From: Thozetella sp. PMI_491
Lineage: Eukaryota > Ascomycota > Sordariomycetes > Chaetosphaeriales > Chaetosphaeriaceae
NCBI GenBank assembly: GCA_021432635.1
Contig: MU270097.1
Coordinates: 124,001 to 188,000, forward strand
Direction of reading: 5' to 3'
Length of the DNA: 64,000 nt
Positions within the stretch are counted from its first letter, which is position 1, and each line of letters begins with the position of its first letter. Of the stretch, positions 1 to 64,000 are shown in pieces. Below the pieces are notes generated by a model. It was not told the DNA's origin, made no database searches, and was given only the letters and a program-made list of their open reading frames with translations. The position numbers and the translations under genes were made by a program.

Positions 1-950
1 TGGGGTTAAGGCCTCGCTCTGACAACCCCGACATACGCGACAGCCTCAAGAGCACGGATTATCTAGGTATTGTCGCTACCCTGGGCGGCGATGAGTCCAA
101 GATGGCGAAGAATCTCGAGGTTACCTTCAACGAATGGATTTCTAAGGGAAATTCTGCGCGTCGTCTACGTGTTAATGAGTGGCGTAAGCCCACCATAAGC
201 ATGGGTATGCAGACTCTCCATTACGACAGTTTCTGGTCATGGATCCCGTGTTCGCGACCGTGGGCATCGAACTGAAGTCGCCACTATCCCATGGAAAGAA
301 GACTATCCATGGACTTGATTTCGAGACCCAGGTCGATTATTTTCCTGAGCCTAGTGACCCAGGCTATTTTGCCCAGTCCTGTGACGCCGAAACCCCTGAT
401 GTTACCGACGAGGTGCTGAATGCACTTGCGGATGCCGTTAAGAAGGACGGGTTCGACTTCTTTCATCACGTCTTACTCAATAATGAAGTTGTTGCCAATA
501 CTGTGGTTGTTAATAGGCACACAAATACTCTTTCGAAGTCGCCAATGCTTCCTACGAAAATAATATCCTTGGTAAGAATGCCTCAGGCGATCCACATGCG
601 TCTGACGACAACACAGGCCTATTGCTGGAAGAATATGTCACGTCAATGATGCTGGTCAACAACCTTATAGTGCCAATCAGACACAACTTGCGTCAAAGGC
701 TAGATGTCGCCTATCTGATGACAAATCTTGGCAAGACGCGAGGGCGCTTGCGGGAAATTGAAGGAAACACTGTTGTCATTCCCCTATCTGACTTATCCGC
801 TCAAAAATGGCAGATGGCGGCAACAGCCTTTAGGGCGTTCCCTCTCGCGATAGTCCTGAGTTGTCAAAGATGCTTGCGGATCGTCTGGAGGGCGCAACTA
901 GAAAGCGAGTCCCCATGAACTGACCCTCTCGAGACGCGATCCCTGCCTCT
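1..950 (+). other. Unrecognised coding-like segment at the left edge, probably degenerate
   Basis: Protein-like composition continues for several hundred bases on the + strand. It first appears in the frame running in from the left edge, then in an open stretch at 239-649, then in one at 622-918. The predicted peptides are mixed-polarity and not low in complexity, which suggests real or once-real coding sequence. I do not recognise a family and see no catalytic motif. It may be the 3' part of a gene that starts outside the window, a multi-exon gene whose splice sites I could not settle, or an old decayed copy. No function is proposed. Confidence 0.3.
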
Positions 951-2096
951 ACCGGAGTGATATGCACAAGGTATGGGCATTCGGGAGCCGGCATGGGACT
1001 TTCGGGAACTGGAGCTTTCAACAGGCCGCCATCGGAAAGCCTACGAGCATGGTCTTTGCTGGTACCATATCCCCCCACGGACGCATATATGGTAATAAAT
1101 ATATGGTCAATGCCTCTCTTCTCTAGGCCACCTTACCCCTCCTCGAGAAGCGGTAGGTATCTTAGTGCTGTAACAAGGTGGTAGGAAGGCTGTAGAGACC
1201 GCTGATTCAGAAGAGGGGCAAGCTGCATCGTCCGACATTAATGATGGTGTAGAAAAACCATAAATGGGGTGTCTTGTATGGAATCGTACCGCGCGTGTGG
1301 ATAGACAATGACCTGTTGTCAAATAGTTGAGTCGCCCATTGCGCTTGGCAATGGATCGGCTCACCATTCACAACTGCCATTGGCTATCTTCAACTTCACC
1401 CAGACCTAGAGTATTTACTATTGAATGCAAGGGCAGCAGATGGGGGGAAACCGGCATAAGCGTGGGGAGGAGGGGGAGGGGGCGTGGCTGCCGGCCGTAC
1501 TCGCTCCTGTCTCGCAACTGTGTGCTGGCCAGAGCTTGGGGTAACATTCCACGCCTTCTTCACCGTAGCTCGGTCCTCGGTCTGTGTCATCGCTGCACAA
1601 GGCAGGTACCTCAGCCGCGGCAAGCTCGGAAGGGGGGAGGCGGGGGGAGGCTCAGGCGATGGAACCAAGCCCTCGGGAGTTGTGGCCTGACCGTGCTCCA
1701 GAGTCAGGTCCCAATCTCGCCGCCGAGCCTCGAGCTGAGGGGGCAGCCCGACACCTTGGAAGCGCTGGCGCTGCGCAGAGTTCCATCCGCTCGTGTTGGC
1801 TCGGATGGGCCGTGCCGGGCGCCCAATCAAGGGCGTTGGGCGCGGGGAGCCTCAACCAGCAGAGCTTCCCAGCTGGGCAGCCCGGCACCGGAGCTGGGGC
1901 GAGGGGGCATGCAGAGAAACAAGCTTCTTTCTAATAGTCTGGCTTAGCCTGGGCTAGTTCCAGGCTGCAAGGGCCGAGTGCTAGACTTGCCGGGGTGTGG
2001 TGGCTGGATGCGGTGGGTGGAGCGTTGCGAAGGTCCTCCAGACCAGATGCCAATGCGATGATGGATTAGATTAGATAACTCTAACGCAAAAGCTAG

Positions 2097-2098
<2 letters not shown>

Positions 2099-2145
<47 letters not shown>
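2099..2145 (+). repeat. Poly-G tract, 47 G
   Basis: An uninterrupted run of 47 G on the + strand, preceded by CTAGCC and followed by AATAACCCCC. Runs this long are rare in fungal DNA. It could form G-quadruplexes, could be a hypermutable site, or could be an assembly or sequencing artefact. Confidence 0.9.
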
Positions 2146-2146
<1 letters not shown>

Positions 2147-2207
2147 ATAACCCCCGCACAAAAGGAGATGAGAAGGATGAATAAAAAAAAAAAAACACAA
2201 AAAGGAA

Positions 2208-2233
2208 GGGGGGGGGGGGGGGGGGGGGGGGGG
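2208..2233 (+). repeat. Second poly-G tract, 26 G
   Basis: A run of 26 G lies 62 bp after the first tract. The DNA between them is purine-rich and includes a 13-base A run at 2183-2195, so about 135 bp is almost purely purine on the + strand. Confidence 0.9.
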
Positions 2234-2707
2234 ATGATCTGATTAGATGCATCCCGACGGCAGGATTGGCCGCCCCCGCCAGAGGGAAACCCCCATGTTC
2301 CCACTCCAAACCACTTGCTCGTCGCGCCATGGCACTGTGTGGCTGACTTTGGCGCGCAAAAATTTGCTCTTTCTATGCCGCATACGTCTGCCCAGAGGCC
2401 TCGGTTCCGGATAATCGTCTTGATGGTCGACTCCACCCCATGGCCGTCGTCGCACTCTCGCCGCCCTCCGCACGCACGCCGCGCTGCCAGCTGCTGTCGG
2501 GCTCTGAGTCGGTCCTCGCATAGGACCTTGATAGCTAGTATCTGCCACGGAGGGTTCCGGGATTCCTCGTACTCGCTAGTCGTCGCCAATTCAGTCCCTT
2601 AGCCGCACCTGCCTTCGGTTGGGTCGCTTGGCTTTCCTTCGAGCGGTCATGTACCGGCATCCCATCTGAGGGAAGGCAGAGGAGCCGCCTGCTCTGCTCG
2701 ATCCGCG

Positions 2708-2715
2708 TATAAATA
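2708..2715 (+). promoter_or_regulatory. TATA box of the CFEM gene
   Basis: TATAAATA lies 124 bp upstream of the CFEM start codon. The leader that follows is CT-rich and C-rich, as is common upstream of strongly expressed fungal genes. The position fits a core promoter with a roughly 90-base 5' UTR. Confidence 0.6.
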
Positions 2716-2838
2716 AGTGTGTTGGGTATCACCCTTAAGCTGCGTCTCGACAAGCTTTTCATTCCCACCACCTCCCCCAGAACCGCCCCAGAACTCCAGG
2801 ACTAGCCCAGACCCAATCCCTCCGGACCCCTACTCACC

Positions 2839-3666
2839 ATGAAGGCCGCCGTCATCTTCTCCCTTGCCTCGCTGGCCCTGGGCCACGTACTTGAAGCCCG
2901 ACAGTGCGCCGGCAACAACTGCAACCGCCAGGTGACTGGCACCCGCGCTGGGCTCCCGGCCCTCGCCTCCAGGTCGGCCGACTGCTCCAGCTTCCTGCAG
3001 GTCCGAGTCACCGCATCTCAGCGGTAAGCTTCTGCGCCAGAGAAAGAAAGATGAATCCAAAATAGCTAAATATCATCCTGGCATAGGACTGTGACCGTCA
3101 CCTCCTTCGTGCCCCCCGCGGCGACCCCTGTCCGCCGTGAGGTGGTTGCGGACAAGGTTGTCCAGGCCCGCCAGGTCACCGTCACGCCGAGCGCCATCCC
3201 CGCGTACGCGTCGTCGTGTGACGACGCTGCCGAGTACAGTTCGGCGTGCGGCTGCCTCGGCGTCAGCTCGGTCCCTACCACCACCATCCGCCAGCCCCGT
3301 GCCACCGTCACCGTCACGTCGGCCGCCACCGACTGTGCCAGCCGCGCCATTGCCGCCGTGCCTACCTGCGGATACCCTTGCTTCGAGGCGCTTTACCCTC
3401 AGTACGGCTGCACGGGCCTCGACGACCTGGCCTGCCAGTGCGCCAACTTCGAGCAATTTGGCTGGGATGTCACCCCGTGCCTGGAGGCTTCCTGCACGCA
3501 CCAGGAGGTTGAGGCAGTCTTTCCCGCCGCCCAAATGGGTAAGTACGCCAGAAATAACTAGTGGCGTTCCATTTCAAAGCATCCAAAGCATCGTGATCGC
3601 GAGCTAACGGGGCATCTAGGCTGCGATTGCTACTCTGTCGCGAACCCTGCACCTACCGCCGCCTAG
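2839..3666 (+). CDS. Secreted CFEM-domain protein
   Basis: Three exons, 2839-3023, 3087-3538 and 3620-3666, encode 227 residues. Both introns (63 and 81 bp) have GTAAGY donors and TAG acceptors. The N-terminus (MKAAVIFSLASLALG) is a typical signal peptide. A Thr/Val-rich linker with TVTVTS-type repeats leads to a C-terminal CFEM domain, about residues 145-198. Its eight cysteines are spaced as the family requires (ATDC, PTC, YPC, YGC, LACQC, TPC and ASC segments). CFEM proteins are fungal extracellular or wall proteins; some bind haem or act in adhesion and host interaction. The C-terminus ends PAPTAA with no hydrophobic tail, so I see no GPI signal and expect free secretion. Identification as CFEM is firm; the role is inference only. 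Confidence 0.9.
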
Positions 3667-4439
3667 AGAGGTACAGCTACGGGAGAAAACACACCGTGAC
3701 GTAAGGCTAAGAAAAGATTCGCTTCAATAGGATACCGTGGCATGGTATGAGGGAGTAGCTGCTTGGATGGATTTGATTAATGAACCAGCGAGCCCCACGG
3801 CTTTGTCAACGGCACCCGTGTCGTTGAGAATGTCTAAAAAAGTAATGATAAAGATGATTTGATGATCATGGCTTTAAATAATGTCTCAAGATGAGAGCGA
3901 TAAAGTAAGCATGCAATCATGGGCGATGAGGTTTTGTGACATTTGAATTCAAAGAAAGCAGGTGTTCCTAGCGTTGGGAGAGGCGGGCTACTGGACAAGT
4001 GTGAGTTTAGCTCAGACTCGATTACAGCGTCAAAGCCTCTTTCCTAGTCCGGGTCTACGCCTGGTCTGCTAATTGAATCTGTAAGTCTCGTTGTCAACAT
4101 GTATATCTCAAGATGTCTTCTTCAGGTAGAGCACTAGTGAATAAGTTGATATATAGCCATGTTTATATGTCATATATCTTGAGGAGCCGTGTAAGTGAAG
4201 GCAATCGAGAGCTTCGAGGAGAAGGGTATGTTCATATAATTCATGTATCATATTTCCTTAAGGACAATAGGAAAAAGAGAATACTTAGCAGTCGGGATAT
4301 AATCTGTCGTATCCTCCTAATCCAACTTTCACAGTAGTGATGTATGTACACGGGCTCTGCTCCAGAATCACTTGGTTTCCTCACGCAAGCGCGCTTCATC
4401 GATCTAGAGTTCCACCATGGAGCCCAGCTGAGTACAACC
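3667..4439. other. Intergenic, moderately AT-rich, between convergent genes
   Basis: This lies between the 3' ends of the CFEM gene and the alpha/beta hydrolase. From about 3830 to 4340 it is richer in A+T than its surroundings, with short related TATAT/CTTGAGG-type words around 4100, 4160 and 4240. No gene is supported; the small open frame at 4113-4337 looks like chance. Confidence 0.5.
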
Positions 4440-5802
4440 TTAGACTCTCCACACTTTGCCTTTTAGCCACGCAGCGACCTCGTCCGTGTACAACACAGTC
4501 TTGATCTCAGCATCGCGGACCGTCTCCATGTCTCCAAGCGCGTTCATTTTCCTCAGGACCGGGTTGTCAAAGGCATGGAGCACGTCGGGGACCAGTAGCC
4601 ACTTCACCCCGCCATCCTCCCACTCATCCTCAAACGCAAAGCGCTCGTTGTTTCGTGAGCCTTCGCTACTATCGGTCACCGAAAGGGAACCTCTTTGGTC
4701 GCTGACCGGCTCCTGCCCGCAAATACGCTCGCTTGCTTCCTTGCTCTCGCGCTCCGGGATGAGACGCCCCTTGCCCACAAACTTGCCGCCCTGTGCCTCC
4801 ACTCCTTCGTTGGCAAGACGACATGCCAAGCGCCAGCCCTCATGGGACATCATGTCGAGCTCGGCAGCCACTAAGCCAACATAGCGGGGGAGATGCTCTC
4901 TTGGTGCATACTCTGGGCTAAGCAGCGGGTCTCGAAGGTCATGTTCGTAGGGTATGTAGCTCCAGTCAAATGTTGGACAAAACTGCATCAGCATGTCCAC
5001 CAGCGCTCCCCTGGGCGGGCCCAGAGCCGGCTTGAACGGTCTGTTGCTAAGCTTCTCGTGCGGAGCGACGCTGAGGTCTAGACAGCCATACACACTCACC
5101 GCTGCAGCGGGGGCTAAGGCGTGCGTCCGTATGCTCTCCAGCTGGCTCACAGCCAGCGCGAGATTTCCGCCCGCAGAGAAGCCTATCACCGCCGTGCGGC
5201 TAAGTCCGTGGCGCTCGACCTGCGATGAGCGGTCAATGGGCAGAGACTCGTCGGCGAACACAGCAAGGATGACTGCCTCGAGGTCGTGCAAAGCGCCTGG
5301 GAAGGGTGCCCAAGGTGCCTTGGAATAGCTCAGCGATACAACGAGGACGTTGTGCCTATCGGCAAACGTGCGGTTCCAGACGTCATCATCGTGACTGCGA
5401 CCCCAGCAGAATCCACCGCCGTGGATCGACAGGAGCAATGGCAAAGTCTGCTGGGACGTTTGGTCATACGTGGCGGGGAAGAAGACGCTGACGAGGCGAG
5501 GGGGTTAGTCTGTGCCAGATCTCCTCTGCTAGTGGAAAGTGAGTGCCTTCGTACCGAACTGGTAGATGTCGGCGGGCTTCATATTTCTTAATCAAGTTGG
5601 GTCTCGTGTCTGGAGGGTAAAAATACTCTTTCCAGTCTTGCAACCACGTCAGTGAGGCCAGAATGCCCTGGACGCTGCATACATGGCTCGCAAAGGCCAT
5701 CTTGGAGAGCAATGCCGGCTTCCCACGCTTGAGTTCCTGAGCATTTCGCCCGTGCACGACCGTCTCGTGCCGGTGAGACGCATCAAGGGCCGAGTAGAGC
5801 AT
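4440..5802 (-). CDS. Alpha/beta-hydrolase (HSL-type esterase/lipase family); 5' end unresolved
   Basis: Exons 5802-5555 and 5487-4440 join in frame across a 67-bp intron (GTACGA donor, ACTAAC branch site, CAG acceptor) to give 431 residues from the ATG at 5802. Family signatures are the HGGG oxyanion motif (about residues 105-108), the nucleophile elbow GFSAGG (Ser about 187), an Asp in AELDMMSHEG and a C-terminal His in DVLHAFDNP. Such proteins hydrolyse esters or lactones; the substrate cannot be told. The true start is probably further upstream. An ATG at 6177 opens a 21-codon hydrophobic exon (6177-6115) followed by GTAAGC. The 5802 exon is itself preceded by CTAAT and an AAG that could be an acceptor. 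I could not connect the two in frame, so the 5' end needs cDNA. Confidence 0.8.
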
Positions 5803-7421
5803 GCTTGCGTGGTTGGATTAGTAGGCCTGGGGGTGATGAGGGCGGGAAGGATGGCGAGGCCGCGGCGCTTTCTAGGTACGAGTAGAAGCTGTAGGATGCA
5901 TCTGGCACGCACGCTCGGGAGTGGGACAAAAATCCTAGGAGCGAGCATTATGTGGCGGGCGAAAGTAGGCAACAATCTGCGGCGACAGACATTAGCCGGT
6001 TCTATTCCAAGCGAGCGGGCGGGTCCAGGTGGCCAGTCCACCAGGACCACGAAAGCAGGAACGGCCGGGGCAAGGGCGGAAAGAGCTGTCTTAGACATGG
6101 ATGGCGTCGCTTACCCTGAGGTATACCTGGATATAGAAGATCGTCCAAATGGCGACCAAGATCTGCAGGAGCACCATGGCGGCGCTGGGGCAGGCCTGAT
6201 GAAGCCGGGGACGAACGGCCCGACCGACCCTCTTGTCCGAGCCGACTCAAGACGCCGGATCAAGGTAGGCAAGCGGAGAGGCGGCGTTGTCTCCCTTGCA
6301 CCCGTCCCGCTCAGCAAAAAGAAAGGCCGGGGGCCGGGGAAGTCTCGCCGAAGCCCGGCCGCCGAAATAGGAGCACGGCGTAGCTCAACGCCGGTTGCGG
6401 GAGGGCAGAAGCGGGCCGTCAGCCTTCTCCAAGGCTTCCTGGGCCGTAGAAAGCGCGGATCGAGTTCCGGGGCGCTACAGCTCGAGGTGGGAAGGCAACA
6501 ATCACGCCGCCAGCAGGCAATGGCCAGCCGGTGCGGACGGCGCGGGGAAGACGGTCAGAAAGGGTAGAGAGAGAGGTAGGAAAGAGGGGCGGTCATGTCA
6601 CGATAAGAAAGAGGGAAAGCGCCAAGAGCCCACATTGTAGCTTGGGCCAGCGCCTACGGGGTGCAACCTCACCCCGATCCGGGGCCCCATAGCGGGTCGG
6701 AGGGTCCCTTGTAACCCGGCTGCTTTTGGGAGAAACAGCTGGTCCAGGCTAACGCCACGTAAGGCGGCTCTTGCCCCGTCCGTTCGCCGTGGCCCGAGCC
6801 CAGAGCCCGGCCGAAGCCATAGGACGACGTCGGTCGCGGTCCCTTACGCCTAGGCTCACAGGGACGGGGTTTGAATTGAGCGTTGTGTCTACGCCCGCCA
6901 ATCTAGGCCATGGATACGGTCGGGGGGCAGCAGTGAGCACGTGCCCACGGAAGCAGGTATTGCCTGACTAAAGTCCTGAGTTCCTAACTCAGTAACCTCT
7001 CACGCGCGCGCACGCACGCACGCACGCGTACGCACACGGCCTACAAGGCAAAAGCAGTTGGCTGCGAGTATGCGGACAGACCAGTAAAAATAACAACCAA
7101 GAAAATACTATGATACACAGCATACGGTCGACCAAACCCATGCACTCCTCGCACAGTGATATCAGTTCCTCCTAGCGTCCGGTCGGGCTCGAGCTGCACC
7201 CGGCCCTTGCGGTGCGCCATCCAAGCAAGCCCGGGCATGGGCATATATCATGATGCATTCCTCCCATATCTCAGCGTCCCGTCAGGCAGCACCCAAGTCG
7301 AATCCTACAGTATTACACGTCTCGTGTCTCGTGTCTCGTGGGTCTCGGGGGGTCCCGAGGGTCCCAGTATAGATGGAAGCCGAGCCAGCTACCATCGACG
7401 TGCCCTCCGTCACAAAACTAC
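5803..7421. other. 5' region of the hydrolase gene and 3' flank of the SAPS gene
   Basis: Includes the possible first exon of the hydrolase (6177-6115, minus strand), which reads MVLLQILVAIWTIFY and ends in a good GTAAGC donor. No other gene is recognisable; long open frames at 5683-6567 are GC-driven shadows. A CGCA/CA simple repeat lies at 7001-7036. A GTCTCGT heptamer repeats about three times near 7318-7340, close to the 3' end of the SAPS gene. Confidence 0.5.
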
Positions 7422-10400
7422 CTAAGCAAGCTCCGGCCGTCCCACGATGATCTCCTCGCCGGCATCCACGTCGTCATCGTCGTCGTCGGGATCCTCGATG
7501 CTGGTTCTCCGCTTGGCCTCGATGGCGCGGTCGATCTTGTGGCCGTCTTCTCCCACCACGGGCTCCTCGGCGTCGGCCGGTCCTTTGGTTGCCGCCTTCT
7601 CCTCCGAAGCCCTGGCCGCCGGCTTGCTCTCGGCCGCGTTCTCGGGCTCCGACCCGTCCTTTTCCTCCTTCTTCTCCTTGTTACTAAAACCTTGACTCGA
7701 GAACGGCCACAGGCTCCCGAACGGACTGGCCCCGGCTTTGGGGGCGCTAGGGTGCACGGGAAGCGGTTTGAGGAGAATCTTCTCCCGCGAGGGATCGATT
7801 CCCGTCACCGTCTCGTCCGCGTGGCTGTCCGACCCGCCACCTTCCACCTCGGGCATGGCAAAGTCTCCGAATTCCTCGTCGCCCATCTCCTCGTCGACGT
7901 CTTCCTCGTCCCCTGGTCCGTTCGACCCGTCGCTCGAATCCCGGCCATCCCCAAACGGCTCAGTCTCTATCTTGTCCAAGCTGCCCTGCCTCTCTCCGCG
8001 CCTCGCTCGGCGGACCACGCCACGCCACCACGAGCCACGGTTCCAGGAGCTACTCCCGACACCGCCTTCGCCATCGACGTTGTCGCCATCTCCATCTTCG
8101 CTACCGCTACCGCTGCCGCTGCCACCGTCCTCGTCATCTTCGTCGTCGGCGAATGGGTTGCGCAATCGTTCAGTAGCGGTGACAGACGGCAAGCTGAAGG
8201 TACCCGACGCCCCCACATCCCCATCCGCGCCGTCCTGCCCATTCACGGATGCTGTGGCCGCGGCATTGCGCTTGTTCATGGCAAGCCGGGCGGCCAGCTG
8301 AAGCCTGGCGCGCGAGGGGGGGATATTGAGCGGCGGTGGAGGCGGCGGCGGTGGGGGGATGGACGGCGGGTTCATTGATGTGGAGTTGTTGGCGTTCAGA
8401 GGGTCGGTGTACGCCCGAAACTAAATCTTGGTTAGCGTCGGCCCACGCCTGAGTCGCAAGCGCCACGGCGGTTTCTCCACGACGTTCGACACGACAGAAT
8501 GGACCAGGGCGTGTGCATCGGGGGCCATAGGAGACGACCACACAAATGAAAGGCCAAAATCCGACACCGTTCCAACCAAAGAGAGACTATCAGCATAACT
8601 CGAAGAGTTCAGGACTATGGCAAGTCCTGCTCATCTCAGCTGACTTCGCTGTTGGCCGTCTGAGTACCATACTGCAGCTGCTGCTCCTCCAGTCCAATAG
8701 CGCCACAATCCCAGCAACCTCCTCGTACAGGCAACGCTTCTGCCGATCCTGAGCGGGCCCCTCGCCGTCAAGCCCACTCCACATAACATGAGAAAACCAC
8801 CGCTCCGCCCCAGCTCGTGGCAGCTTGGCCATGGATTCATCCACCAAGGTGTGGATATACAAGTTCGCCAGTGCAACCCTTCATCTCCCCAAGTACTCAT
8901 ACAGACACTAATAGTCCTAGCGAGCTTGCCGTGCTGGGTCTCATTCATCGATAGGGAAACGATGCGCCTGGCGCCCACTCGGGCGTTCTTCTTGCTCCTG
9001 GTCTGGATTCTCCGTGACCGAGTTGGTCCGTTGCGAACCGCCCCCGACGGAGCCGGATAGCATCCTCTCTAAGGGGTAACTAACCTCGTTATTGACGTCC
9101 TCCTCGCTTTCTTGGTCTTCGTCCTCGTCTTCGTCGCTAGAGCTGCCAAAGCCGCTCATCAAAGTCCCGGCGCTAATGGCGAAGGGGCCGATACCGTTGC
9201 CGCCGGACTGCTCCTGCAGGTCCGAGCCACCATTAAGGCCGGCCTCGGCCAGCGCATTGGAGCCGCCTCCGCTACCCCCGAATCCAAGCGAGCCCAGGCC
9301 TGAGAGGCCGACGCCAGCTAGGCCAGACGTTCCGGCACGGTTGCTCATGGCAACTTCGGGACGGACGCCGCCGAGAATGGCATTATCACGCTCGCGTGTC
9401 TCGGCTAGAGCGCCTTCGACGTAGTTGATCCAATCATGGGCCATGACCCTCTCGACCACCGTCTCGCTGAGAAGCTCAGGCGGGTGGCGCTCCGTAAACT
9501 TGACCACTTCCTCGGCGATCAAGGTCAGGTGTCCCATGTATCCCATACGCGTCTTGTTCTTGGTCTGCGACTCCTCCGAGGCCTGTTGACCGTTAATGAT
9601 CTGGGTGGTGACGTCGGCAGCCTCGAAGAGGCTGGTGGCCAGGGTGGGGTTGTAGCCGCGATCCATCGGCCCGTTAAAGACCTGCTGGACAATGTCATAG
9701 ACAACGTTGTGCAGGAAGTTGTTCCAGGGGTATTTAAAGAAAAATTCGAGAATCGTGGGTACAACGCGGTGTTCGACGAACTGGATCTTCAGGAAGTCGC
9801 CTACCACAGGGGTGATATATGGCTTGCGCGGGGGAGGTGTCAGGTCAATCTCCTCATCATCGGCTCCGGCACCACGATCCACGATGACCGATGTGGAGCC
9901 CGGCTCGTGATCGTGTGTCGCAAACTGTGCAGGGAAGCTGCCGGCGCCGACGCCTGCGAGAGCATCATCTAGCGTGATCCGAGCCTCCGACTCCGCACCT
10001 TCGGCGGAGACGGCTTCGGCTGCTGAGTCCTCGGCGGGAGCAGCCTTTGCAGGTTCGGTCGACCCAGAGAACAAGGGAGCAGGCTTGTCCTCAGGATGAG
10101 GCGACATACGCTCCGGTGAAGGGGCTTTCTCCTCGTCTGGCTTGCCTTCGCCGTCTGTTTCTTGCGAAACAGGCTGCTCCGGCTCGGAAGCGGCTGGGGT
10201 CATGATGGGCGTCTCAGAATGCTCGCTCGTCTCCGATCCCGGGCCCTTGTCTGCTTCGACGTTGGGCTGCTTCTCCTCCAGGGACAGGTCGCCAACTTCC
10301 GTGCTCGGCACTTCAGTCTTGGCCTCCTCGGTCTTAGTGTCCTCGCTGGTCTCTTTGTCCTGTGTCGTGGCTTCCGTGGCTTCGACCGCCAGGACGGCCT

Positions 10401-12101
10401 TCTGCTTGGTGGGAGACAGCGGGGGGACCATCAGCTCAGGGTCGTCAAGGCGGTGCTCGTCTTCAGCGTCCAGCTCGCGGACGTTCAGCCGAGGGGAGCT
10501 CAGCGGCTCATCGACAAAATCATCCTCATCCTTGTCCAGGAAAGAAGAGGCGGGCGGGTTCGCGGGGGCCTCGGGAAGCTCAGGAATGTCCTCAACTCCA
10601 TGGGTACCGTCGTCGTCGCCGGCGTGCGTGACCTCCTCGAATCCATCGTCCTCTGCAGAGCTATTGGTGACCTCGAGCCTGCGGGTGCTCTCGTCGGTGG
10701 AGGAGTGCGACATTCGCATCATCAGGCCCTCGGGGACCTCTACCTGCTGGGGTCCACGGTTTAAGTGCAACGTGCCCTCGGCGCGTAGCCTCCGGCGCTC
10801 TTCATCTCGTGCTGCGATCAGTTCCTCGGCACCCGGCTCGTTCAAGAGCCCCATGTTGCTGCAGTGCAGCAACTCAGCCATAAGCTCGCAAGTCTTAAAC
10901 CGGTCAAAGCCAAGGGGCTCGATCTTCTGGCCAAACGTAGAGTCGAGGCGATCCTTCTGCGCGGGGGCATTCATGATCAAATTCATAAAGTCGGGAACGT
11001 GCTGGGCGAAGAGGCGGAGCAGCGTTCCGAGATAAATGGGATCCCGGCTCGAGGGGCATGTGTCGGCCTCCGTCGTGGTGTCGGGGTCGTAGTCTGAGTT
11101 GTTCTTTCGTATGACCTCAATAACGATGCCGACACCGACGGTCAGGGGGTTGCCACCGCCAAGCATATACTTGACAAGCTGCTCCACGCAGGGCTTCGAG
11201 ACGAGCTGGCGGGTGAGCTCGTTCGGGCCTATGCAGGTCTGCTCGTTCTGCGAAGCATTCGCAGACACTGTAATGATCGCTTTCATGAAATCGCCAGCCG
11301 ACGTCTGGGTCGACCAGCTGTGCTCTGCGCCTAGAAAGGAAAGGAGCGTCGGGATGACATCCTGTGTATAAAGCCACTAGGCGGTGGTCTGTCAGCAACA
11401 CCCCGCCACCACGAGCAGGGCGAACTTACCTCGACGATTCCCTGGCCGCTCTCAGTCCGCTCGAGGCTGATGATCTTGAGGAGAAGATCCATGATCATCG
11501 GCGAATCGACATGTCTTATCATGTCCGGGATGGCGCCCTCGATTGACTTTAGAAACTCAATCATCTCCTCCGTCTTCTTGTCGAAGAGCGACTCGTTAAC
11601 CTTGGTGAAATAGCTGGCCTGCAGGGGGTCCAGCGGGGCCGGCAGCTTGAGGAACTGCCAAAAGCTCCTAAGAAGGGCCTTGCTCTCCATCAGAGCCTCG
11701 TAGATGGACCAGTTGTCTGACGACAGGATCTCAGCGGCAACGAATGCGTACTTGTTGCGCTTTTTCTCGCTCTCTTCCTGCTCGCTGCTGGCATCTGTTG
11801 CACTAGACGAGGCGCGCGGCCGAGAAAAGGGAAGGGAAAGGCCTTTGCCCTTTTCCTCGCGGTCTCCCTCCTGGTCATCCTCGGGGGTGGCGACGGGCGC
11901 GAGCTTCGGAGCGACAACATACTCGAGAAGCTTCTCGAGTACGGGCTGATCGCGGAGGTATTCAACTAGCTTTGCATTATGTTGTTTGAGCTCCTGTATC
12001 AGGTCGCTCTCGTCGAGCAAGTCTTCGAGTTGGAAGTTGTCCTTGTCGAGGATGGTGTCGATCGTAGATATGTTGGCGTAGCCACCAAATCTCCAAAACA
12101 T
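7422..12101 (-). CDS. SIT4 phosphatase-associated (SAPS family) protein; exon junction near 8.4-9.0 kb unresolved
   Basis: SAPS proteins bind Sit4/PP6-type phosphatases and direct them in cell-cycle and TOR signalling. Exon 1 (12101-11430, 224 codons) begins MFWRFGGYANISTIDTIL, the family hallmark, and runs through acidic LLDESDLIQELK. A 53-bp intron (GTAAGT...TAG, 11429-11377) joins it in phase 0 to exon 2, which starts WLYTQDVIPTLLSFLGAEHS at 11376 and holds the helical SAPS core, including HRVVPTILEFFFKYPWNNFLHN. A last exon begins at 8420 (FRAYTDPLNANN, then a long Pro run) and ends with the acidic tail at 7422; it has a CTAAC branch site and TAG acceptor. The exon 2 frame closes at 8941. 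Between 8980 and 8421 the correct junction, or an extra exon, could not be fixed. The gene call is firm; the middle is not. Confidence 0.85.
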
Positions 12102-15100
12102 CTTGAAGGCGACCTTGTCAGGTCACGGCGCCGCGCAGAGCGCTCTGGCGCGAGACGAAAGGTGTAAAGTGGCGGTGGGCTGAAGGAGCGTCGAGGGTGG
12201 GTATACGGTGGCCACTGCGGACAGCAAGTCTGGGGTATCGCGTGGGTTCGAGAAGGGAAGAGGCCGCGGGGGATGGCGGCAGCACAGTCTAGGTTTGCGG
12301 GGGAGGGAATCAAGATGCAAAATGCTCCTATGACTGCTCCGACTCGGTGGGTATCTCGGGGTCTAGTAGTAGTAGTGACTGCAAAATGGCATGGCGTGTC
12401 AGCTCAGGGCACACACACACACACGACGAGCCAGACGGGGGCGGCTGAGGGCAGGAGAAATTAAAAGACAAGTCGGCGCGCCCGGAGCCCAGGGGGAGAC
12501 ATGTGAAGGAGAGAGGGTGACGGTGAGCAGAGAGGGGACGGGCACGTCGCGGCGATGGCAACGACGCGGAAGGGGACGAGAAAGAGCCACCGCAAAGGCG
12601 CAAGCAAAAGGTTTTCAAAAACAGCGGCAGCTGGTGTTGGGCAGGTTGGAGGCCAGGGTCCCGCAGAAAACTTGCTGGGGTGGGCAGCACCGCATGGGAG
12701 ATTTGACGTCGGGTCGCACACGTACAGAAATTTCCTGAATGCCAATGTTGGTACAATTACAAGACGGTCGGCAGGGACCGGTCGCCGGAGAAGGGGAAAT
12801 GGCGAAAGGCAGTCGGGTGCGGGACGGTCAGGCGACACGCGCAGCCGGTGGGAGGCGTGTGGTCGTGATGCCAAAAACTCTCGAGTCCGAAGGATCGAGG
12901 AAGGTGGTTGATGTCAGGGTCACGTTCGCGCTGTTGGGAGTAAGTTAGGTAGTGGGTTGGTGCGCTGCTGCTGAGTGCAGCTGTGGGTCTCGCTCAGGAC
13001 TGGCGGACGGCGGACTGCCGCCTGTCTCGGCGCTTGGGCCACCTCCCTATCGAAGGACGCAACTTCGCAGGTTCGAGAACGGGAGCCTAAGCCTAGGCGG
13101 TGCAGGCTACCAGCGCCGAAGCCTGAGAGTCTGGGACCGCCGGTATGCGCGCTACCGCCACTTAGGCCCGGCCTACACTGGATACACTGCTCGATTCGCG
13201 CGCGCGAATTTGGACCAGCCTTATCGCAGGCTTGCCCTTCGACACGCGCCCGATGCCTCGTGCTCTCTTGCCCGCCCGCATCCTGCAACGGCGCCTGCTC
13301 CGACGCGGATCCGAGTGTCGAGCACTGCCAGGAACCCACTTCTCACTGTTCCTCCGGGGGGGGCGCTGAAGGACGCTGAGGGGGGGGGCCCACACAATTG
13401 AGAACGCGCTGGCGCTGCGCATTCTTCAAACCTCGATCTACAGACAATGGGTCTACTAAACGTCAAACTCACATTCCGCCTTGCTCCCGACCTTGCCGAC
13501 CCAGAGAGCGAGCGACCGCCGCGTGTGCCCCGAGCGCGGCTGCCGCGGAGGCGCCCGTTGCCGGCTTGACTTCCCCCCTCTGGATGCCGCTCGAGCTCCC
13601 GCGACCGATCCTCCGTTGCCACGTTTTTTGTTTTTTTTTGCTTCCGCACACTGCTCAACACGTGTCGAGCTGGCCTTGCTGTATGCGGAAATTGAAATTG
13701 CACCCCGTCACATGATACCCCTTTTCCCGCCTGCTTTCCGGCCTGCTTATTCAGCCACCTGTCCCCGGCGCTTCCCCATCGGCCGCCTCCAATCACTGAG
13801 CGTTAACCACTGGCTCCTGCCATCCGCTTGTGTCTCTTCCCCTTCAAGTGTGAGAGAGCTCTCACATGAGCCCCATGAGCCCCATACAATCAATGTAAGG
13901 ACTGAAAAATATTTCCATACGCAACAGCTTTACGGCTGAGCCGGCACAAGCAAGAACGTTAGCCAACGCAGCGGATGCCGTGCCCGACGTCTCAGCTAGT
14001 TACAGTCAATGAATCAAGCAAATCGCACAGTAAAAAGAGTGATGTGGTGTGTGTGCGGTGGCCTACAGAGTAGGGAACTGGCTCTCTTCCTGAGCACACA
14101 GTCACCGCGTAGGTCCAATTCCGACTGTGGCACCCGAGTAATGTTTGGCATGCAAGCACCAGATAAACCCGCGCTATAGCAAAACTTCCCGCGACGTGAG
14201 CCGCGGGCTCCTACCTACTCCAGTATAACTCGATCAGCACTTAGGTGGCCTTTAGGTATGCCTCCCGATGTAATATAAATGGCTCGTTTCTCTTACTATT
14301 CCGACCATCGCTGATCTAGGAGCGTCGCAAAGTTCTATGGGGGCCCCAAAGCTACTCACGAGCGAGCAGCCGCCTACCATGGAGCACCAAATACCACATA
14401 ACCCCCAGCACACACGGAGTATGCTCACGCAAACCGTCTACGCACCCCTCGTCTAGAATAAGCCAGCCTAGCAGGCCACAAAGTACAATCATTATTAACC
14501 GGAGGTATGATACCAACGATATCGTCGTCACAATCCATCACAAAGGCATGGCTATACCAGCCCGCCTCTCGGGATTCGATAGTGCGAAGATGTAACCAGT
14601 CGCTTTGCTATCTGATACTTGTTGCTGGAGGAGAAGTGGCGCAGCTCGTACAATGGCATTTTTCAACGGAGCCAGGAGCATCGCTCCTTGCGTTATGATA
14701 TTCGTTGCTGGAGTAGACGCAGTAGCCGAGCTCGTAGAAATGTCTCTTTCCAAGGAGCTGGGGGTATATGAATGGCTCGCCTTCCTGCATTTTGATATTC
14801 GGGGCTGGAAGAGAAGAAATGGCCGAATGGCTAAGATTGCTAGGCATGGGAGCAGCCAATTACCTTCAGGACCAACTAAGAGAATGAACAGCTCATAGAT
14901 TCCAATACCCGAGGCTCATTAGCGGGGAAACGAGTTGGTATAAAGGTCTCTTCCTCAGGAGCTAGGAGCATATTGATGAGTGTCTCCAGTGTATCAAGAG
15001 CAAGGGAAAACTAAGGCAAGCGGAACACCATACAATAGCATTGGCTTCTAGGCCATTAAGCGGGCTACAGAAAGGCGATACTACGAGAAATAGCCAGCAC

Positions 15101-15520
15101 GGTCATTCAGCATGTGTAAATGACTTTCATCCCTTATCAACCTCCTGCAGCGTTGTACGGAACAGCCCGCATATGTCTTGCCTTCTACCTCTTTTCTCTA
15201 TGCCGCACGGTCACTCTACTGTGCGAGTTTCCAGGCGATCGGTGGTATTGAAAAGCAATAGCTCGATGGCGGCTGAGCTATATTTATCTACATACCTTAG
15301 TTAGATACCTTAGATAGCGAGACCAAGCAAACCCAAGGTCTAGTTCTGCACCCCTCTTAGCGTGGGGGCAATTGCCCCCGCCGATTACAGTAACCTTGGC
15401 TCGGCTAGACGTTGGACCGCGAGAGCCCAATCTCATTCATTATTGCCTATCCCTGACTCGCACTTTACTCATATCCAGCTACCTCGATTACCCGTCCTGG
15501 AACTTGTCTGTTGTTACATC
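12102..15520. other. 3.4-kb region without a recognisable gene
   Basis: Contains the SAPS promoter side (12102 to about 12450), AGT and CA microsatellites around 12363-12424, and GC-rich DNA to about 13900 whose open frames look like shadows. From about 13950 to 15400 the DNA is less GC-rich and carries diverged tandem repeats. A GNAT promoter must lie just before 15521. No conserved protein motif was found on either strand. Confidence 0.5.
14613..14890. repeat. Diverged tandem repeat, about three units of 83-97 bp
   Basis: Three related blocks start with TGATACTTGTTGCTGGAG (14613), TGATATTCGTTGCTGGAG (14696) and TGATATTCGGGGCTGGAA (14793). Each continues with AGAAGTGGC-like and GAGC-like words. 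Units have drifted in length and sequence. GGAGCTAGGAGCATA near 14958 resembles internal parts of the first unit. A short open frame across them (14605-14898) is probably incidental. Confidence 0.5.
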
Positions 15521-16276
15521 ATGGCCAGCGGTATCCGCATTCGCCCGGTGCAAGAAGGCGATCTCGAGGCAGTTTCTGCCATCCATGCTCATTATATCCT
15601 CAACTCTGTTTGTCTCGGTCTCGTACTCGAGCGGAACCTGCATCACTGACCACATGTCTGCCGACAGGTTGCGATATTCTACGATGAACCACTCCCGCTG
15701 AGCCAATTCCTCGCCGACTATAAGACCGCGGTGGAAGCAAACCTCCCTTATCTTGTGGTTATAGAAGAAAGTACCAATGCATTGCTCGGGTATGCAAAGG
15801 CCCAGGTTTTCCGGCCAAGAGCCGCGTACCGGTTCACCGTAGAGATCTCCATCTTCTGCCATCCCGAGCACCAGGGCCGCGGAGTGGGCTCTTCCTTGTT
15901 AAAGTCCATCCTCGCCGTCTTGGAGAAACCTGAGGAGTACCCGGGCCTCCGGCTGGCTCCAGATCAGCCTGGCCGATCTATCAAGCAAGTCATGGCCATC
16001 ATGACGTTCGATGACCAAGGGAAAGACGGCGGCATGGCGTTGAAGGAGTTCTACCAGAAGCACGGGTTCGAGCTGGTATGCTAAGTGCAATATCGCCCTC
16101 ATGGACACATGCTGATGGAGATCTTTTGTCTAGAGAGGACAACTCGTGAAAGTTGGGTATAAATCCGGAAGGTGGTAAGAGCACACCCCCATACTAACTT
16201 CTCAGTTCTGGCTATCTTTTTTCCCTGACACAATCCCAGGCTCGACACGATGTACATGCAGAAATCATTCTCTTAG
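15521..16276 (+). CDS. GNAT N-acetyltransferase, phosphinothricin-acetyltransferase-like
   Basis: Four exons, 15521-15607, 15668-16075, 16134-16174 and 16240-16276, encode 190 residues. The start (MASGIRIRPVQEGDLEAV) shows the GNAT beta1-alpha1 pattern. VAIFYDEPLPLSQF resembles the N-terminal region of PAT/MddA-type enzymes, and HPEHQGRGVGSSLL is the acetyl-CoA pyrophosphate loop (motif A, Q/RxxGxG/A). The last two tiny exons restore the conserved ending GYKSGRWLDTMYMQ. Without them the frame stops right after GRW. Family members acetylate amino groups of small molecules such as phosphinothricin or methionine derivatives; the real substrate is unknown. The first intron uses a GTTTGT donor, the others GTATGC and GTAAGA. 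Confidence 0.88.
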
Positions 16277-17036
16277 ATGGGATAGCATTGATCCCAAGAA
16301 CTTGATCTTTTCTCCTTTCAGCAGTACAGTGTATGGTACCTGGGTTAATCTACCCCAACCTAGGCGACTCTGTAGGCTCCTCATAAAGCGGGGAGCTACG
16401 CGATAGTCTGTCCTATGTCTGATATACCAACAGTCGAACACAACTGATTGCTGTAGCTATCGCAATCGTAATATGTGTCATGCCTTCAACACCACATCGA
16501 CACGGTTCGGCATTGCCTGTGCTACATGTTTGAATAGGGATGAGTTCGGCGTTGATCAAATATTCGGTTGTACTTTCCATTGCCTAAAATGGGCTGGCCT
16601 GGCCTCGTGCCGTAGCCAGTCGGTGTGGTTTTGATTGTAACCAAGCGGAAGGAAATCAGGTCACCCTCCCAGATGGTCTCAAGTAAGAGATGAGATGGAG
16701 GGATCTGTCAGCTTATGCAGCGATAAGAGGACGGCTGCGAGAGAACCAATGCACGGTAGGCACAGATGCGACCCAAGAGACGCCGTTGGAGTAAAAATGC
16801 CAAGAGCAGCTTATATACTGTGACAGCAGTTGATCAAGTTTCAGGAGGGACCACCGCAGACCGCCGAATAGCTTCCTAATTAATCCCTTCGAAGTCAACC
16901 TTAGCAGCCCATGCTTGCTATGCTAACGCCCGCTTTCCGATCCTGTTTTATCCATGGCCGTGGCCCGCTGGATGAGAACTCCGCCGTCCCGATCTCGCAA
17001 ACACTTCCGCTATAGAACACCTATAAGTGAGACTGA
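16277..17036. other. Intergenic between convergent genes
   Basis: Lies between the 3' ends of the GNAT and Zn2Cys6 genes. I see no open frame with family motifs, no clear repeat and no RNA gene. Confidence 0.5.
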
Positions 17037-19572
17037 CTATATGTGGCTTCCCGGGTCCGAGAACGGAAACTGCACGGACGCCACTCCAGGACTGAGTAAG
17101 ACCTCGTCCCCAAACGACTGGCCAGAATGTGGAAACCCATCGTTACTCCATGCCGAGTACGGTGTCGTAAGATCTGGGGAGACGAGCGCCGGGTGGTGCG
17201 AGCCTGCGATACTGCTGGTTATGCTGTGTGCTAGGGGATCGACTAGCGGGTGGCCGTAGGCATCCATGCTGTACCCTTCGGGGAGGTTGGCAAGGTCTTG
17301 TGCCCGGGCATCTTCTTCCGCCTCCTCCTTCAACTCCCCCAGCACTGTACCGACAGGTGATCTCGACCCACTCCAAGACGCCCTAGCTCCTGTACCGGCC
17401 ACAAGATCTGGAGACTCGGGAGCGGGGGAGAGTGCCATCTTCATCCCCCCGGGCCTCTGGCCGGCAAATAGCAACAGCCTCTCGGCAAACTGTGTCCGGC
17501 TGTTCGGGCTCGCACTGAGTGTGCGGACAAAAAATTCGAGGGGGTCGACGACACTCCCTTTCCTTCCTACCCCAAGGACCCCGAGCTCGTTGCCGACAAA
17601 GTCCATGCCCAGGCCGGCGGGCGTCCCGGCCCCCGTGATGGGGGTTCCAGAGCTGACGGCAGAGTCGTACGCGCCGAGCACGTTGATGCACCATGTGCCT
17701 ATTTCGAATATCTTCTCGAATATGCCCATGCCATGGACCTCGACAGCGGTGGAGGGCACTGTCTGGAGAATAGACGCCGTCCGCCTCGCAATGGTGAGGG
17801 GAAACGCGAAGTGCATGCTCTCGTGCGATGCAGCCCAGCTCAGAAGGCCCTGGCGGAAGGAGCTTTGCCAAACAATGAGGCGGAGCCATTGCTGCGTGAC
17901 GAGGAGGTCCGCCTTCTGGATGGCGGTAGGCTCAGGCTGCTGGTCCTCGCCTGCGGCGCTTGCCTCGTCCCTGACAGAAGCGCGACGAGTCACAAGAGGC
18001 TGGGCGGGGTTAAATGGTAACGTGGAAATTGGCGATAGAGTAGGCGATACGGAGAGGTGTGAGAGGGTCGAAGCATCGTCAGAGAATGGAGTCGAAGGCC
18101 TAGAGCGTGAGAGGAAGGCTGGGGGGACAGAGAGAACATCTTGGAGGGCAAGATACGTGGCAGCGCTTATGTGAGGGTCAGAGCCCTCGTTCCACGCGGT
18201 CACGAAGGACTCGTCCAGGGGGACGTAGGACGAGATGAGCTGGAGAAAACCAGAGTGGATTTCAGGTGATTCGTAAGGATGGCGAGTAGTCGGCAGCGAT
18301 GGCGTCTTTTTCAGGGTGATGGGCTTGTTGCGGAGGACGGCAAAAGAACTAGAAGCAGAATTAGCAATCCTGATCACCCAGACCTGCCTACTCTGCTCAT
18401 GCGAGCGGGCCTACCGTTCTGTGACAAAGAGCTGCCAGAAGACTCTTTGACGGCAGAGCTTTTCTTCCGGGCCCAACCCAGCGTAGGTCGAGTCGTCATG
18501 GATTCCCATGTCCTGTGCAAGAGTCAAAGCTTCTCGGAGGTAGACCCATGACTTGCGAGATTGGTTGATCTCGAAGAAGGAGGTGGATAGCCAGAAGGAG
18601 GATATGACGGCGAACAGGGACAGATCTTCGAGGAAGTCGTACGACTGGCGCGTCGAGAGACACTCGTCTAGGAAGAAGCGGCCGGCCTTGTCCCACGAGT
18701 CCGGGCCGGCGGCCTGGGCGGCCTGGGAGGCCTGGACGCTCTTGCCGGACATGTGGAAACACGTGAGGGCGCAGAGGGCGTACACGAGGTTCTTCTCGGG
18801 AGCTTCCATTGGGCGCGTCACCATATCCCGGATGGTGGGCATGTACAGGAGCGGCATGATGGGGTATATGTGCTCATAATACAGCTCCACGCATTGGGGG
18901 ATGAGATAATGGTAGCTCCGGCTGACGGGATGATACTGGTCACTGGTAAAGATACTCTGGGGCTCGGTGGCGTTCCTGGGGTCGGAAGCCACCTTGTGCC
19001 ACGAGATGTCTGGCGGCGTGGACGGCACTGACGTAGCTGTAGACTTGGGACCGTCATCCGTGCCTATGTCGAAGCTGCGCGCTGACGTGAGTGCGATGTT
19101 CAAGGAGGGGCACCGCGGTGTAAGTGGGCTCACTCGACGCTGCTCTCGCGGCTGGTCCTATCCTTGCCGCTCTCGCGAGCCCGAAGCTCGTTGATCACCC
19201 TCCCATGGCCCCGCTTGGGACCCCGCTTGCGCGGAACATGGTCCCTCTTGCAGGTGAGGGAGGCACTGAGGCACTGGTGGCAGGGAAACTGGCCATCGCA
19301 GCGGATTCCTGGGACGGACGGAGGCGTGTTAGCAGTCGGCACGGCGGAGCGCGCCTGCGAGTCGCAAGGCTCGCCGAGGCCGGGCGCGAGGAAGGGGAAT
19401 TGAGATGCGGGGCCCCGCGGGTCGAACACGTACTTCTCCTCCGGCAGTGGTCGCAGACGGTGCGCTTCTGGGTACTGGCAGCAGACTGGACCCCGTTGGA
19501 GCTGTTGGCGGGTGAGCCAATTTCTCGCTCTGTCTCGCGCGGTTGAGGTGTCATCGCCGGCGTCGCACGCAC
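17037..19572 (-). CDS. Zn2Cys6 transcription factor with fungal-specific regulatory domain
   Basis: Four exons, 19572-19434, 19308-19134, 19074-18415 and 18348-17037, give 2286 nt and 761 residues. The binuclear zinc cluster is split by intron 1: Cys40 and Cys43 in exon 1, Cys50, Cys56, Cys59 and Cys66 in exon 2. Spacing is CX2CX6CX5CX2CX6C, with the basic RRRRIRCDG segment between. A basic linker (VPRKRGPKRGHGR) follows. Exons 3-4 hold the middle homology region, with WHKVASDP-, YYEHIYPIMPLL- and LYALCALTCFHM-like stretches and REALTLAQDMGIHDD. Introns are 125, 59 and 66 bp. The KRGPK linker recalls sugar-metabolism regulators of the AmyR/MAL type, but this is a weak hint. It is a nuclear DNA-binding regulator whose targets cannot be inferred from neighbours. 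Confidence 0.9.
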
Positions 19573-20622
19573 ATCACCCCGTTGCCAGTTGGCAGGCCCA
19601 GTGAGGCGATTCAGTCGTGCGAGCCCATGGAGCGGTTTCGAGCAGAGCAGACGGGCGATCGGAAAAAGAGAGACGGTGAGTTCGGTGAAATGTTTTTTTT
19701 TTCACTCGGTTCAGGAGATGTGGCGATGACGATGCGTCTAACCTCAGCCTGTTGGTCGACAGGTGGGGATAAACGTGGGCCGGAGCTACCCGGCGATCTT
19801 TCGATTGCCTGCCAAGACCCCTCGAAGCTCCCAAAAATGCCCAAAAATGCGGGGGAGCTGTGCCGCCTTTAAGAGGCCTAGACCCAAGACCCAGACCACA
19901 AGCTTTGCGCACGACCGACTCAGCCAGAGACAGATGGCTTTGGACCTCGTGGACGAGATGGTGCGACCAATGCTAGCCGAGCAAAGGGCATCCCGGTAAC
20001 CCGCTGTCTCAGCCTAGCCTAGCTCGTCTCCGCAGCTTGGTCATGATCCAGCAGCATGGGGAAAGGCTCTTGGGTCCTCGCATCATTCAGTACCAGCCCG
20101 TCATTTAGGTGACCGAGATGTTGAGGTGTTGGGCAACCAAGTGCCTTGCAAGGCATCTCCCTGGCTAGCGAGCCTTTCTAGCTTTGGTCGTCGGCACTAC
20201 GGCACCCCAGATTTGGGGCCGCGGCAAAAACACCCGTGGACGACGTCTGGCCACAGGGAAGCGGTTGATGCCGAACAGACCACCTGCTAGCGCCTGGCGT
20301 AAAGGTCCATGGAAGGTGGCTGCCGGGAAAGTGCAGCACAATCATCATTATATATATATCTATATATATATATTCTATGGGTCTAGGTAAAGAAAAGGAG
20401 AGGAGAAAGCCACCACAAAATGCAAGTAATACACGATGCGCATCAGCATCCTCGGCGCCTTTATACAACCAGCGGTGGTGCCCTTAGAACCTTCACCGCT
20501 AACAACCGTTAAGCCATGCCGGTTTCTCCCGCGTCTCTCATCCGCACATACACAGCAAGGGCCTGGCGGCGGAAACATCTTCTTCGTAGCGTACAACCAT
20601 TTCTCGAGTCCATACACGGGGA
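19573..20622. other. Intergenic, 5' of the Zn2Cys6 gene
   Basis: Holds the presumed promoter of the regulator and the 3' flank of the DUF202 gene. A TA-dinucleotide tract lies at about 20349-20373. No further gene is supported. Confidence 0.5.
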
Positions 20623-21099
20623 CTAGCGCTGTCGCCCGTCTTCCATCTCAGCCCTCTCACGATGCCTCCGCCTCAAGGCGCTTCCGTACACACCGCCAGC
20701 CAGACCGGCCACCGACGCGGCTAAGACCGCGGCGCCGTGGTAGGCCGGCTTGAACTGCCCCTGCTCGAGGAGCCGTAGGTTGGAGAAGTACCGGGCCGTG
20801 CCGTAGACAATGGAGCCGGAGCCCATGCCCATGAGGGCGCCGACCAGCATCTGGGACTGGTCCTTGTCGTGCCGGCGCTCCTCGGCGTCGCGGGCGTCGT
20901 CGTCACCGGGTCCGGTCCGCGGCGCTAGGAGCTCCTTTAGGTCCAGCTGGGAGAAGCGTTCGATGGCGATGCCCAGCGCCACGAACCCGAGGCCGGTGCG
21001 GATCCAGGCCAAGAAGGTCCGCTCCGAGGCGAGGTGATCCCGGGCGACCGAGCCCGTGTTTTGGTACACGGGCGTTCGCCACCGGAACCGGGAGAGCAT
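20623..21099 (-). CDS. DUF202-domain membrane protein
   Basis: From the ATG at 21099 the product is 158 residues. NTGSVARDHLASERTFLAWI followed by RTGLGFVALGIAIERF is the DUF202 signature, with the first membrane span. A charged loop (DDDARDAEERRHDKDQS) leads to a second span (GALMGMGSGSIVYGTARYF) and a third near the C-terminus (AAVLAASVAGLAGGVYG). Fungal homologues sit in the vacuolar or plasma membrane, often alongside SPX/VTC biology, but no activity is assigned here. The frame stays open upstream to 21177 and is preceded there by a CAG that could be an acceptor, so an upstream first exon is possible. Confidence 0.8.
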   Translation of the reverse strand: MLSRFRWRTPVYQNTGSVARDHLASERTFLAWIRTGLGFVALGIAIERFSQLDLKELLAPRTGPGDDDARDAEERRHDKDQSQMLVGALMGMGSGSIVYGTARYFSNLRLLEQGQFKPAYHGAAVLAASVAGLAGGVYGSALRRRHRERAEMEDGRQR

Positions 21100-21177
21100 G
21101 GCTGGACCGGGTCCTTGTGCAAAGGGCGGCGCCGCTCTGTTTCGGTACGCTCCACCTCCCTCACTCGTCTTGGCCAC

Positions 21178-22771
21178 CTGGGTGAGGGAAATTTAGCAGG
21201 GATCGCGTACGACCTCAAGCAAGAAAGTGTGCGAGAAACCAGCAGTGACCTGCGAAATGGTAAGCAGCGTGCCCCAGCTACGACGGGAAGCGATAACAGC
21301 GCACAGGTAGGTCTACGCCTTCGCTGAGGGGGGGGAGGAGGGGGGAGGGCAGGCTCACGTCCGGGAGTGTTTCGTTCCGGCAAAACGGAGACGCTGCCGA
21401 GCATGCGGTCGCTCGTTCGGGCGTGTTGAAGGGGGAGGCGACGTGGGACCTGTCCAACACGACAGGGGTCGGATTGGCTTAGTGGAGGGAAATTTTCCGA
21501 CCCTTCTGGCCTTAGGCACCTTGCGCCGCCTGCTCTCACAACTATTACATACACTTGCCACGACATGGGCCTCCTCCGTGTTCCTCTTTTCTCTCTCCCA
21601 ACTCAATCTCGTCAAGCTGAGGAAACACGTATGCGCACGACTGACTCGTGTGCTCAAGGCTCATTCATCATCTCGGGTACTCTGTGTCTGAATTGTGCTC
21701 AGTCGACATGACCTTTCTTTCGTTTTCCCTAGCTTTGCAGCAGGATGGCGGGGGAAGTGTTAGGGGAATGGCGCGCTGGTCGGCGCTTCTCGCTAACAGC
21801 CCAACGTTGCAGCCGCATCGCTGCCGGGGTTTGATCGCTGCAGGGGCGCCGTCTCAAAGCGTCACCCCAACTCTGGCAGTGCGCCGTGTCTGGCAGGGCT
21901 CCTTGACAGCTCCGAGTGGGACGAACGCAAGGAGGCATGAACGGATGAATTCAGATGCGCTTCGCAGCGTGATGCATGCATGCCCTGTCCCCCCAGCTGC
22001 TGGGGGAGGGGGCCTACCCATGGCATGTGCCGTAGGTACCGGACATGCTTATTTTCAACCTTAAGATCAGAGCCTCCAGGTCCAATACACACCCCGGACG
22101 CCCGCCTTTCACTCTCTCGTTGTGGGCTGGCGCGGCTCCGACCAGGCTGGGTTGTTTCAACGGCCCCCAGAGCTCGCCGGGACTGGCTTGCCGGCACGTT
22201 GTTTGCCCTTCCTGATCGGTGCCATGGCATGTTGCCCTCCCATGATCGTGAGACGTCCCGTACGACGCTGCTTAATGGTCCTGCTCCAAGGCTTGGCACA
22301 TGGCACGTCCCTTCCCCCGCTTGGTGCCTCAAGGCTCTCCCGATGTGTCAAGCTCCCTGACAGGCGTACGGCCGCGTACGGCCACCGGTAGACAAGGGTG
22401 GAGGGCACATGGCCATGGGATGACGTCCAGCGGCGAGACTCCCAGACTGGTACTGTCGCGAATCCCCCGAGGAAGAAGCACCCCCCATCTCATATATCCA
22501 ACCCGCCTTCCCGGGATTTTCGCCTCTCTTCTTCCTTTCCGTGTTTGTCATTATTGCTTGCCATTATTGCTTGCTCCTGTGGTTTTCTTTTACACTCCTT
22601 TCCCTTCTCCTTTCTCTTCTTTCGCTTCTCTTCGATCGTCGTTCCTTTCCACTTCGAGACTGCAGGTCAGCGTATTCAAGTTCTATACGTTTCTTCCCTT
22701 CGTCTACGACTTCACAAGAACTTCCGTTCCAACCTTCCTTCGTTTGGGCAACACCGTAATAGAGGATCAAC
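21178..22771. other. Intergenic region between divergent genes; promoter of the wall-protein gene
   Basis: Divergent promoter region for the DUF202 and wall-protein genes. The part next to the wall-protein gene is strikingly CT-rich (about 22510-22650), typical of strongly expressed fungal genes. A CATATATCC word near 22491 may act as a TATA element. A 13-bp word, CATTATTGCTTGC, is tandemly duplicated near 22550. The long open frame at 22300-22968 on the + strand overlaps the real start in another frame and is a shadow. Confidence 0.5.
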
Positions 22772-24014
22772 ATGTTGTTCTCGGCCAAGACTCTCGTGAC
22801 TCTCCTCGCCGCAGCAGCGGCGTGCGAGGCCGCCGTGCCCGAACTCGTTCCCCTGATGGTCAGGGCTGGTGGCAACGGCGACAACAACAACAACAACAAC
22901 AAGAATGTGAACGGGACGGCGAGCGGCAACAACGCGGGCAACAAGAACGCCAACGCCGGCAACAATAACGCCAATGCCGGCAACAATAACAAGGGCAACT
23001 CTAACAACGCCGCCACCTCCGTATCTTTGAGTCAGTCTGGGAAGGGAGGGCAGGGCAACGTCAAGAGTAATAATGTCCAAGGAAGCCAGGCTGCTGCTGT
23101 TGGAACTCTTAAGCCCCTGCCTGGCCTCCAGACCGCCGCCCAGAGCGGTGCCCTGAAGCCCCTCCCCGGCCTCGCGAGTGCTAACGGTGCTGCGGCCGGC
23201 GGAGCTGCCCTCTCAACTGGCGCAGCCGTTGTGAACACTGGCGCCGCGAACACGCTCCAGAGCCTGAAGCCTCTTCCAGGAGCAGGTGCAGCAGCAACGG
23301 TATGTGCTGCCTAACCCCTTTGAGGCGATTTCTGCGAGGTTCTTTTGCTAACAACTAATACAGCAGGGAGCCGTGCAAGCTGCCCCCGTGGCTGCTACTA
23401 CGGCTGTGGCGAACATCGGCACCTTCACCCCCATCGGCGGCGCCCAAGCCACTGCGGCTGCACCCGCGGCTGCGCCCGTTGCCCAGCAGCCTGCCGGCGG
23501 ACTTCAGGCCCTCCCTGGAACCGCCGCGGCTGCATCTGGCACTGGCCTGAGGGCTCTTCCTCCAGCTGGAGCTTCGACCGCGGCGGCAGCCCCCGCCCCT
23601 GGCGGCTTCACACCCATTAACCCGGCCGTGACCGCCGAGCCCCAGGGCGCCGCTACTCCCCCGGCCGAGGCTGTCCCTACCGCCGCAGCTAGCCCGAACG
23701 AAGGCCAGGCCAACGTTGGTACCACGGCAGTTGGCCAGCTGTCCCCCACGGGAGTCATCGGCGCTGGTGCCGGCACGGAGGAGTCCCTCAAGCCCCTGCC
23801 TGGCACTGCCGAGACCAGCGAGGCCTCTCTGATGCCTCTGCCCACCGGAGGCACCAGCGCCGGCGGGGCTGGTACGTCCCAGTCCGCCTCCGCCGCCGCT
23901 GCGCAGACTACAGGTCCCGTCAAAGCCACCGGTGGCGCCGCCGGTCTCCGTGTCAACACCGGACTGGCTGTCGTTCTCGGGGCCGTCGGGATCCTAGCGG
24001 CGACGCTGCTCTGA
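22772..24014 (+). CDS. Repetitive Ala/Asn-rich secreted protein, predicted GPI-anchored
   Basis: Exons 22772-23299 and 23364-24014 (64-bp intron, GTATGT...CAG) encode 392 residues. The start (MLFSAKTLVTLLAAAAACEA) is a signal peptide. An Asn/Gly-rich block with NANAGNNN repeats follows at residues 35-85. After this comes a low-complexity Ala/Gly/Thr region with about seven copies of a degenerate LKPLPG motif (variants LQALPG, LRALPP, LMPLPT). The C-terminus is Gly/Ala-rich, then a hydrophobic tail (LAVVLGAVGILAATLL), as in GPI-anchored wall proteins. No catalytic domain is visible. It probably acts as a structural or adhesive wall protein. I know no named family with this repeat. Confidence 0.8.
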
Positions 24015-25330
24015 GGAAGCAGCGCCAGTTTGCTACGATAGACAAAACACGACTCTTCGTTTCTTGGGTCATCGGCGATGGCCACCCTCGGTCCCGCGGA
24101 TCGAGGGGTTTCAACAGTTAACGTTGTATTGTCCATGCGACTCTCTTTTTCCTTGCCCACTAGGGGCTGGACTCGACTGGCCGGGACAGTTACCCTTTTA
24201 GCTATGAGGCACGAACGCACCACGCTCATTTAGCTCGGGAAGCGACAAGCAGGTGACGATAACAGACCGGGTTGCTTCTCAGGCACCCAAACATTTACAT
24301 GTATAAACCAGGCGTTCGCCGGCGTGGATGGAATTTGGACCGGCATCTCAGGGATGCTCTCTGTTTACAGTACACACCGAGTCAATGTGTACATACTATT
24401 GCCCTAAGTAGAAGTCAAAAATGGTGTGAATACCAATCTAGAATGAATGGCGTCGCTGCCAGCTGCCAGTGCCCCTACTAGGGAAGCTGCCGAGCAAACC
24501 GCCCTGGAATCTAGCAGCAGGAATCCTTCACGTCTGTTGATGTTTGATCGGCATTGCCTGGATCGATGTTATTGCAACCTTTTTTGTCCCGGTGTTCCGA
24601 AACGAAAGCAGTTTCGGGGGGTGGTCACAGCGCTAACGGCTACATCGAGGAAGCGAAGGCTGCATGCTAAACCCTTTCTTGGCACCCTGGTCTGCCGAAA
24701 TGGAAGAGCATGGAAGGTTTTTCTTGAGAGACCTTGGGATTTGACCGCTGAGTTCGTTCTAGACGAGAAGAGTGTAGGCTCGAGGGCGTGGCAATCGTAG
24801 GCCAAGCCAATGGCAGACTTGCTCAACCCTTGAGCCTAGGTACCTAGTTGGCCAACGACGTGGCTCGACAGCTCCTAGATGAAATACCTGCCGAACACCT
24901 AGGTACCTAAGGGTAGTTGTTATATTAGTAGCACTAGCGTTCACCCTCCAGCAAGATAGCTACTCCACCAAAAATTCCAAGTAGAGGCGCGCGGGGTAGG
25001 TGGAAAGGATAACACCATGATTTGTGGTTGCCAATCTTGTGTTTGTTCTCTGCTCACTTCAAGAGGGTACATGCGCTCGAGCTGCCTGCCTTCCTTTCAC
25101 CCCCAACCTTGTCTGCCCATGTACATATCAGTGCGAGAGCGGGCCGCGACTCTCGCCCTCGGATATAGCAAGCAAGCCTAGGCCGAATGACTCCTCGTAA
25201 ACAAGCATACTAATACAAATCTCAAAGTTCCTTCCCCAGCTCAACGCCGACCCACCTCCAATTATATCCACCCTCCGTGAGTAACACCAATAGGGACACG
25301 CTAGCCATCCCTGGGCACCTGAGCCTGGCT
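24015..25330. other. Intergenic between convergent genes
   Basis: Separates the 3' ends of the wall-protein and Ssr4 genes. Open frames near 24447-24800 show no conserved motifs. CCTAGGTACCTA-like words occur near 24836-24908 on both strands, forming a loose inverted pair. No gene is supported. Confidence 0.5.
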
Positions 25331-27612
25331 TTATAGACCGTCATCATTGCTGGACGGGTCGACCGCATGGAAGGCGTCACCAAAAGCAGAGTCCTCCATG
25401 TCCATGTTCAAGTCGCCGAGATCCTCACCAGGATTCGTATCCTCGTAGCCCGCTAGCGCATCGCCGGCGGTGTTAAGGTCGCCAAGGGAGCTGAAGTCGT
25501 TCGAGTCAAACGTCAGCGCATCGCCGGGCGTCTGGGCGGCGGAGGCTGGCTTGCTATCCGAGACAGACGGTGCGCTAGGCACGTCTACAGCGGAAACGAC
25601 CGGCTGGGCTTCAGGGGCCGAAGCTGGCGCGGCCAACGGGGACACGCCGCCCTTGGGTACGACAACCCAGTCACCATCAGGGTCCTTCGCAGCGCTCGCG
25701 TCCTCCATCTTAACATCCTCGGACGGCGCAGGTTGCGGGACCGGGGGTTGGGGGGCGCTTGTGGGTGCCGGGGTTGAGCCGTTCGAACCCGGCTGTTGTG
25801 GCTGCGGGGTGGGCACGTTGGTAGCCGAGGCTGATGTCAAGAAGCCACCTTGGAGCTGGTCCATCATACCGGCCGCGGTACCGCCCATGTCGACGTCCGA
25901 GTCGCCACCCGGCACGCCGCTGCCCTGGGAACCGTTGTGAGAGGGCTGTTGCTGGGGCTGGAGTCCCTGAGGAACCGATGATGCCTGAGGCTGAGGAGGT
26001 GGGATGACGACCTCGGGCTCGGGCGGTGGTTCCTGGAAGCCTCCGTCCTGGATCCGCTGGACATCATAGACCGTGATCGGGGTCTTGTTGAGCGATGCCT
26101 CAACCTCGGCCAAGATGTCTTCGATCTTCTTGCTCAGCGCCTTCTGAGGGGCGACAGGGGCCTCCTCATCGGAATCGATGTTGACCTCTTCTCTACCTTC
26201 GAGTCGCCAGAACTCTGGGCCGGTGCTCTCCACCGAGTTGCGCAGATCTTTCTCTGCCAGCTTGAGGACGCTTCTCTTCTTGAAATCGGCCACTGTCTTC
26301 TCGTGCTGTGCCTTGAGTTGCTCGATTTCGGCCTCCAGTGCCGCCGTCTTGTCTTTGCAGCGCTTGGTAAACTCCTCAGCCAAACCCTTATCGAGGCGAC
26401 CGAGGTAAGGCTTCTCTGGGACGCGGTCGAGTGCGTCGCTACCTTGCGCTTCGAATATGTTCACCGTCAGAGATGATAGCTCTCCCCTCAGGCCGAGGTT
26501 CAAATCAGCCATGACAATCTGGTCAACCCGGTACGGAGAAGAGACAATCTCCTCCATCCACTCGTGATTCTGCTTGTAGCGGGACAAACTGACATCGCGC
26601 GGGTTCAAGTGGTCAAACATGTCGCCACGCGAGGTATCCTCTTCATCCTCATACGGCTCCAGGACCTGCTGCGGCTGTTGTCCGATCATCTGGCCATGGT
26701 GCTGTTGCTGTTGCGCGGGCGCTCCGCGGCGCTTTGGCGCAGGCCCGACAGCCGGAGGACCGTGAGGTGCATATGCCATCTGCTGAGGAACGGCACGATT
26801 CTGCACGGGAGCGCCATACATGGACTGGCTACGTCCAGGAAGGGGGATGCGAGGCCAGTTGACACGGTCGGACAGCATGAAGTCTTTCCTAGTGATCTTG
26901 CCCATGTGCATCAATTGCTGCCGCGAGCTGATGGCCTGGTGGATCGGAGGCGAGATCGGGATCTGGGCCACTGGGATCCTCTCGTTCTTCTCGCTCGGTC
27001 CGTAGTGGACAACCCAGAGGTTCGAGTCGAAGGGGGGCGTGTTGGGGCCGCCAGCTTGGGCCGGAACGAGACGGAAGCGCCGTCGGGAGTGGGCTGCCAC
27101 TTGCGCACCGGGGCGGTAGCCGCATCCCTGATAGTAAACCTCGATGAACTATGCAGTCGGAAGTCAGAATCATTGTATAACGGACACGGCGCGTAGCGCG
27201 CCAGAGACGGCAACCGGGACGAGACCTACCAGGCCATTGCCGGTCTCCTGGCGCCAGAAACGCTCAGGGCCCGGCCAGATATACCCATCGCTGGCAAACT
27301 CGGTCTGCCGGCGGGTAGTGGGCTGCCATATCAAGTGGATGGTGCCATCGGTAGGGCAGTCGAGGTATGTCCAGTAGAACGGGGCCGTGTCTCGCGCAAT
27401 CTTGGGAGCTTGCATCAACCATTCGATCACCTCCCTGAGCTCGACGCGAGGCTTGTGAGGGAACCGATGCGTCGACAAGAGATGAATATGTGGGAGCTGT
27501 GATGGGAAATTGTCAGTACGAAGGGGTGGATGGGCGCAGTTGTACCGCAATGGACACGCACCAACTGCTCGTGGACGCTCTGGCTTGGGTCGGTGGGCGC
27601 GACGTTGGCCAT
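25331..27612 (-). CDS. ssr4: SWI/SNF and RSC complexes subunit Ssr4
   Basis: Three exons, 27612-27562, 27496-27230 and 27148-25331, give 711 residues. Introns are 65 bp (GTGCGT...CAG) and 81 bp (GTAGGT...TAG), both in phase 0. The N-terminal region (ELREVIEWLMQAPKIARDTA, PFYWTYLDCPTDGTIHLIW, GYIWPGPERFWRQETGNG) matches the fungal Ssr4/DUF1750 domain. It continues in exon 3 with FDSNLWVVHYGPSEKNERIP. A coiled coil follows (AALEAEIEQLKAQHEKTVAD), then a Pro/Gln-rich disordered half with acidic patches. Ssr4 is a fungus-specific subunit shared by the nucleosome-remodelling complexes SWI/SNF and RSC, so the product is nuclear. The C-terminal half is low in complexity and gives little functional information. 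Confidence 0.88.
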
Positions 27613-28261
27613 GGCTGGAGATTACGCCGGAGCGATGAAGAGAACTCAATAGAAAGAAGATTGAATCAACCGGTCACGCAACTAACCCGGTGGGGCAGAG
27701 GGCGATGATTTCGGCCAATTTGGTGGGCAGGAGGAAGGGGGGGCAATTCCTCGATTGCGCGCGATGCTTTCTGCGATTCTAGCCTCGTCGCGATCCTGTG
27801 AACTTTTCGCGATTGCAGGAGACGGAACCTGAAAAGACGTGGCTGGTTAGCCTGTCTGTCTGGGAATCGTGGCTCGTGCGCGAACAAAGATGTGGCGGTG
27901 CTTGTGGCACCCTGGTCTGCATCAGCGACAGGGTAGCTTGGATGGCCGGCCAGCGCATTAAGCTACTGCGCTATGCGCTACTACTACGTAAGCTCCAAGC
28001 AGAGCTCCGTTGAGAGGGAATACTGCTCTGTGAGCGAACTACGCTTCAAAGCAACACTGGTCCAGGTACAGGAGAACATTTGGGATGGTGCAGTCAGTGT
28101 TGTCGTATATCCTTTTCTTTTTTTTCTCTTTTTTTTTTAAACTCGTTTAATCATTGGTATTTGTTCTTTGCTACGGCGGCGGATTCTACCCTTCCTGTGC
28201 TACCTGCCAGTCTACCCATATTTGACTCACGAAATCATTTTCCGCCCAAAACAAATCCCTT
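27613..28261. other. Intergenic: Ssr4 promoter side and gnd1 3' flank
   Basis: No gene is recognisable. T-rich tracts near 28105-28140 lie downstream of the 6-phosphogluconate dehydrogenase gene, and GC-rich DNA adjoins the Ssr4 start. Confidence 0.5.
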
Positions 28262-30189
28262 TTATGCCTGGTACGTCGAGGCAGACACGTTTCCACCACG
28301 GCCGGTCCAGTTGACGTGGATGTCCTGGCCCTCGGGGTACTTGGCGCTGGCGAACTGGGGCTTGATGCGGAAGGTGTGGGCACCGAAGAAGTCACGCTGG
28401 GCCTGGAGGAGGTTGGCTGGGAGGTCGGCCGTCCGGTAGCCGTCGAACCACGAGAGGGCGGTGGAGAAGGCAGGGGTCGGGATACCAAGAGCGGCGCCCT
28501 TGATGACGACGTCACGCCAGCCGGGCTGGGCCTTGTGGATGGCCTTGTTGAAGAAGTCGTCAAAGAGGAGGTTCTTGAGGTCGGGGTTCTTGCGGTAGGC
28601 GCCGGTGATGTCCTTGAGGAAGACGGAGCGGATGATGCAGCCGCCACGCCACATGAGGGCGATTGAGGGCTTGTTGAGCTTCCAGCCGTACTCCTTGGCA
28701 GCCTCCTGCATGAGCATGAAGCCCTGGGCGTACGAGATAATCTTGGAGGCGTAGAGGGCCTGCTCAAGGTTGTCAAGGAACTCCTCCTTGCTACCATCGA
28801 AGCTCTGGTTCTTGCCCTCGTAGTGGAGGTAGCCAGCGGCCTCGACACGCTCGGACTTGAGGGCCGAGATGCAACGGCCGAAGACGGCCTCAGCGATCAG
28901 GGTCACGGGCATGCCGAGATCCAGGGCGTTGACGGCAGTCCACTTGCCAGTACCCTTCTGACCGGCGGTGTCGAGGATCTTCTCGACAAGTGCCTTGCCA
29001 TCTTCGTCCTTGAAGACCATGATGTCCTTTGTGATGTCAATGAGGAACGAGTCGAGGACTCCCTTGTTCCACTTGGCGAAGACGGCACCAATCTCGTCGT
29101 GGTCCATGCCGAGACCGCGGCGCATGATGTCGTACGCCTTCATGCGTTCAGGTACGTTAGCAAGTTCGCAGGGCGTAGGCGCCGGTGGCTACACGGGCAA
29201 AGCTTACCTCGCAGATCAGCTGCATATCACCGTACTCGATACCGTTGTGCACCATCTTGACGTAGTGGCCAGCACCGGCGTCACCGACCCACTCGCAGCA
29301 GGCCTCGCCGTCGCTCTTGGCGGCGATGCTCTGGAAGATGTCCTTGATGTGCGGCCAGGCGGCCTCGTGGCCACCGGGCATGAGCGAGGGGCCGAAGCGA
29401 GCACCCTCCTCACCACCAGACACACCAGTGCCGACGAAGAGGAAGCCCTTGCTGGCAAGGTAGTCCGCTCTCCGGTTGGTGTCGGGGAAGTGGGAGTTAC
29501 CACCGTCAATGATGATGTCTCCGCGCTCGAGGAGCGGGATGAGGGTCTCGATCCAGTCATCGACAGCCTTGCCTGCCTGGACGAGGAGCATGACACGGCG
29601 GGGCTTCTTGAGCTTGGAGACAAACTCCTCGGTGGAGTGGGCGCCGACAATGGACATGCCCTTAGCCTCGTTGGCGAGGAAGCGGTCGACCTTGGAGACG
29701 GTACGGTTGAAGGCGGCAATGGTGAAGCCGTGGTCGGCCATGTTCATGATCAGGTTCTGGCCCCTGGACCCGCGGCGTCAGCATCCCCATGGGGCCTGGA
29801 GCAAGAGGAGTGGACAGGGAGACTTACATGACAGCCAGGCCGATGAGGCCGAGATCAGCGCTTGCAACATTGTTAGCATTGCCCTGGGTCTGCGAGGTCC
29901 GAGAGGAAGCAGCCTGCACGCCTTGGCTGATGTTGGCCAGGCGAGCGCTGGAGGTGCACTCAGTAGGGGTATAAAAGGAGGGGAAGGAAACGCCGTGTGG
30001 GCCTGAAAGAAGGGGAAGGCACTGCCTCCAAAGCTCAATCTCATGAGCAGCAGCATGAATCTGGAGTCCCAAGGCCACTCGAGCAAAGGGGAGATGGGTG
30101 GAAGGGGACGACGAAAGTCTCGGGAGGGTACGGACTGAGCACCCAAGGCGGGGAGGTGGGGTAATCGAGACTTACACTGCGCCAGACAT
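28262..30189 (-). CDS. gnd1: 6-phosphogluconate dehydrogenase, decarboxylating
   Basis: This enzyme of the oxidative pentose phosphate pathway converts 6-phosphogluconate and NADP+ to ribulose 5-phosphate, CO2 and NADPH in the cytosol. Four exons, 30189-30176, 29860-29828, 29763-29208 and 29137-28262, give 492 residues, the family's usual length. The product starts [20 protein letters not shown] with the nucleotide-binding loop. It contains [32 protein letters not shown], catalytic Lys185 in [17 protein letters not shown], and [17 protein letters not shown]. The first coding exon is only 14 nt, followed by a 315-bp intron. Introns 1 and 3 end in AAG rather than CAG/TAG; in-frame joining and conserved sequence require both, and each has a CTAAC branch site 12-25 nt upstream. 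Confidence 0.95.
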
Positions 30190-32380
30190 TGCGAGAGCAG
30201 AGAGCAATAGTGTGTGGTGTAAAGGGTCAGTTGGGCCAGGAAAGGAAGCGAGCCGTTCGGAAAACGAGAAGGGCTCGGCGGACGGTGTGCAGGTCTGTTG
30301 TGAAGAAAAATTATTTGAGGGGGAGGAAAGAGGGATGGAAGGGTGCGTGATAAAACATTTAAAAATCTGGCCGAGACGTCGACGGAGGGGTGACTACAGA
30401 TCGTGGGCGGAAAGCTAAAATGGGCCCAAACCAGCCAGAGCGCAAGGACGGATAATTGGAGACGGCGGGGCTTACTCAGAGCCTGAACCAGCCAGTGCTC
30501 GCTCATCATGGCAGCCGGGGACTCTACGGTCTCTCAAGCCGACCCTTTATTGGCCTGCCAGCGTGGGTGTCCTGTCTCCCTGCTAGACTCCGGGATTTCC
30601 GGGTTATCCCACCCCCCCTTCTGTCCTCTTCCCCCCCCTCCCCTCTAAGCACGACGAGGACGAGGTGCCGTGGCAAAGAATGAGGGACGGAGGGAAATGG
30701 CAGGAAAGCAGACGGCCGGCGTCCATAGCAGAGCTGCTATGACACGTTGCCGGCGCATAGCGCCATGACACGAGGCCTTCCACACTTGACGCGCCGATGC
30801 GAGGGAGCTATGTTACAAGGCCATGGCAGGATCCCAACTGTTGGACATGAAGCGCCAGAGACGAGCTGGGGCATAAATTCGTCGTTGCTCCCCCACCGGT
30901 CTAACGTCGTTCCAGAATCAGAACGGAGAAAGCCTCGCGGACTCAACCCCTGCTCGTCGGACCTTTCGTGTTTGCGTTGTTTCGCAACCCGCCGTCCCTG
31001 CGGGATGCGGGCTCGGACCAGCGTGCGGGTGGGGGGAATGGCCGCCAAGGAGCTCCCCTGAGCTCCCTTGAATAGGGCAGCAAGCTCTAGGTTGTTGCCC
31101 ATAGCAATAGAGCAAGCCCCCTTCCCTTCGCGGCATTAGAGGCGCTGCGCTACGCTGTGCCGTCGTACAACACGGAAACGAAGCGAAAGAAAAAAAAATT
31201 CGCCTCCCCGAGCCACCAGCCCAGAAGCAAAGCCGTGAGCGTGGGAACACCTGTTGCGCAGCCGAATCATTCCCGCGCCGCTTTCCAATAGCCGACTTGG
31301 GTGTGGGCCGATGACTTTGTCATTCTTTTCCAGCAAGGCCCGGATGTTTAAGCGCCTCCGGTCGGGATCAGCTCCCTACAGAACCGAAACTAGTCGTGGT
31401 CCTGACGCTTGACCAGGGCGAGGGGCGCCGTCTCAGGAAGCAGCAGCCCACCCCTCGCCAAACGGAGGAGCTCCAGGTTTGCCCAGTCGTCCGTTGTTAG
31501 CCCGAGCGGCTATTGCCTATTGCCTCTGCTTTCAGCCAGCGGATATCCCCCGCCTCTCCGGCCTTTGCCAGACTTTTGTGAATGTGTAAATGTACAAATT
31601 CCGAGGAGCTCTCTTCCTCCCCTCCCCGCCGTTGCGTCCCACAAAGAATTCCGGAACGAGGGGCAGTCTTTTTACCCCTCCAGCTTGGGGAGGTTCAGTA
31701 GTCCGGTGGGGTTCCGGCCCCCTATATTTGCTCGTAGATAATGCATACGAAGTACCCATGTACATACATACAGTAATTAGCTTGGACCAGAGTTAGTAAT
31801 GCATGCAAACCTGGTGAGGTCGCCAAGGCAGAAGACAGCGACAAAATCACGCAGCGAGACGAGGCTGTAGCTTCAACTCCGGTTTTCCGGGGAGGGAGAG
31901 AAAAAGAAAATACAGGCTAGCAAGCTTGGAGCATGGGAGCGCTGACCTAAATCGCCAACAAAGTCCCAACAGAGTTGAGAATCGGAGGCCTTTAAGGACC
32001 TAAGAGCTCCGTGACCGGCAGCTCCTCCAGGTCCCGGCAAAGGGATATTACCTAAGCGCGCACCCGGGTCTCCCTCGCGTGAGTCGCCACTCCTCCAGCC
32101 CCATGGCTCTAGCCACTTCTCCAGCCACGCGTTCTGGATTTTCGGCCTCGACAGCATCGACTTCGTCCTTGCACCAAGCCGACAACAGCAACATCACCCC
32201 GCGAAAGAGTCCGGTCCTCGCGCGCCCAACACGACCCCGCCACGCGCCACCTTCGTGAGCCAACTTCACCAAGGCCGAAAGGCTCCAGAAGAACAGTTTC
32301 CGTCGGTGCGGGCTCGCAGGTACGTTTTGACACAAACACCACCCAAAACCGAACGCTGGGAAGGGTCCAAGAAATTCATC
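30190..32380. other. 2.2-kb divergent promoter region (gnd1 / RBM42-like)
   Basis: No gene is recognisable. C-rich and CT-rich tracts (30607-30650) lie on the gnd1 side, and a short A run near 31190. A non-coding leader for either gene could be here, but no splice pair is convincing. Confidence 0.5.
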
Positions 32381-33454
32381 ATGTCGTACCCCGGCCCTCC
32401 AGGTGTCTCGAGGGGACAGCAGCCCTCGTCGCTCCCGCCGCGACCGCCCGCTCCCAAGCTCAACTCGGGCTTCAAGCCTGCATTCTCCGCCGCGCCAAGC
32501 TATCCCGCCGCGCCGACTCACGCAGGCGCGCCCGGCTCCTACAGCTCCGCGCCAACGAACTATGGCGCACCTCCAACCACGTCCTCATACAATGCCTACC
32601 CGCAGCCTTCCGCCGTAGGCCCGGGTCGCGGCTACGGCCAGGCCCCCGGCGCCTACAGCTACCCCCAACAACCGGCCCAGCAGACCACGAACTACTATGG
32701 CCCCACCCCGCCTCAGATCCGCAATCCGTTCCCTGTGCCGAGCGCCGGCGGCCAGGGCGGGAGCGACTTCGATCCCGAAGCTGCCGCCCAGATCGCGCAG
32801 TGGCAGAGCGCCTACATGCCGCGGGACCCATCCGAGCAGCCTGCTAAGGGCGGCCGTCCCGGCCAGGCGGGCCAGGCTCCTGTCACCGCCGCCGCTGCCA
32901 CTGTAGCTGAACCTACTGATGCCTCGGCTAACGAGAAGAAGAAAACGGTGTTCCGCGAGGGCGGCGGTAAGAAGTGGCAAGACGACACGCTTCTTGAGTG
33001 GGACCCGGCCCACCTGCGGCTCTTCGTGGGCAACCTCGCGGGCGAGACGACGGATGAATCCTTGCTCAAGGCGTTCTCACGGTGGAAGAGCGTGCAGAAG
33101 GCCAAGGTGATTCGCGATACCCGCACGACCAAGAGCAAGGGATACGGCTTTGTCAGCTTCAGTGACCCCGACGACTTCTTCCAGTCGGCCAAGGAGATGA
33201 ACGGCAAGTACATCCAGAGCCACCCCGTCGTGGTGCACAAGGCGAAGACCGAGATCCGTGCTCAGAAGGTACGCGAGGACGACCGGCACCGCAGGGGAGG
33301 CAAGAACCAGAAGAAGGGGAAGAAGAGCGGAAACGGGATGGGGAGCGCCGAGGGCAGCACCGGCGGTTATGAACCCAGCCTTGGACCTGCGCACGGCGGC
33401 GGTGTGACGAAGCCGGGCCAGAAGACTCGCGGCGGGCTAAAACTGCTGGGTTGA
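32381..33454 (+). CDS. RBM42-like RNA-binding protein with one RRM
   Basis: A single exon of 357 residues from ATG 32381 (MSYPGPPGVSRGQQPSS); the frame is open upstream to 32255 but that part looks like leader. The first 150 residues are Pro/Ala/Tyr-rich and disordered. One RRM lies at about 213-290, with RNP2 LRLFVGNL and RNP1 KGYGFVSF. It is preceded by FREGGGKKWQDDTLLEWDP and followed by HPVVVHKAKTEIRAQKVRED, both characteristic of the RBM42 family. The tail is Lys/Gly-rich. RBM42 proteins are linked to pre-mRNA splicing and mRNA stability. Family assignment rests on the RRM flanks; the precise role is inferred. Confidence 0.88.
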   Translation: MSYPGPPGVSRGQQPSSLPPRPPAPKLNSGFKPAFSAAPSYPAAPTHAGAPGSYSSAPTNYGAPPTTSSYNAYPQPSAVGPGRGYGQAPGAYSYPQQPAQQTTNYYGPTPPQIRNPFPVPSAGGQGGSDFDPEAAAQIAQWQSAYMPRDPSEQPAKGGRPGQAGQAPVTAAAATVAEPTDASANEKKKTVFREGGGKKWQDDTLLEWDPAHLRLFVGNLAGETTDESLLKAFSRWKSVQKAKVIRDTRTTKSKGYGFVSFSDPDDFFQSAKEMNGKYIQSHPVVVHKAKTEIRAQKVREDDRHRRGGKNQKKGKKSGNGMGSAEGSTGGYEPSLGPAHGGGVTKPGQKTRGGLKLLG

Positions 33455-34207
33455 GCCATTGCGTACAGAGCCGCCAGGCTGCTACCGCATAGCTTCCCGC
33501 CAACGCTTTGGCGGTCGATGAGGGCTTCCCCCTTTTGCCCCCATCTCTCTACCACAACTAGAGTCTGGTCCTCTGCTCCGAAACGGACCCAGCGCGCACG
33601 CGTTCGAAGATTGAGAATAGCTCGGGCCGGTTTCTCCTTCCGTTGATATCAAACTTGGCGGGCGTTAAGGAGAGGTGCGTAAGATAGCATACCCAGGAGT
33701 CCGAGCGAGAGACCACTAGCATGAGGCGTCTTGCACGGACACAAGATAGATATAAATATTGTATTCTCGCATCGATCACTTTGCTTTCATACATAGTATC
33801 AAGGATTCGAACCGATCCTAATGTCCCTAGTACGCACTTTGATTTCAGCATGGCACACCAATGGGCTGCGCCATCGTGGTAGTGTCAGCCATGAACCGTG
33901 TTCTGCTAACTGTTGACTGCTGAAAGGGGTCTGATTTGCCCCTTCAGGTTGGATCTCTGCTCCTCTAGACCACAGCCAATGCCCGATGCTCTCGCCCATG
34001 CCGGCCCTTGGGCCTTTCTTTTCTAAGGTATCCAGTTACCCCCCCTTGACCAATATGGAAATAGATGTACACGAGAGTGGTAGGTACACAGACCTAGGTA
34101 TCACATTATACTCCTAGGAAACCCAATCCCAAAAAAAAGAAACCGAAGCTTTCATACCCCGCAGTACTAGCGTGGCATGCTAATGCTTAGGAAACGACAA
34201 TGGGTCG
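33455..34207. other. Intergenic between convergent genes
   Basis: Lies between the 3' ends of the RBM42-like and transporter genes. A B-box-like word on the minus strand near 33806-33816 was checked as a tRNA and rejected. Nothing else stands out. Confidence 0.5.
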
Positions 34208-36254
34208 TCAATCATTCCGCGATGCCTTGTGGTGGGGATCTCTGCGCTCGCTGTCTGAGTGGCCCGGCGAACCCTCAGGTTTAGGGATCAGGTCGCCGTC
34301 CACCGTGAACAAAGTCTCCTCGCCGTCGTTGCTGCGTCGTAGCAGGCCGGCGTCCTCGCCGGCATCCTCGCCATCCGCATCGCTGGTGCTATTGCTCGAG
34401 GAGAAGGCTCCGGGAGCTCCTTCGCTCATGTCCATGTGGCCGCGGTGGACATCGTCTTGCGCCTCTCGGCGCATCTTGCTGATCTTGATCCAGTTATACG
34501 CGCCGATAGCGGCGAGCGTGACGACGAGGCCCGTAATGTTGACGGCTGTCAAGGTGTCGCCAAACACAATGGCGGCAGCGGAGATGGTCACGGCCTCCTT
34601 GAAGATGCCCGCAATAGAGAGTGTCACCACCGAGGTGCGCTGTAGCAGGGCGAACTCGGATGCCGTCATGGCGAAGGCGATAGTGCCGGGGAAGAGGATG
34701 AGCATCGGCGTCAGGACGGGCCCGAACTCACCCATGAGGGTGTTGAGGCCGTCCAGCATCTCAAAGAAACCCTCGCTCGGGATGGCAATGGCCAGCAGCG
34801 TCACAAACATGACGGGTGCGAGGAAGAAGATACTCGAGAAGGGGTTGGAAGTGGCAGGGTTTCGCAGCAGGAGAATCTGCGTCAAGCCCCAGCGGAAGCC
34901 CGAGAAGAAGGCGGCCGAGATGACAAGCAAGAACCCGCCGAGCTTGAACTCAACCTCGCCGGCCACCATCATGACGACGCCAAGGGTCAGGGTCGCAATG
35001 ATGCCCACGAGCCTCCACGTCGGGGTCTCGAGGCGGAAGACAAAGGCAAAGAGCAGGACGAACGCGAGCGACGAGGATTTGCACATTGCTAGGCGTTCTG
35101 AGTCAGTATTTACCTGTACCTGAGGCACCTGTGCCGGCGCTTGGTGTCACTTACTGTAAAAGGTGAGGGTGATATATTTGAGCGAAGTGTTCCCCAAGCC
35201 GATATCGAGGCCTGTCGCCGCTCCGCACGGCCCAATGCGGGTGAGATAGAACCATTTCGACATGATGGGCCTCTCGGGCTCGGGCTCGTGTCTTGATTGC
35301 CCCTGGTCGGACCTGTGGCCATTGTGCGGTCGTAGCGACGGTATGAAGTATAATACCAACGACGCCAACAAGAACTGCACCAGCATGTGCACCGCCGTCG
35401 TGAACAGGGGGAAGGGGAAGTTAAGCCTCGTGCCGTCGAACATCCACTTATTATACTGTGCGCGCGCACGTTAGCGGAGCTGTCACACTTGGCAATGGCA
35501 TATATATCCATAAAAGGGGGGAGAGGCCGCCTGTGAAAGCTGGCAGCTAGGCAAGGGGGTACGAGGCGGCACTCACCAGTGAGATGGACAGCGAGAAGAG
35601 GTACCAGAGGCCAATCAAGCTGCAGTTGATGAGCACCTGCCGGGCGACGTTCTGGTCGGCCACTTTCCTCTCCTCCGTGGTCAACTTCTCCCGCACTATC
35701 CTCTGGTCGAGCATTGTGTTGCGTCGGCGCTTCTGGCGCTTCCGGCGGCGTTCCTTGCTCGTGAGCCCCGTCTCCTCGTCATCATGTAGGTCCTCGTCTG
35801 ACAGGTCATCACCGCGCCGGTCAGGGCGCAGGGCAGAAGTCTCGTCGTCGGCGTCCTCCTCGAGAATCTTGGGCTCGTCCTGCGGGCTGCCGCCGGTGTT
35901 CCGGACGGACTGGGCGCGCGGGTGCGAAAAGGGGTCTGTTGACGGAGCCATGAGGCTGCTCCTGCGCCGGCGGTGGCTGGTCGGCGCGATTGGGTCCATT
36001 TCGATCTCTTCCGGAGGCAGGTTCGATCCGGAGAACTCGGCATGGGCGCCGGTAGTGGTGGGTCTGGAGGAGGGACCAGCGCCGGAGGAGGCAGAGGAGG
36101 CGGTCGCGTGGCTAGAAGGGCCCCAGGCGTCCAGGGCGTCGGCGTCGGTGTGATGGGCGAGGCTGCTAGGGGAGGAAGGCGAGGCGGTCGTGGGATGAGG
36201 AAGGGAAGACGGGGCAGGGGGAGGGGGGTGCGTTGTTGGGGAGGGCAGAGTCAT
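34208..36254 (-). CDS. TPT/nucleotide-sugar-type transporter, SLC35C2/Ymd8-like
   Basis: Exons 36254-35577, 35455-35155 and 35088-34208 join in frame (introns 121 and 66 bp) to 619 residues. The ATG at 36254 opens a long disordered N-terminus, rich in Ser/Pro and then acidic, ending in a basic KERRRKRQKRRRN stretch before the first span. The membrane part starts INCSLIGLWYLFSLSISL, YNKWMF and has the TPT signatures GLDIGLGNTSLKYITLTFYT, MCKSSSLAFVLLFAFVFRLE and SGFRWGLTQILL, with about ten spans overall. An acidic hydrophilic C-tail follows. Homologues (human SLC35C2, yeast Ymd8) are Golgi or secretory-pathway drug/metabolite-superfamily transporters. The substrate is unknown; a sugar nucleotide or a phosphorylated compound is typical. 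Confidence 0.9.
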
Positions 36255-38810
36255 ATTTGGGTGTACTACGTAGCAATGTACAAGCACAACACCGCGTGGT
36301 CCGGGATCGTCTATGGGTCATTGGCGTCTTCGATCGCAGTCTGGGTCGGGGTCGGCTGGTCGGTTCTGCGAGCGGGAGCAAGTTTGGTGCCTCCGAGACC
36401 CCCTAGCCCGGGGCGACCCAGAATTGGTGGCTAATAACGACGGGGCTTTCTTGGCAGCTGCTGATTGGGCCACCTTACAGAAAATTGCCGGGACCCCCTG
36501 GCCGGTCCCGAGGCGGTCAGGAGCAATCTGGAGCCCACCCCGTAGCTTGACAAAGCTTTACTACATGTTATTCTGTGTGCATCTGGCACACGGGACCCTG
36601 ATTTGCAGGACCAAATGCAACGCTCTCCTCGCTGTCGAGCCCCTGTAGCCCCCGCCCCCCCTGTGGGTTGGGCGACAGGCGAGCGCTAAGGAGAGGAAAC
36701 CGGGAGGGAAAGGGGGGAGGCCTGTCGGTACCTGACAAGCTGGGCTGGCTGTCAAAAAAAAAAAAAGTGAACTGCCTCGGACCCTCGATGCGCCTTGCCC
36801 TGGTAATTTTGTCATGCTGTACCCAAGTCGGGAATACTTACCCTGGCCACGGCATCTACGGAGATACGGTAGCCTCAGTTGCTAAGATACCTACATAATT
36901 AGCCATCTCGTACGTCTTCACACTGGCGCGAGACACCGACTGCCCCCGCCCCAGGTGTCAAATTTCGACACCCGCATTTTACGGAGCGGGCCTGGCGGTT
37001 CCGCCACCGAATTTTCCCTCCCCGCCAAGGAACCTGCTCGACCACCGCTCGGCATGGCGATCTTGCATGTGCCCTTGTCTCCATCCATCCCACCAGCATC
37101 GAACGACGGTTAGTGGTAGCCCGGCCTCGCTAGATGGGCGGTGGGGGAAGTCTGGGGGAGGGCCACCTGCAGCTTCGAAGGTCACGCCTGCTCGATGGAC
37201 CCCCAAAAACTGCACCTCTACTATGGTAGATTGGGTCACGTTGTGGTTCTCCGCGTTTGTGGCTGCTCCTAGTTTGGAGAGCTAGCGCCTTGGACCGTCC
37301 GTCCGTCCTGTCTCCCCCTCCATGATTCAGAGGGGGGTGCTTCCTAGTTTAGCGCGGGTTTACTCGGTAATGCCAACCCAAATTATGAAGAAGAAAAAAT
37401 TCTAACGAAAGGAGGAGCAAGGGGAGGGCGCAGTGATGTCAAAGACTGCTCAGCCATCCATTGAGGGGATGCCCCTGCACCGAGAGTGTCCAGAGGGGGC
37501 CATAAACAGCCAGCTCAGTTGTTTCTCCAAGATCTGCCCAGCGGCAGAACCCTGTTCTGCGTCATACTTCGGGCAGCAAACCAACCCCAAAGCTTCCAAG
37601 CTACTATACGTAGTTAGTAGTACAGTACAAGCTCATGTTCAAAGCAAGCCGTGGCAGCTCACCTCCATCTGCAGGGCTGGGCTCCGCATGCCCTGCCGTG
37701 CCCGTGCCGTGCCCCAATGAAATGGCTCAGCCGGCACGGCATGGACCTTGCTGTCACAGTTCACTTCAATGTGTGCTGTCCATCAGCTTGACATGGATGT
37801 CGGTGTAGTAACCCCTCTCCGGGCCACCCTCCCTTTCGCTGGCCCTCAGCCTAGAGTCCCGCGGCAAAACATCCACCAGTCTGTCTCAGCTCGCCTGAAC
37901 CATCCATCCAGGCCGAGTGCTACGCTGAGCAGCCGATTGCGAGCATAACTATCGAGATGGGGACGCGCGCTGGGCGCCGCCAACCTCCCAGCAAGGTTCG
38001 CAATTGGCACAAGCCGAGAACTCCGAGCATATGTCCCGGTGCGGACAATAACTTTCTTCCCGCCCAAGGAAGCCCCGTTGTTGGACTACATTAGTGCGTA
38101 CCCATACCGCAGTCATGCGTTCATAGTTGTTAGGTGGATATGTCCTAGCTTGGACGGACCCGGCCTTCAAGGGTAGGTAGTTCATCGCTATTTCTCATGC
38201 ACGTACGAAGTTCCTAGTACTGGTTGTCCCCATCTCCTATCATAGCTACAAACAACACCGGTTGCCTCACTTCAACCAACTAATGTGGCCTGGCAAACTT
38301 GCCCACTCTTACTAGTATCGTCTGCTTGAGGCGGCCCAGTGTAAGCCCCGTCCGGCTTGGGCATCTGGTTTTTCTAGAATACTTCCCGAAGCCAATAAAA
38401 AAAAAAGAAAGAAATGGCTCAAAGAGGGCCACACTGAGCTGCATCGTCGCCCGTCTTGACACGGGCGCCCAAGACGGTCGCTTACTCATGTTCCCCAAGT
38501 AGATCCCGAAACCTGAGGCTCTATTTGGGTCGGATTTCAAACTTAGCTCCTTCGGGCGCTAGACATAACTATCCAGACTCCCAACGTCAACAACTTCGTC
38601 TGTGTCACCCCAGACTGGTACTCGCCTTCCAGTGAACCGTGTAGCTCTTCCTACCATTGTATACTACACCGGTTTGTTGCCATCGCGTGGTAGTTGTAAA
38701 TCCCTCCCCCGCGCGCTGTAAGTGCCCTAGCTGAAACGCCCGCCCCCTCCTGAACCGACGGAACTAACATCCTCCCGCAAAGCTTGGCTGTTTAAACACC
38801 CTCTGTCAAT
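36255..38810. other. 2.6-kb divergent intergenic region
   Basis: Promoters of the transporter and the GH15 gene are expected at either end. The interior has no open frame with conserved motifs. A short A run lies near 36755 and another near 38398. Small open frames (e.g. 37433-37720) look like chance. Confidence 0.5.
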
Positions 38811-41279
38811 ATGGCGGTGCCTCGTAGACACAGCGTCCAAGGCGCCAACGAGAGGATGCGCCAGCAGGCTGGTGGATACCTAGCCATTGAGAACTATGGC
38901 CTGATCGGCAATATGAGAACCTGTGCCATGGCGGGCATGGACGGCAGTGTTGACTTCATGTGCTGGTAAACAGTGTCCCTTACGCTACCGAGCTAGGATT
39001 CTCAGCGCTGAACAAAATTCCGTTAAGGCCAGAGTTCGACTCGCCCTCGGTGTTCTGCCGTCTGCTCGACAAGGACAAGGGAGGCTACTTTAGCATCCAC
39101 CCCTCGCCTGGCCTGTCGTGCACCACCAAGCAGCAGTACCTGCCCTCGTCCAACATACTGCAGACCCGGTATATCCACGAAGATGGCGTGGTTGATTTGG
39201 TCGACTTCTTCCCCCGCCCGAAGAATGCCCACATCCTGGCCAAGGGCCCCAAACAGGGCGTCTACCGCGAAGTGACCAGTGTCCAGGAAGAGCTCAAGCG
39301 GTGGCTAGTGCGTCGTGTCGAGTGCATCCGCGGACAGCTTTCCCTGGGTGCGCGGCCGCTCCTCTCTAGCCCTCAGCTGCGGGACTTGCTAACAACCTTA
39401 ATCAGACGTCGAGGTCTTCCCTGCTTTCGGATATGCCCAGGAGCCTCACACCACCACGGTTCTGCAGAGCGTGCACGAGGCAGGCTGCCCGCATAGCAAG
39501 ACGGTGACTTTCCATAGCCGCGATGTTAAGCTTCAGCTCGATGTGATCATCGACCGGGGTGAGGACGACACGGGTACCCATTGCCCCCAGGTTATCTTCC
39601 AGAAGGTACAGGTCCCGGGCATGCTCGGCGAGGGTGTCATTGCCAAAATTGTGGTAGCAGAGGGGCAAGCGATCTCGTTTGTCCTCCGCGACGACATCCC
39701 CGACCATGTCACACCAACCATCACCAGTGCCGTCCTGGACCTGCAACAGCACGACACCCAGACCTATTGGTACAACTGGATCTCCAAGAACAAGTACAAG
39801 GGTCGATGGCGCGAGGTGGTAGCTCGCAGCCTCATGATTCTGAAGTTGATGACCTATGAGCCCACGGGAGCGATCATCGCCGCGCCTACCTTCTCCATCC
39901 CAGAGGAGATAGGCGGTGTTCGGTACGTTGCCGTATTCGCCTCTCCATCCCCTAATCCAACCCAACGCAATGTAAAAGACTAGTCGCTGACCTAGTGAAT
40001 AGGAACTGTACGTATTTCAGAGTTAAACCCCCCCCCCCCCCCCCCCTCTTCAACTCCATAGTTAGCCTAGCTATCCAGTTGGCCGGAGCCTAGCTGAGCC
40101 ACGCACGACTGTACGGTCACAGCCACGGTCAAGATAATCGCTGACTCTGGATGGACAGGGGATTACAGATTCAGTTGGATTCGCGACTCCTCGTTTACTA
40201 TATACATTTTGTTGCGTCTCGGGTTCAGCGAGGAAGCCGATGCGTATATGAACTTCATCAGCGAACGCTTCATCCACTCGCGAGGCCCGGACGGCGCCCT
40301 GCCCATCATGTTTACCATTAGGGGAGAAACCGAAATCCCGGAGATGGAATTGACGCATCTTGACGGCTACCGCGGGAGCAAGCCGGTGCGGATCGGCAAT
40401 GGTGCCGCCTTCCACCAGCAGTTCGACATATATGGCGAGCTGATGGATGCCATCTACCTGTACAACAAGTACGGCAAGCCCATCAACTGGGATCAGTGGT
40501 GCTCAGTCAGAGAGATGCTTAATTATGTTCTCACCATCATGAACGAACCGGATATGAGCATCTGGGAGGTGCGCAACAACAAGCAGCACTTTACGTATTC
40601 CAAGATCATGCTCTGGGTGGCCTTCGACCGCGGCCTACGGCTCGCCGACAAGCGCAACTTTCCCTGCCCAAACAGGGCCAAATGGCTGGAAGCAAGGGAT
40701 AATCTCTATGAGGAAATTATGGAAAAGGGATACAACACGGAGATGAAGTGCTTCGTACAGAGCTACGAGAACTCGACCATGCTCGACTCGTCCATCCTCA
40801 TCGCCCCGCTCGTCTTCTTCATCTCGCCGAACGACCCCCGGTTTGTGAACACCATGGACCGCATTCTGCTCCCGCCCGAGAAGGGAGGCCTGACAAGCAC
40901 CGGGTTGGTGTATCGGTACGACACGGAACTGTCCGAGGACGGTAAGGCGACACCCCTATATGCCTGCTTTTTGAGGTGACTGTGGCTGACCTGGGGACGC
41001 GGGGGACTAGGAGTCGGTGGCCGCGAGGGCGCCTTCAGCATGTGCACATTCTGGCTGGTCGAAGCCATGACTCGGGCGAGTGTGTACGAGCCCAAATATC
41101 TAGTCCGCGCCATCAACCTCTTCGAGAACATGCTGTCGTACTCTAACCATCTGATGATGTTCTCGGAGGAAATCTCGCGCAGCGGCGAGCAGCTCGGCAA
41201 CACACCCCAGGCCTTCAGCCATCTAGCCCTGATCAGTGCCGCTTTCAACCTCGATAGAGCGTCCGAGCGGAAGTACTAG
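38811..41279 (+). CDS. GH15 family glycosidase, glucoamylase/trehalase type (intracellular)
   Basis: Six exons, 38811-38965, 39028-39347, 39406-39922, 40003-40007, 40159-40941 and 41011-41279, give 2049 nt and 682 residues. The N-terminal domain ([40 protein letters not shown]) is the TreH-type domain found before GH15 modules. The catalytic part has [16 protein letters not shown] (about 331), [34 protein letters not shown] with likely acid Glu469, [12 protein letters not shown], and [14 protein letters not shown] with likely base Glu652. The family hydrolyses alpha-glucosidic bonds; members of this subgroup include trehalases. No signal peptide is seen, so it is probably intracellular. Oddities are a 5-nt microexon, an AAG acceptor in intron 1 (39027) and a 19-C run in intron 4. 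Confidence 0.92.
40003..40007 (+). other. 5-nt microexon of the GH15 gene
   Basis: GAACT is bounded by a TAG acceptor (40000-40002) and a GTACGT donor (40008). It joins CG of exon 3 to GG of exon 5 and supplies CGG-AAC-TGG, i.e. Arg-Asn-Trp of the conserved RNWDYR motif. Skipping it would remove Asn and shift the frame by five bases. Confidence 0.85.
40028..40046 (+). repeat. 19-C homopolymer inside GH15 intron 4
   Basis: An uninterrupted C run 20 bp after the donor that follows the microexon, in an intron (151 bp) longer than its neighbours. Confidence 0.85.
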
Positions 41280-41533
41280 CGAGAGTTGGAGTACTGCAGG
41301 CTGGTTGGTAGGCAGCAAGATAATATCGCGCTCGCGTCTCCAGCAGCCAAGGGTCGACGTGCTGAAGACAGTTTACCATAGTGGGCCGCAAAGAAAAGAA
41401 GTTTGGTCAAGTTTATTACTACATGGTATCGTTGGCAGAGGCCGCCTTTGTGGCCTCTCAGTGGAGGCGCCCGCCTCACTTCTCATCCGAAACGCCATCG
41501 CTATGCATATTTGGTTGCCCAGAGCCGGGAATA

Positions 41534-42241
41534 TCATGAAAAATCCATCTCGTCCCCTATCGTTCGGTCTCCTAGGGAGCTTAAGCCTGAGCTCTGTGGC
41601 CTCGACTGGGTGTCTCCCTCGGGCTCTCGAGGCTCCGGTGTGCTCTCGTTGGCTTTCCTGAGTGTTTGTTCCCAGGAGCTGATGCTAGTGTACTGTCCAC
41701 CTTCCACTAGAATGTCTCCGTGCTCGTTTGGCCTGCCGAGAAGGGTGCCTAGGAACTTGGAATCGTCGTCTGTCTTGCTGTGCTTCTTTTTCAGAGCTTA
41801 CGACGCTGTCAGTCTCTGCGCCTTACATGTACTGCGATACTACCTACCGTCGAGATAGTCATTCGCCTCGTCGTTCCCATCCAGTGCAATTCTCTTGATC
41901 TCTTTGTTCAGAGCTTGCTCTGCCCACTCAAGGAAGATCTCAAGCCCTCGCAGGTCCTCGATGCCAGAAAACTCTTGCTCCAGCTCCGGCCGCTCCGGCA
42001 GTAGTGCGCCTGCATGTTGCAGGGCCATGCGCACGTCGACGATGTCGGGCGTAAGGTCTTCCGATCCGTTGTGCGCTGCGTAGAGAGCCGTGACCTCGCA
42101 GAGGCGGAAGAGGTAACGTGCGGCTAGGTCAGTAAGAGAGTCGAGGACGGCCGTTTTCGCGCCATGATAGCCTGTCGCCCGTAGAATCTGGAGTATTGCG
42201 GGGCGAAGGAGCGCGTGGTAGAGAGATAGTGGGGGTGTCAT
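41534..42241 (-). CDS. Bromodomain-associated histone-fold protein, TFIID TAF3/TAF8-like
   Basis: Exons 42241-41848 and 41796-41534 join over a 51-bp intron to 218 residues. The start MTPPLSLYHALLRPAILQIL opens a Bromo_TP histone fold (about residues 4-75) that continues ATGYHGAKTAVLDSLTDLAA and EVTALYAAHNG. This fold pairs with TAF10-like partners in TFIID. A short charged tail includes EDLRGLEIFLEWAEQALNKE and ends GDEMDFS. Size and layout fit a short fungal TAF3 or TAF8; I cannot choose between them. The intron ends in AAG (41799-41797); the CAG 9 nt upstream would bring in a stop codon. The start is chosen at the first ATG, since the upstream in-frame stretch has no ATG. It is divergent from TAF7. 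Confidence 0.82.
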
Positions 42242-42710
42242 CGTAGAGAAGAGTGTCGTGGAGAGAAGTGTGGTTGAAAGTCTTTCGTCTTGGTCGCGCA
42301 CGTGGAGCTCTGCTATAGCTGAACCGGGGCGAGCGAGTCTCGGAGTCGCGCTCAGATCTGTCGCTTGGGGTTCGAGGTAGATTCAAATTTCCAGAGAAAC
42401 CCCATACTGCGGGCGCAGACGACAGGTATTGCTAGCGACCGGCTCCTCTTGCTCTTCGAGTTCGAGGCCTTCACTTCACGTTCGCGATTGGAAGGGGCTG
42501 CCGAGAGTTGAACAAGAGAAAAGAGTGGGTCTTGTGTAGAAAGCGCGGGCGACAACGAACATGCACGGACCAGCAAGAGCCGCCTCTACCCCCGATTCTA
42601 TATATCAAGCTTCGCTTACCACTCAACTACACTTGCGATACCCGGCCAAATTTTGTCCGTCTCACGCGTCGCCGCCCTCGTCAGAGGCGGCCTTCAGCAA
42701 TACCGCCAAG
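42242..42710. promoter_or_regulatory. Shared divergent promoter region of two TFIID-type genes
   Basis: 469 bp separate the start codons of the histone-fold gene (-) and TAF7 (+). No clear TATA box is seen near either start. The TAF7 frame is open back to an ATG at 42561, so the translated part of this region may be smaller if that start is used. Confidence 0.6.
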
Positions 42711-44321
42711 ATGGATCCCCCCAAACCCATTCGCCCAAAGATCACATTGAAGAAACCCAGCATCAGCTCACTCTCCGCTGGCGCGCCGACCCCAGACAGT
42801 GCCAGTGTTCCCCAGTCGCCGGCTCCTCAGACTCCTTCCGGCGGTCCAGCAAAGATCCGACTCGTTAGCAAGTCCCAGCCCGCAACTCCTGCAGATGGCG
42901 TGCCGCCTTCCCTGATGGGCCCCCCCCCTCCTCCAAGTGCCTCTGCCGAGTCCATCGCAGCATCCCCTGCCAACCCTCTCAAAATCGTTACAAAGGCCGG
43001 TCGCGTCGCAAAACCTTCATCGAAGAAACGCGCTAAGGCCGCGGCCGCTCTCGAGAACCGCGGTGATGGCGCTGGAAGTGGAGCGGGCGATGAGCCCAAG
43101 GCGAAGAAAATTAAGGTTCTCAAGACCCCGACTGCGACGTCCCGCGCCCCTTTGGTCAGGCTCAAGCATCGTCACGGCGGGCAGGTCCCGCAGCGCCCCC
43201 TTGGCGACGGCTACGATTCGGAGGCAGAGGATAGGGAAGTAGATCCCGTGATCGAGGAGCAGCTCATCTTTCGGATGATGCCCGGCGAGCACTGTGACTA
43301 TATTCGCAACGCGATCAAAGACAAAACCCTCGGCCTGTCGAGACAGCAACACGGAGCTGATGTCTCCATGAAGTGGATAGACAATGAGTCGCGCAGGTGC
43401 ATGATCACAGTACAAGGCCAGCCATATGCAGCTGTGCTGGTGGACCTGCCTACTATCACAGAAGGCACGAAGACGTGGGACAAGAAAGCCTTCGTCAAGT
43501 CAGCCGACATCTGCCAGATGCTTCTTGTCTTTGCCAAGGTGACCAGCGAACAGGAAGCGAAGTCCATCCCCCTTCCCAGTACGATTAAGAACGGCTACCA
43601 GTGGCCTCACGGACTCACTCCCCCTATGCACGACTGCCGCAATCGTCGGTTCCGAAAACGCCTGAGCAAGCTAGAAATTCAGAACAAGGATGCTGAAGTT
43701 GAGCGATTGCTGGCAGCCGACAAGAGCGCCGTTGCCTCCAGGTGGGAAATGATTGACGACAGGCAAGACGATGCGATTATGGAGGAATCCGGAGAAGAGT
43801 ACGATGATGAAGACGCCGATGCTGACGCGTACGGCGATGAGGTCGACTACTTTAGCGGCGCAGTCCATAGTCTCGAGGACCACGGTTTGGACGATGACAT
43901 GGTTGCAGAGCTCGAGGCCGAGTTCATGAATGCCGAGGACACTCCAATGGAGGATTTCGAGACACCTGCTGGAGGTCTCGAAGGCGTCACTCCCATGACG
44001 GCCAACACTGGGACGCCGGCCGCACAGGCCGAGAGCGGGGTGGACGCAGACGGCGACGATGAGTCGGGAGAAGATGATGACGAGGATGAAGAAGGCGAGG
44101 ATGGTGACGTGGACGACGGCGACGATGAAGACAGGCACGACGAGGTTGCTGGCGTCCGTGTCGAGATCGCCAATATGCGGAAGAAGCTGGCCATTGCCCA
44201 AGATCAGTTGTCCAAGAGTGTGCAGCCCATCATGCGCAAGCGGATCGAGGGCAACATCAAGAATATACGGTCCGAGCTGGAGCTGAAGAAATCGTCGATC
44301 GGCGACACGAGCGAGGACTAG
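42711..44321 (+). CDS. taf7: Transcription initiation factor TFIID subunit 7 (TAF7)
   Basis: A single exon of 536 residues from ATG 42711 (MDPPKPIRPKITLKK), which gives the better start; an in-frame ATG at 42561 would add 50 residues of leader-like sequence. After a Pro/Ser-rich head, the TAFII55 N-terminal domain spans about residues 178-330: EEQLIFRMMPGEHCDYIRNA, AAVLVDLPTITEGTKTWDKK, KSADICQMLLVF, NGYQWPHGLTPPMHDCRNRR. A long acidic region and a C-terminal coiled coil (VEIANMRKKLAIAQDQLSKS) follow. TAF7 binds TAF1 in TFIID and restrains its activity before transcription starts. The product is nuclear. Its divergent neighbour also looks like a TFIID subunit. Confidence 0.93.
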   Translation: MDPPKPIRPKITLKKPSISSLSAGAPTPDSASVPQSPAPQTPSGGPAKIRLVSKSQPATPADGVPPSLMGPPPPPSASAESIAASPANPLKIVTKAGRVAKPSSKKRAKAAAALENRGDGAGSGAGDEPKAKKIKVLKTPTATSRAPLVRLKHRHGGQVPQRPLGDGYDSEAEDREVDPVIEEQLIFRMMPGEHCDYIRNAIKDKTLGLSRQQHGADVSMKWIDNESRRCMITVQGQPYAAVLVDLPTITEGTKTWDKKAFVKSADICQMLLVFAKVTSEQEAKSIPLPSTIKNGYQWPHGLTPPMHDCRNRRFRKRLSKLEIQNKDAEVERLLAADKSAVASRWEMIDDRQDDAIMEESGEEYDDEDADADAYGDEVDYFSGAVHSLEDHGLDDDMVAELEAEFMNAEDTPMEDFETPAGGLEGVTPMTANTGTPAAQAESGVDADGDDESGEDDDEDEEGEDGDVDDGDDEDRHDEVAGVRVEIANMRKKLAIAQDQLSKSVQPIMRKRIEGNIKNIRSELELKKSSIGDTSED

Positions 44322-44666
44322 GCCGCAGGGAACACGAGACGGCGCTGGAGGTTATTGTGTGGGACAAATAGATTATACCCCCCCTGTTGAGAACGGAGCT
44401 TAGGCTGGGCTGCGGTCGGAAGGCATCATAGGGAAGCATACATTGGCGTTCATTATTTACTAGCAATGCACGGCAGCAGACTCGAGGTAATACAAAAGAG
44501 TTAGCGGTTCACAATCCTCTCCCGTGATAGTCAACATGTAGAGCACATCTAGGCGGGTATGCCTAACCCCAACACCCTCGCCCATATCTTCTAGTGTAGT
44601 TATGGATACAGCCCCCAGTTCCCATGATCGTACAAATTCCTTCCATATTTGGCCAGGCAGCCGCTA
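44322..44666. other. Short intergenic region between convergent genes
   Basis: Holds the 3' ends of TAF7 and the mL54 gene; nothing further seen. Confidence 0.5.
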
Positions 44667-45359
44667 TTACATGGACTTGAGGTAGTTGGCTTCCTTAATC
44701 TTGGCCTTCCTATCCTTGCGCAGCGCCTTTCGCAGTTCATCCCGTTTGCTGGCCGCGGCGAGGGCATCGTCCAGGCCGCCATCCGTGTTACCAGGCAAGT
44801 TGATGGATTGCTGTGCGAGGGGGATTTTGGGCGCGAGCGCCTCGACGCTTCCCGATGCCAAAAGCTTCGCCTCAAGTTGCCGTTGACGCTTGAAGGCCAG
44901 GCGGCGTTGCTTCTTCGATTTGGCTATAGGTAGGCCGGCAGGTTAGCTGAAGTATCCCGGTGACATGGTGCAAATTAAGCCACGAGAGGGGAGCAACGAA
45001 AGGAATCCAGGCATACAGAACTCGTCACCAGCACTGATGTCCTCAGCGTCGCCATGCTTCTCCGTTACTTCGAGGCACTTCCACAACCAGTCTGGGTATT
45101 CCTCATCCGCCTTGGCCACCAAGTCTCCTTTCCCCTTGAAGTAGCCCAATCCCGTCAATAGGGTGCCCTTCGGACAGCTCGAAAGAGCCGCCTTGGGCTC
45201 TGCAGCGGGAGCATTTGGCGTGACGGGGGTCGGGTCGTTGGTGGTTGTTTCTTGACCTACGGGGCCGCGCGTGCGCAGAGAGACGGAGAAGGTGCGCGAG
45301 GGAACAGTAATCCTTGGAAAGGCGCTTGCGGCCTGCCGGAGGCACGTTCTGCAGATCAT
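44667..45359 (-). CDS. Mitochondrial large-subunit ribosomal protein mL54 (Mrpl37)
   Basis: Exons 45359-45017 and 44923-44667 join over a 93-bp intron (GTATGC...TAG) to 199 residues. The N-terminus (MICRTCLRQAASAFPRITVP, then SRTFSVSLRTRG) is an Arg/Ser-rich presequence. The conserved core is SSCPKGTLLTGLGYFKGKGD, then DEEYPDWLWKCLEV, which is the mL54 signature. The basic end is SKSKKQRRLAFKRQRQLEAK and KRDELRKALRKDRKAKIKEA. The protein is part of the mitochondrial 54S/39S ribosomal subunit in the matrix. It lies head-to-tail with a complex I subunit gene 617 bp upstream. Confidence 0.9.
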
Positions 45360-45976
45360 GGTTGCGATGTCGTGTGGCCGGGAGCTGAGAGTGAGTGCTC
45401 GAGGTTGCCAGGAATTGCATGTCGCGATGCGCTGCGAGCTAGAAAAAATTCTAGGGCGGGCGGAATATGCCTAGTGTGCAGTTTTGATATGGAGCTTGCA
45501 GACGAGCAACCAGCTTCCACACACAAGTCTAAATAACTGCCCTGCACACCAGAACTGCCATTGAAAATACAATTCGATTCCTTTATTATTTGTGTTGAAT
45601 ACTAAAAGTGTTACTACTGCATAAAAGGGGGGTGTTGCAAGAACTAGGCGTACGATCTGGAGCATCTTTGGCTTCTATACTGCACGCGACCTCTGCTTCA
45701 CATCGGCCGGACTTGCGGACAGAGCAAACACAGCCAAATTGGACTATCCACTTGTTCAATTGTATTGGAATCATCTTCGTCAATTCAATTCCTTGTGTTA
45801 TACAGATACAAGTAAGGTCTATGAGACCCCTGCGCGGGACGGACGAGACAAGTAGCATCCCATGCTGTACCATCCCAGTCCCGGAGCGCCCTTTTGGAAC
45901 GCGTCTATCAGTTTGCCATGCCCGGTACAGCTTCAAAAACGTGTCTCCCCCCAAAAAACCCACCGTCTAGGAGGCT
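45360..45976. other. Intergenic: mL54 promoter side
   Basis: 617 bp between two tandem minus-strand mitochondrial-protein genes. No motif or gene is evident. Confidence 0.5.
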
Positions 45977-46390
45977 TTACTGCTTGGTGATGTAGTTTTG
46001 CTGCTCGCCGAGGTATCCCTTCACCCGGTTCTCCTTGAACAGCTCGAGATATCGCTCTGGTCCACTGATCAGCACAAGTAGCTTCATGGGGTATCAAAGC
46101 CGCAACCCGAGCTTTCGACGAGCCCGGAGGGCTGCTCGTGGCTGAGCCGAAAGCTCGAACTCACCTCGCAGCTTGCCGCACTTTTCCAGGTGGTTGACGC
46201 CTTCGCGGTAGTAGCACTTGCTGAGCTCTTCCCGCACTAGCCGGCCCATCATGACCTTGACCCATTGCTCCCGGATAATGGCGTCCTGAGCCTGCTTCAG
46301 CGCCTTGGTATCATCGTAGTCGACGCCATCAAAGGTTGGAGGAACCGTCGGCTTCTTCGCTAGGAAAGCGGCAGACTCGGGGGTCGGCAT
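45977..46390 (-). CDS. NADH:ubiquinone oxidoreductase 12-kDa subunit (fungal complex I, NDUFB10/PDSW-type)
   Basis: Exons 46390-46165 and 46056-45977 join over a 108-bp intron (GTGAGT...CAG) to 101 residues. The start MPTPESAAFLAKKPTVPPTF and the core IIREQWVKVMMGRLVREELS, KCYYREGVNHLEKCGKLRER, YLELFKENRVKGYLGEQQNY match the fungal 12-kDa complex I subunit (Neurospora nuo-12.3) as I remember it. The two cysteines in CYYREGVNHLEKC fit a disulfide-bonded intermembrane-space accessory subunit. No cleavable presequence is seen. I place it in the NDUFB10 family from memory, with less certainty than the complex I assignment. Confidence 0.85.
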
Positions 46391-46980
46391 GGCGGCTGTC
46401 GTGTATCAAATTAAAAACCGCCAAAGTTCGCTTTTTGTCTCGCGGAGGGCAATTGGCTTCGTTCGACGCGAAGCGGAGTGCGTGTCGCTGGAGTGAGATC
46501 TTGGTGCCGACGGATGGGAGCAAAACGTATGTCGTCCTCGAAAGCACTCAAGTTGCCGGTGGGTCGACCTGTCTCTCAATGCCTTATATTTGAGGCATCG
46601 AATATTTCGAAAGCCGTGCACTCCCAGTTTTGCCAGTGCAGGAACACCGGGCTATTTCGCAGACACTAACGGCGCTACTTCGCATTACCCCACTTCCCTG
46701 CGCCAAGATTTCAGGCCCTCTCACCGCCTTCGAACCGACTCTGCTCCTACGAGCCTTCCCCACTACGGCATTACGGCGGAAAAAAAAAATCCAAGCGATA
46801 AGAATTTTTTTTGAAGGGTCCTCGAGTCCAACCACTTTTTTTTTTCCTGCCATATAAGTGCCCCTCGCCCTCGAGAGATTTTCTCCCTTCACCTCCCCTT
46901 TACACCACTCTGTTACCATTTGGCATCCGTAAATAATACCCCTCACCCCTTCATTTTCACAAGCCACAACCTCTTTCGGC
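46391..46980. promoter_or_regulatory. Divergent promoter region, complex I subunit / nucleolin-like
   Basis: 590 bp between divergent starts. On the + side a TTATATTTG word (46584) and a CATATAAGTG word (46850-46859) precede a CT-rich leader (46860-46980), a common layout before highly expressed fungal genes. A and T runs of 8-9 bases lie at 46783-46845. Confidence 0.55.
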
Positions 46981-48469
46981 ATGGGTAAATCAAAGGAGCT
47001 CAAGGCGGCCAAGGCCACCAAGGTCACCAAGGCCAAAGCCCCCGTCGAGGTCAAGAAGGCTGTCGCCGAGCCTGTCAAGCCTACCAAGGCGCAGAAGAAG
47101 TCCAAGCGTGACGAGTCTTCTGATGATGACAGCGAGGACGAGTCCGAGGAGGAGAACTCGGACGACGACTCGGACGACAGCGCCGAAGATGATTCTTCGT
47201 CTGACGACGACTCGGACGCTTCCGAGGATGAGAAGAAGCCGGTTGCCAACGGCGTCAATGGCAAGGCCAAGACTAACGGAGCTGAGACCTCCGACTCGTC
47301 TGACTCGTCTGATGATGAGGATGATGAGGACGAGAAGCCGGCTGCCAAGGCGAACGGTGTGAACGGCAAGGCTAAGGCCGACGAGAGTGTACGCATACCA
47401 CCGTGACGTGTGATGACATTTTCATACCATCTTGCTAACATCCTATCGCCAGTCCGAGGAGGATGATGACGATGATGACGATGATAGCTCGGACGACTCC
47501 GAGGACTCTGACTCCGAGGAGAAGTCCGAAGACGCCGCCCCTGCTCCCTCCAAGAAGCGGAAGGCCGAGGAGGAGGCTCAGGAGACCCCGGTTAAGAAGG
47601 CCAAGACGACTGAGGATAAGAGCGCCACCCTCTGGGTCGGCAACCTTGGCTGGGGCGTTGATGACGACCGCCTGTTCGAGGAGTTTAAGAGCTTCGGTGA
47701 GGTGGTCAGCGCCCGTGTGGTGACCGATAGGGACTCGGGCAGGTCTCGTGGCTTCGGCTACGTCGACTTCGGCGATCCCGAGTCTGCCGAGAAGGCTTAC
47801 AATGCCATGAACGGCACTCATGTTGATGGTCGGGAGCTCCGCCTCGATTTCGCCTCGAAGCGGGCTGACTCGACCCCGGGCAACAACGACCGCGCTGGTG
47901 ACCGCGCGAAGAAGTATGGCGACAGCGTTAGCGCCGAGAGCGACACCTTGTTCGTCGGCAACATTCCTTTCTCTGCCGACGAGGAGGCTATATCGGCCTT
48001 CTTCAACGAAGCGGCTCCTGTGAAGAGCCTCCGCCTGCCTACGGACATGTGAGTTGATCCTTCGTACTAGCCATCAGGTGCATTGCTAACGGCTTCGCTC
48101 AGGGAGACCCAACGTCCCAAGGGCTTTGGCTATGTGACGTTCGAGTCAGTCGAGGACGCGAAGACTGCCTTCCAGCAGCTTAACGGAGCTGATTTGAATG
48201 GTCGTGCCGTGCGACTTGACTACGCTCAGGCCCGTGACAACAACGGAGGCGGCCGTGGTGGTGGTGGTGGCGGTTTCGGCGGCCGCGGTGGCGGTCGGGG
48301 TGGCCGTGGTGGTGGCTTCGGCGGTGGCCGTGGAGGTGGCGGCTTCGGTGGCGGCCGTGGAGGCGGCGGCTTCGGCGGCGGCCGTGGAGGCGGCCGTGGA
48401 GGTGGCCGTGGTGGTTTCGGCGGTGGCCGCGGTGGTGGCGGCTTCCAGGGCAAGAAGACCACGTTCTAA
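46981..48469 (+). CDS. Nucleolin-like nucleolar protein (NSR1/Gar2 type)
   Basis: Three exons, 46981-47388, 47453-48048 and 48103-48469, give 456 residues; introns are 64 and 54 bp. The layout is that of nucleolin: a basic start (MGKSKELKAAKATKV), acidic Ser/Asp blocks alternating with Lys-rich segments (residues 40-170), RRM1 at about 193-268 (TLWVGNLGWG, SRGFGYVDF), RRM2 at about 300-375 (TLFVGNIPFS, PKGFGYVTF), and a C-terminal RGG domain (384-450) ending FQGKKTTF. Proteins of this family act in pre-rRNA processing and small-subunit assembly in the nucleolus. The RGG part is a near-tandem GGRGGGGF repeat at DNA level and may vary in length between strains. Confidence 0.93.
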
Positions 48470-49759
48470 GAACGTGCGTAGCCGCACAGAGAGGACCATT
48501 CCCGAGGGCTCTTTTCAGATCAAACAGTGGGTGCCGTGGGCTTCGTGGGTTGTTGGCTTTTGAATCTTTACACTCCCCTCTGCGGGAGGCGTGGGCTTTG
48601 AGAGGACATGATACCTGAGGGCTTAATTCTGACTGTGAGCTGGTTGCTTCCAAGCAACTCTGAGGGGCGGGCTGCTTACTTGAACACAAGCAAGCACACG
48701 ACTATGCCAGAGGGGGCATATCGTGGCTACCATTGCCTAGCACGCTGAAAAGTATGCAGGCCACCAGATGGGTTTCTTGCGTGGGCTCGTGGGCTATCTG
48801 ATATGAAGTTGGCGAGAAGCCTCTTATGCCTGCCTCCAGGCATCTTGAGGTGGACCAAGCTTCAGTCGCGGAACGCTACCGAGGGCTCTTTTCTTTTTCG
48901 CTGTGGGAATACAAAAGCACTGTCATTTTAAGAGGGATTGGCGCATCTGAGGGCATATTACAAACTTTCATCACTCGACGATAATCCCATCCCTGCTGCG
49001 GGGGGATGGAAGCGGGGTCCTTACTACTAGTATTCGGTTGATCACAAATGGTTTCGGCCGGTAAGTCCACCATACCTAGTTGCCCAGCTCTCCCCTGCCT
49101 TATCACCGGATACCCCGTACTCTACTTAGTCTTGAGAATTGAACGACGCTCTTGAACATACTATATGCAAACTCCGACGCAGTGAAAACATGGTCCTTTC
49201 ATCTTTGTGCAGCCTGTAGCCCCTCCACCCCCGACATCGCCCCCTTTAGTTAGATGCACATTGCCGTGGTGGTGAATTCCTAGAATACCGTAAGACAAAA
49301 GTTATAACCACAAGCTTATAGGCAAGGAAGGCCAGCTAAGAGATGTGCACTTCGCTGGAGTACGATGAGAGCACAATGGAGTCGCCTCACATGCCTACCA
49401 GATGAGAGTGCGCCGAGCGTAGTGATCAAAAGTATTCTTGCCATACTACCGAAAGACACAAACCAACCCGCCAAACTAGCACCGATTCCGTGTTTATATG
49501 AACCCCCAAACCATTCCTCATCGCGTCGTATCGACTCGTTGCCATCCTTCGATATTACCTCGATGCAGCATTGTGGTATCTCCTAGCCCCTATCAACTCG
49601 CATAATGCAAATTCCACGCCCCAAAAAATGTTTAATCCGTCAATAGGCCCTCCCGCCTGCAAAACGAGACCATTGAACTCCTGCCGACCCCTCATATTCT
49701 TGTATCACTTCTGTGTCTCCCCATGAGTCCTGGTTCCTGGTCGAGGGCCTGCGGCGGTC
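48470..49759. other. Intergenic between convergent genes
   Basis: About 1.3 kb with no recognisable gene. The first 150 bp are the likely 3' UTR of the nucleolin-like gene. No RNA gene is recognised. Confidence 0.5.
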
Positions 49760-51142
49760 CTAAGCCACGACGCTCCTCACGGCCCCCCACCGAAAGCGCT
49801 TCAGCGTTCCAGTTCCGGTCGACCGGACCAGTTCGCTGCCGCAACTTGCTGCCGACGCATTACCGGCAGCACTGCTGATGCCGACGCCGAGGGCACCTTC
49901 CTGACGTCCAACTTCTCTCCCGATGACGTAGCCCGCGCCAAAGCCAACCACCGAGACCAGCACGACAACTCCAGCACTGACGACCCAGGTGAGCAGCGTG
50001 GGGCTGATGTACGAGACCGACTCGGCATCGACGATTGCACTAGTGCGCTTCTTCTTGGTAGCTCGCGAGGACTTGCCCTGCGGCGTCGCAGCCCGCTTGC
50101 CCTTGTCGGCTGCCGTGGCAGCCTCACGCTCGCGGCTCGAGGCTGATGCAGGGCCGCTTGGGGCGCTTGAGTTGGATGCTGTCCTTTCACCCTCAGGTTT
50201 ACGGAGCGGACCCGCCGCCCTCGTAGGTGAGCCGACCATGAGTTCGGACTCGGGGACAAGCCGAAGCTCCATCGGCTGGGAACTCGGCATCACGCCGGTG
50301 CCAACGCCTGACGGGCCAGCGGGATGGCCGTCCTTCTTAGGGAGACCACCGACTGCCGCGGCACAGGACAGCAGAGTAGTGAGGGAAGCACGCAGGGCAG
50401 CGTCGTTGTCGGCACGGTAAGAAGGAGACATGAAATTCGGTCCACGATGGGAACGGGTATGAGAGCGTTGAGAGAAGGACGGGCGGTGATGTGGTGAGTG
50501 CGACGGGATGGCGGAGCTAGCCGAGTGGCGGTGTGTTAGGTGGGATGGCGGGTGCGAGAAAGCGTTCGGCTGTGGCCTGAAGTTCGGCGAGTTGGACGGA
50601 CGGCCCAAGGCGGTCGCGTTCTCGTCATCGTCGTCGTCCTCCGAGTCTGACTCTATCGCCGACCGTATGGCGGTCGGCTGGGGGCGAAGGCTAGCCGCGG
50701 GGTGGTTGTTCTCGGTCGAGCTAGTCATGACCCTGTCCTCTTCGCTCTCTGTCTCTTCATATTCCTCCTGGCTGCTCGCTCCGGCTTGCGCAGCGGCTTG
50801 GCTCACGATGTATGACCGGGGCATAGGCTGGGGTGGGTGCAGACGTCTCCTTCCCCTGGGGTAGGAGCTATTGCCGACGCGGAGGCCGGTGGTAACGATC
50901 TCATCTCCGATAGAAGATAAGGACGACGAGGATGGCTGGGACGCTATTTCCACCCAAGATTCTGCATACGTGAGTGCCTGTTCTGAGGTGGTTTCCTGGT
51001 CCGGGTTGGACGACTGACCATCATTGCGTCGGTGTAGGGACGCGGCGTTTGATCGGGCGACCGTCTCGGACATGCCACCTTGCTGCCAAGCCTGGCTCGC
51101 TCGCTCGTCCGGTTGGGGCGCCTGGGAGCCGGAGGGAGACAT
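49760..51142 (-). CDS. Conserved-looking disordered protein with one C-terminal membrane span
   Basis: A single exon of 460 residues from ATG 51142 (MSPSGSQAPQPDERASQAWQ). The first 375 residues are Ser/Pro/Asp-rich and disordered, with acidic clusters (ESDSEDDDDDEN) and a His/Ser-rich stretch. A predicted transmembrane helix lies at about 382-407 (TWVVSAGVVVLVSVVGFGAG), preceded by a basic patch (RATKKKRTSA) and followed by about 50 residues. ESWVEIAS near residue 60 could be a short linear motif of the kind found in adaptor proteins. I do not recognise the family. The topology suggests a membrane-tethered adaptor or regulator with a large cytosolic domain. Confidence 0.75.
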   Translation of the reverse strand: MSPSGSQAPQPDERASQAWQQGGMSETVARSNAASLHRRNDGQSSNPDQETTSEQALTYAESWVEIASQPSSSSLSSIGDEIVTTGLRVGNSSYPRGRRRLHPPQPMPRSYIVSQAAAQAGASSQEEYEETESEEDRVMTSSTENNHPAASLRPQPTAIRSAIESDSEDDDDDENATALGRPSNSPNFRPQPNAFSHPPSHLTHRHSASSAIPSHSPHHRPSFSQRSHTRSHRGPNFMSPSYRADNDAALRASLTTLLSCAAAVGGLPKKDGHPAGPSGVGTGVMPSSQPMELRLVPESELMVGSPTRAAGPLRKPEGERTASNSSAPSGPASASSREREAATAADKGKRAATPQGKSSRATKKKRTSAIVDAESVSYISPTLLTWVVSAGVVVLVSVVGFGAGYVIGREVGRQEGALGVGISSAAGNASAASCGSELVRSTGTGTLKRFRWGAVRSVVA

Positions 51143-54077
51143 AGCGAAGGATGCCTGGCAGGTTGAGAATGGAAAGGTGAGGGGCAGTAAGACAGGACGG
51201 AGAGGGTAAAGAAAGGACGGCGGAAATCAAGTCAGGCGACTAGTGACGCCCCAACAAAGCGGCGTCGGCAATGAGGTGCTCCCTTGTCGTACTGTTATGC
51301 CCCGCGATCGCCGCCCCGCTGGAACCCTGGAAACCCTGGGCACTGGAAATGTCGCAAGCGATAAGGTCGGAAGCGGGAATGGGCCCGGGCAAGGAGGAGT
51401 TGCCGTTATGTAGCAGAGAGAGAGGAGGTGAAGGAGAGAAAGGGGTTCGCGCTGTGTCGCGAAGAATTGCGCAGGACAGCGACAAGACGATGTCGGACTA
51501 GTAAAGCCTGACCGCCTTCCCGCCAGGGTGCATCCTGAAGGCTGAAGGGAGGTTGGCGGCTGTTGGGGGAAGCGGCTTTGCTGTCTGTCTGTTTTGGCGG
51601 GGCGAAAGCAAGTGCGTGCCAGAAGTGGGAACCCCCTCTAATCCTCTCTGATGCGCAGTAGCCACCAGGCGGATGCAGCGGTGGGCGTGACCCACCCACG
51701 GGCGCACTTCGAGGGGCATGCGCCAGGTGGGCCTGGTTGGCTTGGTTGGGTTTCTTCAGCGGGGGAGAGGGCGTCTTCCCTACGAAGTAAGGTAATCCTG
51801 GCCTCTCCTCCAATGACCAAGGCCCTCCCACCACTGTGTGGGCCCGACGGGGTCCCCAAGGGATGGCGTGATTGGCGGAGAGACAACGGCCTTCAGAGAC
51901 GAATGAGATGACGTAGTGCGTTTGGCGAATGCCTCTGTGCTGTTACCTCTCCGGAGGCGGGCTGGTGGGGTAGTGGCGTGGTTCGCAGCTGCCGACCGCG
52001 AGCTCCTCTTTCCTGGCTCGGGGCCTGCACGGTGTGCACCTGGACGGTAGCGGTAAAAAGGTGCAGACGGGGAGGGTGTCACGAAGGAAACGATGCCATT
52101 TCCACGGGCCCGATAAGCACCCCGGCAGTCATAAACCAAAGCGCTGCTCACGGTTTTGTTCCTGACCGTAGCTAGGCCGGTAGGCATGCAGGCAGCCATA
52201 CACATGAGTGCTGCGTGAGGCCTGGGGCGGTCGATCAGGCGGGCTGTGCCTGTTCCCATGATTTCCGTGATGCCACAAACTCGTCACCATCTGGTACAAC
52301 TGTCATCCACCCAGCATGCGCACCGCCATGAAACAAACCTTGGGCTAATCCATCCCGCCTTGTCCGCCTACCGCCCGCGAAACAAGCGTACGCTAGCAGT
52401 CGGGCCACCAGTTTTTGGGTAGACGGGATGTAGATCCGCCCGCCAGGCTAAAGTCGGGCGCGGGAGCCGAATAACTGCTGTGCATCATCTCGACCCCGGA
52501 CGGCCGGGCTGGCTGCACGTGCCATGCCTGCAAGACCCTGCCCTCCAAGGGCATCGTCGATGATGTTGTCGACTTTGGTGCGTCGCGAGCGAAACGAGCA
52601 CCTCTTCCCACCGAGCGTCTCGAGCCCGCGCGAGAGCAGGATACAAATGAGTCTGCGCGACCGCCCTCTTCTGCCGTGGTTTCGCCTTCATCCCGAAATT
52701 TGGCGACCAAGTCATGTTCAAAGGCTAGGCCGGCCCGAGGCGCAGAAGCATGTTGGACAGCAGCGACACTGCCTAACAAGTGTCTGCCCTCCCCCCCTTC
52801 CCCCTCTCTCCGGGAAGAGGGGCAGCGGTGTGTGGCCGGGATGCCAGAGCCCGCGCGCCGTGGCTCGTTTATTTTTCGCGCATTCCCCTAGTCCGTGGAC
52901 AATCTCGAACCGGGAGCGAAACAAGTTGTACGCCTCGTGTGCTCGTCGCTTGACCTGGCAATCTGGGGCTCACCCTGCTCTTTTCGGCTGGTTGGTTGGC
53001 AGGGTGGCCGCCGGTTAAGTGAGTAAAATAAGTGCCGGCCGAGACGTGTCGTCGTCCTGGCTTGCGAGCCTAGAAGACGGAGAGAGTCGCTCACCTGCGC
53101 CTCACAGGAGAAGCGGGTGCCTTTCAGGGACGTCTCGATCGTCGATATCTGCCACGGTCTGGCTCCCTCTTGGTCGACTTCGTCCGTGGACTAGACTCCA
53201 ATGGCATAATGCTAGCGATCGTCATCGTGCATCTACTCGAGATGGAAAAGGGGAATTGGAATTTGTGATAGCGTGGCCAGCAGAGAGCAAAATCTGGGGC
53301 GGTCCAGGGGCTATGTGCAGGTACAAGGTGTACTTCTGCTGCATACTCCCCCCTGACCGACAGCTTCTAGAATCTTAAAAGTAACCTAGGGTTCTCGGCG
53401 GCGCGAGGCCCAGCGCCCATGTGTGACTTCCCGTGCGGAAGAGGCCTGGCTGCCGGTGCTTGCTAAAGGGCAGGGAGGGCATGTGTAACTCGCCCGGACA
53501 GCGCGCCCGGCTTAGTAGAGGCAGTCCCGTTACACACATCCTATCTAGCCCTTACCAAAGCAAATCACTCAGCTTAGTTACCTATAGGTCCTACAGTCGC
53601 CTACTGCTAGGAGCCTGTCTGTGGCAGCAAGCTTACACCAGCCGAGGTCCGGGGGGGGGATATCTACACCACGCGCCGTCGCCCGGCACGCCACCCCTCG
53701 TCACGGAAAAGACGGGGAGGCGAGAGGAGCAGAGCACCCAAAGCATGTGGGAGTGAGCTAATACCTGAGCAATGCGGCTCTTCCATGCGCACCCTGCAAA
53801 GAGACTCCAGACCCTATCTGTGGGTGGCATCTGGGAGCGCACGAGGGGGAGGGTCGGCCAATTAAACCTGCAGCAAACGGCGGGATGGGTGCTGTCCGAC
53901 CCCGCGCCTGCATTGTCGCCAGTCGTGATCGACAGCTCGGTGGTGTTGTCGGGCCTATATATATTACTACCGTCGAGGAATATCTTGATGCACACCGTCG
54001 TTCTCCTGGAGTTGATGGACGCCGATAGGCGTCGAGGCTGCAATCTAACCCCCTAGCATGCGCAAACCACACCCGCG
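51143..54077. other. 2.9-kb divergent intergenic region
   Basis: Lies between the divergent membrane-protein gene and the disordered orphan. Open frames on both strands (e.g. 51780-52259, 52524-53018) have no conserved motifs and biased composition. A TATATATA word near 53957 lies about 115 bp before the ATG at 54078 and may be its TATA box. Confidence 0.5.
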
Positions 54078-55600
54078 ATGTCGCCATCCAACCGGGAGAA
54101 GAAGGGTGCGCGAGACGATGGTGGGAAGGATAGTCATAAGCCCGCAGGCGGCGTGAAGGTGCGAAAAGGAAGCCAAGAGGACCCTACGCATCACCCCAGA
54201 AAGGGGCAGCATGGGCAACACAACTGGCCCCAACCGGATCAAGGCAGCAACTACGACGACGCATATGCCCCCCAGTACCCCGATAGCTATCAGTATGGTC
54301 GTAATCCCGCAGAGTATCAGCAAGGCAGCCCTTTATTTCAACCATACCCACTCCCCCCACGCGATGACAGCAGATACGATCCATTCTATGACTTGCCCGA
54401 GGACCAACAGGTACCTAAGAGCGACAAGCCCGGCACGAAGCGGAAGACGAAGGATACCAGAGCCGGCGTCTTTGAAAGTCAACAAGACGAGTATTACCCA
54501 CCCCCCGTGAACTCCGGAAACCCCTACGGATCAGTAGACGTTATGCCACGTCACTCACACTCCCACCATCCCGCCATGCCGGGTGGAGACCCATATCCTG
54601 ATCGTACAGGTGGCCATGCGCAGGCTGAGACCCATGATGGGTATGATATGGGTGACTTGCAAGAAGCACTAGCGCAGTCTGTACAGACCCGCTACGGAGA
54701 GCAAGCACAAGGAGGAGGGGAACCATCTTCTCAAGGAAAGGCAGGCCATGGTCTTGGGAAGCATTCAACGTCCAGGGACATAACGGCAACGCCCGATGGA
54801 CCTAGCGGAACGATTCAGGGTGGTGCAGGCAGCGCAGAGCTCTCAGATCCGAGCATGTGGGACTACCCGTCGGGACAGGACAATCCCGATTTATGGAACC
54901 GGGAGGAATACCAACATGAGTCTTCGCAGGCCGCTCACCAGCCTAAGGGAAAGGGGAAAGCGCCGCAAAAGAAGCATCAGTCGAAAGCATCCCAAGCGAG
55001 CAACACATCCCAGAGTGACCCTCGCGCTCTTGCAGGATCTGAAGTGGACTGGAGATCTCCCGAGTTTGAAGATGACACATTGTATTTTGACGGTAGTGGT
55101 GCAATGCTGCCGCAAGCAGCCAGCCATACGTCGAGCCACTCGGCCGAGAAGAAGAGGGCGGCAAAGGGCAAGGATGTGATGCCATCCAAAGGGGGTGATA
55201 ATACGTTCCACGATTACCCGGCTGGCGACGAAGCCGAAGGCGCCATGCTCGATCCACTGTCGGAACAAGATCTTGAGCCTCCTGGCACGCAGGGGCCGCA
55301 GATACCGCAAGGAACCGATGACAACAACGAGGCCAACCCCTACCCCGGGATGCATTTCGCTTACGGAGGAGACCCACGAATAGCTCCTAGCTATGAAGAG
55401 CAGCAATACTATGGCCAAACATGGGATACTACGGGCTACCCTGATATGCCAGAATATCAACCAGGCCAATATGAAGGTAAGAAGCCCATCCCTAATCCCA
55501 AGATAATCTAGACCTCATGCTAACGGACCTCTAATCACAAGAGCCAAGAAAGAAGGACAAGACGAACAGGAAAGAGCCCAGAAACAAGAAGAGGAGCTGA
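54078..55600 (+). CDS. Disordered hydrophilic protein of unknown function
   Basis: Exons 54078-55476 and 55542-55600 join over a 65-bp intron to 485 residues. The protein is rich in Gln, Asp, Pro, Gly and Tyr, with no hydrophobic segment. It has repeated Tyr-Pro/Asp elements (DDAYAPQYPDSYQYGRNP, PYPLPPRDDSRYDPFYDLP), a Lys-rich PKGKGKAPQKKHQSK patch, and a basic C-terminus supplied by exon 2 (EPRKKDKTNRKEPRNKKRS). The intron has a GTAAGA donor, a GCTAAC branch site and an AAG acceptor (55541). Unspliced, the frame would stop ten codons later without the basic tail. I do not recognise a family. The composition suggests a scaffold or a nuclear or condensate-type protein, but that is only a guess. 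Confidence 0.7.
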
Positions 55601-56359
55601 TGCTGGTCTTATATCTCACTACCAGACCTTGTTTCTTTCCTTCCCTCTCCTCCTGCGCCAGTTCACTTTTGGCCCCACTGCCCCTTTTTATTATTTACTT
55701 TCCACAGCACGACCTCCGTTTTTATCAGCCTCACAATGCTCCGTCCATCTTCGTTTCGCCTGCTCTTTGGAAACCATGCGTTTCTTTTTCTTCTTCATCT
55801 ATACCTGTTTTCTCTTCTTGTATCTTCTCCCGACGGCCAACCCTATCCCGAGGTCAGGGAGGGCTGAAACGCTCTCCAACTTACGTTAAACAACCAGTAG
55901 GAGGATACCTTAGGGCACTTCCGCAAACGTTGCTCCCATCTGATTCGGCACCTTCAAATTGGATACTTGAATTTTCCTTCTTATAATGATATTTCCTTCT
56001 TTCGAAATTGGCGACACATGTCAAAGCGGGCATTACCAGATTGCAAAGGAGGAAATTGCCCGCAAATATGCAACCAGTAACCAACGTTGTGAGCTACGCT
56101 GACGGAAAGGGAGGCCGAAGCTCCGCTAGTACTGCGATACGTGTCTTCCAAGTCATGTTTAGGAATACAAACCAAATTGAACACGCAGAATATCCTCTCG
56201 GTCCAGTCGTTTGCTATTGTATGGGACGGAGAAAAAGACCAGCGCAAGCCGGCGACAGCCTTTCTCGGTAGTCGTAAAGCATCTATAACTATACATCGCG
56301 CTGAAGGCTCCTCAGCTTAGCGTGCACGACGCAGTGTCCATTCTTGGTCTCTGCTCTCC
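55601..56359. other. Intergenic between convergent genes
   Basis: Starts with a CT- and T-rich stretch (55610-55850), probably 3' UTR of the disordered gene. Nothing else is recognised. Confidence 0.5.
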
Positions 56360-57885
56360 TCACAGCACACTCAGATCCAATGGGACGCTGCTGCCTCGCC
56401 CGGCGCGGTACCGTTTCTGCCCCCCAACAAAGTCTCGCGGCTTAGGAAACTTGTCTTCTGACACGAATTTCCACCGAGGATCCTGCACGGTATATCGCTC
56501 GCCACCGCCGCCACCGCCGCCACCGCCACCTCCTCCGGGCGGGCTCGTCACGTTCCGCGTTGGGCTGGGAGACTTTGCGCCGCTGCCGTTCGGCGCGAGG
56601 GTGAAGCTACTGGGGTCAAGGAGGGATGCCCTAAGTCCTGATGGCGCACGCGATCTAGCCGGCACGGCTGACATCGAGGGTGGCGCAGATGGTGGCGGCG
56701 GGGGTGCGCTCGGCGGGCTGGGTGCCGATCGTGGTGTGTGACTAGGTGGTGGAGGTGGTGGAGGGGCAGAAGTAGGAGATGAAGCACCGGCGGCCGCACG
56801 CGCAGCTTGCATGGCAACGCTCTGGGAGAAGCCATTCGGCGCCGATGACGGCGGAGGGGGCGGCGGCTGGGAGCGTCCGGGCGGCGGCGGCAGCCTTGGG
56901 GCAGCGGATGGAGGAGGTGGTGGAGGGGCAGGCGGGGCCGAGGGAGCGGAGAATGGTGGTAGAGGCGGAGGCGGAGCGGGTGCCCCGGGGACGGGAGGGG
57001 CTGAGGGAGCTGTCGATGAGGGCTTCCGTGAGGTAGGTGGTGGTGGCGGCTTCTTTCCGATAGGGGGAGGGGGTCCCTTGTTGAAGCTCATCATAGACGC
57101 CGACGACATCGGACGTGGAGCATCAGCGTTTGCTGTTCTCCTCAAGTTTGCGATCGAAGGGTGGAAAGACGGCCCTGCTGGGGCTGGGAAGGATGGCCGG
57201 CCTGGTGGGATGGCCGGCGCGGCGCCGGTAGGAGGCCTAGGCGCTGACATAGGTGGAGGTCTTGGGGCTGATCGAGAGGTGGACTCGGGGTCAGAGAGAT
57301 ACGATGCGTCTCTGTTGGCTGAGAGCTGTTAGAATCGCAGAGAAGGGGTCTGTCGGCGACCAGTAAAGACTCACCTCCTGTGTCCACACCACCTCCTGTC
57401 TTTCTGAGCTTGGGCATTCCCCCAGCGAACAAACCTCCGAGCTGTGGCGCCGAGTCCATGATCGAGCTCGCTGTCTGGTTCCTGTCGCTTTGGTCGCTGT
57501 TGCTCCTGGCCCTGTTACCGGGGATCGGCGGCGCGAGACCGGCCGGTGCCTTGGGCATGCTGCCCATGCCGGGCACCGGGGGGGCACCGCCAAGGGGCGA
57601 CGGGCCTGGACCGCCTGAGCCTTTGCCTACTTGAGGTGCCGATCGGTCATTTGTGACGGCCTTCTTCAGTGCTCTTCCCTTGTGGATATCGGATAGGAGG
57701 GCTCCCTGTGCCGGCGTGTGTCAGTCAAGTCCGGAGGCACCTGCCAAGTTCGCGTAACTCACTCGGTTGGCCGGAGGGGGCCGGGCCGGAAGACCACCTC
57801 CCCCCGGCGGCGGAGGAGGCGGTGGCGGCGGAGGGCCACCCATTCCCGGCGGAGGCGGAGGCGGCGGAGGAGGTGGAGGAGGCAT
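56360..57885 (-). CDS. Verprolin/WIP-type actin regulator with WH2 domain
   Basis: Three exons, 57885-57763, 57705-57375 and 57318-56360, give 470 residues; introns are 57 and 56 bp with GTGAGT donors and CAG acceptors. The protein opens with a polyproline run (MPPPPPPPPPPPGMGG). A WH2 actin-binding motif follows at residues 42-62 (GALLSDIHKGRALKKAV). Then comes a long Pro/Ser/Ala-rich middle with many PPPPP profilin/SH3 sites. The C-terminus, VQDPRWKFVSEDKFPKPRDF, matches the WASP-binding region of verprolin/WIP proteins. Verprolin recruits WASP (Las17) and Arp2/3 to cortical actin patches for endocytosis and polarised growth. Identification is firm from the WH2 plus the C-terminal motif. 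Confidence 0.92.
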
Positions 57886-58540
57886 GGCGGAATGGGACGC
57901 AGTCCAACTGATCCAGACTACTCGGGATGTGGCTCGGGTTCAGCTTGGGCCGTCGCGGCTCTCGCCAGCGGCAGATCGGTAAACTTCCACGTAGCTGAGG
58001 TAGAAAGAGCCGGTCGATATATCAGAGGGATGAATGCTTGAGTTTGGAGACTTGGAGGAGTGGTTCAGACAGTATTAGAGGATGGAGAGGAGCGACGGCG
58101 ATGTGAAATGGAAAGGTTGGGCCAAGACGTGCCCGTACCGAAACAACCGCTCTGTCGTTGGCTGTAGCCTTGAGGGCTGCGTGCGTCACCGGTCGTATGG
58201 CTCAGCCACACGCCCCGAACGCCACAGCTACAAGTGGGTCCCGTGGGGGTTTCCTTGGGCTTGAGCTTCTGAGCTCCAGCCAGGGGAAAGACTGGGGTTG
58301 CATTTTGGGCCAATCGATCTGTACTGATCCGCGTCAAGCTTTTGGCGACAACAAAATTTCACATCGACGCCGTCGAACTCTTTACCTTTTTTTTAATATA
58401 TTCGTTCTTTGTGCCCTGCCACTCACTCGCCTCCCTAACTCACTCCACTGGATTGCCGGCCCGCCCGCCGTCGCCCACTTCTGTCCAATTGTCCTGTAAC
58501 TGGAGGCCTCTCAGGCGCGTTTCCAAGAGCTGGAGCACCG
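57886..58540. other. Divergent promoter region, verprolin / mitochondrial protein
   Basis: 655 bp between divergent starts, with a T-rich TTTTTTTTAATATATTC word near 58388-58403. The CT-rich leader of the + gene follows. No separate gene is seen. Confidence 0.5.
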
Positions 58541-59911
58541 ATGCTTCGTCCCTTCCCCCGGCCGCCCGTCTCGAGACGGCAGCTCTGCCATGCCTGCGAG
58601 CAAATTTTCTCCCGAGGCCTGACGCACCCCGCCAAGCATTCCTTTGTGACATTGAATGTCGGCTCCCGCCCAGCCAAGATATACCAAGAGGCGCCGTCAA
58701 GGTCGATCCCGATACGGCAGTTTGCGACCGCGAGAAGCGCCTCCCTGAGAAAACAGGCCGAGCCGAGGAAACAAGCGGGGAAGCCGAGTGAGAGGCAGGA
58801 ATCTAGGTTCCAGAGCGTGGAGCATGAAAAGACGCCTAGGCAAGAACGCCCGCAGACTGCACAGCGCCAACAGCCCGACTTCGAGAGCCTCAATGACCTG
58901 GTTGCGGCCGTCGATCGTGTCGCCAGGACGTTTCTGGCCCAGCAGGGAATCCCGTCCGAGGACACCTCGTTCGAGGCTCTGCGCGCCTGTGCCCAGGCAG
59001 ATCTCAAGCGCATCCACGACATCGAGAGGCACCAGGCTTCCTCCGCAGTGACCACGTTGCCGCTCCTGGAGCTCGACAAGACCAAGAAGGGCGGCCGGTT
59101 AACGAGCCCAGCCCAGCACGCGGGGCAGCCTGAATTGCTCAGTGCGCAGGATGCAGTGGATAGGATATCCACAGCGGCATACGCTATCATCTCGCATCCC
59201 AACGTCGTCATTACCCCGAAACTACTCAAGACGTACGTCAAAATTCAGTCACATTTTGGCAGGCCAGAGTCGCTGCCCGAAGTACTCGAGCTCTTCGCGG
59301 CCAAGCCCGAGCCCCGCCTCGCCGGAGATGCCATCGAGTATGCTGCGCGGAATCCGAACAAGGCGGCCAACGCCGTCGAGAAAGAGGTGGCCGACGCGGC
59401 ACTCGAGGCGGCTATCGAGGCCAAGAACCTAGACGCCGCCATTGGCATCGTCGAGGCTACCTACGCTACTACAGCCCACGTCCGATCCAAGATCCTTAAG
59501 GGGGTGCTAGTGCCGGGGATCTTCATCACCCTTGCGCCGATCGCAGCCGGCCTTCTGGCGCAGCAATTCTCTCTCTTTCAGGACTCGCTGGACCAGAGCC
59601 TGGCCACCAAGATTGCACTCGCGGGCATCCTCGCCTACGTGGGCTTTATGGCGTCCCTTGGCGTCGTTGTGGTGGCAACGACAAACGACCAGATGAAACG
59701 CGTGACTTGGACCCCGGGCACGCCGTTGAGAGACAGATGGATGCGCGAAGATGAACGGGCGGCCCTCGATAAGGTCGCCTGCGCTTTTGGCTATTCTGAG
59801 AAGCTGCGATGGGGCGAAGAAGTGGGACCAGAATGGGAAGCGCTCCGCGAGTACATCCTGAGGAAGAGCATGATCCTGGATTCGGTCGAGCTCATGGAGG
59901 ACGTGAACTAG
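58541..59911 (+). CDS. Predicted mitochondrial inner-membrane protein, fungal, unknown function
   Basis: A single exon of 456 residues. The N-terminus is Arg/Ser-rich with no acidic residues (MLRPFPRPPVSRRQLC, later SIPIRQFATARSASLRKQAE), a good mitochondrial presequence. The middle is an alpha-helical, Ala-rich region (residues 120-315) with repeat-like helices (AGDAIEYAARNPNKAANAVE). Two membrane spans follow, about 321-345 (GVLVPGIFITLAPIAAGLLA) and 360-385 (IALAGILAYVGFMASLGVVV), with a short loop between. A conserved-looking tail contains KRVTWTPGTPLRDRWMREDE and GPEWEALREYILRKSMILD. I do not recognise a named family; the tail resembles fungal mitochondrial membrane proteins of unknown role. 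Confidence 0.8.
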   Translation: MLRPFPRPPVSRRQLCHACEQIFSRGLTHPAKHSFVTLNVGSRPAKIYQEAPSRSIPIRQFATARSASLRKQAEPRKQAGKPSERQESRFQSVEHEKTPRQERPQTAQRQQPDFESLNDLVAAVDRVARTFLAQQGIPSEDTSFEALRACAQADLKRIHDIERHQASSAVTTLPLLELDKTKKGGRLTSPAQHAGQPELLSAQDAVDRISTAAYAIISHPNVVITPKLLKTYVKIQSHFGRPESLPEVLELFAAKPEPRLAGDAIEYAARNPNKAANAVEKEVADAALEAAIEAKNLDAAIGIVEATYATTAHVRSKILKGVLVPGIFITLAPIAAGLLAQQFSLFQDSLDQSLATKIALAGILAYVGFMASLGVVVVATTNDQMKRVTWTPGTPLRDRWMREDERAALDKVACAFGYSEKLRWGEEVGPEWEALREYILRKSMILDSVELMEDVN

Positions 59912-60707
59912 GCGCGCTAGCTGTCTTGAGAGATGGAGAGACAGCCTAGGCCCTAGCCTTCCGGGAGATAGCGCGTCAGGATGAGGCATTGAGTCGAGAC
60001 GGAGGGCGGACCGTGGCATGCCAGTGCAAAATTTAGCAGCTTTAGCGCTTGGCGCCGCACGTCCGGGCACTCTGGCCCGGGTGATGCTTGGCTGGAGGTC
60101 CTTGCCGGCCTACGTCCAAGGATCGGCAGTCCCTGCCTCGGTGCGCCGAAGCTGCCAAGAAGGTAGAACACACCGCTCCACGATGCCGTTGGCCGGATGA
60201 GGAAACCAAGACTTTCACCACGGGCTATGTGCAACACGTTTGTGCGACCTGTACATACAGTTTGCGGCCGAATCATTAATTGTCTTAGACACACAGCCCC
60301 CCAATTCCACTTCTGGATGGAGAGCAAAGCCCGGCATCCTCGCGTCTATGCTCCACCGGGTTGTCTACGTCACTTATCTTCGACGCTTACATGTGTTAGA
60401 CGTGGCGGCCTGGCATGGCTCATGTTTTACTTCGTTTCGACTGGCGTGATAAGGCGGGTGGACCATGTGACCGACCGTCTACAGCAGGCCCCTATCCGTC
60501 AGCCCATGCCTCCTTTTGTATATCAATAAACCATCACCTATTCTCCAGGGCCAAGCAGTGTCCCCTCCAGAGAGCTCATCGCCCCCAGATTGCCACATCA
60601 GATCCGGCCGCGGCTCTTGGTCGACATACTCTCCTACACTAGCTGCAGGTCAACAAGAACTGCAAAAGCCCATCTGTTTCTTACCCTCACTGCTCGCTCT
60701 ACCAAAG
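59912..60707. other. Intergenic: promoter side of the four-helix membrane protein
   Basis: No gene recognised. TTGTATATCAATAAACC near 60517-60533 could hold a TATA element for the downstream gene. Confidence 0.45.
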
Positions 60708-61475
60708 ATGGCCGGGAGTAACGACAATATCCGACCAGAGAAGTGCCAGCGGTACGCTGGCATCCTCTCCCCTATCGGAAGGACGGGGTACGAGCTGATC
60801 TACTGGATCCTGTTCTCGTTCACCTTGATCCTTCTCCTCCTCACCTCGCATTCGTTCTCGAGGTTAGTCGCTACTTCGCATCACCCCAGAGCCCCTCTCC
60901 TGCACTCTGATCTGTCTAAAACTCGCGCCAGGCTCATGAAGAGACTCGATGCCAAACCACCTCCGCCCACCGAGAAGCGGACTCTCCTCCTCAAGAGGTG
61001 CCTTTACCTAGGGGTCGTCTGTGTCTTGTTTTCGATCGTCGCCAACATCTTCGAGGTGTACGCCCTGCTCGCGTTGCAGTTCTGCGATGGCGAGGACCTG
61101 ATGCAGCTGTACTGGTCCAGCTGGACGGCCATGCAGTTCGGCGCTGTCATCGCCATCCTCGGCACGGTGCTCAACGTCGTCCACCAGCTGCAGGGAAACA
61201 ACGGCCCTCCGTGGAACCTGGCCCTCGGCACCCCCATCCTCATCTTCACAGGCGTCGGCCATGCGGTGCACGTCGCCGCCCGCGGCCCGGTCAAGCGGCT
61301 GCACAGTCGGTCCCGCTCGCGCAAGGACTCGGCGGTGACGGTCCAGGACATGAACGAGTCGGGGCTGCCGATGAGCTGGCAGAACACGCTCGACGGCGGC
61401 CAGCAGAGCCCGGGGACCGGCAGCGAGCCTGTGACCCCGCCGGGGAACCAGGCACAGAGGAAGGAGGGCTGTTGA
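60708..61475 (+). CDS. Four-span fungal membrane protein of unknown function
   Basis: From ATG 60708 (MAGSNDNIRPEKCQRYAGIL), exons 60708-60862 and 60932-61475 give 232 residues if a 69-bp intron (GTTAGT donor, CTAAA branch, CAG acceptor) is removed. The intron is a multiple of three and contains no stop, so the retained form would be 255 residues. There are four hydrophobic spans: ELIYWILFSFTLILLLL, LYLGVVCVLFSIVANIF, MQFGAVIAILGTVLNVV and LGTPILIFTGVGHAVHV. The C-terminus is a hydrophilic Ser/Arg tail (LHSRSRSRKDSAVTVQD). I do not recognise the family. The insertion coded by the intron would lie in the loop after span 1, so splicing is the more likely form. Confidence 0.75.
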   Translation: MAGSNDNIRPEKCQRYAGILSPIGRTGYELIYWILFSFTLILLLLTSHSFSRLVATSHHPRAPLLHSDLSKTRARLMKRLDAKPPPPTEKRTLLLKRCLYLGVVCVLFSIVANIFEVYALLALQFCDGEDLMQLYWSSWTAMQFGAVIAILGTVLNVVHQLQGNNGPPWNLALGTPILIFTGVGHAVHVAARGPVKRLHSRSRSRKDSAVTVQDMNESGLPMSWQNTLDGGQQSPGTGSEPVTPPGNQAQRKEGC

Positions 61476-62288
61476 GCATGCCCCCCGGGCGCCAGTGCAG
61501 CACTCGTGCGTCGGCCGGGTGCTAGGGCGCCCGGAATTCAGACTTTAGCGCTTCGGTTTTGGAAAATTGGGATGGCCGGTTCGCCCGTGGCCACACAAGT
61601 ATCTTGTATTTTTGACCTTTTGGGACTGCGAAACCGCGCGGTGCAATGGACGACCCAGATTGCGGAAAGGATAGCATATGAGATACCAGGCCTACCTGCT
61701 ACTACAGATAGGCAGAGACCATCGCGTTTCGATTCCTCTAGAGATTAGCTGAGCAGACTATTACTCTAATGCTATTTCTCTTCTCTTATCCTCTCATTCA
61801 ACCTTTTTATTTATCTTGTAGCCGTGATGTTCAACGAAACAGGCCTCCAGGGGTCCAAATTCCCAGAAATGGACGATGTCGTTGGGCAGATCTTCCCAAT
61901 TACAGCATGCGGCTCTCGGCCTCTTAAGACCTGTTCAACACTAGGTTTGTCTCAACGAGCTATCCTATAAGGTTCTCATTCCAGCCTCGTGGGCGACTCG
62001 CGGCGCATCAGACAGCAGCGTCGATCCATACTAGCGAGGTCGCACAGGGAGTGGCCCAGGCCCTCCAGTCCAATTGCACTTGTTTGCGGGGTAAACGCTC
62101 GCTGTACGTCAAAAAGGTAAATCGAGCTACACAGGCAGGACACACCGAATAAGGCCATCGGAGGAAGCAGGAACCAGAACTGCCCACCGCTCTCTCGCCT
62201 TCTCTGCCTCTCTCTTCTCCGTCACCGATTCTCTTCTCCGTCACCGATATCGTTCCAGCGGTCTCACTTCTACGGCGGTCTAGCACAG
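61476..62288. other. Intergenic: promoter side of the aldolase gene
   Basis: About 0.8 kb with no gene recognised. A direct repeat of TTCTCTTCTCCGTCACCGAT-like sequence (about 62212-62250) lies in the leader just before the aldolase start. Confidence 0.5.
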
Positions 62289-63489
62289 ATGGCCACGGCC
62301 GGGCTTCTGCCACGTCTCGCACTGCCTCCTTTAACACTCGGTAGCTCGTGCAGATCACTCTTGCCGCGAGTCGCACCAGCTCTGCGGGCTTCCTTGCCGC
62401 GCAATCTCAGGCAATTTAGGTCCACCGCTGCTCGGCCCAAGATGCTACAGGCCAACCGGCTCAAGCGCGCCTTCGTCGACGGCAGCGGCCCGTCTTTTGG
62501 GCTCTGGCAGATGCTGCCCGGGTCCAATGTCGCACGAGTGCTGGCGAGGGCCGGAGTGGACTGGGTCATGGTGGACTGCGAACACGGCGCCATGGACGGT
62601 AAGCAAAGCCTGCTCGCTTTCCCGCGGTCGACGGCCACCGCGTCTCTGGACACAGAGCGAGGCCGCTCGTACCGAAGGCGTTCTGACGGTGTGACGCAGA
62701 CGCGGCCATGCATGAGGCTGTGCCAGCCATCGCTGCCCTCGGTGTCTCTCCGCTTGTCAGGATACCGGACCTCCAGCCATGGATGGTGAAGCGTGAGTTC
62801 CCGAACCTCCAGCCTTGTCTTTGTTGTCGGCTTGCCTCGTCCCTCTGCATTCGCCCGCTAAGCTGCTGTCTCATAGGAGCGCTGGACAGTGGCGCCCATG
62901 GAGTATGTTGTGCCAAGAACCCCCTCTCCTCGCTGCCACAGGCGGGTCTGACATTGACAAGGTGCTGGTGCCTTTAATCCGCACCGTGCAGGAGGTCAAG
63001 GACCTAGTTGCGTCCGCCAAGTTCCCGCCTCACGGCCGCCGAGGCTTTGGATCCCCGTTCGCAATGCAGAACTTTAATCCCATGCCGAGCATGTCAGAGT
63101 ACCTCCAGCAGGCTAATGATAGCCTGCTAGTGATGGTGCAGATCGAGACGCAAGAGGCGCTGGATGCCGTCGACGAGATCGCCCCGCTCGTGGACGTGCT
63201 CTTTATCGGGCCGTTCGATCTGGGTAACAACATTGGGCACCCCATCATCGACGGTAAGATGGACCCGGAGCTACACGACGCCATCGCTCGGGTCCTAGAC
63301 GCGACAAACAAAGCTGGCAAGAAATGTGGCATTTACTGCACTAGCGGCGAGCAGGCGCGGCACTATGCGGATATGGGCTTCCACATGATCACCGTTGCGA
63401 CTGATGTCACAGCACTGCAGGCGGTGGTGGTGGATGCTTTGGCCACGGCCAGAGGCCAGGCCAAGCCGCAGAGAGCTGCCTCGTATTAG
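62289..63489 (+). CDS. HpcH/HpaI family aldolase with likely mitochondrial presequence
   Basis: Four exons, 62289-62598, 62700-62792, 62877-62902 and 62962-63489, give 318 residues. The N-terminus is rich in Arg, Leu and Ser (FRSTAARPKM), suggesting mitochondrial import. The TIM-barrel core shows SGPSFGLWQMLPGSNVARVL, DWVMVDCEHGAMD, PLVRIPDLQPWMVKRALDSG, AHGVLVPLIRTVQEVKDLV, GRRGFGSPFAMQNF, metal-ligand Glu in MVQIETQEALD and Asp in FIGPFDLGNNIG. Members cleave 2-keto-3-deoxy sugar acids or hydroxy-oxo acids with a divalent metal and release pyruvate or an aldehyde. The substrate is unknown. Exon 3 is only 26 nt. Intron 3 ends in AAG (62959-62961), the only site that keeps AHGVLVPLIR in frame. 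Confidence 0.9.
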
Positions 63490-63673
63490 CCCGAAGCTGG
63501 GATCTGGCATCGATAGATAATTACAGATATACAAAAGTATACACATGTCCCTAGCGGCGGCGAGACGCGCACTGCCAGGCGCAAATTGCATTAGCGTCGG
63601 TAGCCAGGCCGTCCCGGCGAGCCAAGAGGGGGCTCGGATAAACAAGCAAAAGGGCCAAGCTCGGCGAAACCCT

Positions 63674-64000
63674 CTAGGACGTCTCGACTACGTCCATCTT
63701 TGCCTTCACTTCATCGGGCGTAAATCGATGCATCAGCTTGACGGCCCGCCCGCAGAGCGCAGGCTCCTCGTCTGGCGCCTGGGCTTTGCTGATGTGGATC
63801 TACCCAAGTCGAGAGGTCAGCCAAGATTTCTTGGTGCCCAAGAAGATCTAGATATCGCGTCTTGGCTCGGGTCCTGTCTCGCCACGGACCCACGAGAGAA
63901 GCATAAGAACCAAGTACTCACGACCGGCACATCGAAATCGTACAGATCCCGCCAGGCCTTGGCCTTGGGATCAACAATATCGACCTCCTTGTAGGCAAAT
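63674..64000 (-). CDS. Glutaredoxin-like DUF836 protein, partial (N-terminus beyond the window)
   Basis: The right edge cuts the gene. Two exons are visible: 64000-63922 (starting within a codon) and 63799-63674, joined over a 122-bp intron (GTGAGT...TAG). They encode about 68 residues: FAYKEVDIVDPKAKAWRDLY, DFDVPVIHISKAQ, then CGRAVKLMHRFTPDEVKAKM and DVVETS before the stop. This is the C-terminal half of the thioredoxin-fold DUF836 family (yeast YDR286C-like), with the cis-Pro segment FDVPVIH. The expected N-terminal CxxC site lies outside the window. The family is glutaredoxin-like; cellular role and location are not known from this fragment. Confidence 0.85.

Follow-up and report, generated by a model that had tools for sequence, protein, structure and literature searches.

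RESULTS

Gene structure

The window, that is, the whole 64,000-nt stretch of DNA analysed here, carries a GH15 gene at 38811-41279 on the forward strand. Among its Pfam-matched neighbours are genes for an SWI/SNF Ssr4 protein, a TAF7-like TFIID subunit, a SIT4-associated protein, 6-phosphogluconate dehydrogenase (6PGD) and mitochondrial ribosomal L37, a set in keeping with a filamentous ascomycete. In the window, none of the Rfam families scored as high as its gathering threshold, and ARAGORN, run with the bacterial code, returned no tRNA there.

Six exons of the GH15 gene, once joined, give 2049 nt, or 682 codons plus a stop, with no inner stop. Exon 1 (38811-38965; all parts of the gene are on the forward strand) opens with an ATG at 38811 and joins in frame to exon 2 (39028-39347), yielding the joint peptide DFMCWPEFDSPS, which is identical in three aligned Pseudomonas homologues. 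The intervening intron 1 (38966-39027; 62 nt, GTAAAC...AAG) lacks the CTRAY branch pattern and contains GCTGAAC; its AAG acceptor is demanded by the conserved CWPEF peptide. After intron 2 (39348-39405; 58 nt, GTGCGC...CAG), exon 3 (39406-39922) ends in GGT GTT CG, directly before a GTACGT. Intron 3 (39923-40002; 80 nt) reads GTACGT...GCTGAC-CTAGTGAA-TAG, with its branch A at 39990. The next five bases, GAACT (40003-40007), are flanked by this TAG and a second GTACGT and constitute the putative microexon 4. Intron 4 (40008-40158; 151 nt) reads GTACGT...GCTGAC-TCTGGATGGA-CAG and includes 19 consecutive C (40028-40046). Exon 5 (40159-40941) follows this CAG and begins GG GAT TAC AGA, with GGGATTACAGA at its start; intron 5 (40942-41010; 69 nt, GTAAGG...TAG) and exon 6 (41011-41279, with the TAG stop at 41277-41279) complete the gene. 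Across exons 3, 4 and 5 the predicted mRNA reads ...GGTGTTCG-GAACT-GGGATTAC, so that GAACT supplies the final base of Arg331, the complete Asn332 codon and the opening base of Trp333 within an RNWDYR motif. Rebuilding the gene in this way returned the coordinates, boundaries and length that an earlier note on this DNA had proposed. It also bore out that note's view that GAACT completes Arg-Asn-Trp while the frame stays open; skipping the exon leaves one surplus base.

Enzyme family and bacterial homologues

The joined protein matches PF00723 with an E value of 3.3e-73 and 247.5 bits (cut-off, 22), over profile positions 4 to 426 of 427 and residues 294 to 671, in agreement with the GH15 assignment made earlier; PF19291 is matched near the N terminus (E value of 5.8e-13). 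Glu469 (in IWE) and Glu646/Glu647, which may be the general acid and base, are identical in all four rows of an alignment of the joined protein with three Pseudomonas proteins. The best NCBIfam names were trehalases, at scores well under their cut-offs, and the archaeal trehalase equivalogs TreH1 and TreH2 were missed (344 versus 820 bits and 308 versus 1000 bits, respectively); trehalase identity is thus only a lead. With the single sequence as the query, no solved structure was matched at an E value of 0.001. A four-sequence profile reached five distinct solved sequences, annotated as GH15-related protein or as isomaltose glucohydrolase (best E value, 0.00029), in alignments that begin at YR-YAWLRD and leave RNW uncovered; isomaltose glucohydrolase (5z3d and others) is matched at YAWLRD. 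Dextran dextrinase, which is homologous to GH15 enzymes and has a solved structure, has Tyr535, Trp540, Arg542 and Asp543 among the residues of subsite -1, according to the accessible part of the report (PMC12446779). By comparison, Trp339-Ile-Arg341-Asp342 of the joined protein look like the W-x-R-D of the subsite -1 wall in solved GH15-type enzymes, and Tyr335 would be the equivalent of Tyr535 of dextran dextrinase. The residues made by the microexon stand six to eight positions before Trp339.

Since the bacterial homologues are intronless, they are suited to show which peptide is expected at the joint. A scan of prokaryote genomes found three Pseudomonas loci, whose proteins are 44, 45 and 43% identical to the joined protein in the alignment. 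One of these Pseudomonas genes was then used as the query against 200 genomes from its phylum, and 32 of them had matches; 44 matches were listed, of which 30 came with a locus and the other 14 lie outside the comparison. With loci from the other searches added, 36 loci were compared. They stand for 32 distinct genes, as L004 and L008 repeat L001, L006 repeats L002, and L005 repeats L003. The joint is free of gaps in all 36 rows; 33 of them, equivalent to 29 of the 32 distinct bacterial genes, read RNWDYR. The exceptions are two RTWDYR (L023 and L032) and one KNYDYR (L022). The bacterial homologues therefore agree with the earlier expectation that RNWDYR is the peptide to be restored. Among the viral contigs scanned, there were no relatives.

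The same data bear on whether the motif is truly broken, as it would be in a decaying pseudogene or through a sequence error. The odd exon and the C run in the next intron might hint at this, but nothing else does: the 2049-nt frame is open, the PF00723 match is near-complete, GC content at third codon positions is 0.769 versus 0.548 in the introns, and the C run lies within intron 4, where it leaves the frame untouched. We consider decay or error very improbable.

Alternative joins

We tried joins between 39840 and a fixed codon at 40170, allowing GT or GC as the donor and AG as the acceptor, with a minimum intron length of 20 nt. Among 421 single-intron joins in this interval, 22 were open and in frame, 18 of which kept DYRFSW, and none gave RNWDYR, R.WDYR or WDYR; retained introns meet stops. 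This bears out the earlier assertion that neither direct joining nor read-through restores the motif. When two introns were allowed, separated by an exon of 1 to 40 nt, 10 of 10,471 joins produced RNWDYRFSW, always with the donor at 40008 and the acceptor at 40158. Nine of these ten alter residues ahead of the motif, and GAACT alone preserves IGGVRNWDYR. The GAACT join is thus the sole solution among the joins tried that yields GGVRNWDYRFSW with its neighbours unaltered, and both of its donors are GTACGT.

One in-frame join without the microexon runs from a GTGTTC donor at 39916 to the acceptor at 40158 (intron 39916-40158, forward strand), skipping GAACT and deleting Val-Arg-Asn-Trp to give ...EEIGG-DYRFSW. 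Such an intron would keep the frame, without a premature stop, in a protein of 678 residues. Nevertheless, its donor is weak and stands seven bases upstream of a GTACGT, its 243 nt compare with 58 to 151 nt for the 12 introns listed, the residues that it deletes are ungapped in 36 of 36 aligned loci, and it would make the GAACT arrangement a coincidence. We regard this as the true structure with very little conviction. Because the join is in frame, a faulty gene model may show no frameshift, and a gene finder could choose the 39916 donor.

Six of seven mis-splicings tested lead to a premature stop. Skipping of the microexon places it at residue 385 (position 40319), retention of intron 3, whether or not intron 4 is kept too, at residue 351, retention of intron 4 or use of an inner donor at 40111 at residue 361, and use of a nearer AG in intron 3 (39994-39995) at residue 333. 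The seventh product is the 678-residue one from the 39916 donor. As all six stops precede the last intron (40942-41010), decay of the mis-spliced mRNA is plausible.

Splice signals and chance of the arrangement

Introns 3 and 4 share a GTACGT donor, a GCTGAC branch element and a YAG acceptor, and the distance from the branch A to the intron end is 12 nt in intron 3 and 14 nt in intron 4. For reference we used ten other introns in the window, hand-picked, three from the GH15 gene and seven from neighbouring genes. A CTRAY element is present in nine of these, 13 to 30 nt from the end (the exception is intron 1), and a GTACGT donor in none. The lack of GTACGT in the other introns speaks against the microexon model, and so does the length of intron 4, which exceeds that of every other intron among the 12 listed (58 to 151 nt). 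Two of the ten hand-picked introns end in AAG rather than YAG, namely, 38966-39027 on the forward strand and a 6PGD intron within 29050-29330 on the reverse strand, where the acceptor is demanded by the peptide ICEAYDIM; an AAG acceptor is also printed for an A. nidulans stwintron in the part of PMC5639578 available to us.

The nearer AG of intron 3, at 39994-39995, is only 1 nt past GCTGAC, below the minimum of 4 nt from branch element to AG given in the accessible text of PMC6616335. Use of the AG at 40001-40002, and hence an exon start at 40003, is therefore expected. A further point against the model is that, by a nearest-pair rule in the same partial source, GTACGG at 40111 could compete as a donor within intron 4; the resulting short intron (40111-40158, forward strand; 48 nt) would leave a stop at 40091.

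The microexon might also begin earlier. Intron 3 has a further branch-like sequence, CCTAAT, 23 nt before an AG at 39978, and an acceptor there would lengthen the exon to 29 nt (39979-40007), so that Arg and Asn are separated by Leu-Val-Ala-Asp-Leu-Val-Asn-Arg while the NWDYR end is kept. This exon would be in frame and would leave both GTACGT donors unchanged, and the 23-nt spacing falls within the 13- to 30-nt range of the other introns. Against this, it would contain the GCTGAC element, would need an AAG acceptor and would add eight residues at a point where all 36 aligned loci are free of insertions; we judge it highly unlikely.

Two close introns that both start with GTACGT, in what is apparently a filamentous ascomycete, also call to mind a spliceosomal twin intron (stwintron) with no exon between introns 3 and 4. 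Yet removal of all 236 bases would throw the frame off and lose the motif, and the two introns are not clear copies of each other. Since the five bases must stay in the mRNA for both frame and motif, we do not read introns 3 and 4 as a stwintron, an arrangement that we consider exceedingly improbable. Whether the introns arose as copies was considered separately: besides GTACGT they share AAGA-TA-TCGCTGAC near the end, with a local score of 20, which was reached by 104 of 2000 shuffles and equalled by the score of intron 3 against intron 5, so that an origin by duplication is unsupported. A repeat search (at least 28 nt, seed 14) detected no repeats in introns 3 and 4; its three direct families and one inverted pair lie elsewhere.

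To gauge the role of chance, the 236-base stretch that separates exon 3 from exon 5 was shuffled with dinucleotides preserved and the first 6 and last 3 bases fixed. The pattern AG-GAAYT-GT appeared in 21 of 20,000 shuffles, and YAG-GAAYT-GTRNGT, with consensus splice sites, in none of 20,000; the GAAYT pattern with an upstream branch element was likewise absent from all 20,000. On both strands of the window, AG-GAAYT-GT and YAG-GAAYT-GTRNGT each occur once, at 40003-40007. Unspecific tiny exons are common by comparison: AG, any five bases and GT were found in 1099 of 2000 shuffles, and YAG, 1 to 30 bases and GTRNGT in 352 of 2000 (three in the real stretch). Consequently, the weight is carried by the fit to the motif, not by mere spacing.

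DISCUSSION

On this evidence, GAACT at 40003-40007 very probably serves as a coding exon of just 5 nt in a filamentous-fungus gene for a GH15 enzyme, trehalase- or glucoamylase-like. Like a spliceosomal microexon, it is a tiny AG/GT-bounded stretch with a donor, a branch element and an acceptor on both flanking introns, and its bases are needed for the frame and for conserved residues. Introns 3 and 4 would each be recognized by intron definition, through their own GTACGT, GCTGAC and YAG, and would be removed one after the other, as factors at 3' and 5' sites five bases apart could hardly occupy them together. The joined mRNA would then read Arg-Asn-Trp-Asp-Tyr-Arg just before Trp-Ile-Arg-Asp. 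From the DNA sequence we infer splicing of the microexon, its order, constitutive use of the exon and enzyme activity of the product.

Tiny fungal exons are already known, and GAACT is a further case of a known phenomenon. The comparisons below follow the accessible portions of the papers cited. Fusarium CYP621A P450 genes have a 1-nt exon in the conserved PKG motif, reported with 20 orthologues and 18 RNA reads; it was found through a base absent from the joined exons by comparison with the intronless CYP621B1, and only one of the annotated transcripts is correct at this exon (PMC12940212). In the gene described here, too, frame and motif depend on a tiny exon concealed within a conserved stretch. 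The differences are that the CYP621A exon has 1 nt, belongs to a P450 and has RNA-read support, whereas GAACT has 5 nt, belongs to a GH15 gene and is predicted from sequence. A one-sentence account of Dactylellina haptotyla lipS, a duplicated gene with more than 10 introns, mentions 3-nt exons (PMC5639578). This is likewise a hydrolase gene of a filamentous ascomycete with exons of a few bases; however, 3 nt keep the frame, while the 5-nt GAACT is needed for it. With fungal exons of 1 nt (PMC12940212) and 3 nt (PMC5639578) in print, GAACT leaves the known limit of exon size unchanged.

Other precedents are larger. In Phanerochaete chrysosporium, P450 microexons encode 2 to 10 amino acids, the shortest being 6 bp (PMC1184071), and an 8-nt I-helix exon, also in a conserved motif, is described in PMC12940212. 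The Phanerochaete chrysosporium genes resemble ours as fungal enzyme genes with tiny exons, but they are basidiomycete P450s, unlike a GH15 gene. A microexon of Trichoderma virens Xlr2 is needed for a conserved domain, was missed in the first annotation and acts as a glucose-dependent switch (PMC11121469); the requirement of a filamentous-fungus microexon for a conserved domain is common to both cases, whereas glucose-dependent inclusion is a feature of Xlr2. Finally, Aspergillus niger rtnA has a 15-nt exon II beside a stwintron (PMC6616335), again a small exon between close introns in an ascomycete with intron definition, but exon II can be skipped in frame, whereas skipping of GAACT breaks the frame. 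Our literature search, from which subscription journals were mostly out of scope, turned up no fungal GH15 gene described as having a microexon, and nothing on RNWDYR or on a 5-nt fungal exon.

Anchored by its motif, GAACT cleanly illustrates how an exon can be too small for the usual gene finders, and it suggests a test of annotation: fungal GH15 models in which Arg-Asn-Trp is missing ahead of Asp-Tyr-Arg deserve a second look. The case is also relevant to the splicing, under intron definition, of introns with only five bases between them. A more speculative, and in our view unlikely, proposal is that the 5-nt exon is conserved in the GH15 orthologues of a fungal lineage and serves as a control point, with inclusion giving active enzyme, and skipping, retention of either intron or use of the GTACGG donor giving a premature stop and probable mRNA decay. 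Many annotated fungal orthologues would on that account lack Arg-Asn-Trp.

Some other features of the window are recorded here for completeness. A Bromo_TP histone-fold gene at 41843-42382 on the reverse strand, with a TAF9-like match below the cut-off, stands head to head with the TAF7-like (TAFII55) gene at 42540-44318 on the forward strand; the two are possibly subunits of TFIID or SAGA with a common promoter region. A repeat rich in glycine and arginine codons (RGG-like) occupies 48236-48445. The window also has long homopolymers, either real or an effect of assembly: 47 G at 2099-2145, 26 G at 2208-2233 and the 19 C of intron 4.
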